This document shows positions 1 through 64,000 of a stretch of 64,000 nt of DNA, in pieces. Source of the DNA: Planktotalea sp. (GTDB lineage: Bacteria > Pseudomonadota > Alphaproteobacteria > Rhodobacterales > Rhodobacteraceae); assembly GCF_018607995.1 (NCBI RefSeq), contig NZ_JABBAL010000002.1, forward strand, positions 1 to 64,000, in the 5' to 3' direction. The notes under the pieces are model-generated. The model was not told the DNA's origin. It ran no database searches and saw only the letters and a program-made list of their open reading frames with translations. Position numbers and translations under genes: made by a program. Every line of letters begins with the position of its first letter. Position 1 is the stretch's first letter.

Positions 1-2
1 GC

Positions 3-1199
<1,197 letters not shown>

Positions 1200-1271
1200 C
1201 GCTTGCTGGTTGCACCCCATACGGGCATCTTGCGCAGTATTAGCAATCCTGACGACACACACGAAACGCCC

Positions 1272-1295
1272 CCCGCCCTGACCTATGAGGGCGGG
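1272..1295 (+). terminator. GC-rich hairpin downstream of prfC
   Basis: The arms CCCGCCCT (1272-1279) and AGGGCGGG (1288-1295) pair perfectly around an 8-base loop, 72 bases after the prfC stop. There is no U tract, so it is at best a weak or Rho-assisted terminator. It lies just before the putative coding start of the next gene. Confidence 0.4.
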
Positions 1296-1353
1296 CTTGA
1301 GGCGATCGTCACCCGTATGCAAGCCCGCGAAAAACCGCTGAGTTTTGCGACGG

Positions 1354-3087
1354 ATGAAGCGCTTGCGACTTTGGATACCGATCTCGCAGCGTTGCGCAAA
1401 AAAATTGGTTGAAGAAGTTGATCCAGAGCATGTTACCCGTCCTAAACAGCAATCGGGGAATCAACGTAAGTTATTGGAATTGAATACAGAAATTCTGAGG
1501 CCGCCGGAACTCTGCAAATTGCAAGGGCTCTTGACCGCCCATCTGCGCAAATCCGATCAGCCTGCACATACGATGGCTTTGTTCACCCACATTTGGGCTG
1601 AACAGGCTGATTTCATGCTTCAACATCTTGATCCGCGCTGGCTCGCCTCTGCGATTATCACCTTTGGCAATCACGGCCAGACCGAAGTGCAGCGCCGTGT
1701 CGGGCAATCGATGAGCGTGTTATTCGCGGCCATGAAGCTCTATGAATCCGAGCGGCTTTTTTCCGGTTTCACCCCCGATAATGCGTTTAAATTGAAACGC
1801 TTGGCCTCTGCGCCGCTGCCCTTGAACATGGACCGTTACGCTTTGGTGTCTGGCGGGCTTGATGTGAATATGCTCGGACGCTTGTGGCTCGACGCCAAGA
1901 AGGATGACGTGATTGCCCCCCTCGCGCATCACCTTTTGAACCTGATAAACGCCGATCCGGGCACTGTGTTTCGCCGCTTTAATACCCTACGTGGCCGCAA
2001 ATTACGTCAGCGCGCGCAGAAACAAAGCGCCAATGACGATCCCGACCCTGAGCCTGCGCACACCCCCGCTAAGGCAAAGTCGCACAGCTGGGGCATTGTC
2101 AGCACGATCAAAGCACCACTTAAAGAGGTGTTAGGTTTTGTCGCCTATCACCTGGAACAGGGCGCGCATCGTGTGTACGTTTATCTGGATGATGCTGATG
2201 TTGCGACCTATGCGGCGCTTAAATCCCATCCAAAGGTGCGCGTTACCGATACCGATGAGGCCTATTGGCAAAAGAAAGGTGGCCGGCCACACAAACACCA
2301 AGCCCGCCAAACAATGAACGCAGCCGATGCTTATACCAAACGTGTCGAGGTCGCATGGCTTGCACACATTGATCATGACGAGTTTCTTGTTTGGAACACG
2401 CCGCTTTCGGCGCAACTTGCGGCCTTGGGCGCGGATTGCCTCTGCGCGCGCATCCGTCCCGTTGAAGCTTTGGAGTGGGAAGGCCCACAAACAGAGCCAC
2501 GTCCGTTCAAGAGCTTCGTTTTACTGATGCAAGAGCGTCGTAAAGTTACCAAAACACTCTACCCTCGTTTTGGTGCACATCTTAGCGGTCGGTTCCTTAG
2601 CCATGTAGCTGGAAAATTGATCTATCGCACTGGAATCGAAGGGTTTTCAGTTAAGATTCACAACGCATTCCTTGGCGATCAACTAAACCCGGGGCAACAG
2701 GAACTATCAGACACTCGCTTGTGCCATTTGCATGGGGACACATGGGACACTTGGCAAGCAAACTATGCCTACCGCAAATCAAAAGGGGCCTATCGCGCCG
2801 AGCTGAACGCGCCCTTTGATCAGGGCAAAGGCGGGTTGAACATGCACAGCTTTCTCAACACGCTCGAAGCCGAGGGCGGCACACAAGCGCTGCGCGTCTT
2901 TTATACGGAGGTCTGCACAGCACGGCCTGACCTTCTCAAAGCGCTCGAAATGCATGGTCTTTTGCACTGGTATCGCATTGATCCAGACGCTGCGTTGCAT
3001 GAGCAGTTTCCGAATAGCCCCTCATCTTTTCTAAAACGGAAACAAACTGCGCTATTCTTGTCCCTAAGTTCGCTAAAAGTCCGCTAA
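1354..3087 (+). CDS. Family 2-like glycosyltransferase, N-terminus probably frameshifted
   Basis: A 577-residue protein if read from the ATG at 1354. The N-terminal 200 residues are an unrecognised helical region. The C-terminal part, from about residue 245 (SWGIVSTIKAPLKEVLGF), looks like a GT-A glycosyltransferase of the Glyco_tranf_2_4 type: VYVYLDDAD, then HIDHDEFLVW as the metal-binding DxD region, then a conserved SHVAGK segment near residue 417. Acceptor and donor are unknown; such proteins usually act on surface polysaccharide. The first 17 residues here (MKRLRLWIPISQRC...) look unnatural. The other frame gives DEALATLDTDLAALRKK, which would join smoothly to LVEEVDPEH if the A7 run at 1398-1404 had six A. 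The true start may therefore be ATG 1317 in frame 3, joined through a frameshift. The family call is fair and the start is uncertain. Confidence 0.7.
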   Translation: MKRLRLWIPISQRCAKKLVEEVDPEHVTRPKQQSGNQRKLLELNTEILRPPELCKLQGLLTAHLRKSDQPAHTMALFTHIWAEQADFMLQHLDPRWLASAIITFGNHGQTEVQRRVGQSMSVLFAAMKLYESERLFSGFTPDNAFKLKRLASAPLPLNMDRYALVSGGLDVNMLGRLWLDAKKDDVIAPLAHHLLNLINADPGTVFRRFNTLRGRKLRQRAQKQSANDDPDPEPAHTPAKAKSHSWGIVSTIKAPLKEVLGFVAYHLEQGAHRVYVYLDDADVATYAALKSHPKVRVTDTDEAYWQKKGGRPHKHQARQTMNAADAYTKRVEVAWLAHIDHDEFLVWNTPLSAQLAALGADCLCARIRPVEALEWEGPQTEPRPFKSFVLLMQERRKVTKTLYPRFGAHLSGRFLSHVAGKLIYRTGIEGFSVKIHNAFLGDQLNPGQQELSDTRLCHLHGDTWDTWQANYAYRKSKGAYRAELNAPFDQGKGGLNMHSFLNTLEAEGGTQALRVFYTEVCTARPDLLKALEMHGLLHWYRIDPDAALHEQFPNSPSSFLKRKQTALFLSLSSLKVR

Positions 3088-3110
3088 AATCGATATAAAT
3101 CCAAGGTGAT

Positions 3111-3139
3111 TTGACCGCAGGCAGCTTTTTCGCTATCCC
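3111..3139 (+). promoter_or_regulatory. Candidate sigma70 promoter for the RNA helicase gene
   Basis: TTGACC (3111-3116) and TATCCC (3134-3139) are separated by 17 bases and lie about 100 bases before the helicase ATG. The -35 is good and the -10 is weak. Inferred from sequence only. Confidence 0.35.
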
Positions 3140-3237
3140 GTCATCCAAGGCCCATGGAGTGCAAAGACACTCGATCAATCGGATTTGGCCTGATCTAGAT
3201 GCACGGGCCAAGTTGTGTCCGTAAGCTACGGAAACAC

Positions 3238-4725
3238 ATGACAAAGTTCTCAGATCTGAATCTGGACCCAAAGGTCCTTAAAGCCATCGATGACGCTGGC
3301 TACGAATCCCCAACCCCGATCCAAGAAGGCGCGATTCCACCAGCGCTGGAAGGCCGCGATGTACTCGGAATTGCGCAAACGGGCACGGGTAAAACCGCTA
3401 GCTTCACGCTACCGATGATCACCATGCTGGGCAAAGGTCGTGCACGCGCACGCATGCCGCGCTCTTTGGTGCTTTGCCCAACGCGCGAATTGGCCGCACA
3501 AGTTGCCGAAAATTTCGATACATACACGAAATACCACAAGAAACTAAGTAAAGCGCTTTTGATCGGGGGCGTGTCATTTAAAGAACAAGACCGTCTGATC
3601 GACAAAGGCGTGGACGTGTTGATCGCAACACCCGGTCGCCTGCTGGATCACGTTGAGCGCGGCAAACTGTTGTTGACGGGTGTGCAGGTCATGGTCGTTG
3701 ATGAGGCCGATCGCATGCTCGACATGGGCTTCATTCCCGATATCGAACGTATCTTTGGCCTGACACCCTTTACCCGTCAAACGCTGTTCTTCTCGGCCAC
3801 CATGGCCCCTGAAATCGAACGCATCACCAACACCTTCCTGTCCAACCCTGCCCGCGTCGAAGTTGCGCGTCAGGCGACCGCGTCCGAGAACATCGAACAG
3901 GTCGTGATGATGTTCAAAGGCTCACGCAGGGATCGCGAAGGCACGGAAAAGCGCAAAGCACTACGCAAACTGATCGACGCTGAAGGTGACGCCTGCACCA
4001 ACGCGATCATCTTTTGTAACCGCAAAATGGATGTGGATGTCGTTGCTAAGTCGTTGAAAAAGTATGGGTATGATGCAGCGCCCATTCACGGCGATCTCGA
4101 TCAAAGCCAGCGCACAAAGACCTTGGACGGCTTTCGCGAAGGCGGTTTGCGCTTTCTTGTTGCCTCTGATGTTGCGGCGCGTGGACTTGATGTCCCTTCG
4201 GTGAGCCATGTTTTCAACTTTGATGTACCAGGTCACGCAGAAGACTATGTGCACCGCATTGGTCGTACAGGACGCGCTGGTCGTGATGGCAAAGCCGTAA
4301 TGATCTGCGTACCACGGGACGAGAAGAATTTCGACGCGATTGAAAAGCTGATCCAAAAGCAGATCACGCGCATCGATAATCCGTTGAAGCCTGCTGACGC
4401 CCCTGCGCCGAGCGAGGCAAAAGCTGATGGCGCATCGCCCGCGCGCGAAGACAAGCCAAAGCGCACGCGCACACGTTTGCGCAACAAGCCCAAAGACGAC
4501 GCGCCAAAGAAGGAAGTCCAAGCAGACGCACCCGTCGTCGCGGCTGAGGTTGAGCCTGCTAAGGCAGAACCGAATACAGCGGCATCCAAGCAAGCCTCAA
4601 GCGAAAACAACTCACGCAGCCGCTCCAACCGTGGACGTGGTGGCGGCAACAACAACGTTGTGGGATTGGGCGATCACCTTCCTGGCTTTATCGCGATGAG
4701 CTTTGAAGAGCGCAGCGCAAACTAA
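3238..4725 (+). CDS. rhlE: DEAD-box ATP-dependent RNA helicase, RhlE type
   Basis: A 495-residue RNA helicase that would unwind short RNA duplexes in ribosome assembly or mRNA decay. All motifs are present in order: Q motif GYESPTPIQ, motif I AQTGTGKT, Ia PTRELAAQ, Ib TPGRLLD, II VDEADRMLD (DEAD), III SAT, V DVAARGLDVP and VI HRIGRTGRAG. The last 110 residues are a charged, low-complexity tail (KPKRTRTRLRNKPK, then RSRSNRGRGGGNNN), typical of RhlE-like proteins and probably RNA-binding. The ATG at 3238 was chosen because the Q-motif region starts just after it; an in-frame ATG at 3199 would add a basic, non-conserved leader. A terminator follows. The exact subfamily (RhlE versus other DEAD proteins) is an inference. 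Confidence 0.9.
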   Translation: MTKFSDLNLDPKVLKAIDDAGYESPTPIQEGAIPPALEGRDVLGIAQTGTGKTASFTLPMITMLGKGRARARMPRSLVLCPTRELAAQVAENFDTYTKYHKKLSKALLIGGVSFKEQDRLIDKGVDVLIATPGRLLDHVERGKLLLTGVQVMVVDEADRMLDMGFIPDIERIFGLTPFTRQTLFFSATMAPEIERITNTFLSNPARVEVARQATASENIEQVVMMFKGSRRDREGTEKRKALRKLIDAEGDACTNAIIFCNRKMDVDVVAKSLKKYGYDAAPIHGDLDQSQRTKTLDGFREGGLRFLVASDVAARGLDVPSVSHVFNFDVPGHAEDYVHRIGRTGRAGRDGKAVMICVPRDEKNFDAIEKLIQKQITRIDNPLKPADAPAPSEAKADGASPAREDKPKRTRTRLRNKPKDDAPKKEVQADAPVVAAEVEPAKAEPNTAASKQASSENNSRSRSNRGRGGGNNNVVGLGDHLPGFIAMSFEERSAN

Positions 4726-4745
4726 AGCACTAATATTGAAATGAG

Positions 4746-4787
4746 AAAGCCCCGAACACGCAGTTTGCGGTTTGGGGCTTTTCTTTT
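4746..4787 (+). terminator. Rho-independent terminator of the helicase gene
   Basis: A long stem, AAAGCCCC to GGGGCTTT, continues through GAAC/GTT and CGCA/TGCG with one bulged A and a 3-base loop. It is followed by TTTTCTTTT. The terminator sits 20 bases after the helicase stop and 4 bases before the end of the convergent gene, so it may act on both strands, more strongly on plus. Confidence 0.85.
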
Positions 4788-4790
4788 GTT

Positions 4791-5279
4791 CTAAATCCTT
4801 TGCGTCGGGCGGATCATCCGCATACCACCTGAGATCAACCCAGTGACAATAGCGGCAATCGCAAGTGTCATCGCTATCGTGAGCGAGATAAACTTGAGCG
4901 CTGCAAAGCTGGAATAGATGTAGGCCAACATCTGTGGGATGGCCGCTTCGAACTGCATTAGCCAAAATGACATTAAGTTCTCAAGCGCATCTAAAGTACC
5001 GCCTGAAAAGGCGAAGAACGCGGCTCCTATTCCCATCGAAACCGTCGCGCAGCTTGCCTGGCCAAGGCGCGCAATCAACGTGCCGAGGCAAATGCCAAAG
5101 AAAGTCGCCGAAGCGATAAAGGCAAAATCGAACATTTGGGTTTGCACATAGGTGCCAAACGTCCCCGCCGCGAGCATCGCGCCGTAATAGCCAAGGATCG
5201 TCAACCCATCAAAGGCTAACTGTCCCGTCGCAAAGTCAACTGGATGACCCGAGGCCGCATAGAGCTTGTCCAGAGACAA
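4791..5279 (-). CDS. Small membrane protein of unknown function, probably interrupted near its start
   Basis: The open frame encodes 162 residues with about four hydrophobic stretches (for example FAFIASATFFGICLGTLIA and ISLTIAMTLAIAAIVTGLI), so it is an inner-membrane protein. I do not recognise the family. It begins at a TTG with no visible ribosome binding site. In the same frame, an ATG at 5375 with a good Shine-Dalgarno (GAAGGG, 8 bases away) opens a 28-codon segment that ends at TAA (5289-5291), three codons before the TTG. The most economical reading is one longer gene broken by a nonsense codon, or a leader peptide followed by a weakly started gene. A divergent MarR regulator lies next to it and may control it. 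Confidence 0.5.
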   Translation of the reverse strand: MSLDKLYAASGHPVDFATGQLAFDGLTILGYYGAMLAAGTFGTYVQTQMFDFAFIASATFFGICLGTLIARLGQASCATVSMGIGAAFFAFSGGTLDALENLMSFWLMQFEAAIPQMLAYIYSSFAALKFISLTIAMTLAIAAIVTGLISGGMRMIRPTQRI

Positions 5280-5288
5280 GCGTGTCCA

Positions 5289-5375
5289 TTAGAACGCAGC
5301 AAAGCTAACACTCGTCAGTGTCGCGTGAAGCCAAAGTGGCGTTGCAAGTGCAGCAGTCTTTAGTGAGCAAAACAT
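5289..5375 (-). other. 28-codon ORF in frame with the downstream membrane protein
   Basis: It reads MFCSLKTAALATPLW..., ends ...SVSFAAF, then TAA. It has the only convincing ribosome binding site of this locus. It is either the true N-terminus of the membrane protein gene, cut off by a nonsense mutation, or a separate leader peptide. Confidence 0.4.
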
Positions 5376-5397
5376 GGGATCATCCCTTCAATATTTC

Positions 5398-5409
5398 ATT
5401 CCATAGAAT
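5398..5409. promoter_or_regulatory. Candidate MarR operator in a divergent spacer
   Basis: ATTCCATAGAAT is a 12-base palindrome with one mismatched pair. It lies in the 103-base spacer between the membrane protein ATG (5375) and the MarR start (5479). MarR proteins often bind such palindromes between themselves and a divergent target. Weak evidence. Confidence 0.25.
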
Positions 5410-5478
5410 ACTTATGCAAGCCAAGTTGTGAAATCGACACTGAAGTCACCAGAACACATTGAAAAATAAGATAAACTT

Positions 5479-5895
5479 GTGGCTTCTCTCAGTATCGGCA
5501 CACAGCTATTCAGCACAAGAATGGGCGCAATGCTGGATCGATTCGGCCTTACGGAGGCACAATTCTCGTTTCTGAATCACCTCGCCCGTCGGATGCCTGA
5601 GGGGCAAAGCGTGACCGCGATTGCCGCCGCTGTTGAAGTGAAACAACCTGCCGTATCCAAGATGGTTACTAAATTTGAGGGTATGGGCTGGGCACGTTTC
5701 GAAGCGATGCAAAACGATGCGCGCACGAAACACGTGTTTCTCACCCAAGCGGGCCAAGCACATCTGCCTGATGTGCAACGCGCGCTTTTGCCTGATTATA
5801 TGGCGATGATGGACGGGTGGCGCGATGAGGACATAGCATCCCTCACCGCGCAACTTTTTAGATTGGTCGATTGGTTCGACAAGAACCGGCTTTAG
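5479..5895 (+). CDS. MarR-family transcriptional regulator
   Basis: A 138-residue winged helix-turn-helix repressor. The dimerisation helix is at residues 1-25 and the helix-turn-helix at roughly 45-75 (VTAIAAAVEVKQPAVSKMVTKFEGMGW). The wing follows (NDARTKHVFLTQAGQAHL), and a C-terminal helix is near 110-138. The GTG at 5479 is weakly supported; an in-frame ATG at 5521 would remove 14 residues of the first helix. The likely target is the divergent membrane protein gene, by position only. The stop overlaps the end of the convergent rnj gene by 4 bases. The ligand cannot be told. Confidence 0.82.
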   Translation: MASLSIGTQLFSTRMGAMLDRFGLTEAQFSFLNHLARRMPEGQSVTAIAAAVEVKQPAVSKMVTKFEGMGWARFEAMQNDARTKHVFLTQAGQAHLPDVQRALLPDYMAMMDGWRDEDIASLTAQLFRLVDWFDKNRL

Positions 5896-7559
5896 GCCAG
5901 TCGCGACACCACAATCGTGACTTCCGGCTTTTTACCGATTTCCGCATTGCAGCTTTGACGCACTTGGCGTTTGATCGCCTCTTCCAGCTTCTTGTCGTCG
6001 CGCATGGTCTTACCGTTTGAGCGACCGATTAACTGGCTGAGGTCTTCTTCAACCACATCAACCAGCGGCGCGCGTGACTTGCCTTGATCCGCAAGGCCCA
6101 TCAGCTCGCACCATGGATCGCCCAGCATTTCATCGTTTTCATCGATGATGACCGTCACGGTGATATGTCCATTCAAAGCCATACGCATACGGTCGCGCAC
6201 CACGCCGTCAAGCGCGCCGACTTGCACGGAACCGTCCAAATACGTGCGTCCTGTTTCGATGTAATCTGCAACCTTTGGAGCATTGCCTGAGAGGTCAATC
6301 ATCATGCCGTTAACCGCCACGATCCCCTTCAAACCCTTGGCTTCAGCGATCTTCACATGCGTGCGCAGGTGGCGATGTTCGCCGTGCATCGGGATCAACA
6401 TTTGTGGCTTGGTGATTTCGTGCATCTTTTCCAGATCAGGACGGTTCGCATGGCCCGACACGTGATACAGGCCAGAGCTGTCATCGATAACATCCACACC
6501 CTTTTCGGAGAGTTGGTTGATGATATAGATCACACCGCGCTCATTTCCCGGGATGGTTTTGGAGGAAAATAAGAACGTGTCGCCCTCTTTCAACATCAGG
6601 CCTTGGTACTTGCCACGCGCCAATTGCGCAGAGGCCGCGCGGCGTTCGCCTTGCGAACCTGTCACGAGAAGCATCACATTTTCGCGCGGCAGTTGCGTTG
6701 CGTCTTCAGGATTGATGCAGGTAGGGAAGTCGCTGAGCACGCCCGTTTCGATCGAGGCTTCCACCATGCGCCGCATCGCACGACCCAAGAGCACGACAGA
6801 CCGCCCTGCCCGCACACCAGCTTCCGCCAGCGTTTTCACCCGCGCCACGTTGGAGGCGAAGGTCGTTGCCACAACCATACCTGGTTGATCCTTGATCAGT
6901 TTTTCGATCTCGGGCCCGACGGTGATTTCGGACCGGCCTTCATTCAACGAAAATACGTTTGTTGAATCGCAGACCAGTGCTTTGACGCCGTCTTTGGATA
7001 CATCGCGCCAGAGTTGCTCATCAAACGCTTCGCCCACCAGCGGGGTTTCGTCGATTTTGAAATCGCCTGTGTGCAAAACGCGCCCGTCTGGGCTGTCGAT
7101 GCACAGACCAGAGCTTTCGGGGATAGAATGTGAAATCGGCAAGAAGCCAACACTAAACGGTCCCGCTTTCACAACCTCAGGCCAAGGGGAAACAGTCGTG
7201 ACTGCTTTCGCTTCAACCCCATATTCATCTAGTTTGCGACGCGCGATATTCGCCGTAAACGCGCGCGTATAAATCGGCGCTTTCAGTTGCTCATAAAAGT
7301 GACCAATTGCGCCGACATGATCCTCATGGGCGTGGGTGATGAAGATCGCCTCCAGATCATTTCGGCGCTCTTTCAGCCAGGTGATATCGGGCAGGATCAA
7401 ATCCACCCCCGGGGTGCCGTCCATGTCAGGAAAAGTCACGCCAAGATCCACAAGGATCAGTTTTTCTTTGCCCGGTTTCCCGTAGCCGTATACATAGGCA
7501 TTCATGCCAATTTCGCCCGCCCCGCCAAGGGGAAGGTAGATCAAACGCTCTGCGCTCAT
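5892..7559 (-). CDS. rnj: Ribonuclease J
   Basis: A 555-residue metallo-beta-lactamase/beta-CASP nuclease that processes and degrades RNA from 5' ends and internally. It starts with LPLGGAGEIGMN, has the zinc motif HAHEDHVGA near residue 77, LPISHSIPES and VLHTGDFKID for the next metal ligands, and the beta-CASP/C-terminal segments SQGE and VSGHANRPD...PMHGEHRH. Length is normal for alphaproteobacterial RNase J. It is the last gene of the minus-strand run that begins at nuoA, 6 bases after coaX, and probably shares readthrough with birA and coaX. Identification is firm. Confidence 0.95.
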   Translation of the reverse strand: MSAERLIYLPLGGAGEIGMNAYVYGYGKPGKEKLILVDLGVTFPDMDGTPGVDLILPDITWLKERRNDLEAIFITHAHEDHVGAIGHFYEQLKAPIYTRAFTANIARRKLDEYGVEAKAVTTVSPWPEVVKAGPFSVGFLPISHSIPESSGLCIDSPDGRVLHTGDFKIDETPLVGEAFDEQLWRDVSKDGVKALVCDSTNVFSLNEGRSEITVGPEIEKLIKDQPGMVVATTFASNVARVKTLAEAGVRAGRSVVLLGRAMRRMVEASIETGVLSDFPTCINPEDATQLPRENVMLLVTGSQGERRAASAQLARGKYQGLMLKEGDTFLFSSKTIPGNERGVIYIINQLSEKGVDVIDDSSGLYHVSGHANRPDLEKMHEITKPQMLIPMHGEHRHLRTHVKIAEAKGLKGIVAVNGMMIDLSGNAPKVADYIETGRTYLDGSVQVGALDGVVRDRMRMALNGHITVTVIIDENDEMLGDPWCELMGLADQGKSRAPLVDVVEEDLSQLIGRSNGKTMRDDKKLEEAIKRQVRQSCNAEIGKKPEVTIVVSRLA

Positions 7560-7565
7560 TTCGGT

Positions 7566-8339
7566 TTATCCGTTCTTCTTATTATGCTCGTGGATTACGA
7601 TCAGACCATGCATAGTGAGGTCATCTTCAATCACATCAAACAAGTTTTCGGCTGACGCAAACAGCGGGGCAAGACCGCCTGTGCCAACCACTTTCATCGG
7701 CTTGCCATATTCATTCTTGATCCGGCTGGTAATACCTTCGATGAGGCCTGTATAGCCCCAGAACACACCTGACTGGATGCATTCGACTGTATTCACGCCG
7801 ATCACATGCTCTGGCTGGGAAATATCCACATGCGGGAGCGCGGCCGCACCAAGTGCCAGCGCTTCAAGCGAGAGATTCACACCGGGCGAAATCACCCCGC
7901 CTACATATGCGCCATCCTCTGCGACCACATCGAAATTGGTAGCGGTACCAAAGTCAACGACGACTACATTGCCGCCATGACGATCATAGGCCCCTGCCGC
8001 ATTGGCCAAACGATCAGGACCTACCTTTGTGCCTGCATCAACACGTGGCGCATGTGGCAGCGCGCACTCCGGCTTGCCAACGACCAAAGGGCGGCAATTG
8101 AAAAAGCGATCCGAAAAAATACGCAAGTTGAACACAACGCGCGGCACTGTCGCTGAAATGATCACATCTTTGATGTCGAGTTCGATATCGTAATGCTTCA
8201 CCAAGGTTGAAAACCAAGTGAAATACGCATCCGCTGTACGCCCATGATGGGTCGAGGTGCGCAGCGTGCAGAGCCAATTCGTGCCGTCCCAAATTGAGAA
8301 CACCGTATTCGTATTGCCGCAATCAATCGCCAGAAGCAT
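7566..8339 (-). CDS. coaX: Type III pantothenate kinase
   Basis: A 257-residue enzyme that phosphorylates pantothenate in the first step of coenzyme A synthesis. It has the N-terminal phosphate loop AIDCGNTNTVFSIWDG, the segment GPDRLANAAGA near residue 107, VVVDFGTATNFDVV with the metal-binding acidic residue, and YVGGVISPGVNLSLEAL. This is the CoaX (acetate kinase fold) type, not CoaA. It lies between birA (15 bases upstream) and rnj (6 bases downstream), an arrangement common in Rhodobacteraceae. Length is normal. Confidence is high. Confidence 0.95.
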   Translation of the reverse strand: MLLAIDCGNTNTVFSIWDGTNWLCTLRTSTHHGRTADAYFTWFSTLVKHYDIELDIKDVIISATVPRVVFNLRIFSDRFFNCRPLVVGKPECALPHAPRVDAGTKVGPDRLANAAGAYDRHGGNVVVVDFGTATNFDVVAEDGAYVGGVISPGVNLSLEALALGAAALPHVDISQPEHVIGVNTVECIQSGVFWGYTGLIEGITSRIKNEYGKPMKVVGTGGLAPLFASAENLFDVIEDDLTMHGLIVIHEHNKKNG

Positions 8340-8354
8340 CGCGTCTCTCCGCGT

Positions 8355-9113
8355 TTAGAAAAATACATCCGCGGCGGCAATTGCCACACGGCCCTCAGAG
8401 GTCTTTAGAACAAGGTTGCCCTGTGCGTCTACCGTCTCGAACGTGCCAGTAGTTTCACTGTTCATGGTGCGCGCTGTGATCACTTCGCCCAGTTTTGCCG
8501 CGCGTGCGAGCCAAGCGTCGCAGATCGGGGCGAACCCATAGGTAGTGAACTGGCTTTCTTGACGCGCGTAGGCACTGGCGAGCAAATCAAGAAAATCCTC
8601 GGGGGCGACCGCAACGCCAGTTTCCGACAGGAGTGAAACCGGCCGCATCGCCCGCGCTTCCAAGTCTGAGGCCAAAGGCGCATCCGCAAGGTTCACACCG
8701 ATCCCAATCGCGAGATGAGAAATACCGCCGCCTGTCCCAATACTTTCCAGCAAAATGCCGGCGACTTTACCACCATTGAGCAACACATCGTTTGGCCATT
8801 TCAGCGCAAGCGATTGCGCCTGAACACCGCAGGCAATGAGAGCATCAAAAAGCGCGAGCGAGGCCACGAAAGAGCGCAGCGCAACCACATCGGGCGTCTC
8901 GTGCGGATGTAGCACCAGAGTGGCGGCGAAATTACCTTTGGGAAAGTACCACGCGCGGCCACGACGGCCACGCGACGCAGTCTGTTTCAGAGCCAAGATC
9001 CATTCCGGCCCTGCAAGCGATCCTGCGATACGCGCAGCTTCTGCGTTGGTGCTATCGACCTCGAACAACACACGTCGGCCATAGCCAAGTGGAAAGCCTG
9101 TCTTAGTTAACAA
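8355..9113 (-). CDS. birA: Biotin--[acetyl-CoA-carboxylase] ligase
   Basis: A 252-residue biotin protein ligase that activates biotin with ATP and attaches it to biotin carboxyl carrier proteins; the MCC alpha subunit encoded at 29.5-31.5 kb would be one substrate. Motifs: [22 protein letters not shown] (biotinyl-AMP loop), [18 protein letters not shown] (catalytic lysine) and AIGIGVNL. There is no N-terminal helix-turn-helix, so it is a monofunctional ligase without repressor activity. The TTG at 9113 was chosen because it gives the usual short leader before [13 protein letters not shown] and overlaps the nuoN end by 11 bases; the longer ATG form from 9149 starts with an arginine-rich stretch that is just out-of-frame nuoN. 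Confidence 0.9.
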
Positions 9114-10545
9114 GCGTCGCCGCCGCTGCCGCCGCTGCACCTTCAACACCGAAGAGGTTAATTAGGCCCAAGACCATGATCGCTGCGGAAGCCATTAAAA
9201 AACCCCACAGAACGGGTGAGTTGCTCTTGTCTAGCGTTTCATCAGGCTCTTCGCCAAAGTACATATAATAGACGATGCGCAGGTAATAATAGGCACCAAT
9301 GACCGACGCGATCACGCCAGCTACGGCCAGCCACGCAAGACCCGCTTCATAGGCAGCACGCAGTACGTAGAGCTTGCCAAAGAAGCCAACCATTGGCGGT
9401 ACACCAGCCATGGAAAACAGCAAAATTAACATCGCCAAGGCTTTGCCTGGCTCGCGTTTCGCGTATTGGTTAAGCGCGCCAATATCAGTCACCGCTTGGC
9501 CGTCCTTCTCCATCGACAGGATGAACGCAAAGGTTCCAATATTCATCGTCACATAGATCGCCATGTAAACAAGCATCGCTTCAACACCCAAAACCGTACC
9601 CGCCGCGAGGCCCATTAGCGCGTAGCCCATATGCGCGATGGACGAGAAGGCCATCAGACGTTTGATATTGGTTTGGCCAATGGCTGCGAAGGCGCCAAGG
9701 AACATGGACACAAGCGAAAGCAAAGCGATCACTTGGCTCCAATCGCTGACGGCGCCACCAAATGCATCATGCAAAACACGTGCAAAAAGACCCATAGCTG
9801 CAATTTTCGGCGCTGTCGCAAAGAACGCAGTGACAGGCGTTGGTGCACCTTCATAGACGTCAGGCGTCCACATGTGGAACGGCACTGCGGAAACTTTGAA
9901 AGCGAGACCTGAAATGATGAACACCAGACCAAATAGCAAGCCGATTGAGATATGGCCCTTTGTTGCGGTCTGGATGATGTCAGAGAACAGTGTCGTACCG
10001 GCATAGCCGTATGTCAGCGATGCACCATAGAGCAGCAAACCAGAGCTGAGCGCGCCAAGGACAAAATACTTAAGGCCGGCTTCGGTCGAGCGCGCACTGT
10101 CGCGACGCAAGGACGCCACCACATAAAGCGCAAGCGATTGCAACTCGAGGCCCATGTAAAGCGTCAGCAGATCACCGGCCGAGACCATGACCATCATGCC
10201 AACTACGCTAAGCGCGACAAGCACCGGGTATTCAAAGCGCAGCAAGCTTTTGCGTTGCATATATTCCTGGCTCATCACCAAAACGGCAGCAGAGGAAAGC
10301 AAAATAGCAACCTTTGCAAAGCGCGAAAACGCATCGTCGACGAACATTCCGCCAAAGGCTGCATTCGTACCTTCGCCGCTCACGCCGATCCAAAGCGCCA
10401 GCGCAAGAAACACAGCCGCCGTCGCCCAAACCAGCACAGGACCCATTTTGTCCTTGGATGTGTAGACCGCGCCTAACAAAGCTCCTATCGCGAAGAGCGA
10501 CAGAACAATTTCCGGCAGTATGATGTTCAGGTCAGCCTGTATCAT
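9103..10545 (-). CDS. nuoN: NADH-quinone oxidoreductase subunit N
   Basis: A 480-residue antiporter-like membrane subunit of complex I with about 14 transmembrane helices. It takes part in proton translocation in the membrane arm. It carries the family signature around [20 protein letters not shown] (residues 220-240, with the conserved Lys of the channel) and the [16 protein letters not shown] segment near 295. The C-terminus ends in a run of alanines before TLVN. It follows nuoM by 15 bases and is the last nuo gene; birA overlaps its end. Confident. Confidence 0.96.
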
Positions 10546-10560
10546 GGTGCAGCGCTTTCT

Positions 10561-12105
10561 TTAGTTCGTGGCGGCAGTCTGGAGCGCGTCTTGTGCGCTT
10601 GCCAGTGCCGTTTCATAGTTGGACACCAGCGCTTCAACCGAAGGGCCGATGATATCGAGGACGAGCGCAGGATAGACACCAAGAAGCAGTGTCATCACTA
10701 CAAGCGGCGCGAAAATCGCACGCTCGCGCGTTGACATGTCGGTGATCGTGCGCAGGCTTTCTTTGATCAGATCGCCCATCACAACACGGCGATAGAGCCA
10801 AAGCGCGTAAGCCGCAGACAGGATTACACCCGCCGTTGCAACTGCCGCAACCCATGTGTTGACTTGGAATACGCCGATCAATGTCAGGAATTCACCGACA
10901 AAGCCCGATGTACCCGGCAGACCTACGTTCGCCATCGTGAAGAACATGAAGATCAGCGCGTAAGCTGGCATGCGTGTCACAAGACCACCATAAGCATCAA
11001 TTTCGCGCGTGTGCATCCGGTCGTAGATCACACCGACACAGAGGAATAGCGCACCAGAAATGAAACCGTGGCTGATCATCTGGAAGATCGCGCCGTCAAT
11101 TCCCTGCTGGTTCGCTGCAAAAATACCCATTGTGACGTAGCCCATATGCGCGACGGATGAATAAGCGATCAGCTTTTTCATATCTTCCTGCACCAGCGCC
11201 ACCAGCGAGGTGTACACAATCGCGATCGCAGACATCCACAAGATCAGCGGTGTCATCAACTCTGCGCCCACAGGGAACATTGGCAAACTAAACCGCAAGA
11301 ACCCGTAGCCCCCCATCTTCAACAGGATCGCCGCCAGCACGACCGAGCCTGCCGTCGGAGCCTGGACGTGCGCATCTGGCAACCATGTGTGCACAGGCCA
11401 CATGGGCATTTTCACCGCGAAACTCGCAAAGAAAGCGAGGAACATCAGCGTCTGCAAGCCGCCAACCACTTGAATGCCGAGCAATGAGAAGTTCTCAGAA
11501 CCGAAAGAATGCGTCATCAGTGTTGGAATGTCAGTTGTGCCTGCATCCACAAACATCGCCACCATCGCCACCAACATCAGAACCGACCCGAGGAAGGTGT
11601 AGAGAAAGAACTTGTAACTCGCATAAATGCGGTTCGCGCCGCCCCAAATGCCGATGATCAAGAACATAGGGATCAGGCCCGCCTCGAAGAAAACATAGAA
11701 CAATACAAGATCAAGCGCCATGAACACGCCCAACATCAGTGTTTCTAAGAGCAAGAACGCGATCATATATTCTTTGACGCGCGTATTCACGTCCCAGCTC
11801 GCCGCGATCACCAGTGGCATCATGAAGGTCGTTAGCATCACGAAGAGCACGGAAATTCCATCCACGCCCATCTTATACTGCATGCCCATGACCCAGCTGG
11901 CTTCTTCAACCATTTGGAAACCCGTGTTGGAGCTATCGAACTGGAACAAAATGAACAGCGACACGACAAAAGTAGCACTTGTTGCAATCATAGCCAGCCA
12001 CTTGGCATTACGCGCGGCAGCTTCATCGTCACCGCGTAGGAAAAGCGCCAAAATCAGAGCCGCAAGCGCGGGAATGAAAGTGACAATGGAAAGGAGGTTA
12101 TCCAT
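10561..12105 (-). CDS. nuoM: NADH-quinone oxidoreductase subunit M
   Basis: A 514-residue proton-pumping membrane subunit of complex I with about 14 helices. Visible family features are [16 protein letters not shown] (conserved Glu near residue 140), [20 protein letters not shown] near 235-255, and [15 protein letters not shown] near 315. The start is ATG 12105, which overlaps the nuoL stop as TAATG and has GGAGGA 9 bases upstream; an ATG 10 codons earlier would lie inside nuoL. Confident. Confidence 0.96.
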
Positions 12106-14216
12106 TAGTGCGCTCCTCCGGAGAACGTCATCCACGTGACCAGAACCACAATTCCGATCACCATGGCGAAGGCATAGGTAAAGATATAGCCGGACTGCGC
12201 ACGACCTGCGAGGCGCGTGAAGAAGGGAACAATACCCATCGCCACACCGTTCAAAGTACCGTCAATCACATCTCCATCACCGCGCTTCCAGAAGAAGCGA
12301 CCGATCATCGAGGCTGGCTTGACGAAGACAGCGTCATACAGCTCATCAAAGTACCATTTGTTGAGCAAGAAGTTGTAAAGCGGACGGTTAGTTTCCATCG
12401 CACGCTTCGGCATTTTCGGGTCCCAAATGTAGAACCACATCGCCAACAAGAAACCTATCACCATCGCGATAAACGGGCTGAGCTTTACCCAAGTCGGGAC
12501 ATAGTGCGCGTCGTACAGAACATGGTTGTCCTTATGCGTGTAAATCGCGCCTTCGCCCGGCTTGCCAGTGAAGGCGTAGGACGTCTTTTTCTTTTTGCCG
12601 TCATCTTTGGCTGCGTGATCATCTTTAGCTTCACCGTGATCATCAGAGTGATCATCCTTTTCGCCATGCTCTGACGCTTCCGCGTAAGGCACACCAAAGA
12701 AGCCCGCGACCTCATTCGTTTTACCAAAGAAGCTGCCGTACCAGATGGCACCCGCAAAGATCGCCCCAAAGCTGAGAACACCAAGTGGCACCAACATCAC
12801 CATCGGGCTTTCATGTGCATGCTCATGCGTATGCTTGTCACCGCGCGCCTTGCCGTAGAAGGTCAGGAACATCAAACGCCAGCTATAAAAGCTTGTGAAC
12901 AGCGCCGCGATCACTAGCATCCAGAAGGCATATCCGCCATCTGTTCCCGCATAGGCGCTTTCAATCACGGCATCTTTAGACGCGAAACCCGCAAAGCCGA
13001 TCCAGCCAGACAGCGGAATACCAACGCCCGTAATCGCCAATGTACCGATCATCATCGCCCAGAACGTGTATGGGATTTTCTTACGAAGAGCACCGTAGTT
13101 ACGCATATCCTGCTCATGATGCATCGCGTGAATGACCGAACCTGCACCAAGGAACAACATCGCTTTGAAGAACGCATGCGTGAAGAGGTGGAACATCGCG
13201 ACGGAGTAAACACCAACGCCCGCGGCCACAAACATATAGCCCAGCTGAGACATCGTTGAATAAGCAATCACGCGCTTGATATCGTTTTGCACCAGACCGA
13301 TGGTTGCGGCGACAAAAGCAGTCGTTGCACCTAGGAATGTAATGAAGGCGGTCGCCTCCGGCGCGTATTCCATCAAAGGCGACATGCGGCATACAAGGAA
13401 TACACCCGCAGTCACCATTGTCGCGGCGTGGATCAATGCGGATACAGGTGTCGGACCTTCCATCGCGTCCGGCAACCATGTGTGCAAGAACAACTGCGCC
13501 GATTTACCCATCGCACCAATGAACAAGAGGACCGCGATCAAGTTAGCCGCATTCCACTCTGCCCAAAGGAAGGTGACCTGCGTTTCCGCCAAAGCCGGAA
13601 CTGCGGCAAAGATATCGTCAAACTTGACACTATCCGTAAGGTAATAGAGCGCGAAGATACCCAGTGCGAAACCGAAGTCACCGACACGGTTCACAACGAA
13701 CGCTTTGATCGCCGCCGCGTTTGCTGTGGGTTTACGATAGTAAAACCCGATCAATAGGTAGGACGCGACGCCAACCCCTTCCCAACCAAAGAACATCTGC
13801 ACAAGGTTGTCAGAGGTCACCAGCATCAACATCGCAAAGGTAAAGAACGACAGGTATGCGAAAAAGCGCGGCTTGTAGCTTTCGCCCTCTTTCCACTGGG
13901 GATCGTCAGCCATGTAGCCAAAGGAATAAAGGTGCACCAGCGCCGAAACCGTCGTAATCACGATCAACATAATCGCGGTGAGGCGGTCCAAACGGATCGC
14001 CCAATCTGTACTCAGGCTACCACTTTCGATCCAACGCAAAATCTGCACTTTTTCCGTGACGCCGTCATGCCCCAAAAAGACAATCCAGCTAAAGAAACAA
14101 GCAACAAAGAGCAGGCCCGTGGTCACCCACATTGCGCCCTTTTCACCGATCAAGCGCCAGCCAAAGCCACCAATAAGTGCACCGATAAGAGGCGCGAAAA
14201 GAATGAGCGTTTCCAT
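12105..14216 (-). CDS. nuoL: NADH-quinone oxidoreductase subunit L
   Basis: A 703-residue subunit, the outermost antiporter-like pump of complex I, with about 16 helices including the long lateral helix at the C-terminus. Motifs include [19 protein letters not shown] (near 145), [19 protein letters not shown] (near 240) and [16 protein letters not shown]. Between helices, at about residues 515-555, there is a soluble loop dense in His, Asp and Lys (for example [20 protein letters not shown]), and a smaller His-rich stretch [11 protein letters not shown] lies before it. Both face the solvent and could bind metal; the first is longer than I would expect. Neighbours are nuoK (4-base gap) and nuoM (1-base overlap). 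Confidence 0.96.
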
Positions 14217-14220
14217 CTGA

Positions 14221-14526
14221 TCAGCCTTTCATCACGTTGACATCTTCGACCGCAATCGTTCCGCGGGTACGGAAGAAACAGACAAGGATCGCAAGGCCAA
14301 TCGCGGCCTCCGCGGCAGCGACAGTCAGAACAAAGAGCGTGAACACCTGTCCAACCAAATCACCAAGGAAACTGGAGAAAGCAACAAGGTTTATGTTCAC
14401 CGCCAGCAGCATCAGCTCAATCGACATGAGCAGAATGATCACATTCTTGCGGTTCACAAAGAGCCCGAAAATGCCGATGACAAACAGCGTTGCTGCGACC
14501 GTCAGGTAATGCTCAAGACCGATCAT
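14221..14526 (-). CDS. nuoK: NADH-quinone oxidoreductase subunit K
   Basis: A 101-residue, three-helix membrane subunit of complex I. It begins [15 protein letters not shown], has the conserved glutamate of helix 2 in [17 protein letters not shown], and the second conserved glutamate in [14 protein letters not shown]. These two residues are part of the proton path. Length is exactly that of the family. Its first codons overlap the end of a 38-residue ORF that fills the gap to nuoJ. Confidence 0.97.
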
Positions 14527-14629
14527 TGTCGATGTCCTTGTTATTGTTCGTATTCTTAGAATTCAGGTAGAGCACAACCGTCGCGCCGATTGCGGCTCCG
14601 AATAGTATGTATGCAGCAAGAACAATCAC
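14513..14629 (-). CDS. 38-residue single-helix protein between nuoJ and nuoK
   Basis: A GTG at 14629 overlaps the nuoJ stop (GTGA) and opens a frame of 38 codons that ends 14 bases inside nuoK. It reads [20 protein letters not shown] as one transmembrane helix, followed by a polar tail rich in Asn, Lys and Asp ([16 protein letters not shown]). The tight overlap on both sides, and the lack of any other content in the 99-base gap, support translation coupled to nuoJ and nuoK. It would be a tiny membrane peptide next to complex I subunits. I do not know a named family. Without this ORF the gap would be the widest between neighbouring membrane-subunit genes here. Confidence 0.55.
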
Positions 14630-15234
14630 AGCCCCTGCCCTGGTTTAACGTCTTTCAGCTCCATCGCTTTTGCTGGGTCCCGGTGCATTTGCGCCATCAC
14701 GTCTTGGCGCTTCACATCGGTACGGTGGCGCAGCGTCAAAACAATCGCGCCAATCATCGCAACCAGCAGGATCATCCCAGAGAGCTGGAAAATCAGGAAG
14801 TATTGGTCATAAAGTAAAAGGCCAAGTGCCTCAGTATTATGCGCATCCGTCGGTGTGACCGCTCCGCGTAGGCCTGCGGCTTGATCACTCGCTTCCCAAA
14901 CGCCGAAGGCCATGGTGAATTGCATCAGTAAAACAAGGCCGATCAGCAACGCTAGCGGCATGTATTTCGCCATTTCCGCTTTCAGTTCTGCAAAATCGAT
15001 GTCGAGCATCATGACAACGAACAAGAACAAAACCGCGACCGCGCCGACGTAAACGATGATCAACAGCATTGCCACGAACTCCGCGCCAAGTAGTACGAAC
15101 AGACCCGCAGAGGACAGGAACGCAAGGATCAACCACAACACAGAGTGCACCGGATTGCGGCTGATCACTGTGAACAGGCCGCCCGTGATCGTGCAGATCG
15201 CAAACAGGTAAAAGGTAAATACAGCGACGCTCAT
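14626..15234 (-). CDS. nuoJ: NADH-quinone oxidoreductase subunit J
   Basis: A 202-residue membrane subunit of complex I with five helices: [18 protein letters not shown], the helix with [20 protein letters not shown], the conserved helix 3 [20 protein letters not shown] (with its pi-bulge), then [12 protein letters not shown] and [15 protein letters not shown]. The C-terminal tail [18 protein letters not shown] is typical of alphaproteobacteria. The ATG overlaps the stop of the CMD gene (ATGA). Confident. Confidence 0.96.
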
Positions 15235-15638
15235 GTTTGCGCTTCCTTGCTAACTTGCAAAACCTCATTCGCGAATTCCATCGCGCGGGTCATGGCGGGG
15301 AGACCGGCAAACATCGACATTTGTGCAATGCTTTCAGTCACTTCATCTTTCGTTGCACCCGCCTCGACAGCATGGCGCACGGTCATTCTAATCTGCGTTT
15401 CATTCTGCGCGCCTTGCATGGTCAAACCAGCCAGCGTCAGCAGCAATCGTGTCTTTGCATCTAAGCCCTCCTTGGACGCACCTTTGCCGAAAGACATTTC
15501 CATCATGTCCTTCGTCATTGTCGGCCAAAGATTTTCCATTGCCTGCGCGGACGCACCCGAAAGCGCAGGATTGAAGGCTTTCGCCATCTCCTGAGCTTGG
15601 GCCATCATCATAGCAAAGGGGTTGTTCGCATCAGTCAT
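15231..15638 (-). CDS. Carboxymuconolactone decarboxylase-family protein inside the nuo operon
   Basis: A 135-residue, all-helical protein of the CMD/AhpD-like family. The core is at residues 55-110: [20 protein letters not shown], then the helix [20 protein letters not shown], then [18 protein letters not shown]. It contains no cysteine, so it cannot do the CxxC peroxidase chemistry of AhpD, and it lacks a clear decarboxylase site. It overlaps nuoI by 4 bases and nuoJ by 4 bases, so it is made together with complex I. The function is unknown; a role in assembly or a lost catalytic function is possible but not shown. Confidence 0.85.
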
Positions 15639-16129
15639 CGGTAGGGCGCATCAATCTCAAGGTTGCGCGCAATCTGCGCTTCCCAACGATCGCCGTTCTC
15701 AAGCAATTTGTCCTTGTCGTAAAACAGCTCTTCACGGGTTTCGGTGGCAAATTCAAAGTTTGGCCCTTCGACAATCGCATCTACAGGACAAGCTTCTTGG
15801 CAGAAACCACAGTAAATGCATTTGGTCATATCGATGTCATAGCGCGTGGTGCGGCGGCTGCCGTCATCGCGTGCCTCCGCATCGATCGTGATCGCTTGCG
15901 CAGGGCAAACCGCTTCGCAAAGCTTACACGCAATACAACGCTCTTCGCCATTCGGGTAACGACGTAAAGCGTGCTCACCACGGAAACGAGGGGACAAAGG
16001 CCCCTTTTCATGCGGGTAGTTCAGCGTCACTTTCGGTGAGAACATATAGCGCAGACCAAGGCCGAAACCTTTCACAAAGTCTGCAAGAAGGAAGTACTTG
16101 GCCGCGCGGCCATAATCGAAGTCAGCCAT
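15635..16129 (-). CDS. nuoI: NADH-quinone oxidoreductase subunit I
   Basis: A 164-residue ferredoxin-like subunit of the complex I peripheral arm. It holds the two 4Fe-4S clusters N6a and N6b in [16 protein letters not shown] (near residue 60) and [16 protein letters not shown] (near 100). The N-terminal [16 protein letters not shown] helix lies on the membrane. Length and motifs are normal for alphaproteobacteria and mitochondria. It lies 3 bases after nuoH. Confidence 0.97.
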
Positions 16130-16132
16130 TGG

Positions 16133-17173
16133 TTAACCTCCTACTGTCCAGCGCGCGTAAACGCCCCAGAACCATCCAAATTTTGCAGCAAACGCGACGA
16201 ACACGACCCAAGCGAGGCTCATAGGTAGGAAGATTTTCCAACCAATGCGCATCAATTGGTCATAGCGGTAGCGTGGTGTGATCGCCTTCACCATGGAGAA
16301 GAAGAAGAACACCAAGAGCATTTTGCTCACCATCCAGAAGATGCCATCGGGCAAACCTGGGATCGGTGACAACCATCCGCCAAAAAACATCAGCGAGATC
16401 AGCGCACACATCAGAACGACGGCAACGAGTTCACCGATCATGAACAACAAGAACGGCGTCGAGGAATATTCCACCTGATAGCCCGCGACCAATTCGGATT
16501 CTGCTTCAGGAAGGTCAAACGGTGGACGGTTCGTTTCGGCAAGCGCCGAGATGAAGAAAAGCACCAACATCGGGAAGTGCGGCAGCCAATACCAGCTGAG
16601 CAGTCCGTAGTCGCTATCCTGTGCAGCGACGATCGTACCGAAATTCATAGACCCCGACGACAGGATAATACCGATAATAATCAAGCCGATAGAGACCTCA
16701 TAAGAGATCATCTGCGCGGCAGAACGCAAACTTCCAAGGAATGGGTACTTCGAGTTAGACGCCCAACCACCCATGATCACGCCGTATACTTCGAGCGATG
16801 ACACAGCGAAGACATAAAGGATCGCCACGTTGATTTCCGACAGCACCCAGCCTTCGTTAAACGGGATCACCGCCCAAGCGATCAGGCTCATCACCAAAGT
16901 GACCATCGGCGCCATCAAGAAGACCACTTTGTCCGCGCCCGCAGGGAAGACGACTTCCTTAACGATGTATTTCAGAAAGTCCGCAAAACTTTGCAGCAGA
17001 CCGAACACGCCAACGACGTTAGGTCCGCGGCGCATCATGACAGCAGCCCAGATTTTTCGATCCGCGTACATCAAGAATGCAAGCGCGAGCAGCAAAGGGA
17101 TCACGAGCAAGAAGATTTGCCCAACGATTGTCAGGCCCATGCCCAATGTTGTGGTGGTGAAAAAGTCGTACAT
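16133..17173 (-). CDS. nuoH: NADH-quinone oxidoreductase subunit H
   Basis: A 346-residue, eight-helix membrane subunit that joins the peripheral and membrane arms and forms the quinone chamber. Signatures are [20 protein letters not shown] (residues 40-60) and [26 protein letters not shown] (near 210-235), with the conserved acidic residues facing the chamber. The ATG at 17173 ([11 protein letters not shown]) matches the family; a longer frame from 17233 adds 20 residues that are out-of-frame upstream gene. It lies 7 bases after the small exported-protein gene. Confidence 0.96.
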
Positions 17174-17180
17174 TAGGTCC

Positions 17181-17585
17181 TCACACCGTCGGTATCTTGT
17201 TCTCGTCGCAGGCCGAAACCGTGACTTCTGCATCTATCGTTTTCAGCCCACACGGGAGCGCTGGCGAGATGGTATAAACAGCATCCCGGACCCATGTGCC
17301 ACCCTCTCCGGCAGTGTTTGTGCGTAAATGACACGCAAAACCATAACCGCTGATTAACGCGCACTGAGCGGCGGCACATTCTACGTAGGCGTCCACGTCA
17401 GAATTATCGCGCGCGCCCTTCATTTTTACTTGAAAGTTCACCAAATCACCATCGAGAAGGCGCGTTTGCACGCCCTCATATTCCAGCTTGAACGGCGTTG
17501 GTTTATCACTTGTTTGCTGTTCACCGCCAGATACAGCGCTAGCGAGCGCCAGTGTCATTGAGGATATGATCGCCGCTGATCTCAC
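17181..17585 (-). CDS. Exported small protein of unknown function in the nuo operon
   Basis: A 134-residue protein with an N-terminal signal-like segment ([18 protein letters not shown]) and then a soluble domain with five cysteines, three of them in [18 protein letters not shown]. It would be periplasmic and disulfide-bonded. It starts at GTG, overlapping the nuoG stop as GTGA, and ends 7 bases before nuoH, so it is co-translated with complex I genes. I do not recognise a family. Its place suggests a periplasmic partner of, or passenger with, complex I in this lineage. Confidence 0.7.
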
Positions 17586-19603
17586 TCTGCAGCAATCTTA
17601 TCTGAAGCGCGGCGCGCTTTTGCATTCGCCGACAGCTCTGCCATCAACTCGGACGCGCGGGCAATTGGGTTGCTCAGGTAGAAATCGCTGATCGCATTGC
17701 GGAATTCTGCTTTGCCCATCTTTTTGGCTGGCAGCGCGTCCCATTCGTTCTCAGGCACTTCGTCGATGTCTGCAAGATGGGGAACCTCTGCAATCAAAGC
17801 GGTGCGCAATCCTGCAAGACTGTCATATGGCAGTGTCGCATCAAGTTCTGCAGACAACGCACGCAAAATTGCCCAGTTCTCTTTTGCTTCACCCGGTGCA
17901 AACCCAGCGCGCATCGCAAGTTGCGGACGCCCTTCTGTGTTTACGAACAAGCCCTGCTCTTCCGTATAGGCTGAGCCCGGCAGAATGATATCGGCACGGT
18001 GCGCCCCTCGATCACCGTGGCTGCCTTGGTAAATCACGAACGCCCCTGTATCAATGTCGACTTCGTCAGAACCAAGGTTATAAATCACCTCCACATCCGA
18101 AGTTGCCGCTTCAACGCCACCATTCGTGGTGCACCCAACATCCATCGCACCAACGCGACCTGCGGCTGTGTGAAGTACCATAAATTTCGATTGCGCCGCC
18201 GCGGCGGCCGTCATTGCCGTGCCAAGCACAGCTTCGCCATCAGCTTCTTGCAATGCGCCCTGACCGATGATCATCACGCCAGCTTTGCCGCGTTTTTTGG
18301 AATGATCCATATCTGCAATCTTCTGCAGCGCCGCGCGATCAGTGCCGAGGTGAATGTAGTCATATGTCAGTTCAACCGGCTCACCGATCAACGCAACGGT
18401 CGCGCCTTTTGTCCAAGCTTTGCGGATGCGCGCGTTCAGAACAGGCGCTTCAATCACAGGATTAGACCCGATGATGAAGATCATCTCAGCGTCATCAAAA
18501 TCTTCGATCTTGGCGTTTCCAACATAGCCAGAGCGATTGCCAGCAGGCAGCTTCGCTTTGTCCGTGCGACATTCAACATTGCCGCCCATGCCTTCAATCA
18601 TTTGCTTCAACGCAAACGCTGCCTCTACAGGAACCAAATCGCCAACGAGACCCGCAACTTTCTTGCCCTTCATTGCGGCGGCAGCTGCGCAAAGTGCCTC
18701 GCCCCAATTGGAAGGACGCAATTTGCCATTCTTGCGGATATAAGGGCGGTCCAGACGTTGACGGCGCAGGCCATCCCAAACAAAGCGCGTTTTGTCGGAA
18801 ATCCACTCTTCGTTCACACCGTCATGGTTGCGCGGCAACATGCGCATCACTTCACGGCCCTTTGTGTCAACACGGATAGAGCTGCCAAGCGCATCCATCA
18901 CATCAATGGACTCAGTCTTCGTCAGTTCCCAAGGGCGCGCAGTAAAGGCGTAAGGCTTCGAGACCAACGCCCCAACAGGGCACAAATCGATGATGTTGCC
19001 CTGCATGTTACTATCCAAAGTTTCGCCCAAGTAAGACGTGATCTCTGCATCCTCACCGCGACCTGTTTGGCCCATCTGCGTGATACCCGCGATCTCAGAT
19101 GTGAAGCGCACACAACGGGTGCAAGAAATGCAACGCGTCATATGGGTTTCGACCAACGGGCCTAGATCCAGATCGTCCGTTGCACGCTTTGGCTCGCGGA
19201 AACGCGAAAAATCGACGCCATAGGCCATGGCTTGATCTTGCAAATCGCACTCGCCACCCTGATCGCAGATCGGGCAATCAAGCGGGTGGTTAATCAGCAA
19301 AAATTCCATCACGCCCTCGCGCGCTCTCTTGACCATGGGCGAGTTAGTCTTGACCACAGGTGGCTGACCTTCTGGACCGGGGCGCAAATCACGCACCTGC
19401 ATAGCGCAAGACGCGGCAGGCTTGGGTGGACCACCCACGACCTCAACAAGGCACATGCGGCAGTTGCCAGCAATCGTCAGACGCTCGTGATAGCAGAAAC
19501 GAGGGATCTCGACCCCCGCCTCTTCACAGGCCTGAATAAGGGTCATCGCCCCGTCTACTTCGACTTCATTACCGTCGATGATGATCTTGCGTAGGTCGGA
19601 CAT
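17582..19603 (-). CDS. nuoG: NADH-quinone oxidoreductase subunit G
   Basis: A 673-residue iron-sulfur subunit of the electron-input arm. The N-terminal ferredoxin domain has [15 protein letters not shown] and a later Cys for the 2Fe-2S cluster N1b. [18 protein letters not shown] supplies the His-ligated cluster N5, and [10 protein letters not shown] with a later CPVGAL supplies N4. The rest is a molybdopterin-oxidoreductase-like domain without molybdenum, ending in an alanine-rich tail. Length fits alphaproteobacterial/mitochondrial NDUFS1. It overlaps the exported-protein gene by 4 bases. Confidence 0.97.
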
Positions 19604-19606
19604 GTT

Positions 19607-20017
19607 CTACCTTGCTCTTAGAAGAACGCCAATTTGGCTGCGTTTCTTGATTTCCGCGCGGCCCAAACGGCACATAGATGCGGCATCGGATGTGGAAGCA
19701 CCATTCTGCGCGAGATAAACCTGACCGCGTTTGCGCATCTTGGTCTTCTCGGTTTTGCTTTTGGTGTATCTATTGATTTCATCGTTCGAATAGCCCTTGG
19801 AACGCGCGTCACGCTTGAGAGAATTCAAAAAGCCGAGTGCCCTAAAGGTGCGCGCGGAAATACTATCACAGCGATTACGAATTTCGTCGGCAATGCCCAC
19901 AGCTAACAGGCCGTTGTTGATTTGTGTTTCGTTTTGCAACCCTTTGGCGGAAAGAGGTGCTGCAAACGCAAGGCTCATGGCGAAAAGGGAAGCGGTGAAT
20001 GTACATGTCAAATGCAT
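19607..20017 (-). CDS. DUF5333-like exported protein of the nuo operon
   Basis: A 136-residue protein with a signal peptide (MHLTCTFTASLFAMSLAFAAPLSAKG). The mature part is helical and charged: NETQINNGLLAVGIADEIRN, then ALGFLNSLKRDARSKGYSND and EKTKMRKRGQVYL. It ends with CRLGRAEIKKRSQIGVLLRAR. I match this to DUF5333 from memory of Rhodobacteraceae nuo operons; it has not been checked. The ATG at 20017 has AGGAG 7 bases upstream; an ATG seven codons earlier is less likely. Two cysteines (after the signal) may pair. It lies 3 bases before nuoG. Function unknown. Confidence 0.75.
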   Translation of the reverse strand: MHLTCTFTASLFAMSLAFAAPLSAKGLQNETQINNGLLAVGIADEIRNRCDSISARTFRALGFLNSLKRDARSKGYSNDEINRYTKSKTEKTKMRKRGQVYLAQNGASTSDAASMCRLGRAEIKKRSQIGVLLRAR

Positions 20018-20151
20018 GTTGTTTCTCCTGTCATGCAAACTGCTCTCAAAGCTCGGCGCGCTTCAAAGCTGCGTGCCAAGAGCTGATACCCAAGTGGGGT
20101 TTGAACGGCTTGATATGCAATAGCACCCCTTATTTCGTTGAATTTCATCAT
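20008..20151 (-). CDS. 47-residue ORF bridging the lipoprotein and DUF5333 genes
   Basis: An ATG at 20151 overlaps the stop of the lipoprotein gene (ATGA), and the frame ends 10 bases inside the DUF5333 gene. The product starts [20 protein letters not shown] and continues with a basic helix, YQLLARSFEARRALRAV. AAGGACG lies about 10 bases before the start. It fills what would otherwise be a 130-base gap in an operon whose other genes nearly touch. It is likely a real small cytoplasmic protein, of unknown function; the helix with alternating Arg and hydrophobic residues could bind RNA or membrane, but that is a guess. Confidence 0.55.
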   Translation of the reverse strand: MMKFNEIRGAIAYQAVQTPLGYQLLARSFEARRALRAVCMTGETTCI

Positions 20152-20477
20152 TCTGCACAGCGTCCTTGCACAGTCAGAACGTCTCCGACAACATTCAGCG
20201 CAGTCGCTTCGGCTTCGGGGCTTGCGACCCACTCGATATCGGAACGACCATATCTGCGAACGCAATATGACGCGCCCTCAAACCGTGCGGCTTCGCGGGC
20301 GCCCTCAAGGCTTTGGCTAACCGGAGAAGCAGAGGCGACGAAGTTGCGCTTGTCCTCTTTGTCCGCTTGCAAGCGACCATTGAATTGCTGGCCATCAAAC
20401 AAGACCATCTTGTCTGGATCAGAACAGCCAGCCAATAGGCCAATCACGCCAACACATATGAGCGTCGCACGGATCAT
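20148..20477 (-). CDS. Small lipoprotein of unknown function in the nuo operon
   Basis: A 109-residue protein with a lipoprotein signal: [20 protein letters not shown], with lipobox LAGC at residues 15-18. The mature domain of about 90 residues is polar ([18 protein letters not shown], then [12 protein letters not shown] and [15 protein letters not shown]) with two cysteines. It would be lipid-anchored and periplasmic. The ATG overlaps the nuoF stop by 4 bases. No family is recognised. Confidence 0.7.
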
Positions 20478-21775
20478 TTCGCAGCAACCGCGCGTGTTAT
20501 TTTGCCGGTGATCTGCGCTTTGATGCGATCTTCGATTTCATCACGGAAGTTATTGATCAAACCTTGGATCGGCCAAGCCGCAGCATCGCCAAGTGCGCAA
20601 ATCGTGTGACCCTCGACCTGCTTGGTCACGTCCCAAAGCATATCAATCTCGGACGGGTCCGCATTGCCGTGAACCAAGCGTTCCATGACACGCATCATCC
20701 AGCCAGTGCCTTCGCGACACGGCGTACACTGACCACAGCTTTCATGCTTGTAGAACTTCGCAAGACGCCAAATCGCTTTGATAATATCAGTGTCTTTGTC
20801 CATGACGATGACCGCCGCCGTGCCAAGACCGGATCCCAAATCATTACGCAAATAATCGAAATCCATTGTCGCATCACGCATCTTTTCGCCACGCACGCAA
20901 GGCACCGAAGATCCGCCCGGAATGACCGCTTTTAAGTTATCCCAACCGCCTTTGATGCCGCCGCAATGGGTTTCGATCAGCTCTTCGAACGAAATGCTCA
21001 TAGCTTCTTCAACGACGCATGGATTATTCACATGGCCAGAGATCGCAAAGAGCTTGGTGCCCGCATTATTCGGACGCCCAAAGCTGGAAAACCATTCAGG
21101 ACCACGGCGCAAAATTGTCGGTACCACCGCGATAGATTCTACATTGTTTACAGTCGTCGGACAGCCATATAAGCCTGCACCCGCAGGGAACGGCGGTTTC
21201 ATACGCGGCATGCCCTTTTTGCCCTCAAGGCTTTCGAGCAGCGCGGTTTCTTCGCCGCAAATATACGCTCCTGCCCCGTGGTGCAAGTAGATGTCAAAAT
21301 CCCAACCGGATTTGGCTGCGTTCTTACCAACCAGACCGGCGTCATATGCCTCATCAATCGCGGCTTGCAGCGCTTCTTTTTCACGGATGTACTCGCCGCG
21401 AATGTAAATATAGCAGGCGTTCGCGTTCATAGCGAAGCTCGCGATCAAGCAGCCCTCAATCAGCGTATGCGGGTCGTGGCGCATGATCTCGCGATCTTTA
21501 CACGTTCCCGGCTCAGATTCATCCGCGTTCACAACAAGATAAGCAGGCCGTCCGTCACTTTCCTTGGGCATAAACGACCATTTCAAACCTGTCGGGAAAC
21601 CAGCACCACCACGCCCACGCAGGCCAGAGGCTTTCATCTGATCAATGACCCAATCACGACCCTTTTTGATGATCGCGGCTGTGCCGTCCCAATGTCCACG
21701 CGCTTGCGCACCCTTAAGGGTACGGTCATGCATGCCATAGAGGTTGGTAAAAATGCGATCCTTATCGGCTAGCAT
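20474..21775 (-). CDS. nuoF: NADH-quinone oxidoreductase subunit F
   Basis: A 433-residue subunit that binds NADH and FMN and takes in electrons. It contains the glycine-rich site [16 protein letters not shown] (near residue 55), the NADH/FMN segments [15 protein letters not shown] and [19 protein letters not shown], and the cluster N3 ligands [15 protein letters not shown] plus a later [14 protein letters not shown]. Length is normal. It follows the DUF5337 gene by 7 bases. Confidence 0.97.
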
Positions 21776-21782
21776 CTTAAGG

Positions 21783-22010
21783 TCATCCTTTCGTGTCCTG
21801 ACGCGCGCGCCAGATTTGATACGTCACAACCATCGACCAAATAAGCGCCGCGAGAACGGCAAAGTCGAAGAGAAATACGAACCTGCCCGGGACTCCGAGC
21901 ATTGGTGCGATCCTTTGGGCCAAGATCCAAAGAAGCATTGATCCCGCGATAACAAGAGCGACTATGCGCCCTTTTTTCGCCAATACGTCCTCTGTTTTGT
22001 CTTGGCCCAT
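21783..22010 (-). CDS. DUF5337-like two-helix membrane protein
   Basis: A 75-residue protein with two transmembrane helices ([19 protein letters not shown] and [20 protein letters not shown]) and a basic C-terminus, [10 protein letters not shown] match it to DUF5337, a family I recall from Rhodobacteraceae nuo operons; it was not checked by search. It lies 12 bases after the HhH-domain gene and 7 bases before nuoF. Function unknown; possibly a lineage-specific complex I accessory or assembly protein. Confidence 0.75.
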
Positions 22011-22022
22011 TGGGGTGTTTCC

Positions 22023-22865
22023 TTAGTAAACCGAGTCTTTGTCTGCGCGCTTGGAGAATTCTGACTCCTTGCCCGCAGCCAAAAATTTGGCCTGATCAAT
22101 CCATTTGTCACGTGTCGCACGGCCTTTGAACCCTTCAAGGTTCGCATTGACCCACGCCATTTCATCTGGCGTCCAAGCTGCGATTTGATCAAAGTGGAAG
22201 AAGCCCATCGTGTTGCAGAGCTTTTCGAGCTTTGGTCCGATGCCTTTGATCCGCTTGAGATCATCCGCACCACCTTCGCGTGCGGCCGCAAGCGTTGCAG
22301 GCTTGGTGCCTGGATCGGCCCCTTCGCGCACGCCATCACCGTCGAAATCTTCGCCAGCTTTTGCATCAGCTTCCACTTTTGCAGCTGCTGCTTTCTCAGC
22401 TTTCGTCTTCGCGGCCTTGGCTTTCTTGTCTGCCGCAGCTTTTGCTTTCTTGTCAGCAGCCGCCTTGGCCTTTTTGTTAGCGGCAGCCTGGGCTTTCCCG
22501 TCTGCAGCTACTTTGTCGCCGGGTGCGCTATTGCTTGTGGCCGTGCTTGCGACTGCTGCTGGGGCACCTGCAGCGACTGTTGCCGTGCCTGCGGTCGCAG
22601 CACTGGTTGCGCTTGTGCTCGGTGAAGCAGCACTCGCAGATGCTGCACTTACATCAGTTTTTTCACGCGTCGCCGAGAGCGGTGCGCAGAACAGCAAATT
22701 GAACAAAAATCCCAACAAAACAAAAGCCAAAATTCCTAAAAAGGCTGCTGGAAAAAAGCTGTAATCGGCAGTTGTTAATAGCATGATAAACGTCAGCAAA
22801 CCTGCAGCTGCAGCCATTGCCCAGCAACCCATTTGGCAGGATGACTTTTTCTTAAGGTCACTCAT
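22023..22865 (-). CDS. Membrane protein with Ala/Lys linker and C-terminal helix-hairpin-helix domain
   Basis: A 280-residue protein. Residues 10-65 hold two hydrophobic helices with several cysteines. Residues 65-175 are a low-complexity linker rich in Ala, Lys, Ser and Thr, including repeats of AAADKKAK. A short DFDGDGVREGADPGT follows and resembles a calcium-type DxDxDG loop. The last 80 residues are a helix-hairpin-helix-like domain, LKRIKGIGPKLEKLCNTMGF then HFDQIAAWTPDEMAWVNANL. That domain is closely similar to the tail of the neighbouring NuoE. The gene lies 27 bases after nuoE. I infer that it tethers the same unknown partner, or NuoE itself, to the membrane. Confidence 0.75.
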   Translation of the reverse strand: MSDLKKKSSCQMGCWAMAAAAGLLTFIMLLTTADYSFFPAAFLGILAFVLLGFLFNLLFCAPLSATREKTDVSAASASAASPSTSATSAATAGTATVAAGAPAAVASTATSNSAPGDKVAADGKAQAAANKKAKAAADKKAKAAADKKAKAAKTKAEKAAAAKVEADAKAGEDFDGDGVREGADPGTKPATLAAAREGGADDLKRIKGIGPKLEKLCNTMGFFHFDQIAAWTPDEMAWVNANLEGFKGRATRDKWIDQAKFLAAGKESEFSKRADKDSVY

Positions 22866-22892
22866 TATGACTCTCCCGGTTTACAAGGTGCA

Positions 22893-24047
22893 TCAGTTGA
22901 CGCCCCCTTTTTTAACGCGGGATGCAAATTCAGTGGCTCCCCCGCTTGCAAGCACTCCGGCTTGTTCCACCCAATTGTCACGGCTGGCGCGGCCTTTGAA
23001 TCCTTCGAGATTTTGATCAACCCATGACACTTCGTCAGCGGTCCATTTTGCAACTTGATCAAAATGGTAGAAGCCAAGCGAGTTCAGTAATTTTTCCATT
23101 TTAGGTCCGACACCTTTGATCATTCTGAAATCATCCGCGCCAGCTTTTCGCGGCGCTTTCATTGTGCGAGGTTTCTTGCCCGCGCTGGCGCTTGGAGCCT
23201 CCGCAGGTGTAGTCGCAGGCTTGGATTTGGGTTTTGCTTTGGACGTCGGCGCTGGCTTTTCGTTCGCGGCTTCTGCTTTAGGCACAGACGTTTTTTTCGC
23301 AGCAACTAGTTTTGCTTTGGTTTTTGGCTTCGACGTGGTTTTACCCTGCCATGGGGCAAGCAACGGCACTTCGGTGCCATCAATGCGCTTGATCGTATCG
23401 CCAATGTCGCTCGCTAATTGGGCGGAGGCATTATACTGCGTCTTACCGCTATCGTAGTCTTTGAGGCTGCTCAAACCCGAGAGCGGCTCACAAGAATATC
23501 GGCCATTTTGCGGACCAGGTGTTGGCACGGTGCCTGCAGCCATATCATCGAGCAGTTTGCTCAGGCCCTCAGTGGTGAGATCCTCGTAATAGTCCTTGCC
23601 GATCTGCGCCATAGGTGCGTTCGTACATGCGCCAAGGCATTCCACCTCTTCCCATGAAAACTTGCCATCTGCGCTAATCACATGCGGCTTGTCAGCGATT
23701 TTTTCACGGCAAATCTCGACAAGATCCTCGGCACCGCAAATCATGCACGACAGCGTGCCGCAAATCTGGATGTGTGCGACAGAACCAACCGGCTGCAGCT
23801 GGAACATGAAATAGAACGACGCCACCTCAAGACCGCGAATATAAGCTAGGCCGAGCATGTCAGAAACATGTTCAATCGCTGGACGCGTAAGCCAGCTTTC
23901 CTGTTCCTGCGCACGCCACAGAAGCGGAATGATTGCAGATGCTTGGCGACCCTCAGGGTATTTCGTAATCTGCGCTTCTGCCCATGCTTGGTTCGCAGGG
24001 GTGAAAGCAAAGCTGTCGGGCTGGTCTTTGTGAAGGCGGCGGAGCAT
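22893..24047 (-). CDS. nuoE: NADH-quinone oxidoreductase subunit E with long C-terminal extension
   Basis: A 384-residue protein, about twice the usual NuoE length. Residues 1-190 are the thioredoxin-like 2Fe-2S (N1a) subunit: [20 protein letters not shown], then ligands CGTLSC and ECLGAC. Residues 190-300 are a Pro/Lys/Ala-rich linker. Residues 300-384 are a helix-hairpin-helix-like domain, [20 protein letters not shown] then [20 protein letters not shown], which recurs in the next gene. The ATG at 24047 overlaps the stop of a 27-residue ORF (TAATG). The NuoE part is certain; the role of the tail is unknown. Confidence 0.94.
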
Positions 24048-24130
24048 TAGAACGACCCTTTGTGCGCGATTGAGGTATAGAAGCCTCCGGCGGGGATATT
24101 TTTAAAGATAGGAAGGGCAAGGCGCATCAT
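24047..24130 (-). CDS. 27-residue ORF exactly filling the nuoD-nuoE gap
   Basis: It starts at ATG 24130 (a second ATG follows at once), 3 bases after the nuoD stop, and ends with TAA overlapping the nuoE start as TAATG. The peptide begins [20 protein letters not shown] and ends IAHKGSF. It is basic and has no clear helix or signal. The exact fit suggests either a genuine micro-protein or a leader whose translation delivers ribosomes to nuoE. No family is known to me. Confidence 0.5.
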
Positions 24131-24133
24131 CGT

Positions 24134-25357
24134 TTACCTGTCAATTTCGCCGAAGACGACGTCCATGGTACCAATGATCGCGGCCACATCGGCGAGCTGG
24201 TGACCCACTGTGATGTGATCCATCGCCTGCAAGTGCAAGAAACCCGGTGCGCGAATTTTGGAACGATAGGGTTTGTTAGAGCCATCCGCGACAAGGTATA
24301 CGCCGAACTCGCCTTTGGGGGCTTCGACCGCGCAGTAGACTTCGCCCGCTGGCACGTGAAAGCCCTCTGTGTAGAGTTTGAAGTGGTGGATTAAGGCTTC
24401 CATCGAAGTTTTCATATCGCCCCGCTTGGGCGGCGTGAGTTTGCCGCGTGACATGACGTCACCGGGCTCTTCGCGCAGTTTGGCAATAGCTTGCTGAATG
24501 ATGGAGACGGATTGCGTCATCTCTTCCATGCGGCACAGGTAGCGATCATAGCAATCGCCATTCTTGCCGACTGGGATCTGGAACTCGAATTCATCATAAC
24601 ACTCATAAGGCTGCGCGCGGCGCAAATCCCACGCGAAGCCAGAGCCGCGCACCATCACGCCAGAGAAGCCGTAGTTTAAGATGTCTTCTTCCGTGACCAC
24701 ACCAATATCAGCATTACGCTGTTTGAAGATGCGGTTCTCAGTCAGCAGGCCATGCATGTCGTCCATGAATTTTGGGAATTCATGCGACCATGCTTCGATA
24801 TCATCAAGCAGCGCATCGGGTAGGTCCTGATGTACACCGCCAGGGCGGAAATAGGCCGCGTGAAGGCGGGCACCGCAGGCGCGCTCGTAGAAAATCATTA
24901 ACTGTTCACGTTGCTCAAAACCCCAAAGCGGCGGGGTGAGCGCTCCAACGTCGAGCGCTTGAGTCGTGACATTCAAAAGGTGGTTCAACACGCGGCCAAT
25001 CTCGGAATAAAGCACGCGGATCAGTGAGGCGCGGCGCGGCACTTCAACACCGCAAAGCTTTTCAATCGCAAGGCACCAAGCATGTTCTTGATTCATCGGG
25101 GCCACATAATCGAGACGGTCGAAGTATGGCAGGTTTTGCAGGTATGTGCGGCTTTCCATCAGCTTTTCAGTGCCGCGGTGCAGCAGGCCGATGTGGGGAT
25201 CGCAGCGTTCTACGATTTCGCCGTCAAGTTCTAAGACAAGACGCAGAACCCCGTGCGCCGCAGGGTGCTGCGGGCCGAAATTGATGTTAAAGTTGCGGAT
25301 TTTCTGTTCGCCAGAAAGCGCATCAAGAGAGTTGTCGTCGAATTTGGAGCCGTCCAT
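24134..25357 (-). CDS. nuoD: NADH-quinone oxidoreductase subunit D
   Basis: A 407-residue subunit of the peripheral arm that forms the quinone site with NuoB. It begins near [20 protein letters not shown] (the conserved His of the quinone pocket) and has [19 protein letters not shown] and [20 protein letters not shown]. It ends with [20 protein letters not shown] and [12 protein letters not shown]. It is homologous to NiFe-hydrogenase large subunits without metal ligands. The ATG overlaps the nuoC stop by one base. Confident. Confidence 0.97.
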
Positions 25358-25965
25358 TATTTCGCCTCCTCCTGTTTCTCATCACCCGGAAGCACATATT
25401 TCGCGCCTTCCCATGGGGACATAAAATCAAACTGGCGGTATTCTTGCACCAAACTCACGGGCTCATAGACAACGCGCTTTTCAATTTCGTCGTAGCGCAC
25501 TTCCGTATAGCCCGTCGTGGGAAAATCTTTGCGCAAAGGATACCCGCGAAACCCGTAGTCCGTCAGGATGCGGCGCAAATCAGGGTGGCCCGAGAACAGC
25601 AAGCCGAACATGTCATAGATCTCACGCTCGAACCAATTGGCGCTGGGATGCACCTCCACGATTGAGGGGACCATATCATCTTCGCGCACTTGCAGGCGCA
25701 AACGAATGCGGTGGTTCATGTACATAGAGAGGAAATGATACACCACATCGAAGCGCTTCCCGCGCTCGGGGTAATCCACCGCCGTGATATCGACCAAAGA
25801 CGAAAACTTGCAATTCGGGTCGGTTTTCAGAAAATCGACAAGCCCCACGATATTCGAGGGGGCCACGGTCACATTCAACTCGCCCTGCTCTATCGCCCAA
25901 GCCAGCACGCAGTCAGGGCGTTTGGCTTCGATGTGAGTGCCGAGTTCTATCAATGCTGCGCTCAT
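25357..25965 (-). CDS. nuoC: NADH-quinone oxidoreductase subunit C
   Basis: A 202-residue 30-kDa subunit of the peripheral arm. It shows the conserved [20 protein letters not shown] near residue 65 and the signature [20 protein letters not shown] with [17 protein letters not shown] near 110-145. It is separate from NuoD, as in most alphaproteobacteria. It lies 21 bases after nuoB. Confidence 0.97.
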
Positions 25966-25986
25966 CTGCGTCTCCCCATACGCGCC

Positions 25987-26888
<902 letters not shown>

Positions 26889-26968
26889 GAAGACCGGGTC
26901 CCTTCGGCTTTGCGCGCGCATTTTTTTGTCGATTGCGCGCTCAAATGGCTAGTTTGGCGTTGTTGTGG

Positions 26969-26997
26969 GGTTTACCGAGCCCCGCATAGAGGGTCAA
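26969..26997 (-). promoter_or_regulatory. Candidate promoter of the nuo operon
   Basis: On the minus strand, TTGACC (26997-26992) and TAAACC (26974-26969) are 17 bases apart, about 80 bases before nuoA. The -35 is good and the -10 is poor. The whole space 26889-27193 between nuoA and the liu operon holds no gene that I can support and no clear terminator for the liu operon. Confidence 0.35.
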
Positions 26998-27193
26998 CTC
27001 CGCGCGTGCAACAATTGAGACAGGCTGTGTATCGCCATTCCCCTTATTACTATGGGCTTAACGGGCAAAGTCTTAAAAAACTGTCAAATCCGAGTGATCA
27101 ATCCGACAACTTGCTTAGAAATTTGTGATCACATGGCGCAAAAGATAGCGAAAAAGAACTGCGATTCCTATCGAGAACAGGCTAAGACGCCGG

Positions 27194-27988
27194 CTAGCTC
27201 TGTTTCTTAGACCAATCAGGTGTGCGTTTTTCGAAAAACGCTCCGATTCCTTCGCCAGATTCAGGATCTTCCCAACGATTTGCCAGCGCTTCGACGGTAT
27301 GTTGAATCACATTGTCATCAATCGGCGCGGATAACGCGCGGATCAGCGCCTTCGCATCCGCTAAAGCACCGGGCGCGCACGACAAATACGGGATCACTTC
27401 CCCCTCAACAGCCGCATCAAGCGCATCTGGCTTGACTACCTTCGCCAACAGCCCAAGCTCTTGCGCTTCATCTGTGCCAAAGCGACGGGCGGACATAAAG
27501 ACCCGCCGCGCATGCGCCGCCCCCATGCGTGCAATTACGTAAGGTCCAATCGTTGCAGGGATCAGCCCAAGCCGCGTTTCAGTTAGGCCCATCAACGCTC
27601 CTTCGACGCCGATTGCAACGTCGCAGATACTCGCCAACCCGACACCACCCCCAAAAGCATTGCCTTGAATGCGCCCAATCAAAGGTTGCGGCAGCGTATC
27701 AAGCGCTTGCAACATATAAGCCAGCTTACCCGCCTGCCGGCTGCGCATCTCTGTATCCATTTCCATCTGCGCACGCATCCACGCGAGATCGCCACCAGCG
27801 CAGAAACTCTGACCCTCGGCAGATAAAGTAACGACGCGGATGTCTTTGTTCACTGCGATCTGTTTGGCTGCAGCGGTTAGCTCGTCAAGCATCAATTCCG
27901 ACATCGCATTATGCTTGTCCGCGCGCGCAAGTGTCAGCGTCGCCACACCGCGTCCATCGCAGCTTAGCTTTATCGTTTCAAACGTCAT
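27194..27988 (-). CDS. liuC: Methylglutaconyl-CoA hydratase (enoyl-CoA hydratase family)
   Basis: A 264-residue crotonase-fold enzyme. It has the CoA/oxyanion segments FCAGGDLAWMRAQME (near residue 65) and GNAFGGGVGLASICDVAIG (near 108), and the typical ETRLGLIPATIGPYVIARMG. By operon context it hydrates 3-methylglutaconyl-CoA to HMG-CoA in leucine breakdown; the family alone would only say enoyl-CoA hydratase. It is the last gene of the liu operon, 14 bases after the lyase. Confidence 0.88.
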   Translation of the reverse strand: MTFETIKLSCDGRGVATLTLARADKHNAMSELMLDELTAAAKQIAVNKDIRVVTLSAEGQSFCAGGDLAWMRAQMEMDTEMRSRQAGKLAYMLQALDTLPQPLIGRIQGNAFGGGVGLASICDVAIGVEGALMGLTETRLGLIPATIGPYVIARMGAAHARRVFMSARRFGTDEAQELGLLAKVVKPDALDAAVEGEVIPYLSCAPGALADAKALIRALSAPIDDNVIQHTVEALANRWEDPESGEGIGAFFEKRTPDWSKKQS

Positions 27989-28002
27989 ACTTTCGCCTCT
28001 CC

Positions 28003-28848
28003 CTACAAGGATGCTGCAAAACGCGCGGCCTGCGCCAAAACATCCCTGTTCAATCCCGTTTCATATCCGAGCTCCAACATCCGCTCCGCCACAGTTTCAG
28101 TGGCAACATTGCCCAAAGCACCCGGCGCATACGGACAGCCGCCCAAACCACCAATTGACGTATCGAAGACCCGCACACCTTCGTGTAAAGATGCCTCGAT
28201 GTTTGCAAGCGCACGACCAGAGGTGTCATGATAATGCCCCGCAAGCACAGCGTCAGGCACAACGTCCTTCACGGCGCGCAGCATTTTGGTAATTTCTTCA
28301 GGATAAGCATGACCCGTGGTGTCGCCCACAGAAAGCTCATAGCAGCCCATCTGATGTAACTCCCATGCGACGTTGGCAACTGCGACTGGATCGGTCGGCC
28401 CATTATAGGGGCAATTGATCACACAAGAAATGTAGCCGCGCACGGGAACCCCCCGCTCGATCGCGGTCTTGGCGACGGGGCGAAACCTCTCCAGACTTTC
28501 AGCAATGCTGGCGTTGATATTGGCCTTGGAAAACTCTTCACTCGCGGAACCGAAGATCGCCACCTCATCCGCGCGTGCTGCAATCGCGCCTTCAAGCCCA
28601 CGCATATTCGGGGCCAACGCTGCGTAAGAAATACCTTCACTTCGTGTGATCCCTGCCAAGACATCTGCGCTAGTCGCCATTTGCGGCACCCATTTGGGGC
28701 TAACAAAGCTCGCCACTTCGATCCTGCGAAACCCTGCAGTGCTAAGCAAATTCACCAGCGCAATCTTATCTTGCGCCGAAATAAGCGACGCTTCGTTTTG
28801 CAAGCCATCGCGCGGACCGACCTCAAATAATTCAACCCACTCGCTCAT
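28003..28848 (-). CDS. mvaB: Hydroxymethylglutaryl-CoA lyase
   Basis: A 281-residue TIM-barrel enzyme that cleaves HMG-CoA into acetyl-CoA and acetoacetate, the last step of leucine breakdown. It shows FEVGPRDGLQNE (metal and catalytic Arg-Asp), VASFVSPKWVPQMA, the metal-site HYHDTSGRALAN, and the diagnostic cysteine loop GLGGCPYAPGALGN near residue 245. The ATG at 28848 overlaps the GST stop by 4 bases; a start 5 codons earlier would lie deeper inside GST. Confidence 0.94.
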   Translation of the reverse strand: MSEWVELFEVGPRDGLQNEASLISAQDKIALVNLLSTAGFRRIEVASFVSPKWVPQMATSADVLAGITRSEGISYAALAPNMRGLEGAIAARADEVAIFGSASEEFSKANINASIAESLERFRPVAKTAIERGVPVRGYISCVINCPYNGPTDPVAVANVAWELHQMGCYELSVGDTTGHAYPEEITKMLRAVKDVVPDAVLAGHYHDTSGRALANIEASLHEGVRVFDTSIGGLGGCPYAPGALGNVATETVAERMLELGYETGLNRDVLAQAARFAASL

Positions 28849-29513
28849 TCTGGCATATTCCATGGCGCGTAGAAGTTCTGCGTGTAAAGCAGACTATCTG
28901 CATCGGGCAGGCTCTTTTGAAACGCATCGCGCGCCTGCAAGCGTTTGAACCACGCGGCAGTCTTTGGATGTTGCTCAAGCGTGCAGAATTTCAACGCCAA
29001 ATACATCGCCTGACCGACACTGATATCGGCTGCTGAAAACCCAGCATCCAACAGAGTGTCGCGCGGTTCGTTTAGGCGCGCTTCAATAGCATCATAACAC
29101 TTAGACAATCGCGCCGCTTCCAACTTCATGACCGCGGGCGAGCGCATGATATCATCGCGCAACACAATATGTTGCTGGGTCAATGCCGCGACATGCTGAC
29201 TGATGGTTTCGGCAAAATGCACCCAAACCAACCACTCCATGCGTTCCGCATGGCCTGCTTCACGTCCAAGTCCTGCGTCTGGAAATCGCTCGCAAAGATA
29301 TTCGGTGATCGCTCCCGTCTCGAACATGCGCGCGCCCTCAATCTCTAGTGCAGGGACGCGGCCAGCGGGCGACACCACTAGATACGCAGGTGCACGCAGG
29401 CTTTTGTCGAACGCGTGCTCGACGAGCTCAAACGGCACATTCAATTCATAAAGCAACCAAAGTGATCGCATCGACCGCGTTTGAGGACAGTGGTGCAAAA
29501 CAATGCGGTTCAT
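28845..29513 (-). CDS. Glutathione S-transferase family protein
   Basis: A 222-residue protein with an N-terminal thioredoxin-like GST domain (SMRSLWLLYELNVPFELVEH, then VSPAGRVPALEIEG and ETGAITEYL) and a C-terminal helical domain (DAGFSAADISVGQAMYLALKF). VPALE and ETGAI form the glutathione site. It sits between MCC alpha and HMG-CoA lyase with 4-base overlaps on both sides, so it is co-translated with leucine degradation genes. Its role there is unknown; it might detoxify reactive acyl-CoA products, which is only a guess. Confidence 0.88.
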   Translation of the reverse strand: MNRIVLHHCPQTRSMRSLWLLYELNVPFELVEHAFDKSLRAPAYLVVSPAGRVPALEIEGARMFETGAITEYLCERFPDAGLGREAGHAERMEWLVWVHFAETISQHVAALTQQHIVLRDDIMRSPAVMKLEAARLSKCYDAIEARLNEPRDTLLDAGFSAADISVGQAMYLALKFCTLEQHPKTAAWFKRLQARDAFQKSLPDADSLLYTQNFYAPWNMPE

Positions 29514-31456
29514 GATGCGGCTTTCTCGACGGGTACCAAGCGCACAAGCGCGGCACCTGCCTCCACTTGATCCCCTTCTTGCGCGAGCACCTCAGCTACG
29601 ACCCCATTGCGCGGCGCAAGTAAAGAATGTTCCATTTTCATAGCCTCTAGAACCGATATTCGATCCCTAGCGTGTAATTTTTGTCCGCTTTTCACAAGCA
29701 TTGCTTTGACCAACCCGGGCATAGGAGCGTTCACAACGTCCGTGTCACCAACAAGATCGGAGCTGCGATAAAGCGGATCAACAACCTCGAAAGTGGTGCT
29801 GTTTGGTCCGAACATAACGACCGTATTCTCGATGCGTTTCGCGGGTTTAAAGTCAGTTTTATCAATCTGCCACCCTGTCTTGTGTCGTTTCGCACCACAG
29901 GTTCCAAGAGGCGTTTCAATCTCGACATTATCCGCGCCGGAAAAGCGCAAGACGCATAAAAAGTCCTCATCGTTGCGTCGCAGAGTAATCGTGCGAGCGA
30001 GCGGTGCCCAAAGGGTAAAGCCAGCGGATGCAGGAAGATCATCCACACCGGCAACCATCACTGCGGCTTGCGCAAGGTTCGCAGCCCTCAGCGGCGGTTT
30101 TGCGATCAACGCCTCATAGTCCCGTGCGATTAGGCCCGTATCCACATCCCCAGCTGCGAACCCTTCATGGCTGGCAAGCGCGTGGAGGAATCCAAGGTTG
30201 GTCACAGTGCCCGCGACCTGTGTTTCCGCTAAGGCTTTGCGCAATTTGGCCAACGCAACCGAACGAGTTGACCCGTGCACCGTTAATTTTGCGATCATCG
30301 GATCGTAAAACGGGCTGATGTCGTCCCCGCTACGCACCCCTGTGTCCGCTCGCGCGTTTTGCGCAAATTCTAGATGCGCCAAACGCCCCGTTGCAGGCAG
30401 AAAATCCTGTTCAGCGTCCTCAGCGTAAATGCGCGCCTCGAAAGAATAGCCTGTAAGGCTCAACTCCTCCTGTTTTAGCGGCAAGGCCTCTCCCGAAGCC
30501 ACGCGCAATTGCCACTCGACCAGATCAACGCCTGTCACAGCCTCTGTCACGGGATGTTCCACCTGCAAGCGCGTGTTCATTTCCATGAACCAGAACCTGT
30601 CCTCACGCAGCCCGTCCGAACCGTCGACGATGAATTCAATCGTGCCCGCCCCAGCATAGCAAATCGCCTCGGCCGCGCGCACTGCCGCGTCGCCCATCGC
30701 ATGGCGCACAACATCGGTCATGCCCGGCGCAGGCGCTTCTTCAATCACCTTCTGATGACGCCGTTGCAGCGAGCAGTCACGTTCAAAAAGATGCACCGCA
30801 GTTTCGCCATCACCAAACACCTGAACTTCTATATGACGCGGTTTGGTTACAAATTTCTCAACGAGAACGTCTGAATTTCCAAACGCTGCTTTCGCCTCTG
30901 ATCGTGCGCTAATCAGTGCATCCACGAATTCCTGCGGAGTTTCGACAAGGCGCATACCTTTGCCACCACCGCCAGCAACCGCTTTGATCAGGACAGGGTA
31001 GCCGATCTTTTCAGCTTCTCGCGCTAGTAAATCATCGCTTTGATCAGCACCATGATAGCCAGGTACAACTGGAACACCCGCCTTTTCCATCAATACCTTA
31101 GCAGCATCTTTTAATCCCATAGCGCGGATCGCATCGCTGCTTGGTCCGATAAAGGTTAATCCCGCCGCTTCGACCTGCTCAACGAAGTCAGGGTTCTCAG
31201 ACAGAAAGCCATAGCCAGGGTGAATTGCTTCGGCACCCGTCGCACGCGCTGCTTCTATAATAACGTCGCCACGTAAGTAGCTGTGAACAGACGATGATTC
31301 CCCGATATAGACAGCATCATCCGCCATTTCGACATGACGCGCAGTTGCGTCAGCATCGGAATATACCGCGATACAGCGCAGTCCCATTGCTTGCGCGGTT
31401 TGCATAATGCGGCAAGCTATCTCGCCTCGATTGGCTATCAGGATTGCCTTAAACAT
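29510..31456 (-). CDS. mccA: 3-methylcrotonyl-CoA carboxylase, biotin-containing alpha subunit
   Basis: A 648-residue biotin carboxylase and carrier protein (also named LiuD). Residues 1-445 are the biotin carboxylase/ATP-grasp region: ILIANRGEIACRI, GGGGKGMR, and EMNTRLQVEHPVTEAVTG. The C-terminal carrier domain has VLEAMKMEHSLLAP, the biotinylated lysine, near residue 610. With the beta subunit it makes 3-methylglutaconyl-CoA. The pairing with mccB, HMG-CoA lyase and ivd supports MCC rather than acetyl- or propionyl-CoA carboxylase. RBS AAAGGATAG precedes the ATG. The substrate of BirA encoded at 8.4 kb. Confidence 0.93.
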   Translation of the reverse strand: MFKAILIANRGEIACRIMQTAQAMGLRCIAVYSDADATARHVEMADDAVYIGESSSVHSYLRGDVIIEAARATGAEAIHPGYGFLSENPDFVEQVEAAGLTFIGPSSDAIRAMGLKDAAKVLMEKAGVPVVPGYHGADQSDDLLAREAEKIGYPVLIKAVAGGGGKGMRLVETPQEFVDALISARSEAKAAFGNSDVLVEKFVTKPRHIEVQVFGDGETAVHLFERDCSLQRRHQKVIEEAPAPGMTDVVRHAMGDAAVRAAEAICYAGAGTIEFIVDGSDGLREDRFWFMEMNTRLQVEHPVTEAVTGVDLVEWQLRVASGEALPLKQEELSLTGYSFEARIYAEDAEQDFLPATGRLAHLEFAQNARADTGVRSGDDISPFYDPMIAKLTVHGSTRSVALAKLRKALAETQVAGTVTNLGFLHALASHEGFAAGDVDTGLIARDYEALIAKPPLRAANLAQAAVMVAGVDDLPASAGFTLWAPLARTITLRRNDEDFLCVLRFSGADNVEIETPLGTCGAKRHKTGWQIDKTDFKPAKRIENTVVMFGPNSTTFEVVDPLYRSSDLVGDTDVVNAPMPGLVKAMLVKSGQKLHARDRISVLEAMKMEHSLLAPRNGVVAEVLAQEGDQVEAGAALVRLVPVEKAAS

Positions 31457-31520
31457 CTTTACTATCCTTTTAATTCAGATACTTGCGCTATCATTATAAA
31501 GTAAAATTTTAATTAGCTCT
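31457..31520 (-). promoter_or_regulatory. AT-rich spacer with a perfect -10 box between mccB and mccA
   Basis: This 64-base spacer is the widest gap in an operon whose other junctions mostly touch or overlap, and it is very rich in A and T. The minus strand has a perfect TATAAT at 31499-31494, but no convincing -35 at 16-18 bases. It may be a weak internal promoter or an unstructured RNase/ribosome entry site ahead of mccA. Confidence 0.25.
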
Positions 31521-33125
31521 TTACATCCGAAACACGCCAAAGCGCGTGTCTTCAATCGGCGCGTTCAACGCAGCTGACAAGCTGAGCGCCAGTACATCGC
31601 GGGTCTTTCGCGGATCAATAATACCGTCATCCCAGAGCCGCGCTGACGCATAAAGCGGGTGGCTTTGTTCTTCGAACATATCAATTGTCGGCTGTTTGAA
31701 TTGCGCCTCTTCCTCTGCGGACCATGTTCCACCCTTACGCTCAATCGCATCGCGTTTCACCGTCGCAAGCACGCCAGCCGCTTGCGGGCCGCCCATCACA
31801 GAAATTCGACTGTTCGGCCAAGTCCACAGGAAACGAGGTTGATAGGCACGCCCAGCCATACCGTAGTTTCCAGCCCCGAAAGAGCCGCCAACAAGCATGG
31901 TAATTTTGGGCACAGAGGTGGTTGCGACTGCCGTCACCAACTTCGCACCGTGACGTGCGATACCCTCGTTTTCGTACTTTCGTCCAACCATAAAGCCCGT
32001 GATATTTTGCAAAAACACCAGCGGAATTTTACGCTGCGAACACAGTTCAACGAAGTGCGCGCCCTTCTGTGCAGCTTCCGAAAACAGCACGCCATTGTTG
32101 GCGATAATTCCGATAGGACAGCCTTTGAGGTGGGCAAACCCTGTCACCAAAGTCTCTCCATAGCGTGGCTTAAACTCGTCAAATCGCGAACCATCAACAA
32201 CCCGCGCAATCACCTCGCGGATGTCGTAAGGCGTGCGCAAATCAGCGGGCACAACGCCAAACAATTCGCTAGGATCATAGACCGGCTCTTCTGAGCTTTG
32301 CCATTGAACGGTCTGCGGTTTAGCGCGGTTCAAGTGACTTACAGCACGGCGCACAAGGGCAAGCGCATGCGCGTCATCTTCCGCCAGATAATCCGCCACG
32401 CCAGACAGCCGCGTGTGCACATCGCCGCCACCAAGATCTTCTGAGGACACGATTTCCCCCGTCGCGGCCTTCACCAAGGGTGGCCCTGCCAGGAATATTG
32501 TTCCCTGTTCACGTACGATAATTGTCACATCGCTCATCGCAGGCACATAGGCACCACCCGCCGTGCAGGAGCCCATAACGGCAGCGATTTGCGGTATGCC
32601 CTTCGCGCTCATCCGTGCTTGATTGTAGAAAATGCGCCCAAAATGATCGCGGTCAGGAAAGACTTCATCCTGATTGGGCAGGTTCGCGCCACCGCTATCC
32701 ACAAGATAGATGCAAGGCAGGTTATTCTCTTCCGCTATCTCCTGCGCGCGCAGGTGCTTTTTGACGGACATCGGGAAATAGGTGCCACCCTTCACGGTCG
32801 CATCATTGCACACGATCATGCACTCTTGGCCCTCTACGGTGCCAATCCCCGCGATCACGCCTGCACTTGGAGCCGCGCCATCATACAGCCCGTGCGCCGC
32901 AGTTGCCCCTATTTCAAGAAAGGGCGAACCCGCATCAAGAAGGTTGGCAACACGGTCGCGCGGAAGCATTTTACCGCGCTTGATGTGACGCGCGCGCGAT
33001 GTTTCACCCCCACCCAAAGCCGCCTCGACAGCAGCCTCTGCGATCTGCGCGAGAGCCGCTTCATGAGCCGCAACATTGGCCTGAAACTCGGCGGAGCTTG
33101 GCAACGCTGTGCTGGATAATTTCAT
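31521..33125 (-). CDS. mccB: 3-methylcrotonyl-CoA carboxylase beta subunit
   Basis: A 534-residue carboxyltransferase (LiuB) that moves the carboxyl group from biotin to 3-methylcrotonyl-CoA. It has the crotonase-like oxyanion regions [19 protein letters not shown] (near residue 185) and, in the second half, [20 protein letters not shown] (near 415), plus [20 protein letters not shown]. The N-terminus ([20 protein letters not shown]) is typical. The ATG overlaps the stop of the acyl-CoA synthetase gene by 4 bases. Confidence 0.94.
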
Positions 33126-34663
33126 TGTGCAGCCTCCTGTTCAGCGCAGGCACGCGCTTTGAGTTCTTTACGGATCACCTTGCCTGTGACGGTTATTGGT
33201 AATTCTGAAAGAAATTCTATTTCTCTTGGATATGAATAAGATGCGAGGCGTTGTTTAACAAAAACCTGAAGTCTATTTGCTAACGCGGTGCTTGCTGTGA
33301 CACCCTCTTTTAGCACAACATAGGCCTTTACTATCTCTGTGCGCAAAGCATCGGGTTTGCCGATCACGGCGACAGTCGCCACACTGTCATGGGTGAGCAA
33401 ACAATCCTCAATTTCAGCAGGGCCAATGCGGTAACCAGATGACGTGATCACATCGTCTTCTCGTGCAATGAAGCGCAGATAATCCACCTCCCAAATCCCG
33501 CGATCCCCTGTCAGCATCCATTCGTCTTTGAACTTCTCAGCACTCTCTTCGGGCCTGTTCCAGTATTCAAGCATCATCGAGGCAGTGCCCTTTCGGATCG
33601 CCACGTCGCCCTCGCCCAATGTTTTGCGGCCAAACCTGTCCAGAACTGCAATCTCAAAACCAGGCGCGGCTTTTCCGATGCATCCGGGGCGCGGCGCAAA
33701 CAAGGATGCGGCAGAGCTTGCCACCATATTGCATTCGGTCTGGCCATAAAATTCGTTAATATCGAGGCCGAATGCGCGTTTGCCCCAGGCTAACATTTCA
33801 GCCCCCAAAGGCTCCCCGCCTGACGCGACAGAGCGCAGGCCGTCTATCCGAATGTCAGCTGCTTTGAGCATCCGCAGCGCAGTCGGTGGGAAGAACACAT
33901 TGCGGATTGGCGCACGTGACATGACGTCCAAACACGCCTCAGGCGTGAACTTTGGCAAACGCGCAGCAACGACAGGTACACCAAGTGCAAGCGCGGGCAT
34001 CAACACATCGAAAAGGCCACCGATCCATGCCCAATCCGCTGGGGTCCACAGGCAATCATCTTTTTGGCCAAGGAAATCATGGCTCATCTCGACACCCGGC
34101 AAGTGGCCAGTCAGCATGCAGTGACCGTGTAGCGCGCCTTTGGGTGCGCCCGTGGTGCCAGACGTGTAGATCAGGCAAGCGGGTGTGTCGGGTGTTGTCG
34201 TTTCGATGTTCAGGTTTTGGTTGGTGAGTTGGGCAAAACCCTCAGGAACCAACGCTGGTGCGGTCATAGCGCGCAACGCGTTTTTGGCATCTGTAATAAT
34301 CAAAGACACGCCAGCATCCGAAGTACGCGTATCCAGTGCTTGCGCCTGAAACAAAGTAAAAAGCGGAACCGAAATCGCCCCAAGGGACCAAATCGCAAGA
34401 TGAGCGGCGGCGGTCCATGCGTCTTGCGAACGCAACACACCCACGCGATCACCGCGTTCTATCCCGCCCGCTTTCAAGGCATTGGCTAGCGTTGCGCTCA
34501 TCCACTCAAGCTGCGCGTAAGTGACCGCGCCATGTTCCAAGTCAATGATCGCGACCTGTTCTTTTGGCTGTGATAAACATTGGCGCGCCATGTTCAGCTG
34601 TTTTGGCAAGTCCCACTGGAACGCCGCGCGCATCTCTTCATAACTGTTGGTTGCGCTCAACAT
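33122..34663 (-). CDS. AMP-binding acyl-CoA synthetase of the liu operon
   Basis: A 513-residue adenylate-forming enzyme that activates a carboxylic acid with ATP and CoA. Motifs: A3 [13 protein letters not shown] (near residue 170), A5 [11 protein letters not shown]7 LTGDRG, A8 [12 protein letters not shown] and A10 [13 protein letters not shown] with the catalytic lysine. The family resembles medium-chain or acetyl/isovaleryl-type synthetases. Position between ivd and mccB suggests activation of isovalerate or a related branched acid. The ATG at 34663 lies 1 base after the stop of the small upstream gene; the longer frame from 34747 is inside that gene. Confidence 0.88.
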
Positions 34664-34664
34664 A

Positions 34665-34973
34665 TCAGGTTTCAGGCTTGTCCAAAGGTACAGCGCCGAG
34701 CTGAACTTTACCGTAACGGCTTGCTTCATACACTTCTGAAGCACCATCTCGCGAAGTGCAGGTCACAATCAGCCAAACACCACGTTGATCCGATGGTTTT
34801 GCGGCACAATCAGTGGCTTGGCGTCCGTCCCCCCCTAGGAGATAGTCGGTAGCCGCACGGCTGATCACATCACTTTCGTTCAGATCGGAGACATGCCAGC
34901 CAGCCCGCAACCCAAACAAAGCTGTCGCCACTGTGAGCGCCGCTATCGGCATCCAAAGTAGCCAGCGGGGCAT
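34665..34973 (-). CDS. Small membrane-anchored protein of unknown function in the liu operon
   Basis: A 102-residue protein with an N-terminal hydrophobic segment (WLLWMPIAALTVATALFGL) that is a signal anchor or uncleaved signal. The rest is a soluble domain with two cysteines (TDCAAKPSDQRGVWLIVTC) and SEVYEASRYGKVQLGAV. It overlaps the ivd stop (TGATG) and is followed 1 base later by the synthetase ATG. I do not recognise a family. Its operon place suggests co-expression with leucine breakdown, but an envelope protein has no obvious part in that pathway. Confidence 0.65.
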   Translation of the reverse strand: MPRWLLWMPIAALTVATALFGLRAGWHVSDLNESDVISRAATDYLLGGDGRQATDCAAKPSDQRGVWLIVTCTSRDGASEVYEASRYGKVQLGAVPLDKPET

Positions 34974-36136
34974 CAGCCCATCGCTCCCATCAATTCGCGT
35001 CCGATCAACATGCGGCGGATTTCCGACGTGCCTGCACCAATTTCCATCAATTTGGCATCGCGGAAAATCCGCGCAACAGGGCTATCGTTCAGGAACCCCG
35101 CTCCGCCCATCGCTTGCACCGCTTGATGCGCGACAACCATTGCCTCCTCCGAGGCATAGAGCACGCAAGCGGCTGCGTCTTGACGTGTGACTTGGCCTTG
35201 GTCGCAGGCCTTTGCGACCTCGTACACGTAAGCGCGCGCTGTGTTCATTTTAGTGTACATATCGGCAATTTTGCCCTGCATCAGTTGGAAATTACCAATG
35301 CTTTGGCCAAATTGCTTACGCTCGACCATATAGGGCATGATTTCATCCAGACAGGCGGCCATGATCCCTGTGCCAATACCGGAGAGCACCACGCGTTCGT
35401 AATCGAGACCAGACATGAGCACGCGTACGCCCTTGCCCTCCTCACCGAGCACGTTCTCGAACGGAACTTGAACGTCCTCAAAGATCAGCTCCGCCGTGTT
35501 GGAGCCGCGCATCCCAAGCTTGTCGAAATGATTAGAGGTGGAGAAGCCCACCATTGATTTTTCGATAAGGAACGCTGTCATCCCTTTGGAGCCCGCATCG
35601 GGATCAGTTTTGGCATAAACCACCAAGGTGTCCGCGTCCGGGCCATTGGTGATCCAGTATTTATTGCCGTTCAAACGGTAGTGATCATTGCGCTTTTCCG
35701 CGTGCAACTTCATCGAAACCACGTCACTGCCCGCATTCGGCTCCGACATCGCGAGTGCGCCCACATGCTCGCCAGACACGAGCTTTGGTAGATATCGCGC
35801 CTTTTGTTCTGGTGTACCGTTAAGGCTGATTTGGTTCACACAAAGATTGGAATGCGCACCATAACTGAGCGACACGGAGGCCGAGGCCCGCGCGATTTCC
35901 TCAACCGCGATCACATGCGCGAGGTAGCCCATATTGGAGCCGTCGAACTCTTCATCCACAGTAATGCCATGCAGGCCCAGCGCGCCCATTTCAGCCCAAA
36001 GCTCTGGTGGAAACGTGTTATCAGCATCGATCTGCCCCGCCATCGGCTTCACGCGCTCTTGCGCCCACCGATGCACCATATCACGCAGCGCGTTGATGTC
36101 TTCGCCCAGATCGAAACTCATTGAATGGGTGAACAT
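34973..36136 (-). CDS. ivd: Isovaleryl-CoA dehydrogenase
   Basis: A 387-residue FAD-dependent acyl-CoA dehydrogenase (LiuA) that oxidises isovaleryl-CoA to 3-methylcrotonyl-CoA. It has the N-terminal helical domain, [18 protein letters not shown] (near residue 130), [18 protein letters not shown], and [19 protein letters not shown], where the Glu of the YER segment corresponds to the catalytic base position typical of IVD. The C-terminal part has [20 protein letters not shown] and [15 protein letters not shown]. The ATG at 36136 gives the normal length; the longer frame upstream runs through promoter and operator. It is the first gene of the liu operon. Confidence 0.93.
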
Positions 36137-36157
36137 GGCGTTGGCTCCCGAATTTAT

Positions 36158-36171
36158 TGAACACTTGTTCA
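36158..36171. promoter_or_regulatory. Palindromic operator in front of ivd
   Basis: TGAACACTTGTTCA has perfect 6-base arms around 2 bases. It begins 21 bases before the ivd ATG, immediately downstream of the -10 box, so a bound protein would block initiation. The shape fits a TetR-family repressor of acyl-CoA genes. No regulator gene is next to the operon in this window. Confidence 0.6.
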
Positions 36172-36172
36172 G

Positions 36173-36201
36173 ATAATGGCTCAGACATGCGATTCCGTCA
36201 A
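36173..36201 (-). promoter_or_regulatory. Sigma70-like promoter of the liu operon
   Basis: On the minus strand, TTGACG (36201-36196) and CATTAT (36178-36173) are 17 bases apart. The expected start site falls inside the palindrome at 36158-36171. This is the best-looking promoter in the window. Confidence 0.6.
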
Positions 36202-36288
36202 GCAGGGCGCGCAAATGAGTAGCGCAGCCCATTTTGGCGGATGGCGGAGCCTCCGGTGGGGATGCTAACAGAGATAGAAGGCCGCGGG

Positions 36289-37089
36289 TTATGCGTAATC
36301 TGGTCCAAGGTCTGCTTTGGCGCGGTCGATCCAGTGATCTTGCAACCACGCACAGGGTTTGGCGTAGCGGATGATTTGGCCTGTATAGCCGGTGAGTGCG
36401 TCAGACATCTTCGGGCGGCCATGAAAGCAAACCACGCGCGCGTCTTGGGGGAGTGTTGAGGGGCGCAAGTAGTTCATTGGGAATGGGTTGGTGTCATATT
36501 TGAAGGATACGACCCATTCAGGTGGGATGTACGCGAAGCAGTCGTTGTCCATGGCTTTGTGCGAAGTGTAACGCTGCTCAGATCCACGTGCTTTTTCAAC
36601 CTCCGCATAGGGATTTGCGGCAAGGTCATTGTAGAGAAATGTATGCGCCTCAGGGTCATATCGAAAGACCGATCCATGTCCCGTCGGGCGGCCTTTGCGT
36701 TTTTCGGTCCAATCGTGACGCATCGCAATTTTACCCGTGGTCATATCGTAGATGTCATCCAATGGGCCGGTGATCACCACATCCAGATCAAAGCCCAAGA
36801 CAGGGCCTTCAAGATTGGGGATCAGGCCCGGTTTGAATAGGGACACTTTGCGCATTGCGCCTTGGCGATTTGCCACAGCCAACGCGTCATTCATCGGACC
36901 TAGGAACGGTTCCTCAGGCAGGTCGAGCGTTTCGATGTCAGGATGAAAGCCACGTGTATCTTCTGTCATGCAGATGAACCGGATGGGGCGGGACATGTTA
37001 CGGCGCACGCCGGAATAGAGGCGGTTCACGTATTCAGGGCCAAAAAGCTTGCCCCATTTGATGCAGACGATTGTAGCTGGTGTGTTCAT
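36289..37089 (-). CDS. Glycosyltransferase-like protein of unknown substrate
   Basis: A 266-residue protein. It starts with a Rossmann-like strand ([20 protein letters not shown]) and has [13 protein letters not shown], then [20 protein letters not shown], where FDLD resembles the DxD metal site of GT-A enzymes. Later [10 protein letters not shown] gives a His that could complete the metal site, as in GT8-like families. It is probably a capsule or surface-polysaccharide transferase, or a related nucleotide-sugar enzyme. It is a single gene between the liu operon and the peptide locus. The fold call is an inference. Confidence 0.6.
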
Positions 37090-37132
37090 GAACGCGGTCT
37101 ACGCGGGACATCTGTGTGGGGCAAGACAAAGG

Positions 37133-37161
37133 TTGCCTTACGTGCTCAGCACGTAAGGCAA
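37133..37161 (-). terminator. Perfect 13-bp hairpin after the M20 gene
   Basis: The arms TTGCCTTACGTGC and GCACGTAAGGCAA close a 3-base loop 8 bases after the M20 stop. On the minus strand it is followed by CCTTTGTCTT, a weak U tract. It shares the CGTGC tip with two other intergenic hairpins in this window (48099-48121 and 52852-52871). Confidence 0.7.
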
Positions 37162-37168
37162 TTGGCGC

Positions 37169-38335
37169 TTAGGCCGCAGGCATGCGTTGCTCGACAATTT
37201 CGGCCCACCAGCTAGCACCTGACGGAGAAGTCTCATCGTTGAAGTTGTATTCAGGGTGATGCACCATCGCCGTGTCGCCATTGCCGACAACGATATAAGC
37301 ACCTGGACGCTCTTCCAACATGAACGCGAAGTCCTCGCCACCCATGACAAGCGGCGCTTCTTCTGTTGGCTTGCCCGACACGCTTTCAGCCACTTTTGCT
37401 GCGAACTCAGTCTGTTCCTCGGAATTCACCATCACCGGATAGTTGCGCGTGTAATCCAGATCAATCCGCCCGCCATAGGTCGCAGCGACACCTGCACAAA
37501 TTTCGCCCATCCGCGTTTCAGCCAAATCGCGCGTGGCGTTACTTAGGGTGCGCACAGTGCCTTTAATGTTAACCTTTTGGGGGATCACATTGTGTGCCTT
37601 GGAGGATGTTTCAAACGACGTCACAGACACAACAAGCTGCTCTACCGGGTCCACATTACGCGACGCAATCGTTTGTAAAGACAGCACCAATTGGCTCGCC
37701 ATGACAGTCGTATCCACGGTGTCATGCGGTTTCGCCGCGTGACCGCCCCTGCCCTCCAGCTCTATCTCGAAAAGATCCGCCGCCGCAAAGAAAGGACCAG
37801 AACGGATTGCGAATTCCCCAACAGGCAGGCCCGGCCAATTGTGCATGCCATAGACTTCTTGGATGCCAAACTTCTCCATCATGCCATCTTCACACATCTC
37901 GCGACCGCCACCGCCGCCTTCTTCCGCAGGTTGGAAAATCACCACGACTGTGCCGTCGAAATTGCGTGTCTCGCTCAGATACTTCGCGGCACCCAAAAGC
38001 ATTGCCGTGTGCCCATCATGACCACATGCATGCATCGCTTCGGGCGTCTTGGAGGCATAGTCCAGACCCGTTTCCTCATGGATCGGCAAGGCATCCATAT
38101 CCGCGCGCAGGCCAATCACTTTGCCAGAGCCGTTTTGCTTACCCTTAATCACACCTACAACACCCGTGCGGCCAATCTTGCCCACAACCTCATCGCAACC
38201 GAACGCTTTTAGCTTTTCTTCAACAATCGCTGAAGTGCGATGGGTTTCAAACAGGATTTCAGGATGCTCATGCAGATCACGGCGCCATTCGGTGATCTCG
38301 GGCAGCATTTCGGCAAGGCGATTTTTGATAGGCAT
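37169..38335 (-). CDS. M20-family amidohydrolase (hippurate hydrolase/aminoacylase type), copy 2
   Basis: A 388-residue metal hydrolase that removes an acyl group from N-acyl amino acids or similar amides. Motifs: EWRRDLHEHPEILFETHRTS, GLRADMDALPIHEETG, MHACGHDGHTAMLLGAAKYL (metal-binding Cys and His), QPAEEGGGGG (catalytic Glu), and GGEDFAFMLEERPGAY near the end. The dimerisation domain has GRGGHAAKPHDTVD. It lies 12 bases after its paralogue, at the end of the minus-strand arm of the peptide locus. The substrate cannot be told from sequence. Confidence 0.9.
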   Translation of the reverse strand: MPIKNRLAEMLPEITEWRRDLHEHPEILFETHRTSAIVEEKLKAFGCDEVVGKIGRTGVVGVIKGKQNGSGKVIGLRADMDALPIHEETGLDYASKTPEAMHACGHDGHTAMLLGAAKYLSETRNFDGTVVVIFQPAEEGGGGGREMCEDGMMEKFGIQEVYGMHNWPGLPVGEFAIRSGPFFAAADLFEIELEGRGGHAAKPHDTVDTTVMASQLVLSLQTIASRNVDPVEQLVVSVTSFETSSKAHNVIPQKVNIKGTVRTLSNATRDLAETRMGEICAGVAATYGGRIDLDYTRNYPVMVNSEEQTEFAAKVAESVSGKPTEEAPLVMGGEDFAFMLEERPGAYIVVGNGDTAMVHHPEYNFNDETSPSGASWWAEIVEQRMPAA

Positions 38336-38347
38336 TTCAGTAGCTCC

Positions 38348-39523
38348 TTAAGCAGCAGGCATGCGGGTTTCGATCATGCCAGCAAGCCAGGAACAGCCCG
38401 CAGGGATCGCATCATCGTTAAAGACATAGTCGGGGTGATGCACATTCACACCCTCTTCCCCGTTTCCAAGGAAAATATAGGCTCCGGGGCGCGCTTCTAA
38501 CATGTAGGAAAAATCTTCGCCCGCCATGATCGGCGGCGTGTCATCATCCACGGTACTGCTGCCTGCAACCGCGCGCGCAACTTCGGCGGCGAAAACGGTG
38601 TTTTCTTCCGTGTTCACGGTAACAGGATAGCCGCGGTCATAGTTAATCTCGACGACGCAATCATACGCCTCCGCTGTCGCGGTGACAATCTTTTGGAAGC
38701 GCCCCTCTACAAGATCGCGCACTTTAGGATCAAGCGTGCGCACAGTGCCGCCAAGTTTTACCATCTGCGGAATCACATTAAACGCAGCACTGTCGTTGCT
38801 CATCGTGCAGACCGAGACTACAACATTGCCCAAAGGATCAACATTGCGACTTGCTATGCTTTGCAACGCCAAAATGATATGCGCAGAGGCGACATTCGGA
38901 TCAATCGCTTCGTGCGGAGCAGCGCCGTGCCCGCCTTTTCCGGTGATGGTGATCGCAAACTCATCCGTTGCCGCGAGCAATCCGCCCGCTCGAATCGCAA
39001 ATTCACCCACGGCACCGCCGGGCATATTGTGCAGGCCATAGACCTCTTGCACGCCGTATGTATCCATCACACCTTCATCGACCATGACTTTGCCACCGCC
39101 ACCGCCCTCTTCTGCGGGTTGGAACAACAGCACTGCAGTGCCATCGAAATTACGCGTCTCCACTAGATATTTAGCGGCCCCGAGTAGCATCGCCGTGTGA
39201 CCATCATGACCACAAGCGTGCATTTTTCCGTCGTGCGTGGATTTATAATTAACATCGGCCGTTTCATGGATCGGCAGCGCATCCATATCCGCACGCAACC
39301 CAATGACGCGGCCGCAGGTGTCGGTCTTGCCTTTGATCACCGCGACCATACCGGTCTGTGCGACACCCGTCTCAAGTCTATCAACACCAATCTCGCGCAG
39401 GCGTTCTTCGACGTAAGCGGCAGTTTTAGGCAGGTCGAAATTCAACTCAGGGATCGTATGCAGATGTTTGCGCCACTTGGTGATTTCAGCATGTAAATCC
39501 GCGAAACGATTGTGAATTGGCAT
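38348..39523 (-). CDS. M20-family amidohydrolase (hippurate hydrolase/aminoacylase type), copy 1
   Basis: A 391-residue paralogue of the next gene with the same plan: KWRKHLHTIPELNFDLPKTA, GLRADMDALPIHETAD, MHACGHDGHTAMLLGAAKYL, QPAEEGGGGGKVMVDEGVMD and AGEDFSYMLEARPGAY. The two proteins are clearly similar along their length, so a tandem duplication is likely. The gene lies 57 bases after the FAD oxidoreductase. Likely function is deacylation of imported N-acyl amino acids or peptides. Confidence 0.9.
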   Translation of the reverse strand: MPIHNRFADLHAEITKWRKHLHTIPELNFDLPKTAAYVEERLREIGVDRLETGVAQTGMVAVIKGKTDTCGRVIGLRADMDALPIHETADVNYKSTHDGKMHACGHDGHTAMLLGAAKYLVETRNFDGTAVLLFQPAEEGGGGGKVMVDEGVMDTYGVQEVYGLHNMPGGAVGEFAIRAGGLLAATDEFAITITGKGGHGAAPHEAIDPNVASAHIILALQSIASRNVDPLGNVVVSVCTMSNDSAAFNVIPQMVKLGGTVRTLDPKVRDLVEGRFQKIVTATAEAYDCVVEINYDRGYPVTVNTEENTVFAAEVARAVAGSSTVDDDTPPIMAGEDFSYMLEARPGAYIFLGNGEEGVNVHHPDYVFNDDAIPAGCSWLAGMIETRMPAA

Positions 39524-39580
39524 ATCCGCTCTCCCCCTGTTTGGCGGCAGCCTGTCCTATCTCGCCGCATTGGGCAAGCG

Positions 39581-40921
39581 CTATAGGTTCGGACCCAATT
39601 CCAACGTGCTGCCATCAAAAAACCGGCTGAGGCGGAATCGGTTCAAGTCATGCCCAGGCTCTTTGCCCTGCATCAGCTTAGCAGTGATCCGCCCAAACGC
39701 AGGCCCAATCCCAAAGCCGTGTCCGCACATCCCTGTGCAAATCGTAAGGTTGGGTAGGGCCGCACAGGCATCCACAACAGGCACAACATCAGGCATTACG
39801 TCGATCATGCCGGCCCATGCGTCTTTGATCGTCACCGCACCAAGGCTGGGGAAAGTACCCGCAAACTCGCGTGCGAGTTTTTCAACCTTTCGCGCATTGG
39901 GCTTGGGGTTGAGGATGCGCATCTTCTCGAACGGGCTTTGCTTATCCGCACTCCACCGTCGATTTGTCCCCCAGGCATCAGGAAACCCCTTAGGTGCAGC
40001 AAGCAAATAGCGCGTGCCAAGCGGATCTTTGATTAGTTGCGGCAAAAATCCCATCGCCGCACGAAACGCATCAGGGCCAACAAACAATTCGTGAAATCCT
40101 GAGGGTGCCAGTGAATAGCCCCCATCCGCGCGCCGCCGCCACGCAAGGCGATCATCCACGCCACTATCGCTGACCACCTCGGGCAAAGCATCGGTCGCTG
40201 CCACAGTAGCGCGCACGGACAATTGCGGGATCGACACGCCATGGCGTCGAAGCAAAAGTGAGGACCACGACCCGCCCGCCAGCGCCACGCGCTCCGACTT
40301 AATACGGCCCTTTTCGGTGATCACTCCTGTGACTGCGCCTCCTTCGATGTCAAGCATCCGCACCGCGCAATTCTCGATGATTGTGACGCCATCCTCGACC
40401 GCCGCACGCGCTAATGCTGGCACAGCCACCCAAGGTTCCGCTCGCAGATCGTTCGGCGTGTAAAGCGCCCCCGCCCAGCGCGCGTTTGCATGCGGAATAT
40501 GATCTGCAAGTTCACGTGCATTGAGTAGTCTCGAGTTGAGCTGATACGGGACGGCGAGCTCCAGCCACTCCTGAAAGCCCGCCATATCGCCGTCCTTGGG
40601 GGCCATGAAAAGTGTGCCCGTCTGTGCCAAGCCTAACCCACCAACACGCGCATCCAAGTCGCGCCATATCGATTGCGCCTCAAGCATGATGGGGATTTCT
40701 GCAAGGTCGCGCCCTTGTGCACGGATCCAGCCCCAATTGCGCGAAGATTGCTCTCCCGCGATGCGCCCCTTCTCCAAAAGCACAGGTTTCAGACCCACTT
40801 TAGCCAACTCCCAAGCGGTCATGACCCCAATAATCCCGCCACCAATCACCACAGCATCCGCGTCATTTGGCAGTGGCGCGTCATGCTCGATCGGGCTTTG
40901 ATCAGTGATCGGCAACGCCAT
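39581..40921 (-). CDS. FAD-dependent oxidoreductase of the DAO family
   Basis: A 446-residue flavoenzyme. Its N-terminal dinucleotide motif is VVIGGGIIGVMTAWELAKVG (near residue 24), followed by EKGRIAGEQSSRNWGWIRAQ. A central substrate domain follows, and the C-terminal part has WAGMIDVMPDVVPVVDACA and TICTGMCGHGFGIGPAFGRI. It is probably an amino acid or amine oxidase/dehydrogenase similar to glycine or D-amino acid oxidases. It overlaps argE by one base, so it acts on products of the same uptake locus. The exact substrate is unknown. Confidence 0.85.
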   Translation of the reverse strand: MALPITDQSPIEHDAPLPNDADAVVIGGGIIGVMTAWELAKVGLKPVLLEKGRIAGEQSSRNWGWIRAQGRDLAEIPIMLEAQSIWRDLDARVGGLGLAQTGTLFMAPKDGDMAGFQEWLELAVPYQLNSRLLNARELADHIPHANARWAGALYTPNDLRAEPWVAVPALARAAVEDGVTIIENCAVRMLDIEGGAVTGVITEKGRIKSERVALAGGSWSSLLLRRHGVSIPQLSVRATVAATDALPEVVSDSGVDDRLAWRRRADGGYSLAPSGFHELFVGPDAFRAAMGFLPQLIKDPLGTRYLLAAPKGFPDAWGTNRRWSADKQSPFEKMRILNPKPNARKVEKLAREFAGTFPSLGAVTIKDAWAGMIDVMPDVVPVVDACAALPNLTICTGMCGHGFGIGPAFGRITAKLMQGKEPGHDLNRFRLSRFFDGSTLELGPNL

Positions 40922-42093
40922 TACATCAAGCGCTCAAGCAGCTTCTCCATAAAGGCGTGTCCTGCGTTGAACTGCGCAACGGTACAAAACTCATTCGGTT
41001 GATGCGCTTGTGCGATATCACCCGGACCACAGATCACAGCGGAATAGCCGTGCTCTTGGAACTGGCCTGCTTCGGTGCCGTAACTCACCTTGTGACTCGC
41101 ATTGTCGCCCGTAATCTGGCGCACCAGAGTTTCTGCTTCGCCGTTTTCTTCGGGCACCAAAGGGGGCACGTTAAACCGCTCAGTCAGCTCAATCGACGTC
41201 TCGGGCACCACAGCTTGCATCATCGCTTCCACCTCGCGGACTTTCGCGAAATAGCGGTCGCGCCAATCAAGGGGATCTTCGCCGGGGACAACGCGAAAAT
41301 CCAGGCCGAAGTGGCAGTCCTTGGCGGTAATATTATGTGCTGTGCCACCCTCGATAACGCCTACATGCGCACTGGTGAAAGGCGGATCAAATTGTGCGGC
41401 GACCTCTGTTGGCTCTTGTGCCATATTCGCAGCGTTCACATCATTGGCCCAGTCAATCAGTTTCGATCCATACATGATCGCGTTGACGCCTGTGTGCAGC
41501 AAGGATGAGTGCACCTCGAAACCCTTCACATGGGTCATGTACCCGCGCCCGCCTTTGTGACCCGTGACCGCTTGCATCATGCTGGGTTCACCCACGATCA
41601 CCGCGCTCGCCTTGGGCAAAACGTCAAGCATGCGATTGATCATAGGTGGCGCACCTGTGCAGCCGATTTCCTCGTCAAAGCTAAGCGCAATCTGCAAAGG
41701 CCGTTTCACAGCGCGCTTGTGCGCCTCAACCAAGGCCCAGATCGCGAGGGCGTCAAAACCCTTCATGTCGCAGGTGCCACGCCCGTAGTATTTGCCTTCT
41801 TTTTCGGTGACGGACCAAGGATCCGTGTCCCAAGGTTGGCCATCAATCGGCACCACGTCGGTGTGACCCGACAGTACGATAGCGCCCTCTTGATCCGGTC
41901 CCACATGGGCAAACAACGCGGCCTTTTCAACGGTGCGGTTCTCATCGTCATCGTAGTAACGGTGGCAAGTGATGCCGTGCGACATGAGATATTCCTCCAC
42001 CCAATCAATCAATGGCAGATTGCTATCGCACGAGACAGTCGGAAAGCTGATGAGCTTAGTCATCAGCTCTAAAGGCGTAAACGTTTCAACCAT
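40921..42093 (-). CDS. argE: Acetylornithine deacetylase-like M20 peptidase
   Basis: A 390-residue ArgE/DapE-type zinc hydrolase. It shows LSGHTDVVPIDGQPW (metal His and Asp), YGRGTCDMKGFDALA, SFDEEIGCTGAPPMINR (catalytic Glu), and GTEAGQFQEHGYSAVICGPG near the end. The family hydrolyses N-acetyl-L-ornithine, but in this peptide locus it may act on other N-acyl amino acids. It follows the ABC ATPase gene by 1 base. The gene name follows the family; a catabolic role is equally possible. Confidence 0.85.
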   Translation of the reverse strand: MVETFTPLELMTKLISFPTVSCDSNLPLIDWVEEYLMSHGITCHRYYDDDENRTVEKAALFAHVGPDQEGAIVLSGHTDVVPIDGQPWDTDPWSVTEKEGKYYGRGTCDMKGFDALAIWALVEAHKRAVKRPLQIALSFDEEIGCTGAPPMINRMLDVLPKASAVIVGEPSMMQAVTGHKGGRGYMTHVKGFEVHSSLLHTGVNAIMYGSKLIDWANDVNAANMAQEPTEVAAQFDPPFTSAHVGVIEGGTAHNITAKDCHFGLDFRVVPGEDPLDWRDRYFAKVREVEAMMQAVVPETSIELTERFNVPPLVPEENGEAETLVRQITGDNASHKVSYGTEAGQFQEHGYSAVICGPGDIAQAHQPNEFCTVAQFNAGHAFMEKLLERLM

Positions 42094-42094
42094 T

Positions 42095-43915
42095 TCAATA
42101 CCCGCTATCAGTCAACAACACGAAGTGCTCTGGCGACACCTCTTGATACATCGAAGGCTCAGGTGCGTAGCCAACTGGGTGCATCGGCGACGGGATCGGT
42201 TTGAAATTCAAGTCTTTCTCATCCTTGCGTTTACGCGGATCGGCAATCGGCACCGCTTTCATCAAAGCTTGCGTATAAGCGTGGCGCGGGTCTTCAAACA
42301 CCGCCGCGCGCGGACCCATTTCAACGATTCGGCCCAAATACATCACGCCTACATAATGGCTTACACGTTCCACCACAGCCATATCGTGACTAATAAACAG
42401 ATAGCTCAGACCCATTTCTGCCTGAAGCTCCATCATCAAATTGACAACCTGCGCCTGCACGGACACGTCCAATGCAGAGACCGCTTCATCCGCGACAATC
42501 AACTTGGGATTCAGCGCAAGCGCGCGCGCAATCGCGACACGCTGGCGTTGACCGCCCGATAGCTCATGCGGGAAGCGGCGCAAGAAAGAGCGCGGCAGTT
42601 CCACACGATCAAACAGCATTTCAACACGATCCGTCAGCGCTTGGCCCGTTTCGGTTCCATAGTTGCGCATAGGTTCGGCGACTTGATCAATCAATTGCAT
42701 CTGGGGGTTTAGCGATGCGAAGGGATCCTGAAAAATCATCTGCATATCCAAACGGCTTTCGCGTAGCTCGGATTGGTTCATCTCCATAATCTCTTTGCCC
42801 TCGAGCGTGATCTGCCCGCTCAAAGGCTCAACTAGACGAAGCAGTGATCTCCCGACAGTAGATTTACCACAGCCAGACTCGCCCACCAAAGACAGTGTTT
42901 GGCCTTTGTTAATTGTGAAGGAGATATCCTCCGAGGCATGCACATTCGCGACGATACGCCGCAGCAAACCGCCCGTCACAGGGAACCGCGTTGTGAGGCC
43001 TTTTACGGTCAAAAGCGGCTCATCCGTGCCAAGGATCGGCTTGATCTCGCCCTGATCGCTGCCAAGTAGTTTCATCGGTTCCGGCGCTGCTTTGCCACGC
43101 ATTTCGCCGAGTTTCGGAACAGCAGCCAAGAGCGCTTTGGTATAGGGATGCTGCGGGTTCTCGAAAATTTCTTCGACGGTGCCCTCTTCGACCTTAGTGC
43201 CGCGGAACATCACCACAACACGATCCGCCATCTGCGCAACGACGGCCATATCATGGGTGATGAACATTACGGCCGTGCCCGTCTCGCGCTTGAGCCGATC
43301 CATCAGCGCCAATATTTCAGCTTGAATGGTAACATCCAAAGCCGTCGTTGGCTCGTCCGCGATCAGCAAACGCGGCTCGCACGCCAGTGCAATCGCAATC
43401 ACTACACGCTGGCGCATACCGCCGGACAATTCATGCGGATATTGATCAAGACGCTTCTCAGGTTCTGGAATTCGCACTTGGCGCATCAGCTCTAACGCGC
43501 GCTCTTCCGCTTGTTTCTTGGACATGCCGCGATGCACGCGCAGGCCTTCAGTCAACTGGCGACCTACGGTGAACACGGGATTTAGCGCCGTCATAGGTTC
43601 TTGGAAGATCATCCCGATTTCATTGCCACGGATCGTGCGCATCAAATTAGGGTCCGCCGCGCGCAGATCCATTTCGCCTTCATCTTTTCGATCAAAAATT
43701 AGGCGCCCGCCTGCTATTTCACCACCGCCGTATTCCACAAGACGTATAAGCGATAGCGAAGACACGGATTTTCCAGACCCAGATTCGCCAACCACACAGA
43801 CCGTTTCGCCGGAGTTAATCGAGAAAGATACGTCTTCGACACCGACCACGGGTCCGTCTTTAGTTTGAAATTCAACCCTTAGATTTTCAATCTGTGCAAT
43901 CGGTTGGTCGAGCAT
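42095..43915 (-). CDS. ABC transporter ATP-binding protein with two fused ATPase domains (peptide type)
   Basis: A 606-residue protein that powers peptide import. Domain 1 (about 1-265) has Walker [15 protein letters not shown], signature LSGGMRQRV and Walker [13 protein letters not shown]. Domain 2 (about 300-560) has [32 protein letters not shown] and [12 protein letters not shown]. Each ends with the oligopeptide-specific C-terminal segment ([16 protein letters not shown], then [20 protein letters not shown]). It is equivalent to DppD and DppF joined, and serves the permeases divergently encoded at 46-48 kb. The ATG at 43915 ([16 protein letters not shown]) is preferred to one 8 codons earlier. 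Confidence 0.93.
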
Positions 43916-44183
43916 ATGAAGTCCCCCAGCCGGCAACATCCGGCGTGCCTTTCAACACGCTAGAGGCACATCGCGCGCGATGTCAAACAGCTTAGACGCT
44001 TCACGGTGCCCCACCGCAAGACAGGAACCAAAAATTTTTAAGCAAGACGAAAGCAGTCCCGCAAGGCGCTTGCAATTTTCTTAAACTCTGTTTCGATACA
44101 GCTATTGGCTGGGGGACGCCTTCGTGCATTTTGCGTCTTTTGACGCGTTATCGCTGCGGTATTTTCCCAAGCTGTGAAGACGA

Positions 44184-44201
44184 GATCGGCCGAAACCGAT
44201 C
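44184..44201. promoter_or_regulatory. Inverted repeat in the divergent spacer of the peptide locus
   Basis: GATCGG (44184-44189) and CCGATC (44196-44201) form a perfect 6-bp inverted repeat around CCGAAA. It lies 65 bases before the binding-protein ATG. A second element, two AGCGCT copies at 44219-44224 and 44233-44238, sits closer. The divergent spacer 43916-44265 holds both promoters but no gene that I can support. A role as operator is inferred only from position. Confidence 0.3.
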
Positions 44202-44265
44202 CGTATAGAACGCAAGGAAGCGCTGCTGATATAGCGCTGTCTTTGCACAACAAGGAGAGACTTTT

Positions 44266-45969
44266 ATGAAGCTTCGTACACTCATGTTGGGTGCTGCTGC
44301 GAGTTTTGCGATGGCCCCAATGGCCATGGCTGAGCGCGGATCGGACGGCACTGTTAACATCATCTATTGGCAAGCGCCTTCCATCCTGAACCCGTTCCTG
44401 TCGGGCGGAACTAAGGACGTCGAATCGGCATCCCTCGTGATCGAGCCGCTAGCGCGTTACAATGAAACCGGTGAAATGGTTCCTTTCCTTGCGTCAGAAA
44501 TCCCAACAGTTGCCAATGGCGGCGTTTCCGAGGATCTGACACAGATCACATGGAAAATCGCTCCGGGTCTGATGTGGTCTGATGGCACGCCACTCACCTC
44601 CGCGGACGTGAAGTTCACAGCCGAATATTGTATGCACCCAGAGGGCGGCTGTGCTCAGCTTGCATTCTTTGACGGTGTGGACAGTGTCGAAGCTGTCGAT
44701 GATCTGACGGTAAAAGTGACATTCAGCGAGTCTAAGCCAAACCCATATGGCCCCTTCGTTGGCGGACAGTCCCCGATCATCCAAGCAGCGCAATTCGCGG
44801 ATTGCCTTGGTGCAAAAGCACCAGAGTGCACAGACGCGAACTTCAAGCCAATCGGCACAGGCCCCTTCGTGGTTGACGATTTCCGTCCAAACGACGTGAT
44901 CCAGATGTCTGCGAACCCGAACTACCGTGACCCAGCTAAGCCTGCGTTCGCGAAAGTGAACTTCAAAGGTGGCGGCGACGCAAACGGCGCGGGTCGTTCT
45001 GTTCTTGAGACAGGCGAATTCGATTACGCTTGGAACCTTCAGCTGGCACCAGACGTCATCGCAAAGATGGAAGAAGCAGGTAAAGGCAAAGCAATCGCAG
45101 GTTTCGGCCCGTTGGTTGAGCGTCTCGAGATGAACATGACCAACCCAAGCCCTGATCTGCCTGCAGAGACGCGCTCCACGGTTGCGGAACCTCACCCGTT
45201 CCTTAGCGATCCTGCGGTACGCGAAGCTCTGTCTATCTCCATCGACCGCGCACTTCTAACTGAAGTTGGCTACGGCAAAGCGGGTACACCAACCTGTAAT
45301 CTCGTGCCTGCTCCTGCAATCTATGCATCCGACAACACTGCTTGCTTGACGCAAGACCTCGATGGCGCGAAAGCGCTTCTCGATGGTGCTGGCTGGGTTG
45401 ATAGCGACGGCGACGGTGTGCGTGAGAAGGACGGCGTGAAGCTTTCCATCCTCTACCAGACATCCACAAACGCGGTTCGTCAGGACTTCCAAGCGTTGAT
45501 CAAAGACTGGTGGAGCCAGATCGGCGTTGAAACAGAGCTTCGTAACCTCGACGCGTCTGTCTTCTTCGGTGGTGACCCAGGCTCGCCTGACACGTTCCAG
45601 AAGTTCTACGCGGACGTAGAAATGTATGCGAACACGTTCAACGGCACAGATCCGCAGCAGTACCTTGCAGCGTATCGTTGTGGCGCAGAGCCAAAGCCAT
45701 CCAGCCAATGGCAGGGTGAGAACATCAACCGTTTCTGCGATCCAGCATATGACGAGATGATTGATGAGCTTGGCCGTACAGGTGACATCGACAAGCGTGG
45801 TGAAATCGCGCGTAAGATGAACGATATGGTTACGAAAGACACAAACACGATCATCCCATTGGTGAACCGTGCACGCGTTTCCGCGCATGCAAACTCACTT
45901 GGTGGCGTTGTTCTAAATGTTTGGGACAGCGAACTGTGGAACATCGCAGATTGGCACCGTGTAAAATAA
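44266..45969 (+). CDS. Peptide ABC transporter substrate-binding protein (family 5)
   Basis: A 567-residue periplasmic binding protein. The signal peptide is MKLRTLMLGAAASFAMAPMA, cut after AMA near residue 22. The mature chain has the family 5 features ESASLVIEPLARYNETGEMVP and WKIAPGLMWSDGTPLTSADV, and GTGPFVVDDFRPNDVIQMSA. A strong RBS, AAGGAGAG, precedes the ATG. It is the first gene of the plus-strand arm and probably the most highly expressed. Likely ligands are peptides or N-acyl amino acids, given the hydrolases encoded next door. Confidence 0.93.
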   Translation: MKLRTLMLGAAASFAMAPMAMAERGSDGTVNIIYWQAPSILNPFLSGGTKDVESASLVIEPLARYNETGEMVPFLASEIPTVANGGVSEDLTQITWKIAPGLMWSDGTPLTSADVKFTAEYCMHPEGGCAQLAFFDGVDSVEAVDDLTVKVTFSESKPNPYGPFVGGQSPIIQAAQFADCLGAKAPECTDANFKPIGTGPFVVDDFRPNDVIQMSANPNYRDPAKPAFAKVNFKGGGDANGAGRSVLETGEFDYAWNLQLAPDVIAKMEEAGKGKAIAGFGPLVERLEMNMTNPSPDLPAETRSTVAEPHPFLSDPAVREALSISIDRALLTEVGYGKAGTPTCNLVPAPAIYASDNTACLTQDLDGAKALLDGAGWVDSDGDGVREKDGVKLSILYQTSTNAVRQDFQALIKDWWSQIGVETELRNLDASVFFGGDPGSPDTFQKFYADVEMYANTFNGTDPQQYLAAYRCGAEPKPSSQWQGENINRFCDPAYDEMIDELGRTGDIDKRGEIARKMNDMVTKDTNTIIPLVNRARVSAHANSLGGVVLNVWDSELWNIADWHRVK

Positions 45970-45988
45970 GCTAATCCATTAGCTTTCG

Positions 45989-46017
45989 CGCCCCGCTGGT
46001 CGTTCACTGGCGGGGCG
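45989..46017 (+). terminator. Hairpin between binding protein and permease genes
   Basis: CGCCCCGCTGG pairs with CTGGCGGGGCG (with one mismatch or wobble) around a 7-base loop, 19 bases after the binding-protein stop. No U tract follows. A smaller palindrome, AAGCTAAT-CC-ATTAGCTT (45968-45985), covers the stop codon. Such intercistronic hairpins usually protect the binding-protein mRNA and lower permease expression. Confidence 0.6.
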
Positions 46018-46113
46018 TATCTCCCCCAGCCCACTGGTTTGTTTGCCGCTTCGCCCGACGCCATACTCTCAAGGCGCAGTCGCTAATCAACCCGATCTCA
46101 TGTCTGGATCCTC

Positions 46114-47121
46114 ATGCTAACATTCACGATTAGACGTCTGATTTTGTCTATTCCAACGTTGCTCTTTATCAGCCTCGTGATTTTCCTGCTGATGGAACTC
46201 GCCCCCGGTGATCCGATGGCGCAGGTGCCCTTAACGGTACCACCCGAGGTCAAAGAAAAAATGCGCGAAGCTCTTGGTCTCGGTCAGCCCGGCTATATTC
46301 GCTATCTCAAGTGGCTTTATCAGTTCTTCGTTATAGAGCCGATGGTGTTTTGGGACTATCTGTGGGGTACCGCCCACACAGAAGGCGTGCAGCGCGTCAT
46401 TTCATGGCAGACCCGCAGCCCAGTGATGGACATCGTGATCCAGCGTATGCCGCAAACGCTTTGGGTGGTTGGAATGGCCTATATCGTGGGCATCCTGATT
46501 GCGCTGCCTATTGGCGTGTACTCCGCCTATCGCCAGTATTCTGTGTTTGACCAAGCGGGCACATTCGTGTCGATGATCGGTTTCTCTATTCCTCCATTTT
46601 TTACGGGGCCTTTGCTGATCGTACTCTTCTCGGTGCAGCTTGGCTGGTTCCCCTCGATCTATGACACCACTCATGTTGTGACAGACTGGGCCAGCTTCAA
46701 AGTACAGTTCTTACAAATGATCATGCCGGTCATGGTGCTTGCGCTGCAAACCACCGCGCAAATCAGCCGTTATATGCGTGCGTCGATGCTCGAGAATCTC
46801 AACCAAGATTATGTGCGCACGGCCCGTGCTAAAGGCCTTTCCGAGGCGGTGGTTGTCATGGTGCATGTCCTCCGGAATTCGATGATCCCCGTGGTCACTG
46901 TCATTGCGCTGGGTATGCCTGCGATCTTTGGTGGCGCGATCATTACTGAGAACGTTTTCAAAGTGAACGGCATTGGCCAGCTCTTGCTGACCGCGCTATT
47001 TGCCAATGACATCCCAATGGTTCTCACGCTCACCTTCATCTTCGCGATCCTGATCGTGGTCTTTAACCTGATTGCCGATATCCTCTACGGCGTGCTTGAT
47101 CCGAGGATCCGCTATGACTGA
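46114..47121 (+). CDS. Peptide ABC transporter permease, DppB type
   Basis: A 335-residue inner-membrane permease with six helices. The start MLTFTIRRLILSIPTLLFIS is the typical DppB N-terminal helix. The cytoplasmic coupling loop contains ASMLENLNQDYVRTARAKGL (near 225-245), the EAA motif that contacts the ATPase. The RBS is weak, suggesting lower expression than the binding protein. It ends by overlapping the next permease by 8 bases. Confidence 0.93.
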   Translation: MLTFTIRRLILSIPTLLFISLVIFLLMELAPGDPMAQVPLTVPPEVKEKMREALGLGQPGYIRYLKWLYQFFVIEPMVFWDYLWGTAHTEGVQRVISWQTRSPVMDIVIQRMPQTLWVVGMAYIVGILIALPIGVYSAYRQYSVFDQAGTFVSMIGFSIPPFFTGPLLIVLFSVQLGWFPSIYDTTHVVTDWASFKVQFLQMIMPVMVLALQTTAQISRYMRASMLENLNQDYVRTARAKGLSEAVVVMVHVLRNSMIPVVTVIALGMPAIFGGAIITENVFKVNGIGQLLLTALFANDIPMVLTLTFIFAILIVVFNLIADILYGVLDPRIRYD

Positions 47122-48088
47122 TACAGCCCAGCTTGACCCGATTGCCGCCCTCAAGGACAAGGAACCGTCCAAGCCACCTCGCAGCCAGTGGAAAGATGTG
47201 TGGGACCAGTTCCGCAAACACAAAGGCGCGCTCTTTGGTGGTGGTTTTTTGGTGTTCATCACCCTGTTTGTGATCTTTGGCCCCTACGTTTGGCAACTTG
47301 ATCCGCAAAAACTGGACATACGCAACAAAGATGTACGCCCGATCTACACATGGCTGTGGGACAGCGATGCAAAAGTGTCGTGGACCCGCCCCTTTGGTAC
47401 AGACAATCTAGGGCGTGATATGCTGGCCAATATGATCAAAGGTGGGCGCACATCGCTCGCGGTGGGTTGGGCCGCGATGGTGCTGGCTTTGTTCGTCGGC
47501 ACGCTAATCGGCGTGCTCTCGGGCTACTTCAAACGCCTCGATGGCATTTTGATGCGCTTCACGGATCTCGTACTGTCCTTGCCGCTGTTGCCCTTGTTGT
47601 TGGTTGCTGTAACTCTTTTCCGCCAACCCCTGCGCGCGGCCTTTGGGCCAGAGCAAGGCATGTTCGTGCTGATTGTTGGCATCATCGCGATCACCTCATG
47701 GATGCAAACCGCACGCATCGTGCGTGGTGAAATTCTCGCACTGAAAGAGCGCGAATTCATCCTCGCTGCCCGCTCGATCGGCACGATTCCTTATAAAATT
47801 ATCACTCGCCATTTACTGCCCAACATCATGTCGCCCATCATGGTCTCCGCGACGCTGGGTCTTGCGACTGCGATCATCACGGAAAGCGCGCTCAGTTTCC
47901 TTGGCGTGGGCTTCCCATCCGACTTCCCCACATGGGGAAAAATGCTTGCCGATAGTGTGCCACGCATGACCGAATACCCAGAACGCGTAATGCTGCCTGG
48001 CATCGCCATTTCCCTAACAGTGCTTTCGGTGAACTACCTTGGCGACGGGCTACGTGATGCGCTTGATCCGCGCATTCGAGGGCGCTGA
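47114..48088 (+). CDS. Peptide ABC transporter permease, DppC type
   Basis: A 324-residue permease partner. The N-terminal cytoplasmic segment (residues 1-40) precedes helix 1, KGALFGGGFLVFITLFVIFG. FGTDNLGRDMLANMIKGGRT is the DppC/OppC signature near residue 100. The EAA loop is LALKEREFILAARSIGTIPY near 215. The ATG at 47114 is preferred over the frame start at 47072, which lies inside the previous gene. A hairpin follows 10 bases after the stop. Confidence 0.93.
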   Translation: MTDTAQLDPIAALKDKEPSKPPRSQWKDVWDQFRKHKGALFGGGFLVFITLFVIFGPYVWQLDPQKLDIRNKDVRPIYTWLWDSDAKVSWTRPFGTDNLGRDMLANMIKGGRTSLAVGWAAMVLALFVGTLIGVLSGYFKRLDGILMRFTDLVLSLPLLPLLLVAVTLFRQPLRAAFGPEQGMFVLIVGIIAITSWMQTARIVRGEILALKEREFILAARSIGTIPYKIITRHLLPNIMSPIMVSATLGLATAIITESALSFLGVGFPSDFPTWGKMLADSVPRMTEYPERVMLPGIAISLTVLSVNYLGDGLRDALDPRIRGR

Positions 48089-48098
48089 GCGAACATAC

Positions 48099-48121
48099 CC
48101 CTGCGTGCTCAACACGCAGGG
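48099..48121 (+). terminator. Perfect 9-bp hairpin between the two ABC transporter loci
   Basis: CCCTGCGTG and CACGCAGGG pair around CTCAA, 10 bases after the DppC stop. No U tract. Its tip, CGTG-CTCAA-CACG, resembles the hairpins at 37133-37161 and 52852-52871. It separates the peptide transporter from the amino acid transporter. Confidence 0.65.
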
Positions 48122-48152
48122 CCACCCAATACCCGAACAAAGGACATCACAT

Positions 48153-48968
48153 ATGAAAACTCTATTTCTCACAACCGGGCTAGCCCTCGCCCTCTCCGCA
48201 ACATCCGCATTTGCCGCAGGTCATTGCGCCGCTGGCAAGACGCTCACAGATGGCAAAATCACCTTCGCCACAGGCAACCCCGCCTACTACCCTTGGGTCA
48301 TGGACGATGCGCCCGAAAGCGGAAAAGGCTTTGAAGCCGCCGTCGCCTATGCCGTAGCCGAAGAAATGGGTTTTGCCGCAGACGATGTCGTCTGGGTACG
48401 CTCCTCTTTCGACGAAGCGATCCAACCGGGCGTGAAGAACTTCGACCTAAACATGCAGCAGTATTCGATCACTCCAGAGCGCGATGAAGTCGTCGACTTC
48501 TCCTCCCCCTACTATGCAGCCCCAATGGCCGTTCTTGCAGGCCCGGGCGCAGTTGAAACAATGCCAACGCTAGAAGCCTTGAAAGCGCTCAAATGGGGGG
48601 CTGTCGGCACAACAACCGCCGTTTCCGTGCTGCAAGATGTGATCCAACCCAGTTCTGATCTATTGCTCTACGGTGACAATGCCGACGTGAACGCAGCGAT
48701 CCAAGCCAACCAGATCGACGCCGCGCTTTATGATCTGCCAACCGCGCTATATCTATCCGCTGTGGTTATCGAAGGCTCCAAAGTTATCGGCCAGTTCGAT
48801 GCCAGCGCAAGTGGCGACGGGGACGAGTTCGGCATGTTGATGGAAGACGGCAACCCTTTGAAAACCTGCGTTGACGAAGCGCTTGCCTCAATGGGCAAGA
48901 GCGGCAAACTAGCTGCGATCGAAGCCGAATGGCTGCAAGAAACAACAGGCGTTCCACTGGTTAAGTAA
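48153..48968 (+). CDS. Polar amino acid ABC transporter substrate-binding protein (family 3)
   Basis: A 271-residue periplasmic protein. The signal peptide is KTLFLTTGLALALSATSAFA, cut after AFA at residue 21. The mature domain has ITFATGNPAYYPWVMDDAPE and GKGFEAAVAYAVAEEMGF, then NFDLNMQQYSITPERDEVVD and FSSPYYAAPMAVLA, which are family 3 ligand-binding features. RBS AAGGAC lies 8 bases before the ATG; the longer frame from 48039 begins inside the previous gene. The ligand is not evident. Confidence 0.92.
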   Translation: MKTLFLTTGLALALSATSAFAAGHCAAGKTLTDGKITFATGNPAYYPWVMDDAPESGKGFEAAVAYAVAEEMGFAADDVVWVRSSFDEAIQPGVKNFDLNMQQYSITPERDEVVDFSSPYYAAPMAVLAGPGAVETMPTLEALKALKWGAVGTTTAVSVLQDVIQPSSDLLLYGDNADVNAAIQANQIDAALYDLPTALYLSAVVIEGSKVIGQFDASASGDGDEFGMLMEDGNPLKTCVDEALASMGKSGKLAAIEAEWLQETTGVPLVK

Positions 48969-48974
48969 GCGCTG

Positions 48975-49808
48975 ATGAGCACCAAAGAGACAGGCGGCAA
49001 AACCCGTCGCCAAATTTACGAGGACCGGCTTCGTCGCCGGTCCTTACGCATTGCGGCCCTTTCAACCGCGCTGGTCGTCGGTGCGATTGTTGTGCTTGTG
49101 CCCATGGCTCCAGGTTGGGAGAAAGTACAAAAAAGCTTCTTCAACAAAGACGTTTTCCTAAAAACCTTTCCCAAATTGCTCGACGCATTCCTGCTCGACG
49201 TCGCCATCTTCGCTTGGTGCGCGCCCCTCATAGCGCTCCTTGGCCTCGCCGTAGCATTGATGCGAGATGTGCGTTCCCCTGCGCTGTTTCCGTTGCGTAT
49301 TTTCGGCGCACTTTACACCGACATCTTCCGCGGCGTGCCTGTGGTCCTTACCGTCTACCTCATCGGCTTTGGCATTCCCGGTCTAGGCCTGCCGCGCCCT
49401 TGGAATTCACCCTACATTTGGGGCAGCCTTGCACTGATCCTCACATACTCCGCTTATGTGGCCGAAATTTTCCGCTCTGGCATCACCTCAGTGCATCAAA
49501 GCCAACGCGCGGCCGCGCAATCACTGGGCCTTGCAGAGCGCGATGTCATGCAATTTGTGGTCCTACCCCAAGCAATCCGCCGCGTGGTGCCTGCGCAAAT
49601 GAACATATTGATCGCTTTGCAAAAAGACGTGGCCCTCCTCAGCTTTATCGGCCCCGTTGAGATCTTCCGCCAAGCGGGCGTGTTCAAATCCTTGCTCGCC
49701 AATTTCACACCCTATGTGGGCGCTGCAGTGATCTTTCTATGCGTGACAATCCCCGCCACGCGCTATGCTGATTATCTGATGAACAAACAAAACAGAGAGC
49801 GCAGCTAA
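48975..49808 (+). CDS. Polar amino acid ABC transporter permease
   Basis: A 277-residue inner-membrane permease of the HisM/GlnP family. A basic cytoplasmic N-terminus (RRQIYEDRLRRRSLRIAALS) is followed by about five helices. The coupling loop is AEIFRSGITSVHQSQRAAAQ with SLGLAERDVMQFVVLPQAIR near 165-200. There is a single permease gene, so it likely works as a homodimer. It lies 6 bases after the binding protein and overlaps the ATPase start by one base. Confidence 0.93.
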   Translation: MSTKETGGKTRRQIYEDRLRRRSLRIAALSTALVVGAIVVLVPMAPGWEKVQKSFFNKDVFLKTFPKLLDAFLLDVAIFAWCAPLIALLGLAVALMRDVRSPALFPLRIFGALYTDIFRGVPVVLTVYLIGFGIPGLGLPRPWNSPYIWGSLALILTYSAYVAEIFRSGITSVHQSQRAAAQSLGLAERDVMQFVVLPQAIRRVVPAQMNILIALQKDVALLSFIGPVEIFRQAGVFKSLLANFTPYVGAAVIFLCVTIPATRYADYLMNKQNRERS

Positions 49809-50539
49809 TGCCCAAACTCTCCCTGCGCGGCGTGGTGAAACGCTTTGGTGACAATACGGTTTGTGATGGTATTAATCTGGACGTGAATGCGGGCGAAATG
49901 GTCTGCCTGATCGGCGCATCCGGCGCGGGTAAATCAACACTTCTGCGCTGCATCAACCTGCTGGAACCCGTTGAGGATGGAGAGATCTTTCTGGATGGCG
50001 CGGACATCTCCATTCCCGGTCTGGACCCTGAACCTGTGCGTCGCCGCATTGGTATGGTGTTCCAAAGCTATAATCTTTTCCCGCACATGACAGCTGTTGA
50101 AAACGTCCTGCTCGCCCCACGCCGCAACCACAAAAAATCCCGTGCAGAACTGATGCCCGAAGTCACAGCCCTATTTGCGCGCTTCGGGTTGGCCGAACAC
50201 ATGGGCAAATATCCAGACCAACTGTCAGGTGGCCAACAACAACGCGTCGCCATCGTGCGTGCGTTAGCTATGCGCCCTGAGGTGATGCTGTTTGACGAGA
50301 TCACATCCGCCCTCGACCCTCAGCTCGTGGGCGACGTTCTGGACGCATTGCGCGCTCTAAAGGCAGATGGCATGACGATGATCCTTGCAACGCACGAAAT
50401 GGGCTTTGCCCGTGAAGCCGCGGATAAGGTCTGTTTTCTGAAGGATGGTCGCGTCCTTGAAGAAGGCAAGCCAGAAGAGATTTTCGAGCGTGCCCAAAAC
50501 GAAGACACCCAACAGTTTTTGGCGCGGACCCTGAAGTAA
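49808..50539 (+). CDS. Polar amino acid ABC transporter ATP-binding protein
   Basis: A 243-residue GlnQ/HisP-type ATPase. It has Walker A GASGAGKSTLLRCI (near residue 37), the Q-loop MVFQSYNLFPHMTAVENVL, signature LSGGQQQRVAIVRAL and Walker B VMLFDEITSALDP, then the H-loop ATHEMGFAREAADKV. Length is normal. It is the last gene of the locus, converging with the next gene across 26 bases that hold no clear terminator. Confidence 0.95.
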   Translation: MPKLSLRGVVKRFGDNTVCDGINLDVNAGEMVCLIGASGAGKSTLLRCINLLEPVEDGEIFLDGADISIPGLDPEPVRRRIGMVFQSYNLFPHMTAVENVLLAPRRNHKKSRAELMPEVTALFARFGLAEHMGKYPDQLSGGQQQRVAIVRALAMRPEVMLFDEITSALDPQLVGDVLDALRALKADGMTMILATHEMGFAREAADKVCFLKDGRVLEEGKPEEIFERAQNEDTQQFLARTLK

Positions 50540-50565
50540 GTCGCATTAAGCCAACCTACCCTGGT

Positions 50566-50916
50566 TCACCGCAGTGCAGCAGACGGCCAATAAGCAACGG
50601 CCCGCTTAAATTCCGCGTCATGAAAGCTGATCGCCTCCACCCCAAACGCATCCCCGTGAAAGCACCCAATGCGCTGCGCGCACTCAAAGAACCCTTGACG
50701 CGGGATGCCACCCGTCGCCTTGCTAACGACAAGTGCCGCGATCAACGGATGGCCTGCCGCAGCATCCTCTTGCATCAGCTGTTCAAGTGCTTGCGTCACT
50801 TGTTGAATGGTGTTGGGCGGTTCAAGATCGAGCTGTTGCGCAAGCGCGCTGTAGGTAACGGACTGGCCTTGCGCCGCAATTTCGGTCAGGTGGCGGCGAA
50901 CGCGATCAGCTAACAT
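50566..50916 (-). CDS. Small protein with possible winged-helix N-terminus
   Basis: A 116-residue cytoplasmic protein. The first 60 residues (MLADRVRRHLTEIAAQ, then VTYSALAQQLDLEPPNTIQQ) resemble a helix-turn-helix domain, followed by VTQALEQLMQEDAAAGHPLI and VVSKATGGIPRQGFF. The combination recalls the DNA-binding part of alkyltransferase-like proteins, but the PCHR active site is missing. I do not recognise the family with confidence. It lies 36 bases after the DUF2322-like gene and may be the end of that transcript. Confidence 0.55.
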   Translation of the reverse strand: MLADRVRRHLTEIAAQGQSVTYSALAQQLDLEPPNTIQQVTQALEQLMQEDAAAGHPLIAALVVSKATGGIPRQGFFECAQRIGCFHGDAFGVEAISFHDAEFKRAVAYWPSAALR

Positions 50917-50952
50917 GTTGCGAGCGATTTCACTGCACCAAGCCTCGCAAGA

Positions 50953-51282
50953 TCAGGCCTGAACCAAACGCACTTGAAGCGTGTCAGACCCATCAAGAAT
51001 GCTCAACAAATGATCGATATTCGGATGCGCTCCAGGACGTGCTTTGGCATCTGCTGTGTGTTCCGCAAAAACTTCCAGACCGTGCTGTGCAGCCTCCGCG
51101 TTAATCTCTCCGAATTCTTGGGAAAGATATTGATACACCACCAGTGAGCCCTGTTTGCCCGGCTGGTTTTCGATGCTCGCCATCACATCGCCAGTGGCAC
51201 CAATAAGCTCGATACGCGCGAGCGTGTCGATTGATGGCAAAAGCTTCAGGTTTTCTTTGAAGGAAAGCGTCGGTTGGATCAT
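50953..51282 (-). CDS. DUF2322-like protein
   Basis: A 109-residue protein starting MIQPTLSFKENLKLLPSIDT, with LARIELIGATGDVMASIENQ and a second half with GLEVFAEHTADAKARPGAHP. I match it to DUF2322 from memory of its N-terminus, not by search. It has no signal or membrane segment. It lies 25 bases after murD on the same strand and may be read through from the dcw operon. Function unknown. Confidence 0.6.
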   Translation of the reverse strand: MIQPTLSFKENLKLLPSIDTLARIELIGATGDVMASIENQPGKQGSLVVYQYLSQEFGEINAEAAQHGLEVFAEHTADAKARPGAHPNIDHLLSILDGSDTLQVRLVQA

Positions 51283-51307
51283 GTCTTAGTCCTCAATGGA
51301 GTGTGTT

Positions 51308-52708
51308 TCATTTGGCCAGTTCACCCAGCACTAACTGTGTGAAATGCTCACCGCGTTTCTCGAAACTATCATACTGATCAAAGCTCGCCGCCGCAGGGGC
51401 CAGCAACACCGTTTCGCCCTCGCTCGCATCTTCCGTAGCGCGCGCCACAGCTTGCTCCATCGAGGTACAGACCTCCGTCTTAACCCCTGCCAATTGCATC
51501 GCAAATCCTGAGGCTTCGCGCCCGATCACATAGGCTTTCAGCACTTCGTCCGCCGCGTTCGCCAAAGCCTCAACGCCGCCTTCTTTTTCCAATCCACCGC
51601 AGATCCAGCGGATCTTTTTGAATGCGCCCAAAGCCTTCGCAGCACTGTCAACGTTGGTCGCTTTGCTATCGTTCACGTAGGTCACACCAGCGACATCCGC
51701 CACAATCTGACTGCGGTGTGGTAAGCCTGGATAACTCGCAAACGCGGCTTCGATCACGCGTGGTGCTAACCCCAAGGTGCGGCACACAGCATAGGCACAG
51801 CAGGCATTCTGGTGGTTGTGCGTGCCCGGCAAACCCTTGATCGCACGTAGATCGATAGAACCGATCTGACGCCCCTTGCGGTACTCTGACAAAAAGCCCT
51901 TCTTGGCAAATACGGTCCAGCCGAAATCGGTCAGTTTGCGCTCGACAGAGATGCGGATGACCCGATCATCCTGTGGCCCTTCAGCCATTTGCCCGGCCAA
52001 GTACAGTCCCTCATCCTCGTCGATGCCGATAATCGCACGCTCTGGTCCACCTTCGGCGAACAAACGTCGTTTAGCAGCGAAATAGCCGCCTATGCCCTGA
52101 TGGCGATCCAAGTGATCTGGCGAAAGGTTGGTGAAGACCGCAACATCAGGCGTTAACGCACGCGCAAGGTCGGTTTGATAGGACGAAAGTTCAAGTACCA
52201 CGACCTCACCATCTATTGCAGGGTCTATGTCCAAAACACCGCGCCCGATGTTCCCCGCCAATTGCGTGGCGCGGCCTGTGTGCTCCAATACGTGGTGGAT
52301 CAAGGCAGACGTGGTGGATTTCCCATTCGATCCCGTCACCGCCACAACGCGCGGGGTCACGTCCATGTCGTCCCATTGCGACGTCGCAAAAGAGCGGAAG
52401 AAGAGCGATATATCATTATCTACAGGCACGCCCATTTGCAGTGCCTCTTTGATCACAGGATTAGGCGTCGGGAAGAGATGTGGAATGCCGGGCGATATGA
52501 CGAGCAGCGCGAGATTGGCAAGCGTTTGACCTGTGAGTTTCGCCGTCTCAAAGCCCTCGCCCTCCGCGATTGCACGGGCTGCTTCATTATCATCCCAACA
52601 GATTGGGATCGCGCCACCCGCGCGCAAAGAACGCGCAGCAGATAAGCCGGACCGTCCGAGCCCCAGCACACCCACCCGTGCGCCTTTATAACCTTGCACT
52701 GGAATCAT
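51308..52708 (-). CDS. murD: UDP-N-acetylmuramoyl-L-alanine--D-glutamate ligase
   Basis: A 466-residue ATP-dependent ligase that adds D-glutamate to UDP-MurNAc-Ala. The N-terminal domain has [17 protein letters not shown], the ATP site is [18 protein letters not shown] (near residue 125), and there are [29 protein letters not shown] and [15 protein letters not shown]. It is the last Mur gene here, 177 bases after mraY. A hairpin lies in that gap. Confident. Confidence 0.96.
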
Positions 52709-52851
52709 GGTCAGCCTCCCAATTCTTACGATCTGGCTAAATGAAATAGCCCCGTTTGGGAAGGCTTACACCGTTCAATACTGCAAGATAAAGCGCTCTA
52801 AAAGATCTGTGGAAACCTTCTTTCAAAATGGTCTGAGATAGAGAAGTGGCT

Positions 52852-52871
52852 TCGTGTGCTGCAGCACACGA
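52852..52871 (-). terminator. 20-bp perfect palindrome after mraY
   Basis: TCGTGTGCTGCAGCACACGA is a perfect palindrome, extended by GC pairs outside. It lies 15 bases after the mraY stop, in the 177-base mraY-murD spacer (52709-52885), which holds no gene that I can support. There is no U tract. It may be a weak terminator or mRNA 3' block that lowers murD relative to mraY. Its GTGC tip resembles two other hairpins in this window. Confidence 0.55.
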
Positions 52872-52885
52872 GGCAATCGAAATCG

Positions 52886-53968
52886 TTATCGTACCTTCAA
52901 CGACGCCAAACCAATCATCGCTAAGATCAGGGATATAATCCAGAAGCGGATCACAATCGTCGGTTCTGCCCAACCCTTTTTCTCATAGTGGTGATGGATC
53001 GGTGCCATTAGGAAGACGCGTTTGCCTGTGCGCTTGAAGTAGAGCACTTGAATGATGACCGAAAGCGCCTCCACCACAAATAGACCGCCAACAATCGCAA
53101 GCACCAGTTCGTGTTTAGTGGACACCGCGATTGCGCCCAAAGCGCCGCCAAGCGCGAGAGAACCGGTATCGCCCATAAAGACCGCCGCTGGGGGAGCATT
53201 GTACCACAAGAAGCCAAGGCCACCGCCGAAGATACCTGCCGTGAAGATCAGGATTTCGCCTGTGCCAGGAACGTAGTGAACGTCGAGATACTCGGTGAAA
53301 TCGACGCGCCCCACCGCATAGGCGATGACGCCCAATGTGCCAGAGGCAATCATCACGGGCATGATTGCGAGACCGTCGAGACCGTCGGTTAGGTTAACGG
53401 AATTGGCCGCACCAACGATCACAATCACTGAGAATGGGATAAACAGATACCCCAAATTGATCAGAGTATCTTTGAAAATTGGCAAGGCAAGTTTGTTTTG
53501 CAAGCCTTCTGGATGATACTGCGCCGCCCAAAATCCCGCGATCGCGGCGATGGCAAAGCCAAGCAGCAAACGGATCTTACCGGAAACGCCGGCGGTGGTT
53601 TGCTTGGACACTTTCGCGTAATCATCTGCAAACCCGATTGTACCATAAGATATTGTAACAAATAGACAAATAAGAACGAACGGATTGTCCAAACGTGCCC
53701 ACAACAGCGTCGATGTTAGCAAAGCTCCCACAATCAAAAGCCCGCCCATCGTGGGCGTGCCCGCCTTCACGAAATGCCCTTCGGGACCATCATCGCGGAT
53801 CGGTTGGCCCTTGCCTTGGCGGCGGCGCAACACATTGATCAAAGGTTTGCCAAACACAAATCCGAAAATAAGCGCTGTCAAAAACGCACCGCCCGCACGA
53901 AAAGTGATGTAGCGAAAGAGGTTAAAAAAATCGCCTCCGTCAGAGAGGGCTGTTAACCAATATAACAT
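52886..53968 (-). CDS. mraY: Phospho-N-acetylmuramoyl-pentapeptide transferase
   Basis: A 360-residue, ten-helix membrane enzyme that makes lipid I from UDP-MurNAc-pentapeptide and undecaprenyl phosphate. Signatures: KAGTPTMGGLLIV (near residue 68), FADDYAKVSKQTTAG with the catalytic aspartates, NSVNLTDGLDGLAIMPVM, FMGDTGSLALGGALGAIAV, and MAPIHHHYEKKGWAE. The ATG overlaps the murF stop by one base. Confidence 0.97.
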   Translation of the reverse strand: MLYWLTALSDGGDFFNLFRYITFRAGGAFLTALIFGFVFGKPLINVLRRRQGKGQPIRDDGPEGHFVKAGTPTMGGLLIVGALLTSTLLWARLDNPFVLICLFVTISYGTIGFADDYAKVSKQTTAGVSGKIRLLLGFAIAAIAGFWAAQYHPEGLQNKLALPIFKDTLINLGYLFIPFSVIVIVGAANSVNLTDGLDGLAIMPVMIASGTLGVIAYAVGRVDFTEYLDVHYVPGTGEILIFTAGIFGGGLGFLWYNAPPAAVFMGDTGSLALGGALGAIAVSTKHELVLAIVGGLFVVEALSVIIQVLYFKRTGKRVFLMAPIHHHYEKKGWAEPTIVIRFWIISLILAMIGLASLKVR

Positions 53969-55425
53969 TAAAAATCGTCCTTTTTACGCGTAATCATAGC
54001 GTCTTTCTTGGCCGTATGGCCCAATTTGCGAACCGCGTCTACTACGCGGGCCAACCCCACAGACAAAGATCCCTTTGCCAACACCACATCGCCCGCATCA
54101 AGATCGTGCCCCACTGTGGATGCCATCTCAGCGCTAGTTTCAAACCAGTGGCCGCGCTTAGCGTCGGGCAAGGCCTCATAGCAATGGCGCATCAAAGGGC
54201 CGACGCAGTGGATCATATCCAAATGCTCAATACTAGAAAGCCATGCGACGGCTTTATGCATCGCGTTTTCATCGTCGCCCAGCTCTTTCATATCCCCCAA
54301 GTACGCAATGCGCCGCCCCTTGTAGACACGCCCGATATCATGGGTCACCTCAGCTGCGGCGAGCACCTCCAAAGCCGCACTCAGCGACGTTGGATTTGCG
54401 TTATAGGCGTCATCAATCAGCTCGAGGGTCATGCGGCTGTCTGCAGGGTCAAGCGCGATCACTTCACGTGCGCCGCGTCCTGTAATCGGCGTCCAATTTG
54501 CGATAGATTGCGCCGCGAGCGCGAGGTCAGCGCCAAGTGCTTCTGCACTCGCCAAAGCCCCCAACCCATTCATCGCAAAATGCTGTCCAGCGCTTTGTAT
54601 TTTGAACAACAGCGGTGCGCCCAGAATATTGGCTTCGACGACTGTCGTGTTACCGCTTAACACGCATTTTTCTAAGCAGTATTCATCCGCCGATGCACCA
54701 AACCAAACTGCGTTTATGTGCATAGTCTCAGCCTTAGCCTTCAAAACATGCGCAGTCTCGATATCAGCGTTGAGGATCACAACCCCGCCAGGCTCCAGTC
54801 CATTCATGATGGCTGCTTTTTCAGCGGCAATGCCATCGATATTGTCGAACGCTTCAAGGTGCGCGGCGGCGACTGTAGTGATTAAGCTCACATGCGGACG
54901 CACCATCTTGGTCAAAGGCGCTATTTCACCGGGGTGGTTCATACCGATCTCGATCACCGCGAATTCGGTCTCTTGCGGCATACGCGCCAAGGTCAAAGGC
55001 ACGCCCCAATGGTTGTTGTAGCTCGCCACAGAGGCATGTGTGCGCCCTTGCGCTGACAGAACATCGCGCAGCATTTCTTTGGTGGATGTTTTCCCCACAG
55101 AGCCAGTGATCGCTACAATTCTTGCCTCTGTGCGGGCGCGACCTGCGCGGCCCAGATCTTCGAGTGCACTCAGCACATCCTCGACCAGCAGCAAAGGCGC
55201 TTTCCCCGCCACCCCCTCCGGCACATGGGTAACCAAGGCAGCCCCTGCCCCTTTAGCCAACGCTTGCGCCACGAATTCATGCCCATCGCGCGCGGCTTTC
55301 AAAGCGACGAACAAATCGCCCGCCTCGATGCTGCGTGTGTCAATGGAAATGCCGCTCACCGACCAATCGCCAACCGCCTTGCCACCTGTGGCGTTCACCG
55401 CATCTGCGGCTGTCCATAGTGTCAT
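53968..55425 (-). CDS. murF: UDP-N-acetylmuramoyl-tripeptide--D-alanyl-D-alanine ligase
   Basis: A 485-residue cytoplasmic ligase that adds D-Ala-D-Ala to complete the pentapeptide. It shows SIDTRSIEAGDLFVALKAAR at the N-terminus, the ATP site ITGSVGKTSTKEMLRDVL (near residue 108), EIGMNHPGEIAPLTKMV, and DDAYNANPTSLSAALEVL. The C-terminal domain carries GDMKELGDDENAMH. It overlaps murE by 4 bases and mraY by one. Confident. Confidence 0.96.
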   Translation of the reverse strand: MTLWTAADAVNATGGKAVGDWSVSGISIDTRSIEAGDLFVALKAARDGHEFVAQALAKGAGAALVTHVPEGVAGKAPLLLVEDVLSALEDLGRAGRARTEARIVAITGSVGKTSTKEMLRDVLSAQGRTHASVASYNNHWGVPLTLARMPQETEFAVIEIGMNHPGEIAPLTKMVRPHVSLITTVAAAHLEAFDNIDGIAAEKAAIMNGLEPGGVVILNADIETAHVLKAKAETMHINAVWFGASADEYCLEKCVLSGNTTVVEANILGAPLLFKIQSAGQHFAMNGLGALASAEALGADLALAAQSIANWTPITGRGAREVIALDPADSRMTLELIDDAYNANPTSLSAALEVLAAAEVTHDIGRVYKGRRIAYLGDMKELGDDENAMHKAVAWLSSIEHLDMIHCVGPLMRHCYEALPDAKRGHWFETSAEMASTVGHDLDAGDVVLAKGSLSVGLARVVDAVRKLGHTAKKDAMITRKKDDF

Positions 55426-56903
55426 GCGCGATCTCCCTCTAAAGCGGCGACCGCAACGCTGGCCTGTTCACAATCATCAAACGGAAACACTGTGTCGCCG
55501 ACGGTTTGTCCCGTCTCATGGCCTTTCCCCGCGATCAACAACGCATCACCCGGCCCAAGCGCGTCAACCGCGCGCAAAATGGCTTCGGCGCGATCTGCAA
55601 CCTCGATTGCCTCTGGTGCGCCGCCCATCACAGCGGCCCGTATTAGCGCCGGGTCTTCAGAGCGCGGATTGTCATCCGTCACAAACACCAGATCGGCGTT
55701 TTCGGTAGCCGCTTGTCCCATTAATGGGCGTTTGCCCGCATCACGATCCCCACCCGCACCAATCAAGGCGACAAGCCGCCCCATCACATGCGGGCGCATC
55801 GCTTGCAGAGCAGTTTCGATGGCGTCTGGCGTGTGCGCGTAATCCACGAAAACCGTAGCGCCATTACTGTGCGTCGCGGCCAGTTGCATACGACCATGCA
55901 CCGTTTCGAGATCACCCAGCGTGTCAAACACCTGCGCAGGGTCTTCACCGCACGCAATAACGAGACCAGCGGCAAGCAAAACATTCTCTGCCTGAAAGCC
56001 ACCAATCAAATTGAGCCGCACTTGGAACGGGCTATCGTGCCATTTGAACAACAGATCCTGCCCCGTGCCATCATAGCGTTGCCCCTGCAAACATAGGTCC
56101 GCTTCGGGGTCCCTACCCACGCCGATCAACTCGTGCCCATGAGCTTGAGCGATCATCGCCACCTCTGCCCCTTTGGGATCGTCAAGGTTGACGACAGCTA
56201 CGCCATCATCTTGCAAGACCCGCGTAAACAGGCCGATCTTCGCGTCGAAATACGCCTCAAACGTGCCGTGATAATCAAGGTGGTCCTGCGTGAAGTTGGT
56301 AAAGCCAGCAGCAGCGAGGTTCACACCATCAAGGCGACGCTGATCCAACCCGTGTGACGAAGCTTCCATCGCCGCATGCGAAATCCCTTCGCGTGCCAAG
56401 GTCGCAAGGGTGCGATGTAATGTTATCGGTTCTGGTGTTGTGTGCGCGAGCGGGAGATACAGACTTCCCTCGACACCCGTGGTGCCAAGGTTCACTGCCT
56501 CAAGATCCAGAAGATTCCAAATTTGGCGCACAAATGTGCTCACCGATGTCTTGCCGTTGGTGCCTGTCACAGCCGTCACAATCTGTGGTTGCGCACCAAA
56601 ATAAAGTGCCGACGCAAAGGCCAAAGCGCTGCGCGGATCGTCTGTGACAATGATGGCAGCATCGGAATTGGCAAGCCCATCCGCTGCGATTTCGGCACCA
56701 ACCGCATCCGTGAGGATCGCGCCCACGTCCATGCGCAAAGCGTATTGAATGAACTCACCACCATGTACTTTGGAGCCTGGCAAGGCCGCAAACAAGAAGC
56801 CTGCCTGCACTTCACGGCTATCCACCGCAATACCTGTAATGGCGGGATTACGCCCCTCTGCCGCGGTCAAACCGAGCTGTTGCAAAGTCACTGATGCTGC
56901 CAT
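55422..56903 (-). CDS. murE: UDP-N-acetylmuramoyl-tripeptide synthetase, meso-diaminopimelate type
   Basis: A 493-residue ligase that adds meso-diaminopimelate to UDP-MurNAc-Ala-Glu. Features are GIAVDSREVQAGFLFAALPG, the ATP site VTGTNGKTSVSTFVRQI (near residue 113), NFTQDHLDYHGTFEAYFDAK, and the DNPRSEDPALI motif that marks diaminopimelate specificity, as expected for a Gram-negative cell. It starts 42 bases after ftsI. Confidence 0.96.
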   Translation of the reverse strand: MAASVTLQQLGLTAAEGRNPAITGIAVDSREVQAGFLFAALPGSKVHGGEFIQYALRMDVGAILTDAVGAEIAADGLANSDAAIIVTDDPRSALAFASALYFGAQPQIVTAVTGTNGKTSVSTFVRQIWNLLDLEAVNLGTTGVEGSLYLPLAHTTPEPITLHRTLATLAREGISHAAMEASSHGLDQRRLDGVNLAAAGFTNFTQDHLDYHGTFEAYFDAKIGLFTRVLQDDGVAVVNLDDPKGAEVAMIAQAHGHELIGVGRDPEADLCLQGQRYDGTGQDLLFKWHDSPFQVRLNLIGGFQAENVLLAAGLVIACGEDPAQVFDTLGDLETVHGRMQLAATHSNGATVFVDYAHTPDAIETALQAMRPHVMGRLVALIGAGGDRDAGKRPLMGQAATENADLVFVTDDNPRSEDPALIRAAVMGGAPEAIEVADRAEAILRAVDALGPGDALLIAGKGHETGQTVGDTVFPFDDCEQASVAVAALEGDRA

Positions 56904-56945
56904 GGGCTGCCCCTACATCTTGCGGTTCACGGGTACGCGCACCCC

Positions 56946-58730
56946 TTAATTCGATGTAAGCGTTATACCAGCCAATTCACCCGGTTCAATCTCTGGTCTT
57001 AACCCCAAAAGCGGCGCGACACGGCCAATCATCTCTGCAGCGACGGGAACTGCCGTCCATCCTGCAGTTCTGCGCGGTTTTTTGCCAGATGTTTCGCTCG
57101 GCTCATCCAAGGTCACGACCAGCACATATTTTGGATTGTGCGCGGGAAAGAGTGACGCAAACGTCGCGATGACCTTGTCTTTATAATACCCGCCGCGTGG
57201 CTTGGGTTTATCGGCGGTGCCAGTTTTGCCGCCCACCGCATAACCCTGCACTTCGCCAAAGCTTGCCGTACCCTCGGTCACCACTTTACGCAGCATCTGA
57301 CGCGCAAAGCGCGCAGTGTCTTCGCGCACAACGCGCGTGCCCTGCGGAGCTCCCATGCGTTTGACGATTGTTGGCTTAATATAGGTGCCACCATTTGCCA
57401 GCGCAGCATAGCCCGCGGCCAAATGTAGCGGCGAATTCGATATGCCGTGGCCATAAGAAATCGTAACCGCGCTCAAATCCGTCCAACGCTCTGGGTAAAG
57501 CGGCTTACCACCTTTCGCCTCAATGATTTCAAGCGGGGTGTAATCCATGAAACCCATCAGCTTCATGAACTCTTTTTGACGCTTCGCACCGATCTGCAAC
57601 GCCAAACGACCCGTGCCACGGTTCGAGCTTTTGACAATGATGTCCGCAACACTCAAAACGCCATAATTCCTCTTCTTAAACTCACCAATGTTGAACCCAC
57701 CGACGCGCAAAGCCTTGCCCGTGTCGATCATAGTTTGATGGTTCACAAGGTTTAGATCCATCGCCTGCGCGGCGGTGAAGATCTTATAGGCGGAACCGAG
57801 TTCATACACCCCCTGCACCGCACGATTGAACAAAGGACTGTCTGATGCATCGCCTTCAATCAGCGGGCTTGGACGCGCGTTGGGATCAAAGTCAGGCAGG
57901 CTAACAATCGAGATGATTTCACCCGTGTTCACGTCCATCAAAACCGACGCCGCACCTTTGGCGTTCATCAGCTTCATACCACCATAAAGCACACGCTCTG
58001 CTGCAGCTTGCACCGTAAGATCAAGTGACAAAGCGAGGGGTGCGCCACTGCGAGCCGGATCGCGCAACTCGTCATCGAAGTATTTTTCAACGCCAGCAAC
58101 ACCGATGACTTCAGCTGCATGTACGCCTTCACGCCCAAAACTTGCACCGCCCATAACATGCGCTGCAAGCTTGCCGTTGGGATAAAGGCGCATTTCGCGC
58201 GGGCCAAACAACAGGCCAGGATCGCCAATGTTATGCACCACTTGTTTTTGCTCGGGGCTGAGTTTCTTCTTGATCCACAAGAACTTACGCTTGCCCGTAA
58301 AATCCTTCAGCAGTTTCTCCTGCTTCAAATCAGGAAAGATAGCCGCCAATTCAGCCGCAACACGCTCCTTATCAACCATCTGCAAAGGCTGCGCATAAAG
58401 CGCATGGGTTTCAAAGTTCGTCGCAAGAATGCGGCCATGTCGGTCTGTGATATCAGCGCGTTGCGCTTGTATGATGCTACCCGCTGCCGCCGCGCGTGGC
58501 TCGCTCGGTTCCGTCGAGGCCAACACGCCCATACGCGCGCCAATGACGCCGAACGCGCAAAAGAATATCACCGAGAGGATCAGTAAACGCCCTTCTGCGC
58601 GCGTGCGAGATTTGTCGCGCATCTGTTCGTGGCGAATCCGCAGGTTTTCACGCTCGATCGCGGCGGGATTTTCACCACTGGCACGCGCTTCCAGAATGCG
58701 TGCAAGTGGGCGAAGCGGCGTGCGTATCAT
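56946..58730 (-). CDS. ftsI: Peptidoglycan transpeptidase FtsI (penicillin-binding protein 3)
   Basis: A 594-residue division-specific transpeptidase. It has an N-terminal cytoplasmic tail, one membrane helix near residues 47-70 (LLILSVIFFCAFGVIGARMG), and a pedestal domain. The catalytic motifs are GSAYKIFT (SxxK serine nucleophile, near 312), SSN (SxN) and GGKTGTADKP (KTG, near 510). It crosslinks septal peptidoglycan with FtsW. The stop of ftsL overlaps its ATG by 4 bases. Confident. Confidence 0.95.
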   Translation of the reverse strand: MIRTPLRPLARILEARASGENPAAIERENLRIRHEQMRDKSRTRAEGRLLILSVIFFCAFGVIGARMGVLASTEPSEPRAAAAGSIIQAQRADITDRHGRILATNFETHALYAQPLQMVDKERVAAELAAIFPDLKQEKLLKDFTGKRKFLWIKKKLSPEQKQVVHNIGDPGLLFGPREMRLYPNGKLAAHVMGGASFGREGVHAAEVIGVAGVEKYFDDELRDPARSGAPLALSLDLTVQAAAERVLYGGMKLMNAKGAASVLMDVNTGEIISIVSLPDFDPNARPSPLIEGDASDSPLFNRAVQGVYELGSAYKIFTAAQAMDLNLVNHQTMIDTGKALRVGGFNIGEFKKRNYGVLSVADIIVKSSNRGTGRLALQIGAKRQKEFMKLMGFMDYTPLEIIEAKGGKPLYPERWTDLSAVTISYGHGISNSPLHLAAGYAALANGGTYIKPTIVKRMGAPQGTRVVREDTARFARQMLRKVVTEGTASFGEVQGYAVGGKTGTADKPKPRGGYYKDKVIATFASLFPAHNPKYVLVVTLDEPSETSGKKPRRTAGWTAVPVAAEMIGRVAPLLGLRPEIEPGELAGITLTSN

Positions 58731-59107
58731 CGGAAGACACCATCGCCGCGTGTCACGGTTTCGCCGCCGGTCATGCCAGAGACGTCAACTGGATTGGTGA
58801 TAACCAACTCACTCTTTGGCAAGCGGGGAAAAGCAACTTGATCGACCTTGCCAAATTGATCAGGGCGCAAAGAGGACAAACCCAAACGGTCGAAATTCAC
58901 ATCAGCAAGGTCACGCAAACGATCTGGTCGGTTCAAGTAAGCCCATTCCGCACGCAACACCGTCAAACGCGCGCGTGCTTGGCCGATTTCGTGGTTGATT
59001 TGTTCCGTTTTGGCGATCTCCGCCTGCGTTTGATAGTTCTCTTGATATGCCCAAAAGGCGAGACCAATCACGGCAAGGGCCGTTACGATATATAACAATG
59101 AACGCAT
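58727..59107 (-). CDS. ftsL: Cell division protein FtsL
   Basis: A 126-residue bitopic membrane protein of the divisome. An N-terminal helix (LLYIVTALAVIGLAFWAYQE) is followed by a coiled coil (AEIAKTEQINHEIGQARARL, then VLRAEWAYLNRPDRLRDLAD). Sequence conservation is low in this family, so the call leans on position between rsmH and ftsI and on the helix-coil plan, both of which are typical. It starts directly after rsmH. Confidence 0.85.
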   Translation of the reverse strand: MRSLLYIVTALAVIGLAFWAYQENYQTQAEIAKTEQINHEIGQARARLTVLRAEWAYLNRPDRLRDLADVNFDRLGLSSLRPDQFGKVDQVAFPRLPKSELVITNPVDVSGMTGGETVTRGDGVFR

Positions 59108-60091
59108 TTAACGATCCCTTCGTAACATTGGCATGCCAAGCGTTTTCGGCGCGATATCGCCCGCAGCTGCATCGGTGCGGCATGCAAGACGCAGCTTGGC
59201 GGAACGTGCACGCACGTTGTTTTCTAATTCAAACTCAGACGCGGTAATGGCTTTACGGCCAAGCAGTTCAAACGCTGGTTTTTCGACATCAAGTTGGGGC
59301 GCAAAACGATTGGCATTACCCGTCGTGCCCGCGCGCGACTGTAAAAAGCGTTTCGCCATGCGATCTTCCACCGAATGAAACGTCACAATGGCCAGCAAAC
59401 CACCTGGCGCAAGAGCGCGTTCTGCAGCCATAAGGCCGCGATAAAGTTCACCGTACTCATCATTCACCGCAATGCGCAGTGCTTGGAAGCTTCGCGTTGC
59501 AGGGTGGCTTTGCCCCGGCTTCTTGCGGGGCATACATTTCTCGATCAACCCTGCAAGCTGCAAAGTCCTGGTGATAGGTGTCGCTGCGCGCAGCTCAACA
59601 ATTGCGCGCGCAATTCGGCGAGAGGCGCGTTCTTCACCAAAATTATAAAGGATTTCAGCAATTTCTTCTGCGTCATAGTCGTTGACGATATCAGCAGCAC
59701 TTTGCCCTTCTTGCCCCATGCGCATATCCAAGGGACCATCCCGCATGAAAGAAAAGCCACGCTCTGCACGATCGAGTTGCATCGAGGAGACCCCAAGGTC
59801 GAGGACGACACCGTTCAAATCTTGAGCAAACTCGGCCATGTCCGAAAACACGCCCCGTTGCTGGATCAAGCGCGCACCGTATTGATCGGCCCAAGGCTGC
59901 GCCATTTCAAAGGCCAATGGATCGCGATCTACCGCAATGACGCTATCCGCACCCGCATCCAAAAGTGCGCGCGTATAGCCACCTGCCCCAAATGTGCCAT
60001 CCAACCAACAGCCAGATATAGGGTCGGCCGCTTTTAGGATAGGCTCTAAAAGAACCGGAATGTGAGAGGCAGAGATGGCAGCCTGCGTCAT
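59108..60091 (-). CDS. rsmH: 16S rRNA (cytosine1402-N4)-methyltransferase
   Basis: A 327-residue SAM-dependent methyltransferase that modifies C1402 in the decoding site. It begins [19 protein letters not shown], has the SAM motif [19 protein letters not shown] near residue 32, [19 protein letters not shown] with GPLDMRMG, and the catalytic-region [14 protein letters not shown] near 240. Length and motifs are normal. It lies 3 bases after mraZ. Confidence 0.96.
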
Positions 60092-60094
60092 GAA

Positions 60095-60610
60095 TCACTC
60101 CGCAGGACTGGATGTTGGAGCACCATCAAGAAACTCGAGCGGGTCGAAATCGTCGGGCAGCTCTTCAAGCCACTCTTCGGTTTTGGCCAACTCGTCAGCC
60201 TCATAGGTCTCGGTTTTCCAAATCTGGAACGTGTCACCCGCTGCGATAAAGAACGCTTCTTTATCCAGCTCGATTTTCTGACGCAGCTTGGCAGGCAAAA
60301 CCAGGCGACCTGTCTCATCAATTGTAGTCGGGAAAGACTGGCCATGGAAGAGACGCTGAAGCATTTTACGCTGCATAGATCCACGTGGGAGGGCGTCAAT
60401 CTTGGCGTCCACCTCCTCGATCGCTTCCATGGTGTAACACTCGAGGTAATTGCGACGATGATCGCCGTACACAATGACCAATTCAGGAGGAAGACCATCG
60501 GTCAAATTGGGGTCAGCCGCTTCGATTACACGACGAAAAGAGGCTGGGATCGAGACCCGCCCCTTTGTATCCACCTTATGGTGGCTTTCGCCTCTGAATC
60601 TGCGTGACAC
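60095..60610 (-). CDS. mraZ: Transcriptional regulator MraZ
   Basis: A 171-residue protein with two AbrB-like DNA-binding halves: HHKVDTKGRVSIPASFRRVI (near residue 10) and TIDETGRLVLPAKLRQKIEL (near 90). It forms rings that bind repeats upstream of the dcw operon and represses it. The start is GTG 60610 (MSRRFRGESHHKV), matching the family, with GGGACG 8 bases upstream. The long frame from 60748 runs through the leader hairpin. A candidate binding site is at 60895-60929. Confidence 0.95.
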   Translation of the reverse strand: MSRRFRGESHHKVDTKGRVSIPASFRRVIEAADPNLTDGLPPELVIVYGDHRRNYLECYTMEAIEEVDAKIDALPRGSMQRKMLQRLFHGQSFPTTIDETGRLVLPAKLRQKIELDKEAFFIAAGDTFQIWKTETYEADELAKTEEWLEELPDDFDPLEFLDGAPTSSPAE

Positions 60611-60661
60611 GCCAATTCGTCCCTTTGCCCTGCCCCCGAAACCTTGCCCAAAAACTAGGGC

Positions 60662-60883
60662 ATAAAAATATGAAAGGCGGATCAAGCTGCTGCCACTGCT
60701 TGATCCGCCAACGTCCCGCTGCCGGGAATGTCCGATCGCGCGCGCCACCTGGGGGGATGTCTGCTCGCTCGCGCGCCGGATCTGGTTGGGAGGATTATGG
60801 CGGGTGCCTGTATGAAACCTGACTTAGCGGTTCTTGTTAGCTGGGATCGTGTAGCGTCCCTTTGTTGAGTTACCCGCTCTCCT
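60662..60883 (-). ncRNA. UpsM-like small RNA from the mraZ leader
   Basis: In Rhodobacter sphaeroides the dcw operon has a very long leader from which the abundant sRNA UpsM is made by termination ahead of mraZ. Here the leader contains a 12-bp hairpin with a U-rich tail at the matching place (60676-60709), 66 bases before the mraZ GTG. A transcript of about 200 bases ending there would begin near 60883, next to a candidate MraZ operator. The 5' end is estimated from the R. sphaeroides size; I could not verify sequence similarity. No ORF fits the segment. Confidence 0.55.
60676..60709 (-). terminator. Leader terminator of the dcw operon
   Basis: GGCGGATCAAGC and GCTTGATCCGCC pair perfectly (12 bp) around a 10-base loop. 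On the minus strand the hairpin is followed by TTTCATATTTTT. It lies inside the mraZ leader, so full-length mRNA must read through it. This makes it an attenuator and the likely 3' end of the UpsM-like RNA. Confidence 0.8.
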
Positions 60884-60894
60884 CTTCTACCATT

Positions 60895-60929
60895 AGGGAT
60901 GCCATGGGAATTAATGGTAATCAATAGGA
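60895..60929. promoter_or_regulatory. 10-bp-periodic repeat, candidate MraZ operator
   Basis: On the plus strand four related 5-mers start exactly 10 bases apart: AGGGA (60895), TGGGA (60905), TGGTA (60915) and TAGGA (60925). MraZ of E. coli binds TGGGN repeats with 5-base spacers in front of mraZ. The position just upstream of the expected transcript start fits autoregulation. A minus-strand -10 such as TAATGG (60895-60890) overlaps the first repeat, but no good -35 is seen. Confidence 0.5.
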
Positions 60930-61394
60930 AATATTGACTACAGCTTGTTGAATGTTGCCTTTGGCGATTTGTACGCACAACATTTAGAAAGAACATTTCA
61001 AGAACAAAATCTAGTGGTAGCGAAAAAATAAGCAGCGACTACTACATGTAGATCAAGAGCAATTCTTGAATTTTTTCCCATATTTTCCCGAATCGAAGCA
61101 CAACAGTTCCGTTCGGGACGAATTTTCAATGCAATATCACGCCCCCACCCTAAGCATCACATCTGATTCACCGTGTAAATCGTCCTCAACGCCATGATTC
61201 GTTGTTGAGTCTTTGTAGCGACACCCAAATATGGGTGTGATTTCACAGCGCTGCGCCATGAAATCCCACATGACCCATGAATACCCAAAGCGCCTCCGCT
61301 TCTCACACACTCTTGTCGTAACTGCACGTTGAGTTCGCTGAAATTACCTGCAACCCTGCTGCGAGCTCTCATTTTGCCCAAGACAGGACAGCCC
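60930..61394. other. Gene-free spacer between the dcw operon and an SDR gene
   Basis: A 465-base divergent spacer with no ORF that I can support. The first 150 bases are AT-rich. It holds a candidate plus-strand terminator at 61053-61076 and a 7-bp hairpin, ACACCCA-AATA-TGGGTGT (61221-61238). Stop codons and lack of codon pattern argue against a hidden protein gene. An unannotated small RNA on the plus strand remains possible. Confidence 0.5.
61053..61076 (+). terminator. Small hairpin with T6 tail, candidate sRNA terminator
   Basis: TCAAGA-GCAAT-TCTTGA followed by A and TTTTTT. The stem is only 6 bp and AT-rich. No gene on the plus strand ends here, so if it is real it would end a small RNA or upstream-antisense transcript that starts in 60900-61000. 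Confidence 0.35.
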
Positions 61395-62147
61395 ATGCCA
61401 GACTTCGCCATCTATCCTAGCCTCAAAAACAAGACCGTCATCGTATCGGGTGGCGCACAGGGCATTGGCGCTGAGATGGTGAAAGCCTTTGCTGCTCAGG
61501 GCGCACGCGTCGGGTTTCTGGATCTTCATGAAGCCGCAAGCGCCGATCTGGCGGCGGAATTAGACAACGTCAGCTACAAAATTTGCGATCTACGCGATAT
61601 CTCCGCGCTTCAAGCTGCCCTCAAGACACTAACGGACAAATTAGGGCCAGCACATGTGTTGGTGAACAATGCCGCACGCGATGATCGTCACGATTGGCGG
61701 GACGTTACGCCAGACTATTGGGACGAGCGTCAAAACACTAATCTGCGTCACATGTTCTTTGCGATCCAAACGATTGCGCCAGGGATGATCGCGGCGGGCG
61801 GTGGCTCCATTATCAATATGGGATCGAACTCATGGTGGGAGGCCGGTGGCGGTTTTCCAGCCTACGCCACGGCCAAAGCGGCAGTACACGGAATGACCCG
61901 CACAATGGCGCGCGATCTCGGCGATCACCGCATTCGCGTCAATACGGTGGTGCCCGGCTGGATCATGACAGAGCGGCAAAAAGAGCTTTGGGCGACGCCA
62001 GAAGCGCTTGAGGCGCATCGTGCACGTCAGTGCTTGCCTGATCTGATTGATCCGGTTTACGTGGCGCGCATGGTCTTATTTCTCGCTTCTGACGATGCCG
62101 CAATGTGCAGCGCGTGCAACTACATGGTCGAAGCGGGCTCTATATAG
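61395..62147 (+). CDS. Short-chain dehydrogenase/reductase
   Basis: A 250-residue NAD(P)-dependent oxidoreductase. It has the nucleotide motif VSGGAQGIGAEMVKAF (near residue 15), an Asp after strand 2 (FLDLHE) that favours NAD(H), the LVNNAARDD motif, catalytic Ser in IINMGSNSWW, and YATAKAAV (YxxxK) near 158. It ends with ASDDAAMCSACNYMVEAGSI, usual for sugar or polyol dehydrogenases. ATG 61395 has AGGAC 6 bases upstream; the frame from 61329 has no support. A single gene; the substrate is unknown. Confidence 0.9.
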   Translation: MPDFAIYPSLKNKTVIVSGGAQGIGAEMVKAFAAQGARVGFLDLHEAASADLAAELDNVSYKICDLRDISALQAALKTLTDKLGPAHVLVNNAARDDRHDWRDVTPDYWDERQNTNLRHMFFAIQTIAPGMIAAGGGSIINMGSNSWWEAGGGFPAYATAKAAVHGMTRTMARDLGDHRIRVNTVVPGWIMTERQKELWATPEALEAHRARQCLPDLIDPVYVARMVLFLASDDAAMCSACNYMVEAGSI

Positions 62148-62156
62148 TGTTCACGC

Positions 62157-63233
62157 TTACGCCATACCGCCTTCGACTAAACCTTTGGCAAGCTCAGCAT
62201 AGGCTCGCGCCATATCTCCTTCACCCGCTGCAATAGGCGTACCGCCATCCCCTGCAAGACGCGTATCAAGGTCAATCGGCAAAGCACCAAGTAGTGGCAC
62301 TTTTAAGCGCTCAGCTTCTGTTGCGACGCCTCCTTGGCCAAAGATCGCATGTTCTGATCCGCAATCAGGACATTTGAACATCGACATGTTCTCGATCAGG
62401 CCCAACACAGGCGTTTTGAGCGTCGCGAACATATCCAGCGCTTTGCGTGCATCTAGAAGAGCGACGTCTTGAGGGGTGCTGACAACAATCGCGCCGGTGA
62501 CCTGACTTTTCTGACAAAGCGTGAGCTGCACATCGCCCGTGCCCGGTGGCAAATCAACGATGAGCACATCAAGCTCGCCCCACTCCACTTGCCCCAGCAT
62601 TTGCTGCAATGCACCCATGAGCATGGGACCACGCCACACGATGGCTTTGTCAGGATCAATCATCAGGCCAATCGACATCATAGTGACGCCATGCGCCTTC
62701 AATGGAATGATGGTTTTTCCGTCAGGGCTGGCAGGACGTTTGTTTACGCCCATCATTCGTGGCTGGGATGGTCCATATATATCTGCATCGAGCAAGCCAA
62801 CGCGGCGGCCTTGCTTCGCCAATGCAACCGCAAGGTTGGACGAGACAGTCGATTTACCAACGCCGCCTTTTCCAGAGCCAATAGCAAGAATGCGGTCCAC
62901 ACCAGAGACAGGCGCTGGCCCGCCCTCTTGTGGTTTGGGATGCCCACCAATCTTCAAACTGGGCGGCGCAGGTTTTGCAAGTGCAGGTCCATGCGCTGTT
63001 AATGCCGCATTGACTGTGCGCGCACCGACCACAGCCGCTACCGCAGTTTCAGCGGCTTTGCGCAAAGGTTCCATTTGCTGCGCGATCGCGGGGCTTGGGG
63101 CCTCGATCACAAATCGCACCGTAGCGTCCTCCACAGAAAGCGCTCGAATCATATCGCGGCTGATCAGATCGCCACCATCAGGCAGAGCTAAACGTGCCAA
63201 AGCATCACGAATGTCTGTCTCTATTTGGCTCAT
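62157..63233 (-). CDS. apbC: Iron-sulfur cluster carrier protein Mrp/ApbC
   Basis: A 358-residue P-loop ATPase that carries and delivers Fe-S clusters, for which complex I with its many clusters is one obvious client. Residues 1-80 are a MIP18-like domain (DIRDALARLALPDGGDLI). The deviant Walker A, GSGKGGVGKSTVSSNLAVAL, is near residue 117; DLPPGTGDVQL follows; the cluster-binding CPDCG is near 285. The gene converges with the SDR gene across 9 bases. Confident. Confidence 0.94.
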   Translation of the reverse strand: MSQIETDIRDALARLALPDGGDLISRDMIRALSVEDATVRFVIEAPSPAIAQQMEPLRKAAETAVAAVVGARTVNAALTAHGPALAKPAPPSLKIGGHPKPQEGGPAPVSGVDRILAIGSGKGGVGKSTVSSNLAVALAKQGRRVGLLDADIYGPSQPRMMGVNKRPASPDGKTIIPLKAHGVTMMSIGLMIDPDKAIVWRGPMLMGALQQMLGQVEWGELDVLIVDLPPGTGDVQLTLCQKSQVTGAIVVSTPQDVALLDARKALDMFATLKTPVLGLIENMSMFKCPDCGSEHAIFGQGGVATEAERLKVPLLGALPIDLDTRLAGDGGTPIAAGEGDMARAYAELAKGLVEGGMA

Positions 63234-63547
63234 TTCAAACTCCTAACCTGCGTTTTGTCATAACTGGCAGCTTTACGCCCGAGCGCAAGTGCAGACAGGA
63301 CTGACAAGATGAATGCTAGCGCGAACAAAAAATATGGGAAAAACCTTCGAAATCATAAAGTTATTCAAATGGTCAAAAAATAAACAAGTGATTACCGTTA
63401 GTTAGCCCTAAGCCTCCTATGCAATTGCTGCATAGCAGCATTGAGAAAATAAACATTGTGCAGTCGCAGCATAAACTCCATGTTCGTTTTCAACAGCAGG
63501 GCATATACCCGCGCGACCGACTTAAACCGAAGAAAAGGACGATGCAC
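63234..63547. other. Regulatory spacer upstream of the DUF1127 gene
   Basis: 314 bases between the divergent mrp and DUF1127 genes with no ORF that I can support. It is AT-rich and holds a short perfect inverted repeat, TGCTGC-ATA-GCAGCA (63426-63440), and a possible plus-strand promoter TTGCTG-17-AATAAA that overlaps it. In R. sphaeroides the equivalent gene is driven by heat-shock sigma factors; I could not recognise such a promoter here with confidence. Confidence 0.4.
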
Positions 63548-63763
63548 ATGGCATTCCTCACAGACACATTCTCCGCTCACGGCACATTCGGCGACAAGAT
63601 CGCAGCACTTTGGGCAGAGATCAAAGAAGCGAACGCAAAGTGCGTTGTTTACAACACAACGGTGCGTGAATTGAATGCACTTTCAGGTCGCGAATTGGCC
63701 GACTTGGGCATCCACCGCTCAATGATCCGCCGTCTTGCTCTGGACGCAGCGTACAAGAACTAA
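63548..63763 (+). CDS. ccaF1: DUF1127 small RNA-binding protein, CcaF1-like
   Basis: A 71-residue basic protein. The C-terminal half is the DUF1127 domain: ELNALSGRELADLGIHRSMI with RRLALDAAY. The N-terminal half (AFLTDTFSAHGTFGDKIAAL) is weakly conserved. In Rhodobacter sphaeroides the matching gene, ccaF1, encodes an RNA-binding protein and is co-transcribed with the CcsR sRNAs; hairpins with the same loop motif follow here, which supports the assignment. The ATG at 63548 has GGAC 7 bases upstream; another ATG two codons earlier is too close to that site. Confidence 0.85.
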   Translation: MAFLTDTFSAHGTFGDKIAALWAEIKEANAKCVVYNTTVRELNALSGRELADLGIHRSMIRRLALDAAYKN

Positions 63764-63778
63764 AGAACTAAAGAATTT

Positions 63779-63847
63779 GGCCAGCTCACTCCTTCCAGAA
63801 GAGCTCGGCCGAACATGGTGGCAGTAAAGTCCTCCCATTTTACTGCC
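63779..63847 (+). ncRNA. CcsR-like (cuckoo family) sRNA unit 1
   Basis: Two hairpins follow the DUF1127 stop by 15 bases. Hairpin 1 (63779-63810) has GGCC and AGCTC arms and a loop containing CTCCTTCC. Hairpin 2 (63820-63847) has a perfect 9-bp stem, GGCAGTAAA/TTTACTGCC, and the loop GTCCTCCCAT. Loops with CCTCCC pair with Shine-Dalgarno sequences. Two-hairpin units with such loops, in series after a DUF1127 gene, are the hallmark of CcsR RNAs. There is no U tract, so the unit is probably cut out of a longer transcript. Confidence 0.75.
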
Positions 63848-63880
63848 GCTACTAACAACGGTCTAGAACGGACCACTCAT

Positions 63881-63959
63881 AGCACGACGCTTTCTCCTCC
63901 CTTCAAGCGGCGTGCTTATATAGAACGACGATGTGTCCTCCCACACATCGTCGTTTTTT
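63881..63959 (+). ncRNA. CcsR-like (cuckoo family) sRNA unit 2 with terminator
   Basis: Hairpin 4 (63881-63916) has 12-base arms with one mismatch, AGCACGACGCTT and AAGCGGCGTGCT, and the loop TCTCCTCCCTTC. Hairpin 5 (63924-63955) has a perfect 13-bp stem, AACGACGATGTGT/ACACATCGTCGTT, and the loop CCTCCC, followed by TTTT. The last hairpin therefore acts as both loop motif carrier and Rho-independent terminator of the ccaF1-ccsR transcript. Unit 1 and unit 2 are separated by a largely single-stranded linker (63848-63880) that would suit RNase E cleavage. Confidence 0.75.
63924..63959 (+). terminator. Terminator of the ccaF1-ccsR transcript
   Basis: A 13-bp perfect stem with a 6-base loop (CCTCCC) and a T run directly after it (6 T including the stem end, then C and GTTTTTG). 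It is the strongest terminator of the window. The remaining 40 bases to the window end hold nothing recognisable. Confidence 0.9.
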
Positions 63960-64000
63960 CGTTTTTGTAGTTGGCCTATTGGCAATCGAGCTTTAGTCGC

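Follow-up and report, generated by a model that had tools for sequence, protein, structure and literature searches.

The early ending of most transcripts of an essential operon has so far lacked an explanation. In Rhodobacter sphaeroides, read-through of the leader of the dcw operon has been estimated at about 1 in 100 (PMC5089854), and by published accounts no sRNA of that species is more abundant than the one made from this leader, UpsM. The same question is raised by a locus in Planktotalea sp. The window analysed here is the whole stretch of 64,000 nucleotides, in which mraZ, the first dcw gene (60095..60610, (-); PF02381, E=2.6e-18), is followed by the second, rsmH/mraW (59108..60091, (-); PF01795, E=7.3e-87). 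The GTG start of mraZ at 60610 was chosen by homology; the open frame itself runs from 60748. The original prediction had placed a perfect 12-bp hairpin with a U-rich tail between the likely promoter region and mraZ, and sequence, coordinates and fold all agree with this.

The hairpin, R4 (60676..60709, (-)), consists of a 5' stem arm GGCGGATCAAGC (60709-60698, (-)), a 10-nt loop AGTGGCAGCA (60697-60688, (-)) and a 3' stem arm GCTTGATCCGCC (60687-60676, (-)), and is followed by the U-rich tail TTTCATATTTTTATG (60675-60661, (-)). It folds at -25.5 kcal/mol (z = -5.3) and none of 200 shuffles is as stable, which is also true of the fold of the 244-nt leader (z = -3.8, 0/200). As in leaders of the UpsM type, R4 is predicted to be a strong Rho-independent terminator inside the mraZ 5' UTR. 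Its U tract is interrupted (TTTCATATTTTT), so the efficiency of termination at R4 is uncertain. The hairpin is absent from the output of a simple terminator scan of the window, probably because its loop of 10 nt exceeds the limit of 8 set by the tool. Upstream of R4 lie a short hairpin, R3 (CCCGGCAGCGGG; 60715..60726, (-)), recognised from fold and alignment, a hairpin with a large near-invariant loop, R2 (GAGCAGACATCCCCCCAGGTGG; 60731..60780, (-)), recognised from alignment and covariation, and the conserved motif of R1 (CAGGTTTCATACAGGCA; 60805..60821, (-)). The full leader is predicted to measure 278 nt. The UpsM-like sRNA, identified by a covariance model match and by its fold, is the 5' part of this leader and would be about 227 nt long (60662..60888, (-)) if transcription stops at R4. 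In Rfam no family reaches its gathering score anywhere in the window, and the leader gives only scores below threshold.

MraZ is present in 146 of the 149 genera sampled from the family. We used 120 leaders including that of the window, two of them shortened by contig ends, with a duplicate (L114) excluded. The first 61, namely the window and 60 others spread over the range of MraZ identity, were chosen before any leader had been seen; of those added later, 20 are leaders that the covariance model described below missed or scored low, and were picked for that reason, and the remainder came from its match lists. Counts on 118 leaders include 38 that are referenced to the end of the model match and not to mraZ, and that were picked for having a match. 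Where distance to mraZ or selection matters, counts were therefore repeated on mraZ-anchored loci and on the 61 preselected leaders. Alignment A1 holds 52 of the first 61 leaders. In six of the others no R2 or R4 motif could be recognised, and in L008, L028 and L037 the motif search had picked the wrong place, so these nine were left out.

All 52 aligned leaders have the R2 hairpin with its near-invariant loop, the short R3 hairpin and R4. Across the alignment 97.6% of cells are paired, compared with 30-43% in slid controls, and 18 of 28 pairs have changes on both sides; neither figure is reached in any of 500 shuffles. Cells with two-sided changes number 103, against 24.6 in shuffles, and in the R4 stem 12 of 14 pairs have changed on both sides. 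Among the first 61 leaders a hairpin followed by a T tail occurs within 175 nt before mraZ in 56 (2/183 shuffles), and in five there is no terminator-like hairpin by the criteria used. R1 and R2 are as conserved as the R4 hairpin, the best-conserved part of R1 being the motif GCAGGTTTCATACAGGCA within GCAGGUUUCAUACAGGCA. The R4 loop motif TGGCAGC (within 60688-60697 of the window, (-)) is found in 53 of the first 61 leaders, an unselected count; it is identical in all 52 leaders of A1, but these had been selected for at most one mismatch in the R4 loop. A fixed loop sequence such as TGGCAGC is not needed for a terminator loop.

The transcript of the window leader would begin near 60888 (-), judging by eye from homology with R. 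sphaeroides, in which transcription starts 268 nt before mraZ. This position is 5 nt off the end coordinate, 60883, of the original prediction. Immediately upstream is a putative promoter (60892..60931, (-)) with four repeats of 10-bp period that resemble MraZ boxes (TTTCCTATTG, ATTACCATTA, ATTCCCATGG and CATCCCTAAT), a -35-like TTGATT (60924-60919, (-)) and a -10-equivalent ATCCCT (60900-60895, (-)). Read on the opposite strand, the repeats are TGGGA boxes, which are a known form of MraZ binding sites, and we infer that MraZ probably represses its own operon at this box-covered promoter. An array of three boxes scoring at least 12/15 was found in 42 of the first 61 leaders (1/305 shuffles), the remaining 19 having none, and in 52 of 80 mraZ-anchored leaders (1/400 shuffles), where its median position is 300 nt before mraZ. 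With mixed reference points the count is 77/118. In the last 75 nt before mraZ none of the 80 mraZ-anchored leaders has such an array, and promoters of other types are possible there. A conserved, putative MraZ-box promoter is present at the place expected for an UpsM-type leader, about 270 nt before mraZ, and in R. sphaeroides the transcription start sits just downstream of the same repeat array. A further pair of TGGGA-like boxes with a 10-bp period (CGGGAAAATATGGGAAAAA) is seen at about 61070-61092 (-), some 180 nt upstream of the predicted start.

In Escherichia coli the MraZ boxes at mraZ1p take the form of TGGGN repeats. The window shares with mraZ1p such repeats of 10-bp period at a dcw promoter. 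It differs in that some 300 nt separate its repeats, which cover the promoter, from mraZ, with a terminator in between, whereas the E. coli mraZ 5' UTR is 38 nt long (PMC5089854).

A covariance model of the R2-R3-R4 core (model R1), built from the 52 leaders of A1, matches the window at G000:C9:60662-60790:- (E=1.3e-27, 126.9 bits), the window being among the training sequences. In one genome of the alignment, G051, the match covers 694,719-694,849 (122.8 bits) and starts 1 nt from the RNase E site reported at position 694,720, where the UpsM processing product begins at its 5' side (PMC6238624). Because of this agreement we take G051 to be R. sphaeroides 2.4.1, in which the published 5' UTR of 268 nt puts the start of UpsM at 694,636. 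The equivalent of the RNase E site in the window, placed by homology, lies at 60789..60790 (-), where cleavage would be expected. The claim that the window has the same arrangement as R. sphaeroides is borne out, since the leader occupies the same place, has the same R1-R2-R3-R4 anatomy and is found by the same covariance model, and in the alignment with UpsM that had been proposed as a check the two sequences align over the whole length of A1. As judged from sequence, the window leader is the orthologue of the UpsM leader of the dcw operon. The two are alike in position before mraZ, in the GTG start of mraZ, in the strong terminator, in the promoter with the same repeats, and in leader length (278 nt in the window and 268 nt in R. 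sphaeroides). They differ in the length to the tail (about 227 nt and 206 nt, respectively) and in the gap between terminator and mraZ, which in the window is 65 nt from the stem or 50 nt from the tail, compared with a published 84 nt; the window also lacks an ATG-started sORF over the terminator. By analogy with R. sphaeroides, most transcripts of the window would stop before the division genes.

The core model matches 132 of the 149 genera sampled from the family; among high-quality genomes alone, 121 of 132 have a match. The training set consisted of 52 of these leaders. The core is absent in 17 genera, 11 of them represented by high-quality genomes, and in 7 of the 13 no-match genera whose leaders were read there is a terminator-like hairpin of other sequence before mraZ. 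At mraZ-anchored loci a match of at least 35 bits lies just upstream of mraZ and on the same strand in 66 of 79, 19 of which had been chosen for absent or weak matches. In a sample of the order, all of whose genomes belong to this family, the model matches 147 of 149 genomes. In a sample of the class, which does not list every family, it matches 4 of 289 genomes, all four from the family, and none of the 285 others; filtering in these searches was strict, with few candidates scored in each genome. The original prediction had also proposed that control of division genes by leader termination would extend beyond Rhodobacter. The spread of the leader agrees with this; its novelty does not stand, since Weber et al. 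(2016; PMC5089854) already describe the UpsM leader as a feature of the family Rhodobacteraceae. What is added here is a conserved putative partner, which we call sRNA A, and three conserved RNA motifs. The comparison of about 150 genera pinpoints the letters that matter, which lie in the R1 motif and in the loops of R2 and R4, and sRNA A provides a concrete candidate partner for the R1 motif and for part of the R2 loop.

The complement of the core of the R1 motif has one further mismatch-free occurrence in the window's own genome (G000:C24), where it falls in a small gene preceded by a CTTGGA...TATAA promoter and closed by a strong terminator. This gene (G000:C24:126865-126940, (-)) is predicted to encode a trans-encoded, single-copy RNA of about 72-76 nt, sRNA A. 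The 18-mer TGCCTGTATGAAACCTGC, allowing at most two mismatches, was found in 146 of 149 genomes with the leader itself counted, and among the matches listed 39 of the 40 fetched places outside the leader belong to this one conserved sRNA; the place in G133 does not, and alignment A2 was made without it. An sRNA A model built from 40 sequences matches 146 of 149 genera and 131 of 132 high-quality genomes. The match is single in 145 genera, and one genus has a second, weak match of 36 bits. Over about 40 nt sRNA A is kept nearly letter for letter across the genera of the family. In the class sample its model matches 8 of 289 genomes, four of them family members at 104-106 bits and four of them non-family candidates at 31-34 bits. 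A 40-base sRNA A pattern occurs in at least 117 stretches of public genomes. The 80 matches listed have Rhodobacterales titles apart from four that name only Alphaproteobacteria; we take names such as Ruegeria, Paracoccus, Sulfitobacter and Leisingera to be Rhodobacterales, and Neomegalonema was checked. Ruegeria pomeroyi is among the carriers of sRNA A.

In both the window genome and G051, sRNA A (L135, 1464-1535, (-), and L312) has a solute-binding-protein gene on one side and, on the other, a dehydrogenase gene whose type is shared by the two genomes and which is 3-hydroxybutyrate dehydrogenase-like, as judged from translations. Its layout of hairpin, linker and terminator resembles that of the Rfam families SorX (RF02784) and suhB/mmgR (RF00519). 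We rejected membership in either, as the scores lie below Rfam's own cut-offs (22.9 bits with a gathering score of 46.6 for SorX; 19.9 and 20.5 bits with a cut-off of 41 for suhB/mmgR). None of the 12-letter pieces of sRNA A and of the leader occurs in the literature text searched, in which sequences are rarely part of the main text.

The best-conserved part of R1 is complementary to the loop (UUGCCUGUAU) and the 3' stem of the sRNA A hairpin. A second site, CGAGCAG in the R2 loop (60761..60767, (-)), is complementary to the invariant 5' end of sRNA A, CTGCTCG, and in 52 of the first 61 leaders this CGAGCAG is followed by the C-run of R2. A complement of at least 7 nt to the sRNA A 5' end is present somewhere in 91 of 118 leaders, compared with 6.2% of shuffles. 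Complementarity to the sRNA A consensus over at least 11 contiguous nt is found in 51 of the first 61 leaders (2/610 shuffles), and over at least 9 contiguous nt in 58 (21/610 shuffles); for the 118 leaders the corresponding counts are 97 (1/2360 shuffles) and 110 (60/2360 shuffles). In the window itself the duplex of the sRNA A hairpin with R1 reaches -34.5 kcal/mol, whereas duplexes with shuffled leaders average -20.1 (sd 3.3), the best of 500 being -30.3 kcal/mol. In G051 the longest contiguous complement between sRNA A and UpsM is 12 nt, which was equalled in 6 of 3000 random 72-nt windows.

The substitutions seen in the R1 site differ along its length. In the leader octamer that faces the sRNA A loop (AUACAGGC), 14 substitutions occur in the 103 leaders with an ungapped site, and by hand tally 10 of them keep the pair with sRNA A as G-U where about 21% would be expected. 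This gives P = 7e-5, or 0.002 with transitions favoured, values that are optimistic because genera are not independent. At the other ten positions 17 of 152 substitutions keep the pair, about the chance level, so that over the whole 18-nt site 27 substitutions preserve pairing and 139 break it. An overall substitution pattern of this kind gives no support to pairing along all 18 nt, and these counts would place selection for pairing only in the loop-facing octamer. Since the leader site can change while sRNA A does not, some further constraint must also act on sRNA A. In one genome (G029) both the leader (L083) and sRNA A (L187) have diverged, and the altered 5' end of its sRNA A has a 10-nt match elsewhere in the leader, an anecdotal observation made by eye.

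The R1 and R2 sites for sRNA A follow each other in the antiparallel order that pairing requires, with the equivalent of the RNase E site between them. Pairing at both would thus open the linker for cleavage, which suggests that sRNA A may clamp the leader on both sides. This model does not explain the strong conservation of the R4 loop motif TGGCAGC and of the R2 C-run. A link between the R4 loop and sRNA A (CUGCC) is, at 5 nt, too short to claim, and the idea that the R2 C-run pairs with runs of G before mraZ was dropped, as no co-variation was apparent by eye.

The explanation that we favour, and which as a whole we consider very probable, combines an UpsM-type dcw leader, a MraZ-box promoter, a stop at R4 and pairing with sRNA A. 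Transcription would start near 60888, from a promoter overlain by MraZ boxes through which MraZ probably represses its own operon. RNA polymerase would make R1, R2 and R3 and then mostly stop at R4, releasing a structured sRNA of about 227 nt, while a minority of polymerases would read through into mraZ and the division genes. sRNA A would pair at two places: the loop UUGCCUGUAU and 3' stem of its hairpin would bind the R1 motif, while the R2 loop would be bound by the sRNA A 5' end, CUGCUCG. This two-site pairing would hold the linker open for cleavage by RNase E and remodel the leader. In R. sphaeroides, processing of UpsM is reported to depend on Hfq and RNase E (PMC5089854).

Other readings of the hairpin and leader bear on the same observations. 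R4 might be an ordinary terminator for upstream transcription, with the mraZ promoter downstream of it. The transcription start has indeed been placed by homology, and a scan for sigma-70 consensus promoters over 59000-62500 gave no site; the zero count means that the scan does not recognise promoters of Planktotalea sp. However, the next upstream gene, a short-chain dehydrogenase (SDR) gene at 61395-62147 (+), is divergent, so R4 is not the terminator of the directly preceding gene. The conserved MraZ-box promoter about 300 nt before mraZ, with no array in the last 75 nt of any of the 80 leaders, and the conservation of R1 and R2, which a plain terminator does not require, also argue against this reading, and we regard it as very improbable. 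Even less credible is attenuation by a leader peptide, in which translation of a short ORF would control R4. An sORF::lacZ fusion had weak activity in R. sphaeroides (PMC5089854), and in the window an in-frame GTG at 60748 opens the frame that runs into mraZ. Yet Weber et al. report the sORF only in R. sphaeroides species (PMC5089854), no ATG-started ORF of at least 5 codons begins in the window leader, and the conservation that we see is of RNA motifs.

The leader might also be a riboswitch or a protein-sensing attenuator, in which formation of R4 depends on a ligand or protein bound to R1-R2 and the sRNA arises only incidentally. A riboswitch was proposed for R. sphaeroides by Weber et al. 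(PMC5089854), and such an element might be expected to show unpaired stretches that hardly vary, as R1 and the loops of R2 and R4 do. The same authors called R1 hardly conserved (PMC5089854). Complementarity to sRNA A, however, accounts for the conserved stretches of R1 and of part of R2, an alternative R2-R4 pairing is, according to Weber et al. (PMC5089854), not kept in the family consensus, and no Rfam riboswitch matches. We consider a sensing leader of this kind unlikely, though less so than either of the two readings above, and prefer termination at R4 combined with pairing by sRNA A.

An sRNA that targets UpsM has been described in R. sphaeroides by Grutzner et al. (2021). This orphan sRNA, StsR, is reported to be 72 nt long and to bind both UpsM and the dcw 5' UTR, whereby a site for RNase E is exposed (PMC8307010, PMC8625941); it has its own RpoHI/RpoHII-dependent promoter and also targets the rpoE mRNA near the start codon. 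We see an even chance that sRNA A is StsR, in which case the network is the published one of R. sphaeroides and only its breadth is new. The predicted length of sRNA A from start to U-tract, 72-76 nt, falls in the size class of StsR, a conserved CTTG...TATAA promoter of its own is predicted from sequence, and the RNase E position lies between its two putative pairing sites in the leader. The chromosomal position, however, does not match. In G051 sRNA A lies on chromosome 1 at 1,443,998-1,444,073. StsR is RSs0827, and RSs numbers are reported to rise along the chromosome (RSs0682 at 694,720, RSs1624 at 1,724,505 and RSs2461/SorX at 2,598,224), so that by interpolation, an indirect test, it should lie near 850 kb.

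Near that place, at 858 kb, is another conserved sRNA-like locus, B (G051:C4, about 858,050-858,140, (+); L318:18050-18140), which was delimited by eye next to rlmB and consists of TTCACTGTCCCTCGTTCCGC and a terminator. It has an 11-nt complement to R. sphaeroides UpsM, and among four U-tract hairpins in the 800-900 kb region of G051 the most stable is in this locus. A complement of at least 11 nt also occurs in 28 of 3000 random 72-nt windows, 276 of the 3000 being without a readable match, and the length of locus B, estimated by eye, fits 72 nt less well than that of sRNA A. A 261-nt query spanning locus B together with the rlmB end finds a match in 33 of 61 genomes, many only in part, and 37 of 118 leaders have a complement of at least 8 nt to locus B compared with about 7% of shuffles, a moderate excess. 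Locus B is possibly StsR instead. sRNA A, if it is not StsR, might be a second, undescribed division regulator, with StsR as a further partner at a more variable site, a reading that we put forward tentatively. In some genera, loci related to B (L343-L354) have upstream a TTAA-N7-TTAA element like a CtrA site, as seen by eye.

If sRNA A is StsR, the UpsM-StsR pair is family-wide. If it is not, it would be a regulator for which no description was found in the literature searched, and the dcw leader would act as a hub for several sRNAs, of which sRNA A would be the ancestral partner. The expression of division genes would be tied to a conserved sRNA and not to a species-specific one, and the question can be addressed in any roseobacter or Paracoccus that is open to genetic work. 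The window also encodes a DUF1127 protein (PF06568; 63548-63763, (+)), some 3 kb away from the UpsM leader, and after this gene, at about 63780-63955 (+), hairpins with CCUCC stretches and then a terminator can be seen by eye. By position and layout this gene and the hairpins correspond to the CcaF1-CcsR1-4 sRNA locus of R. sphaeroides (RSP_6037/RSs0680).
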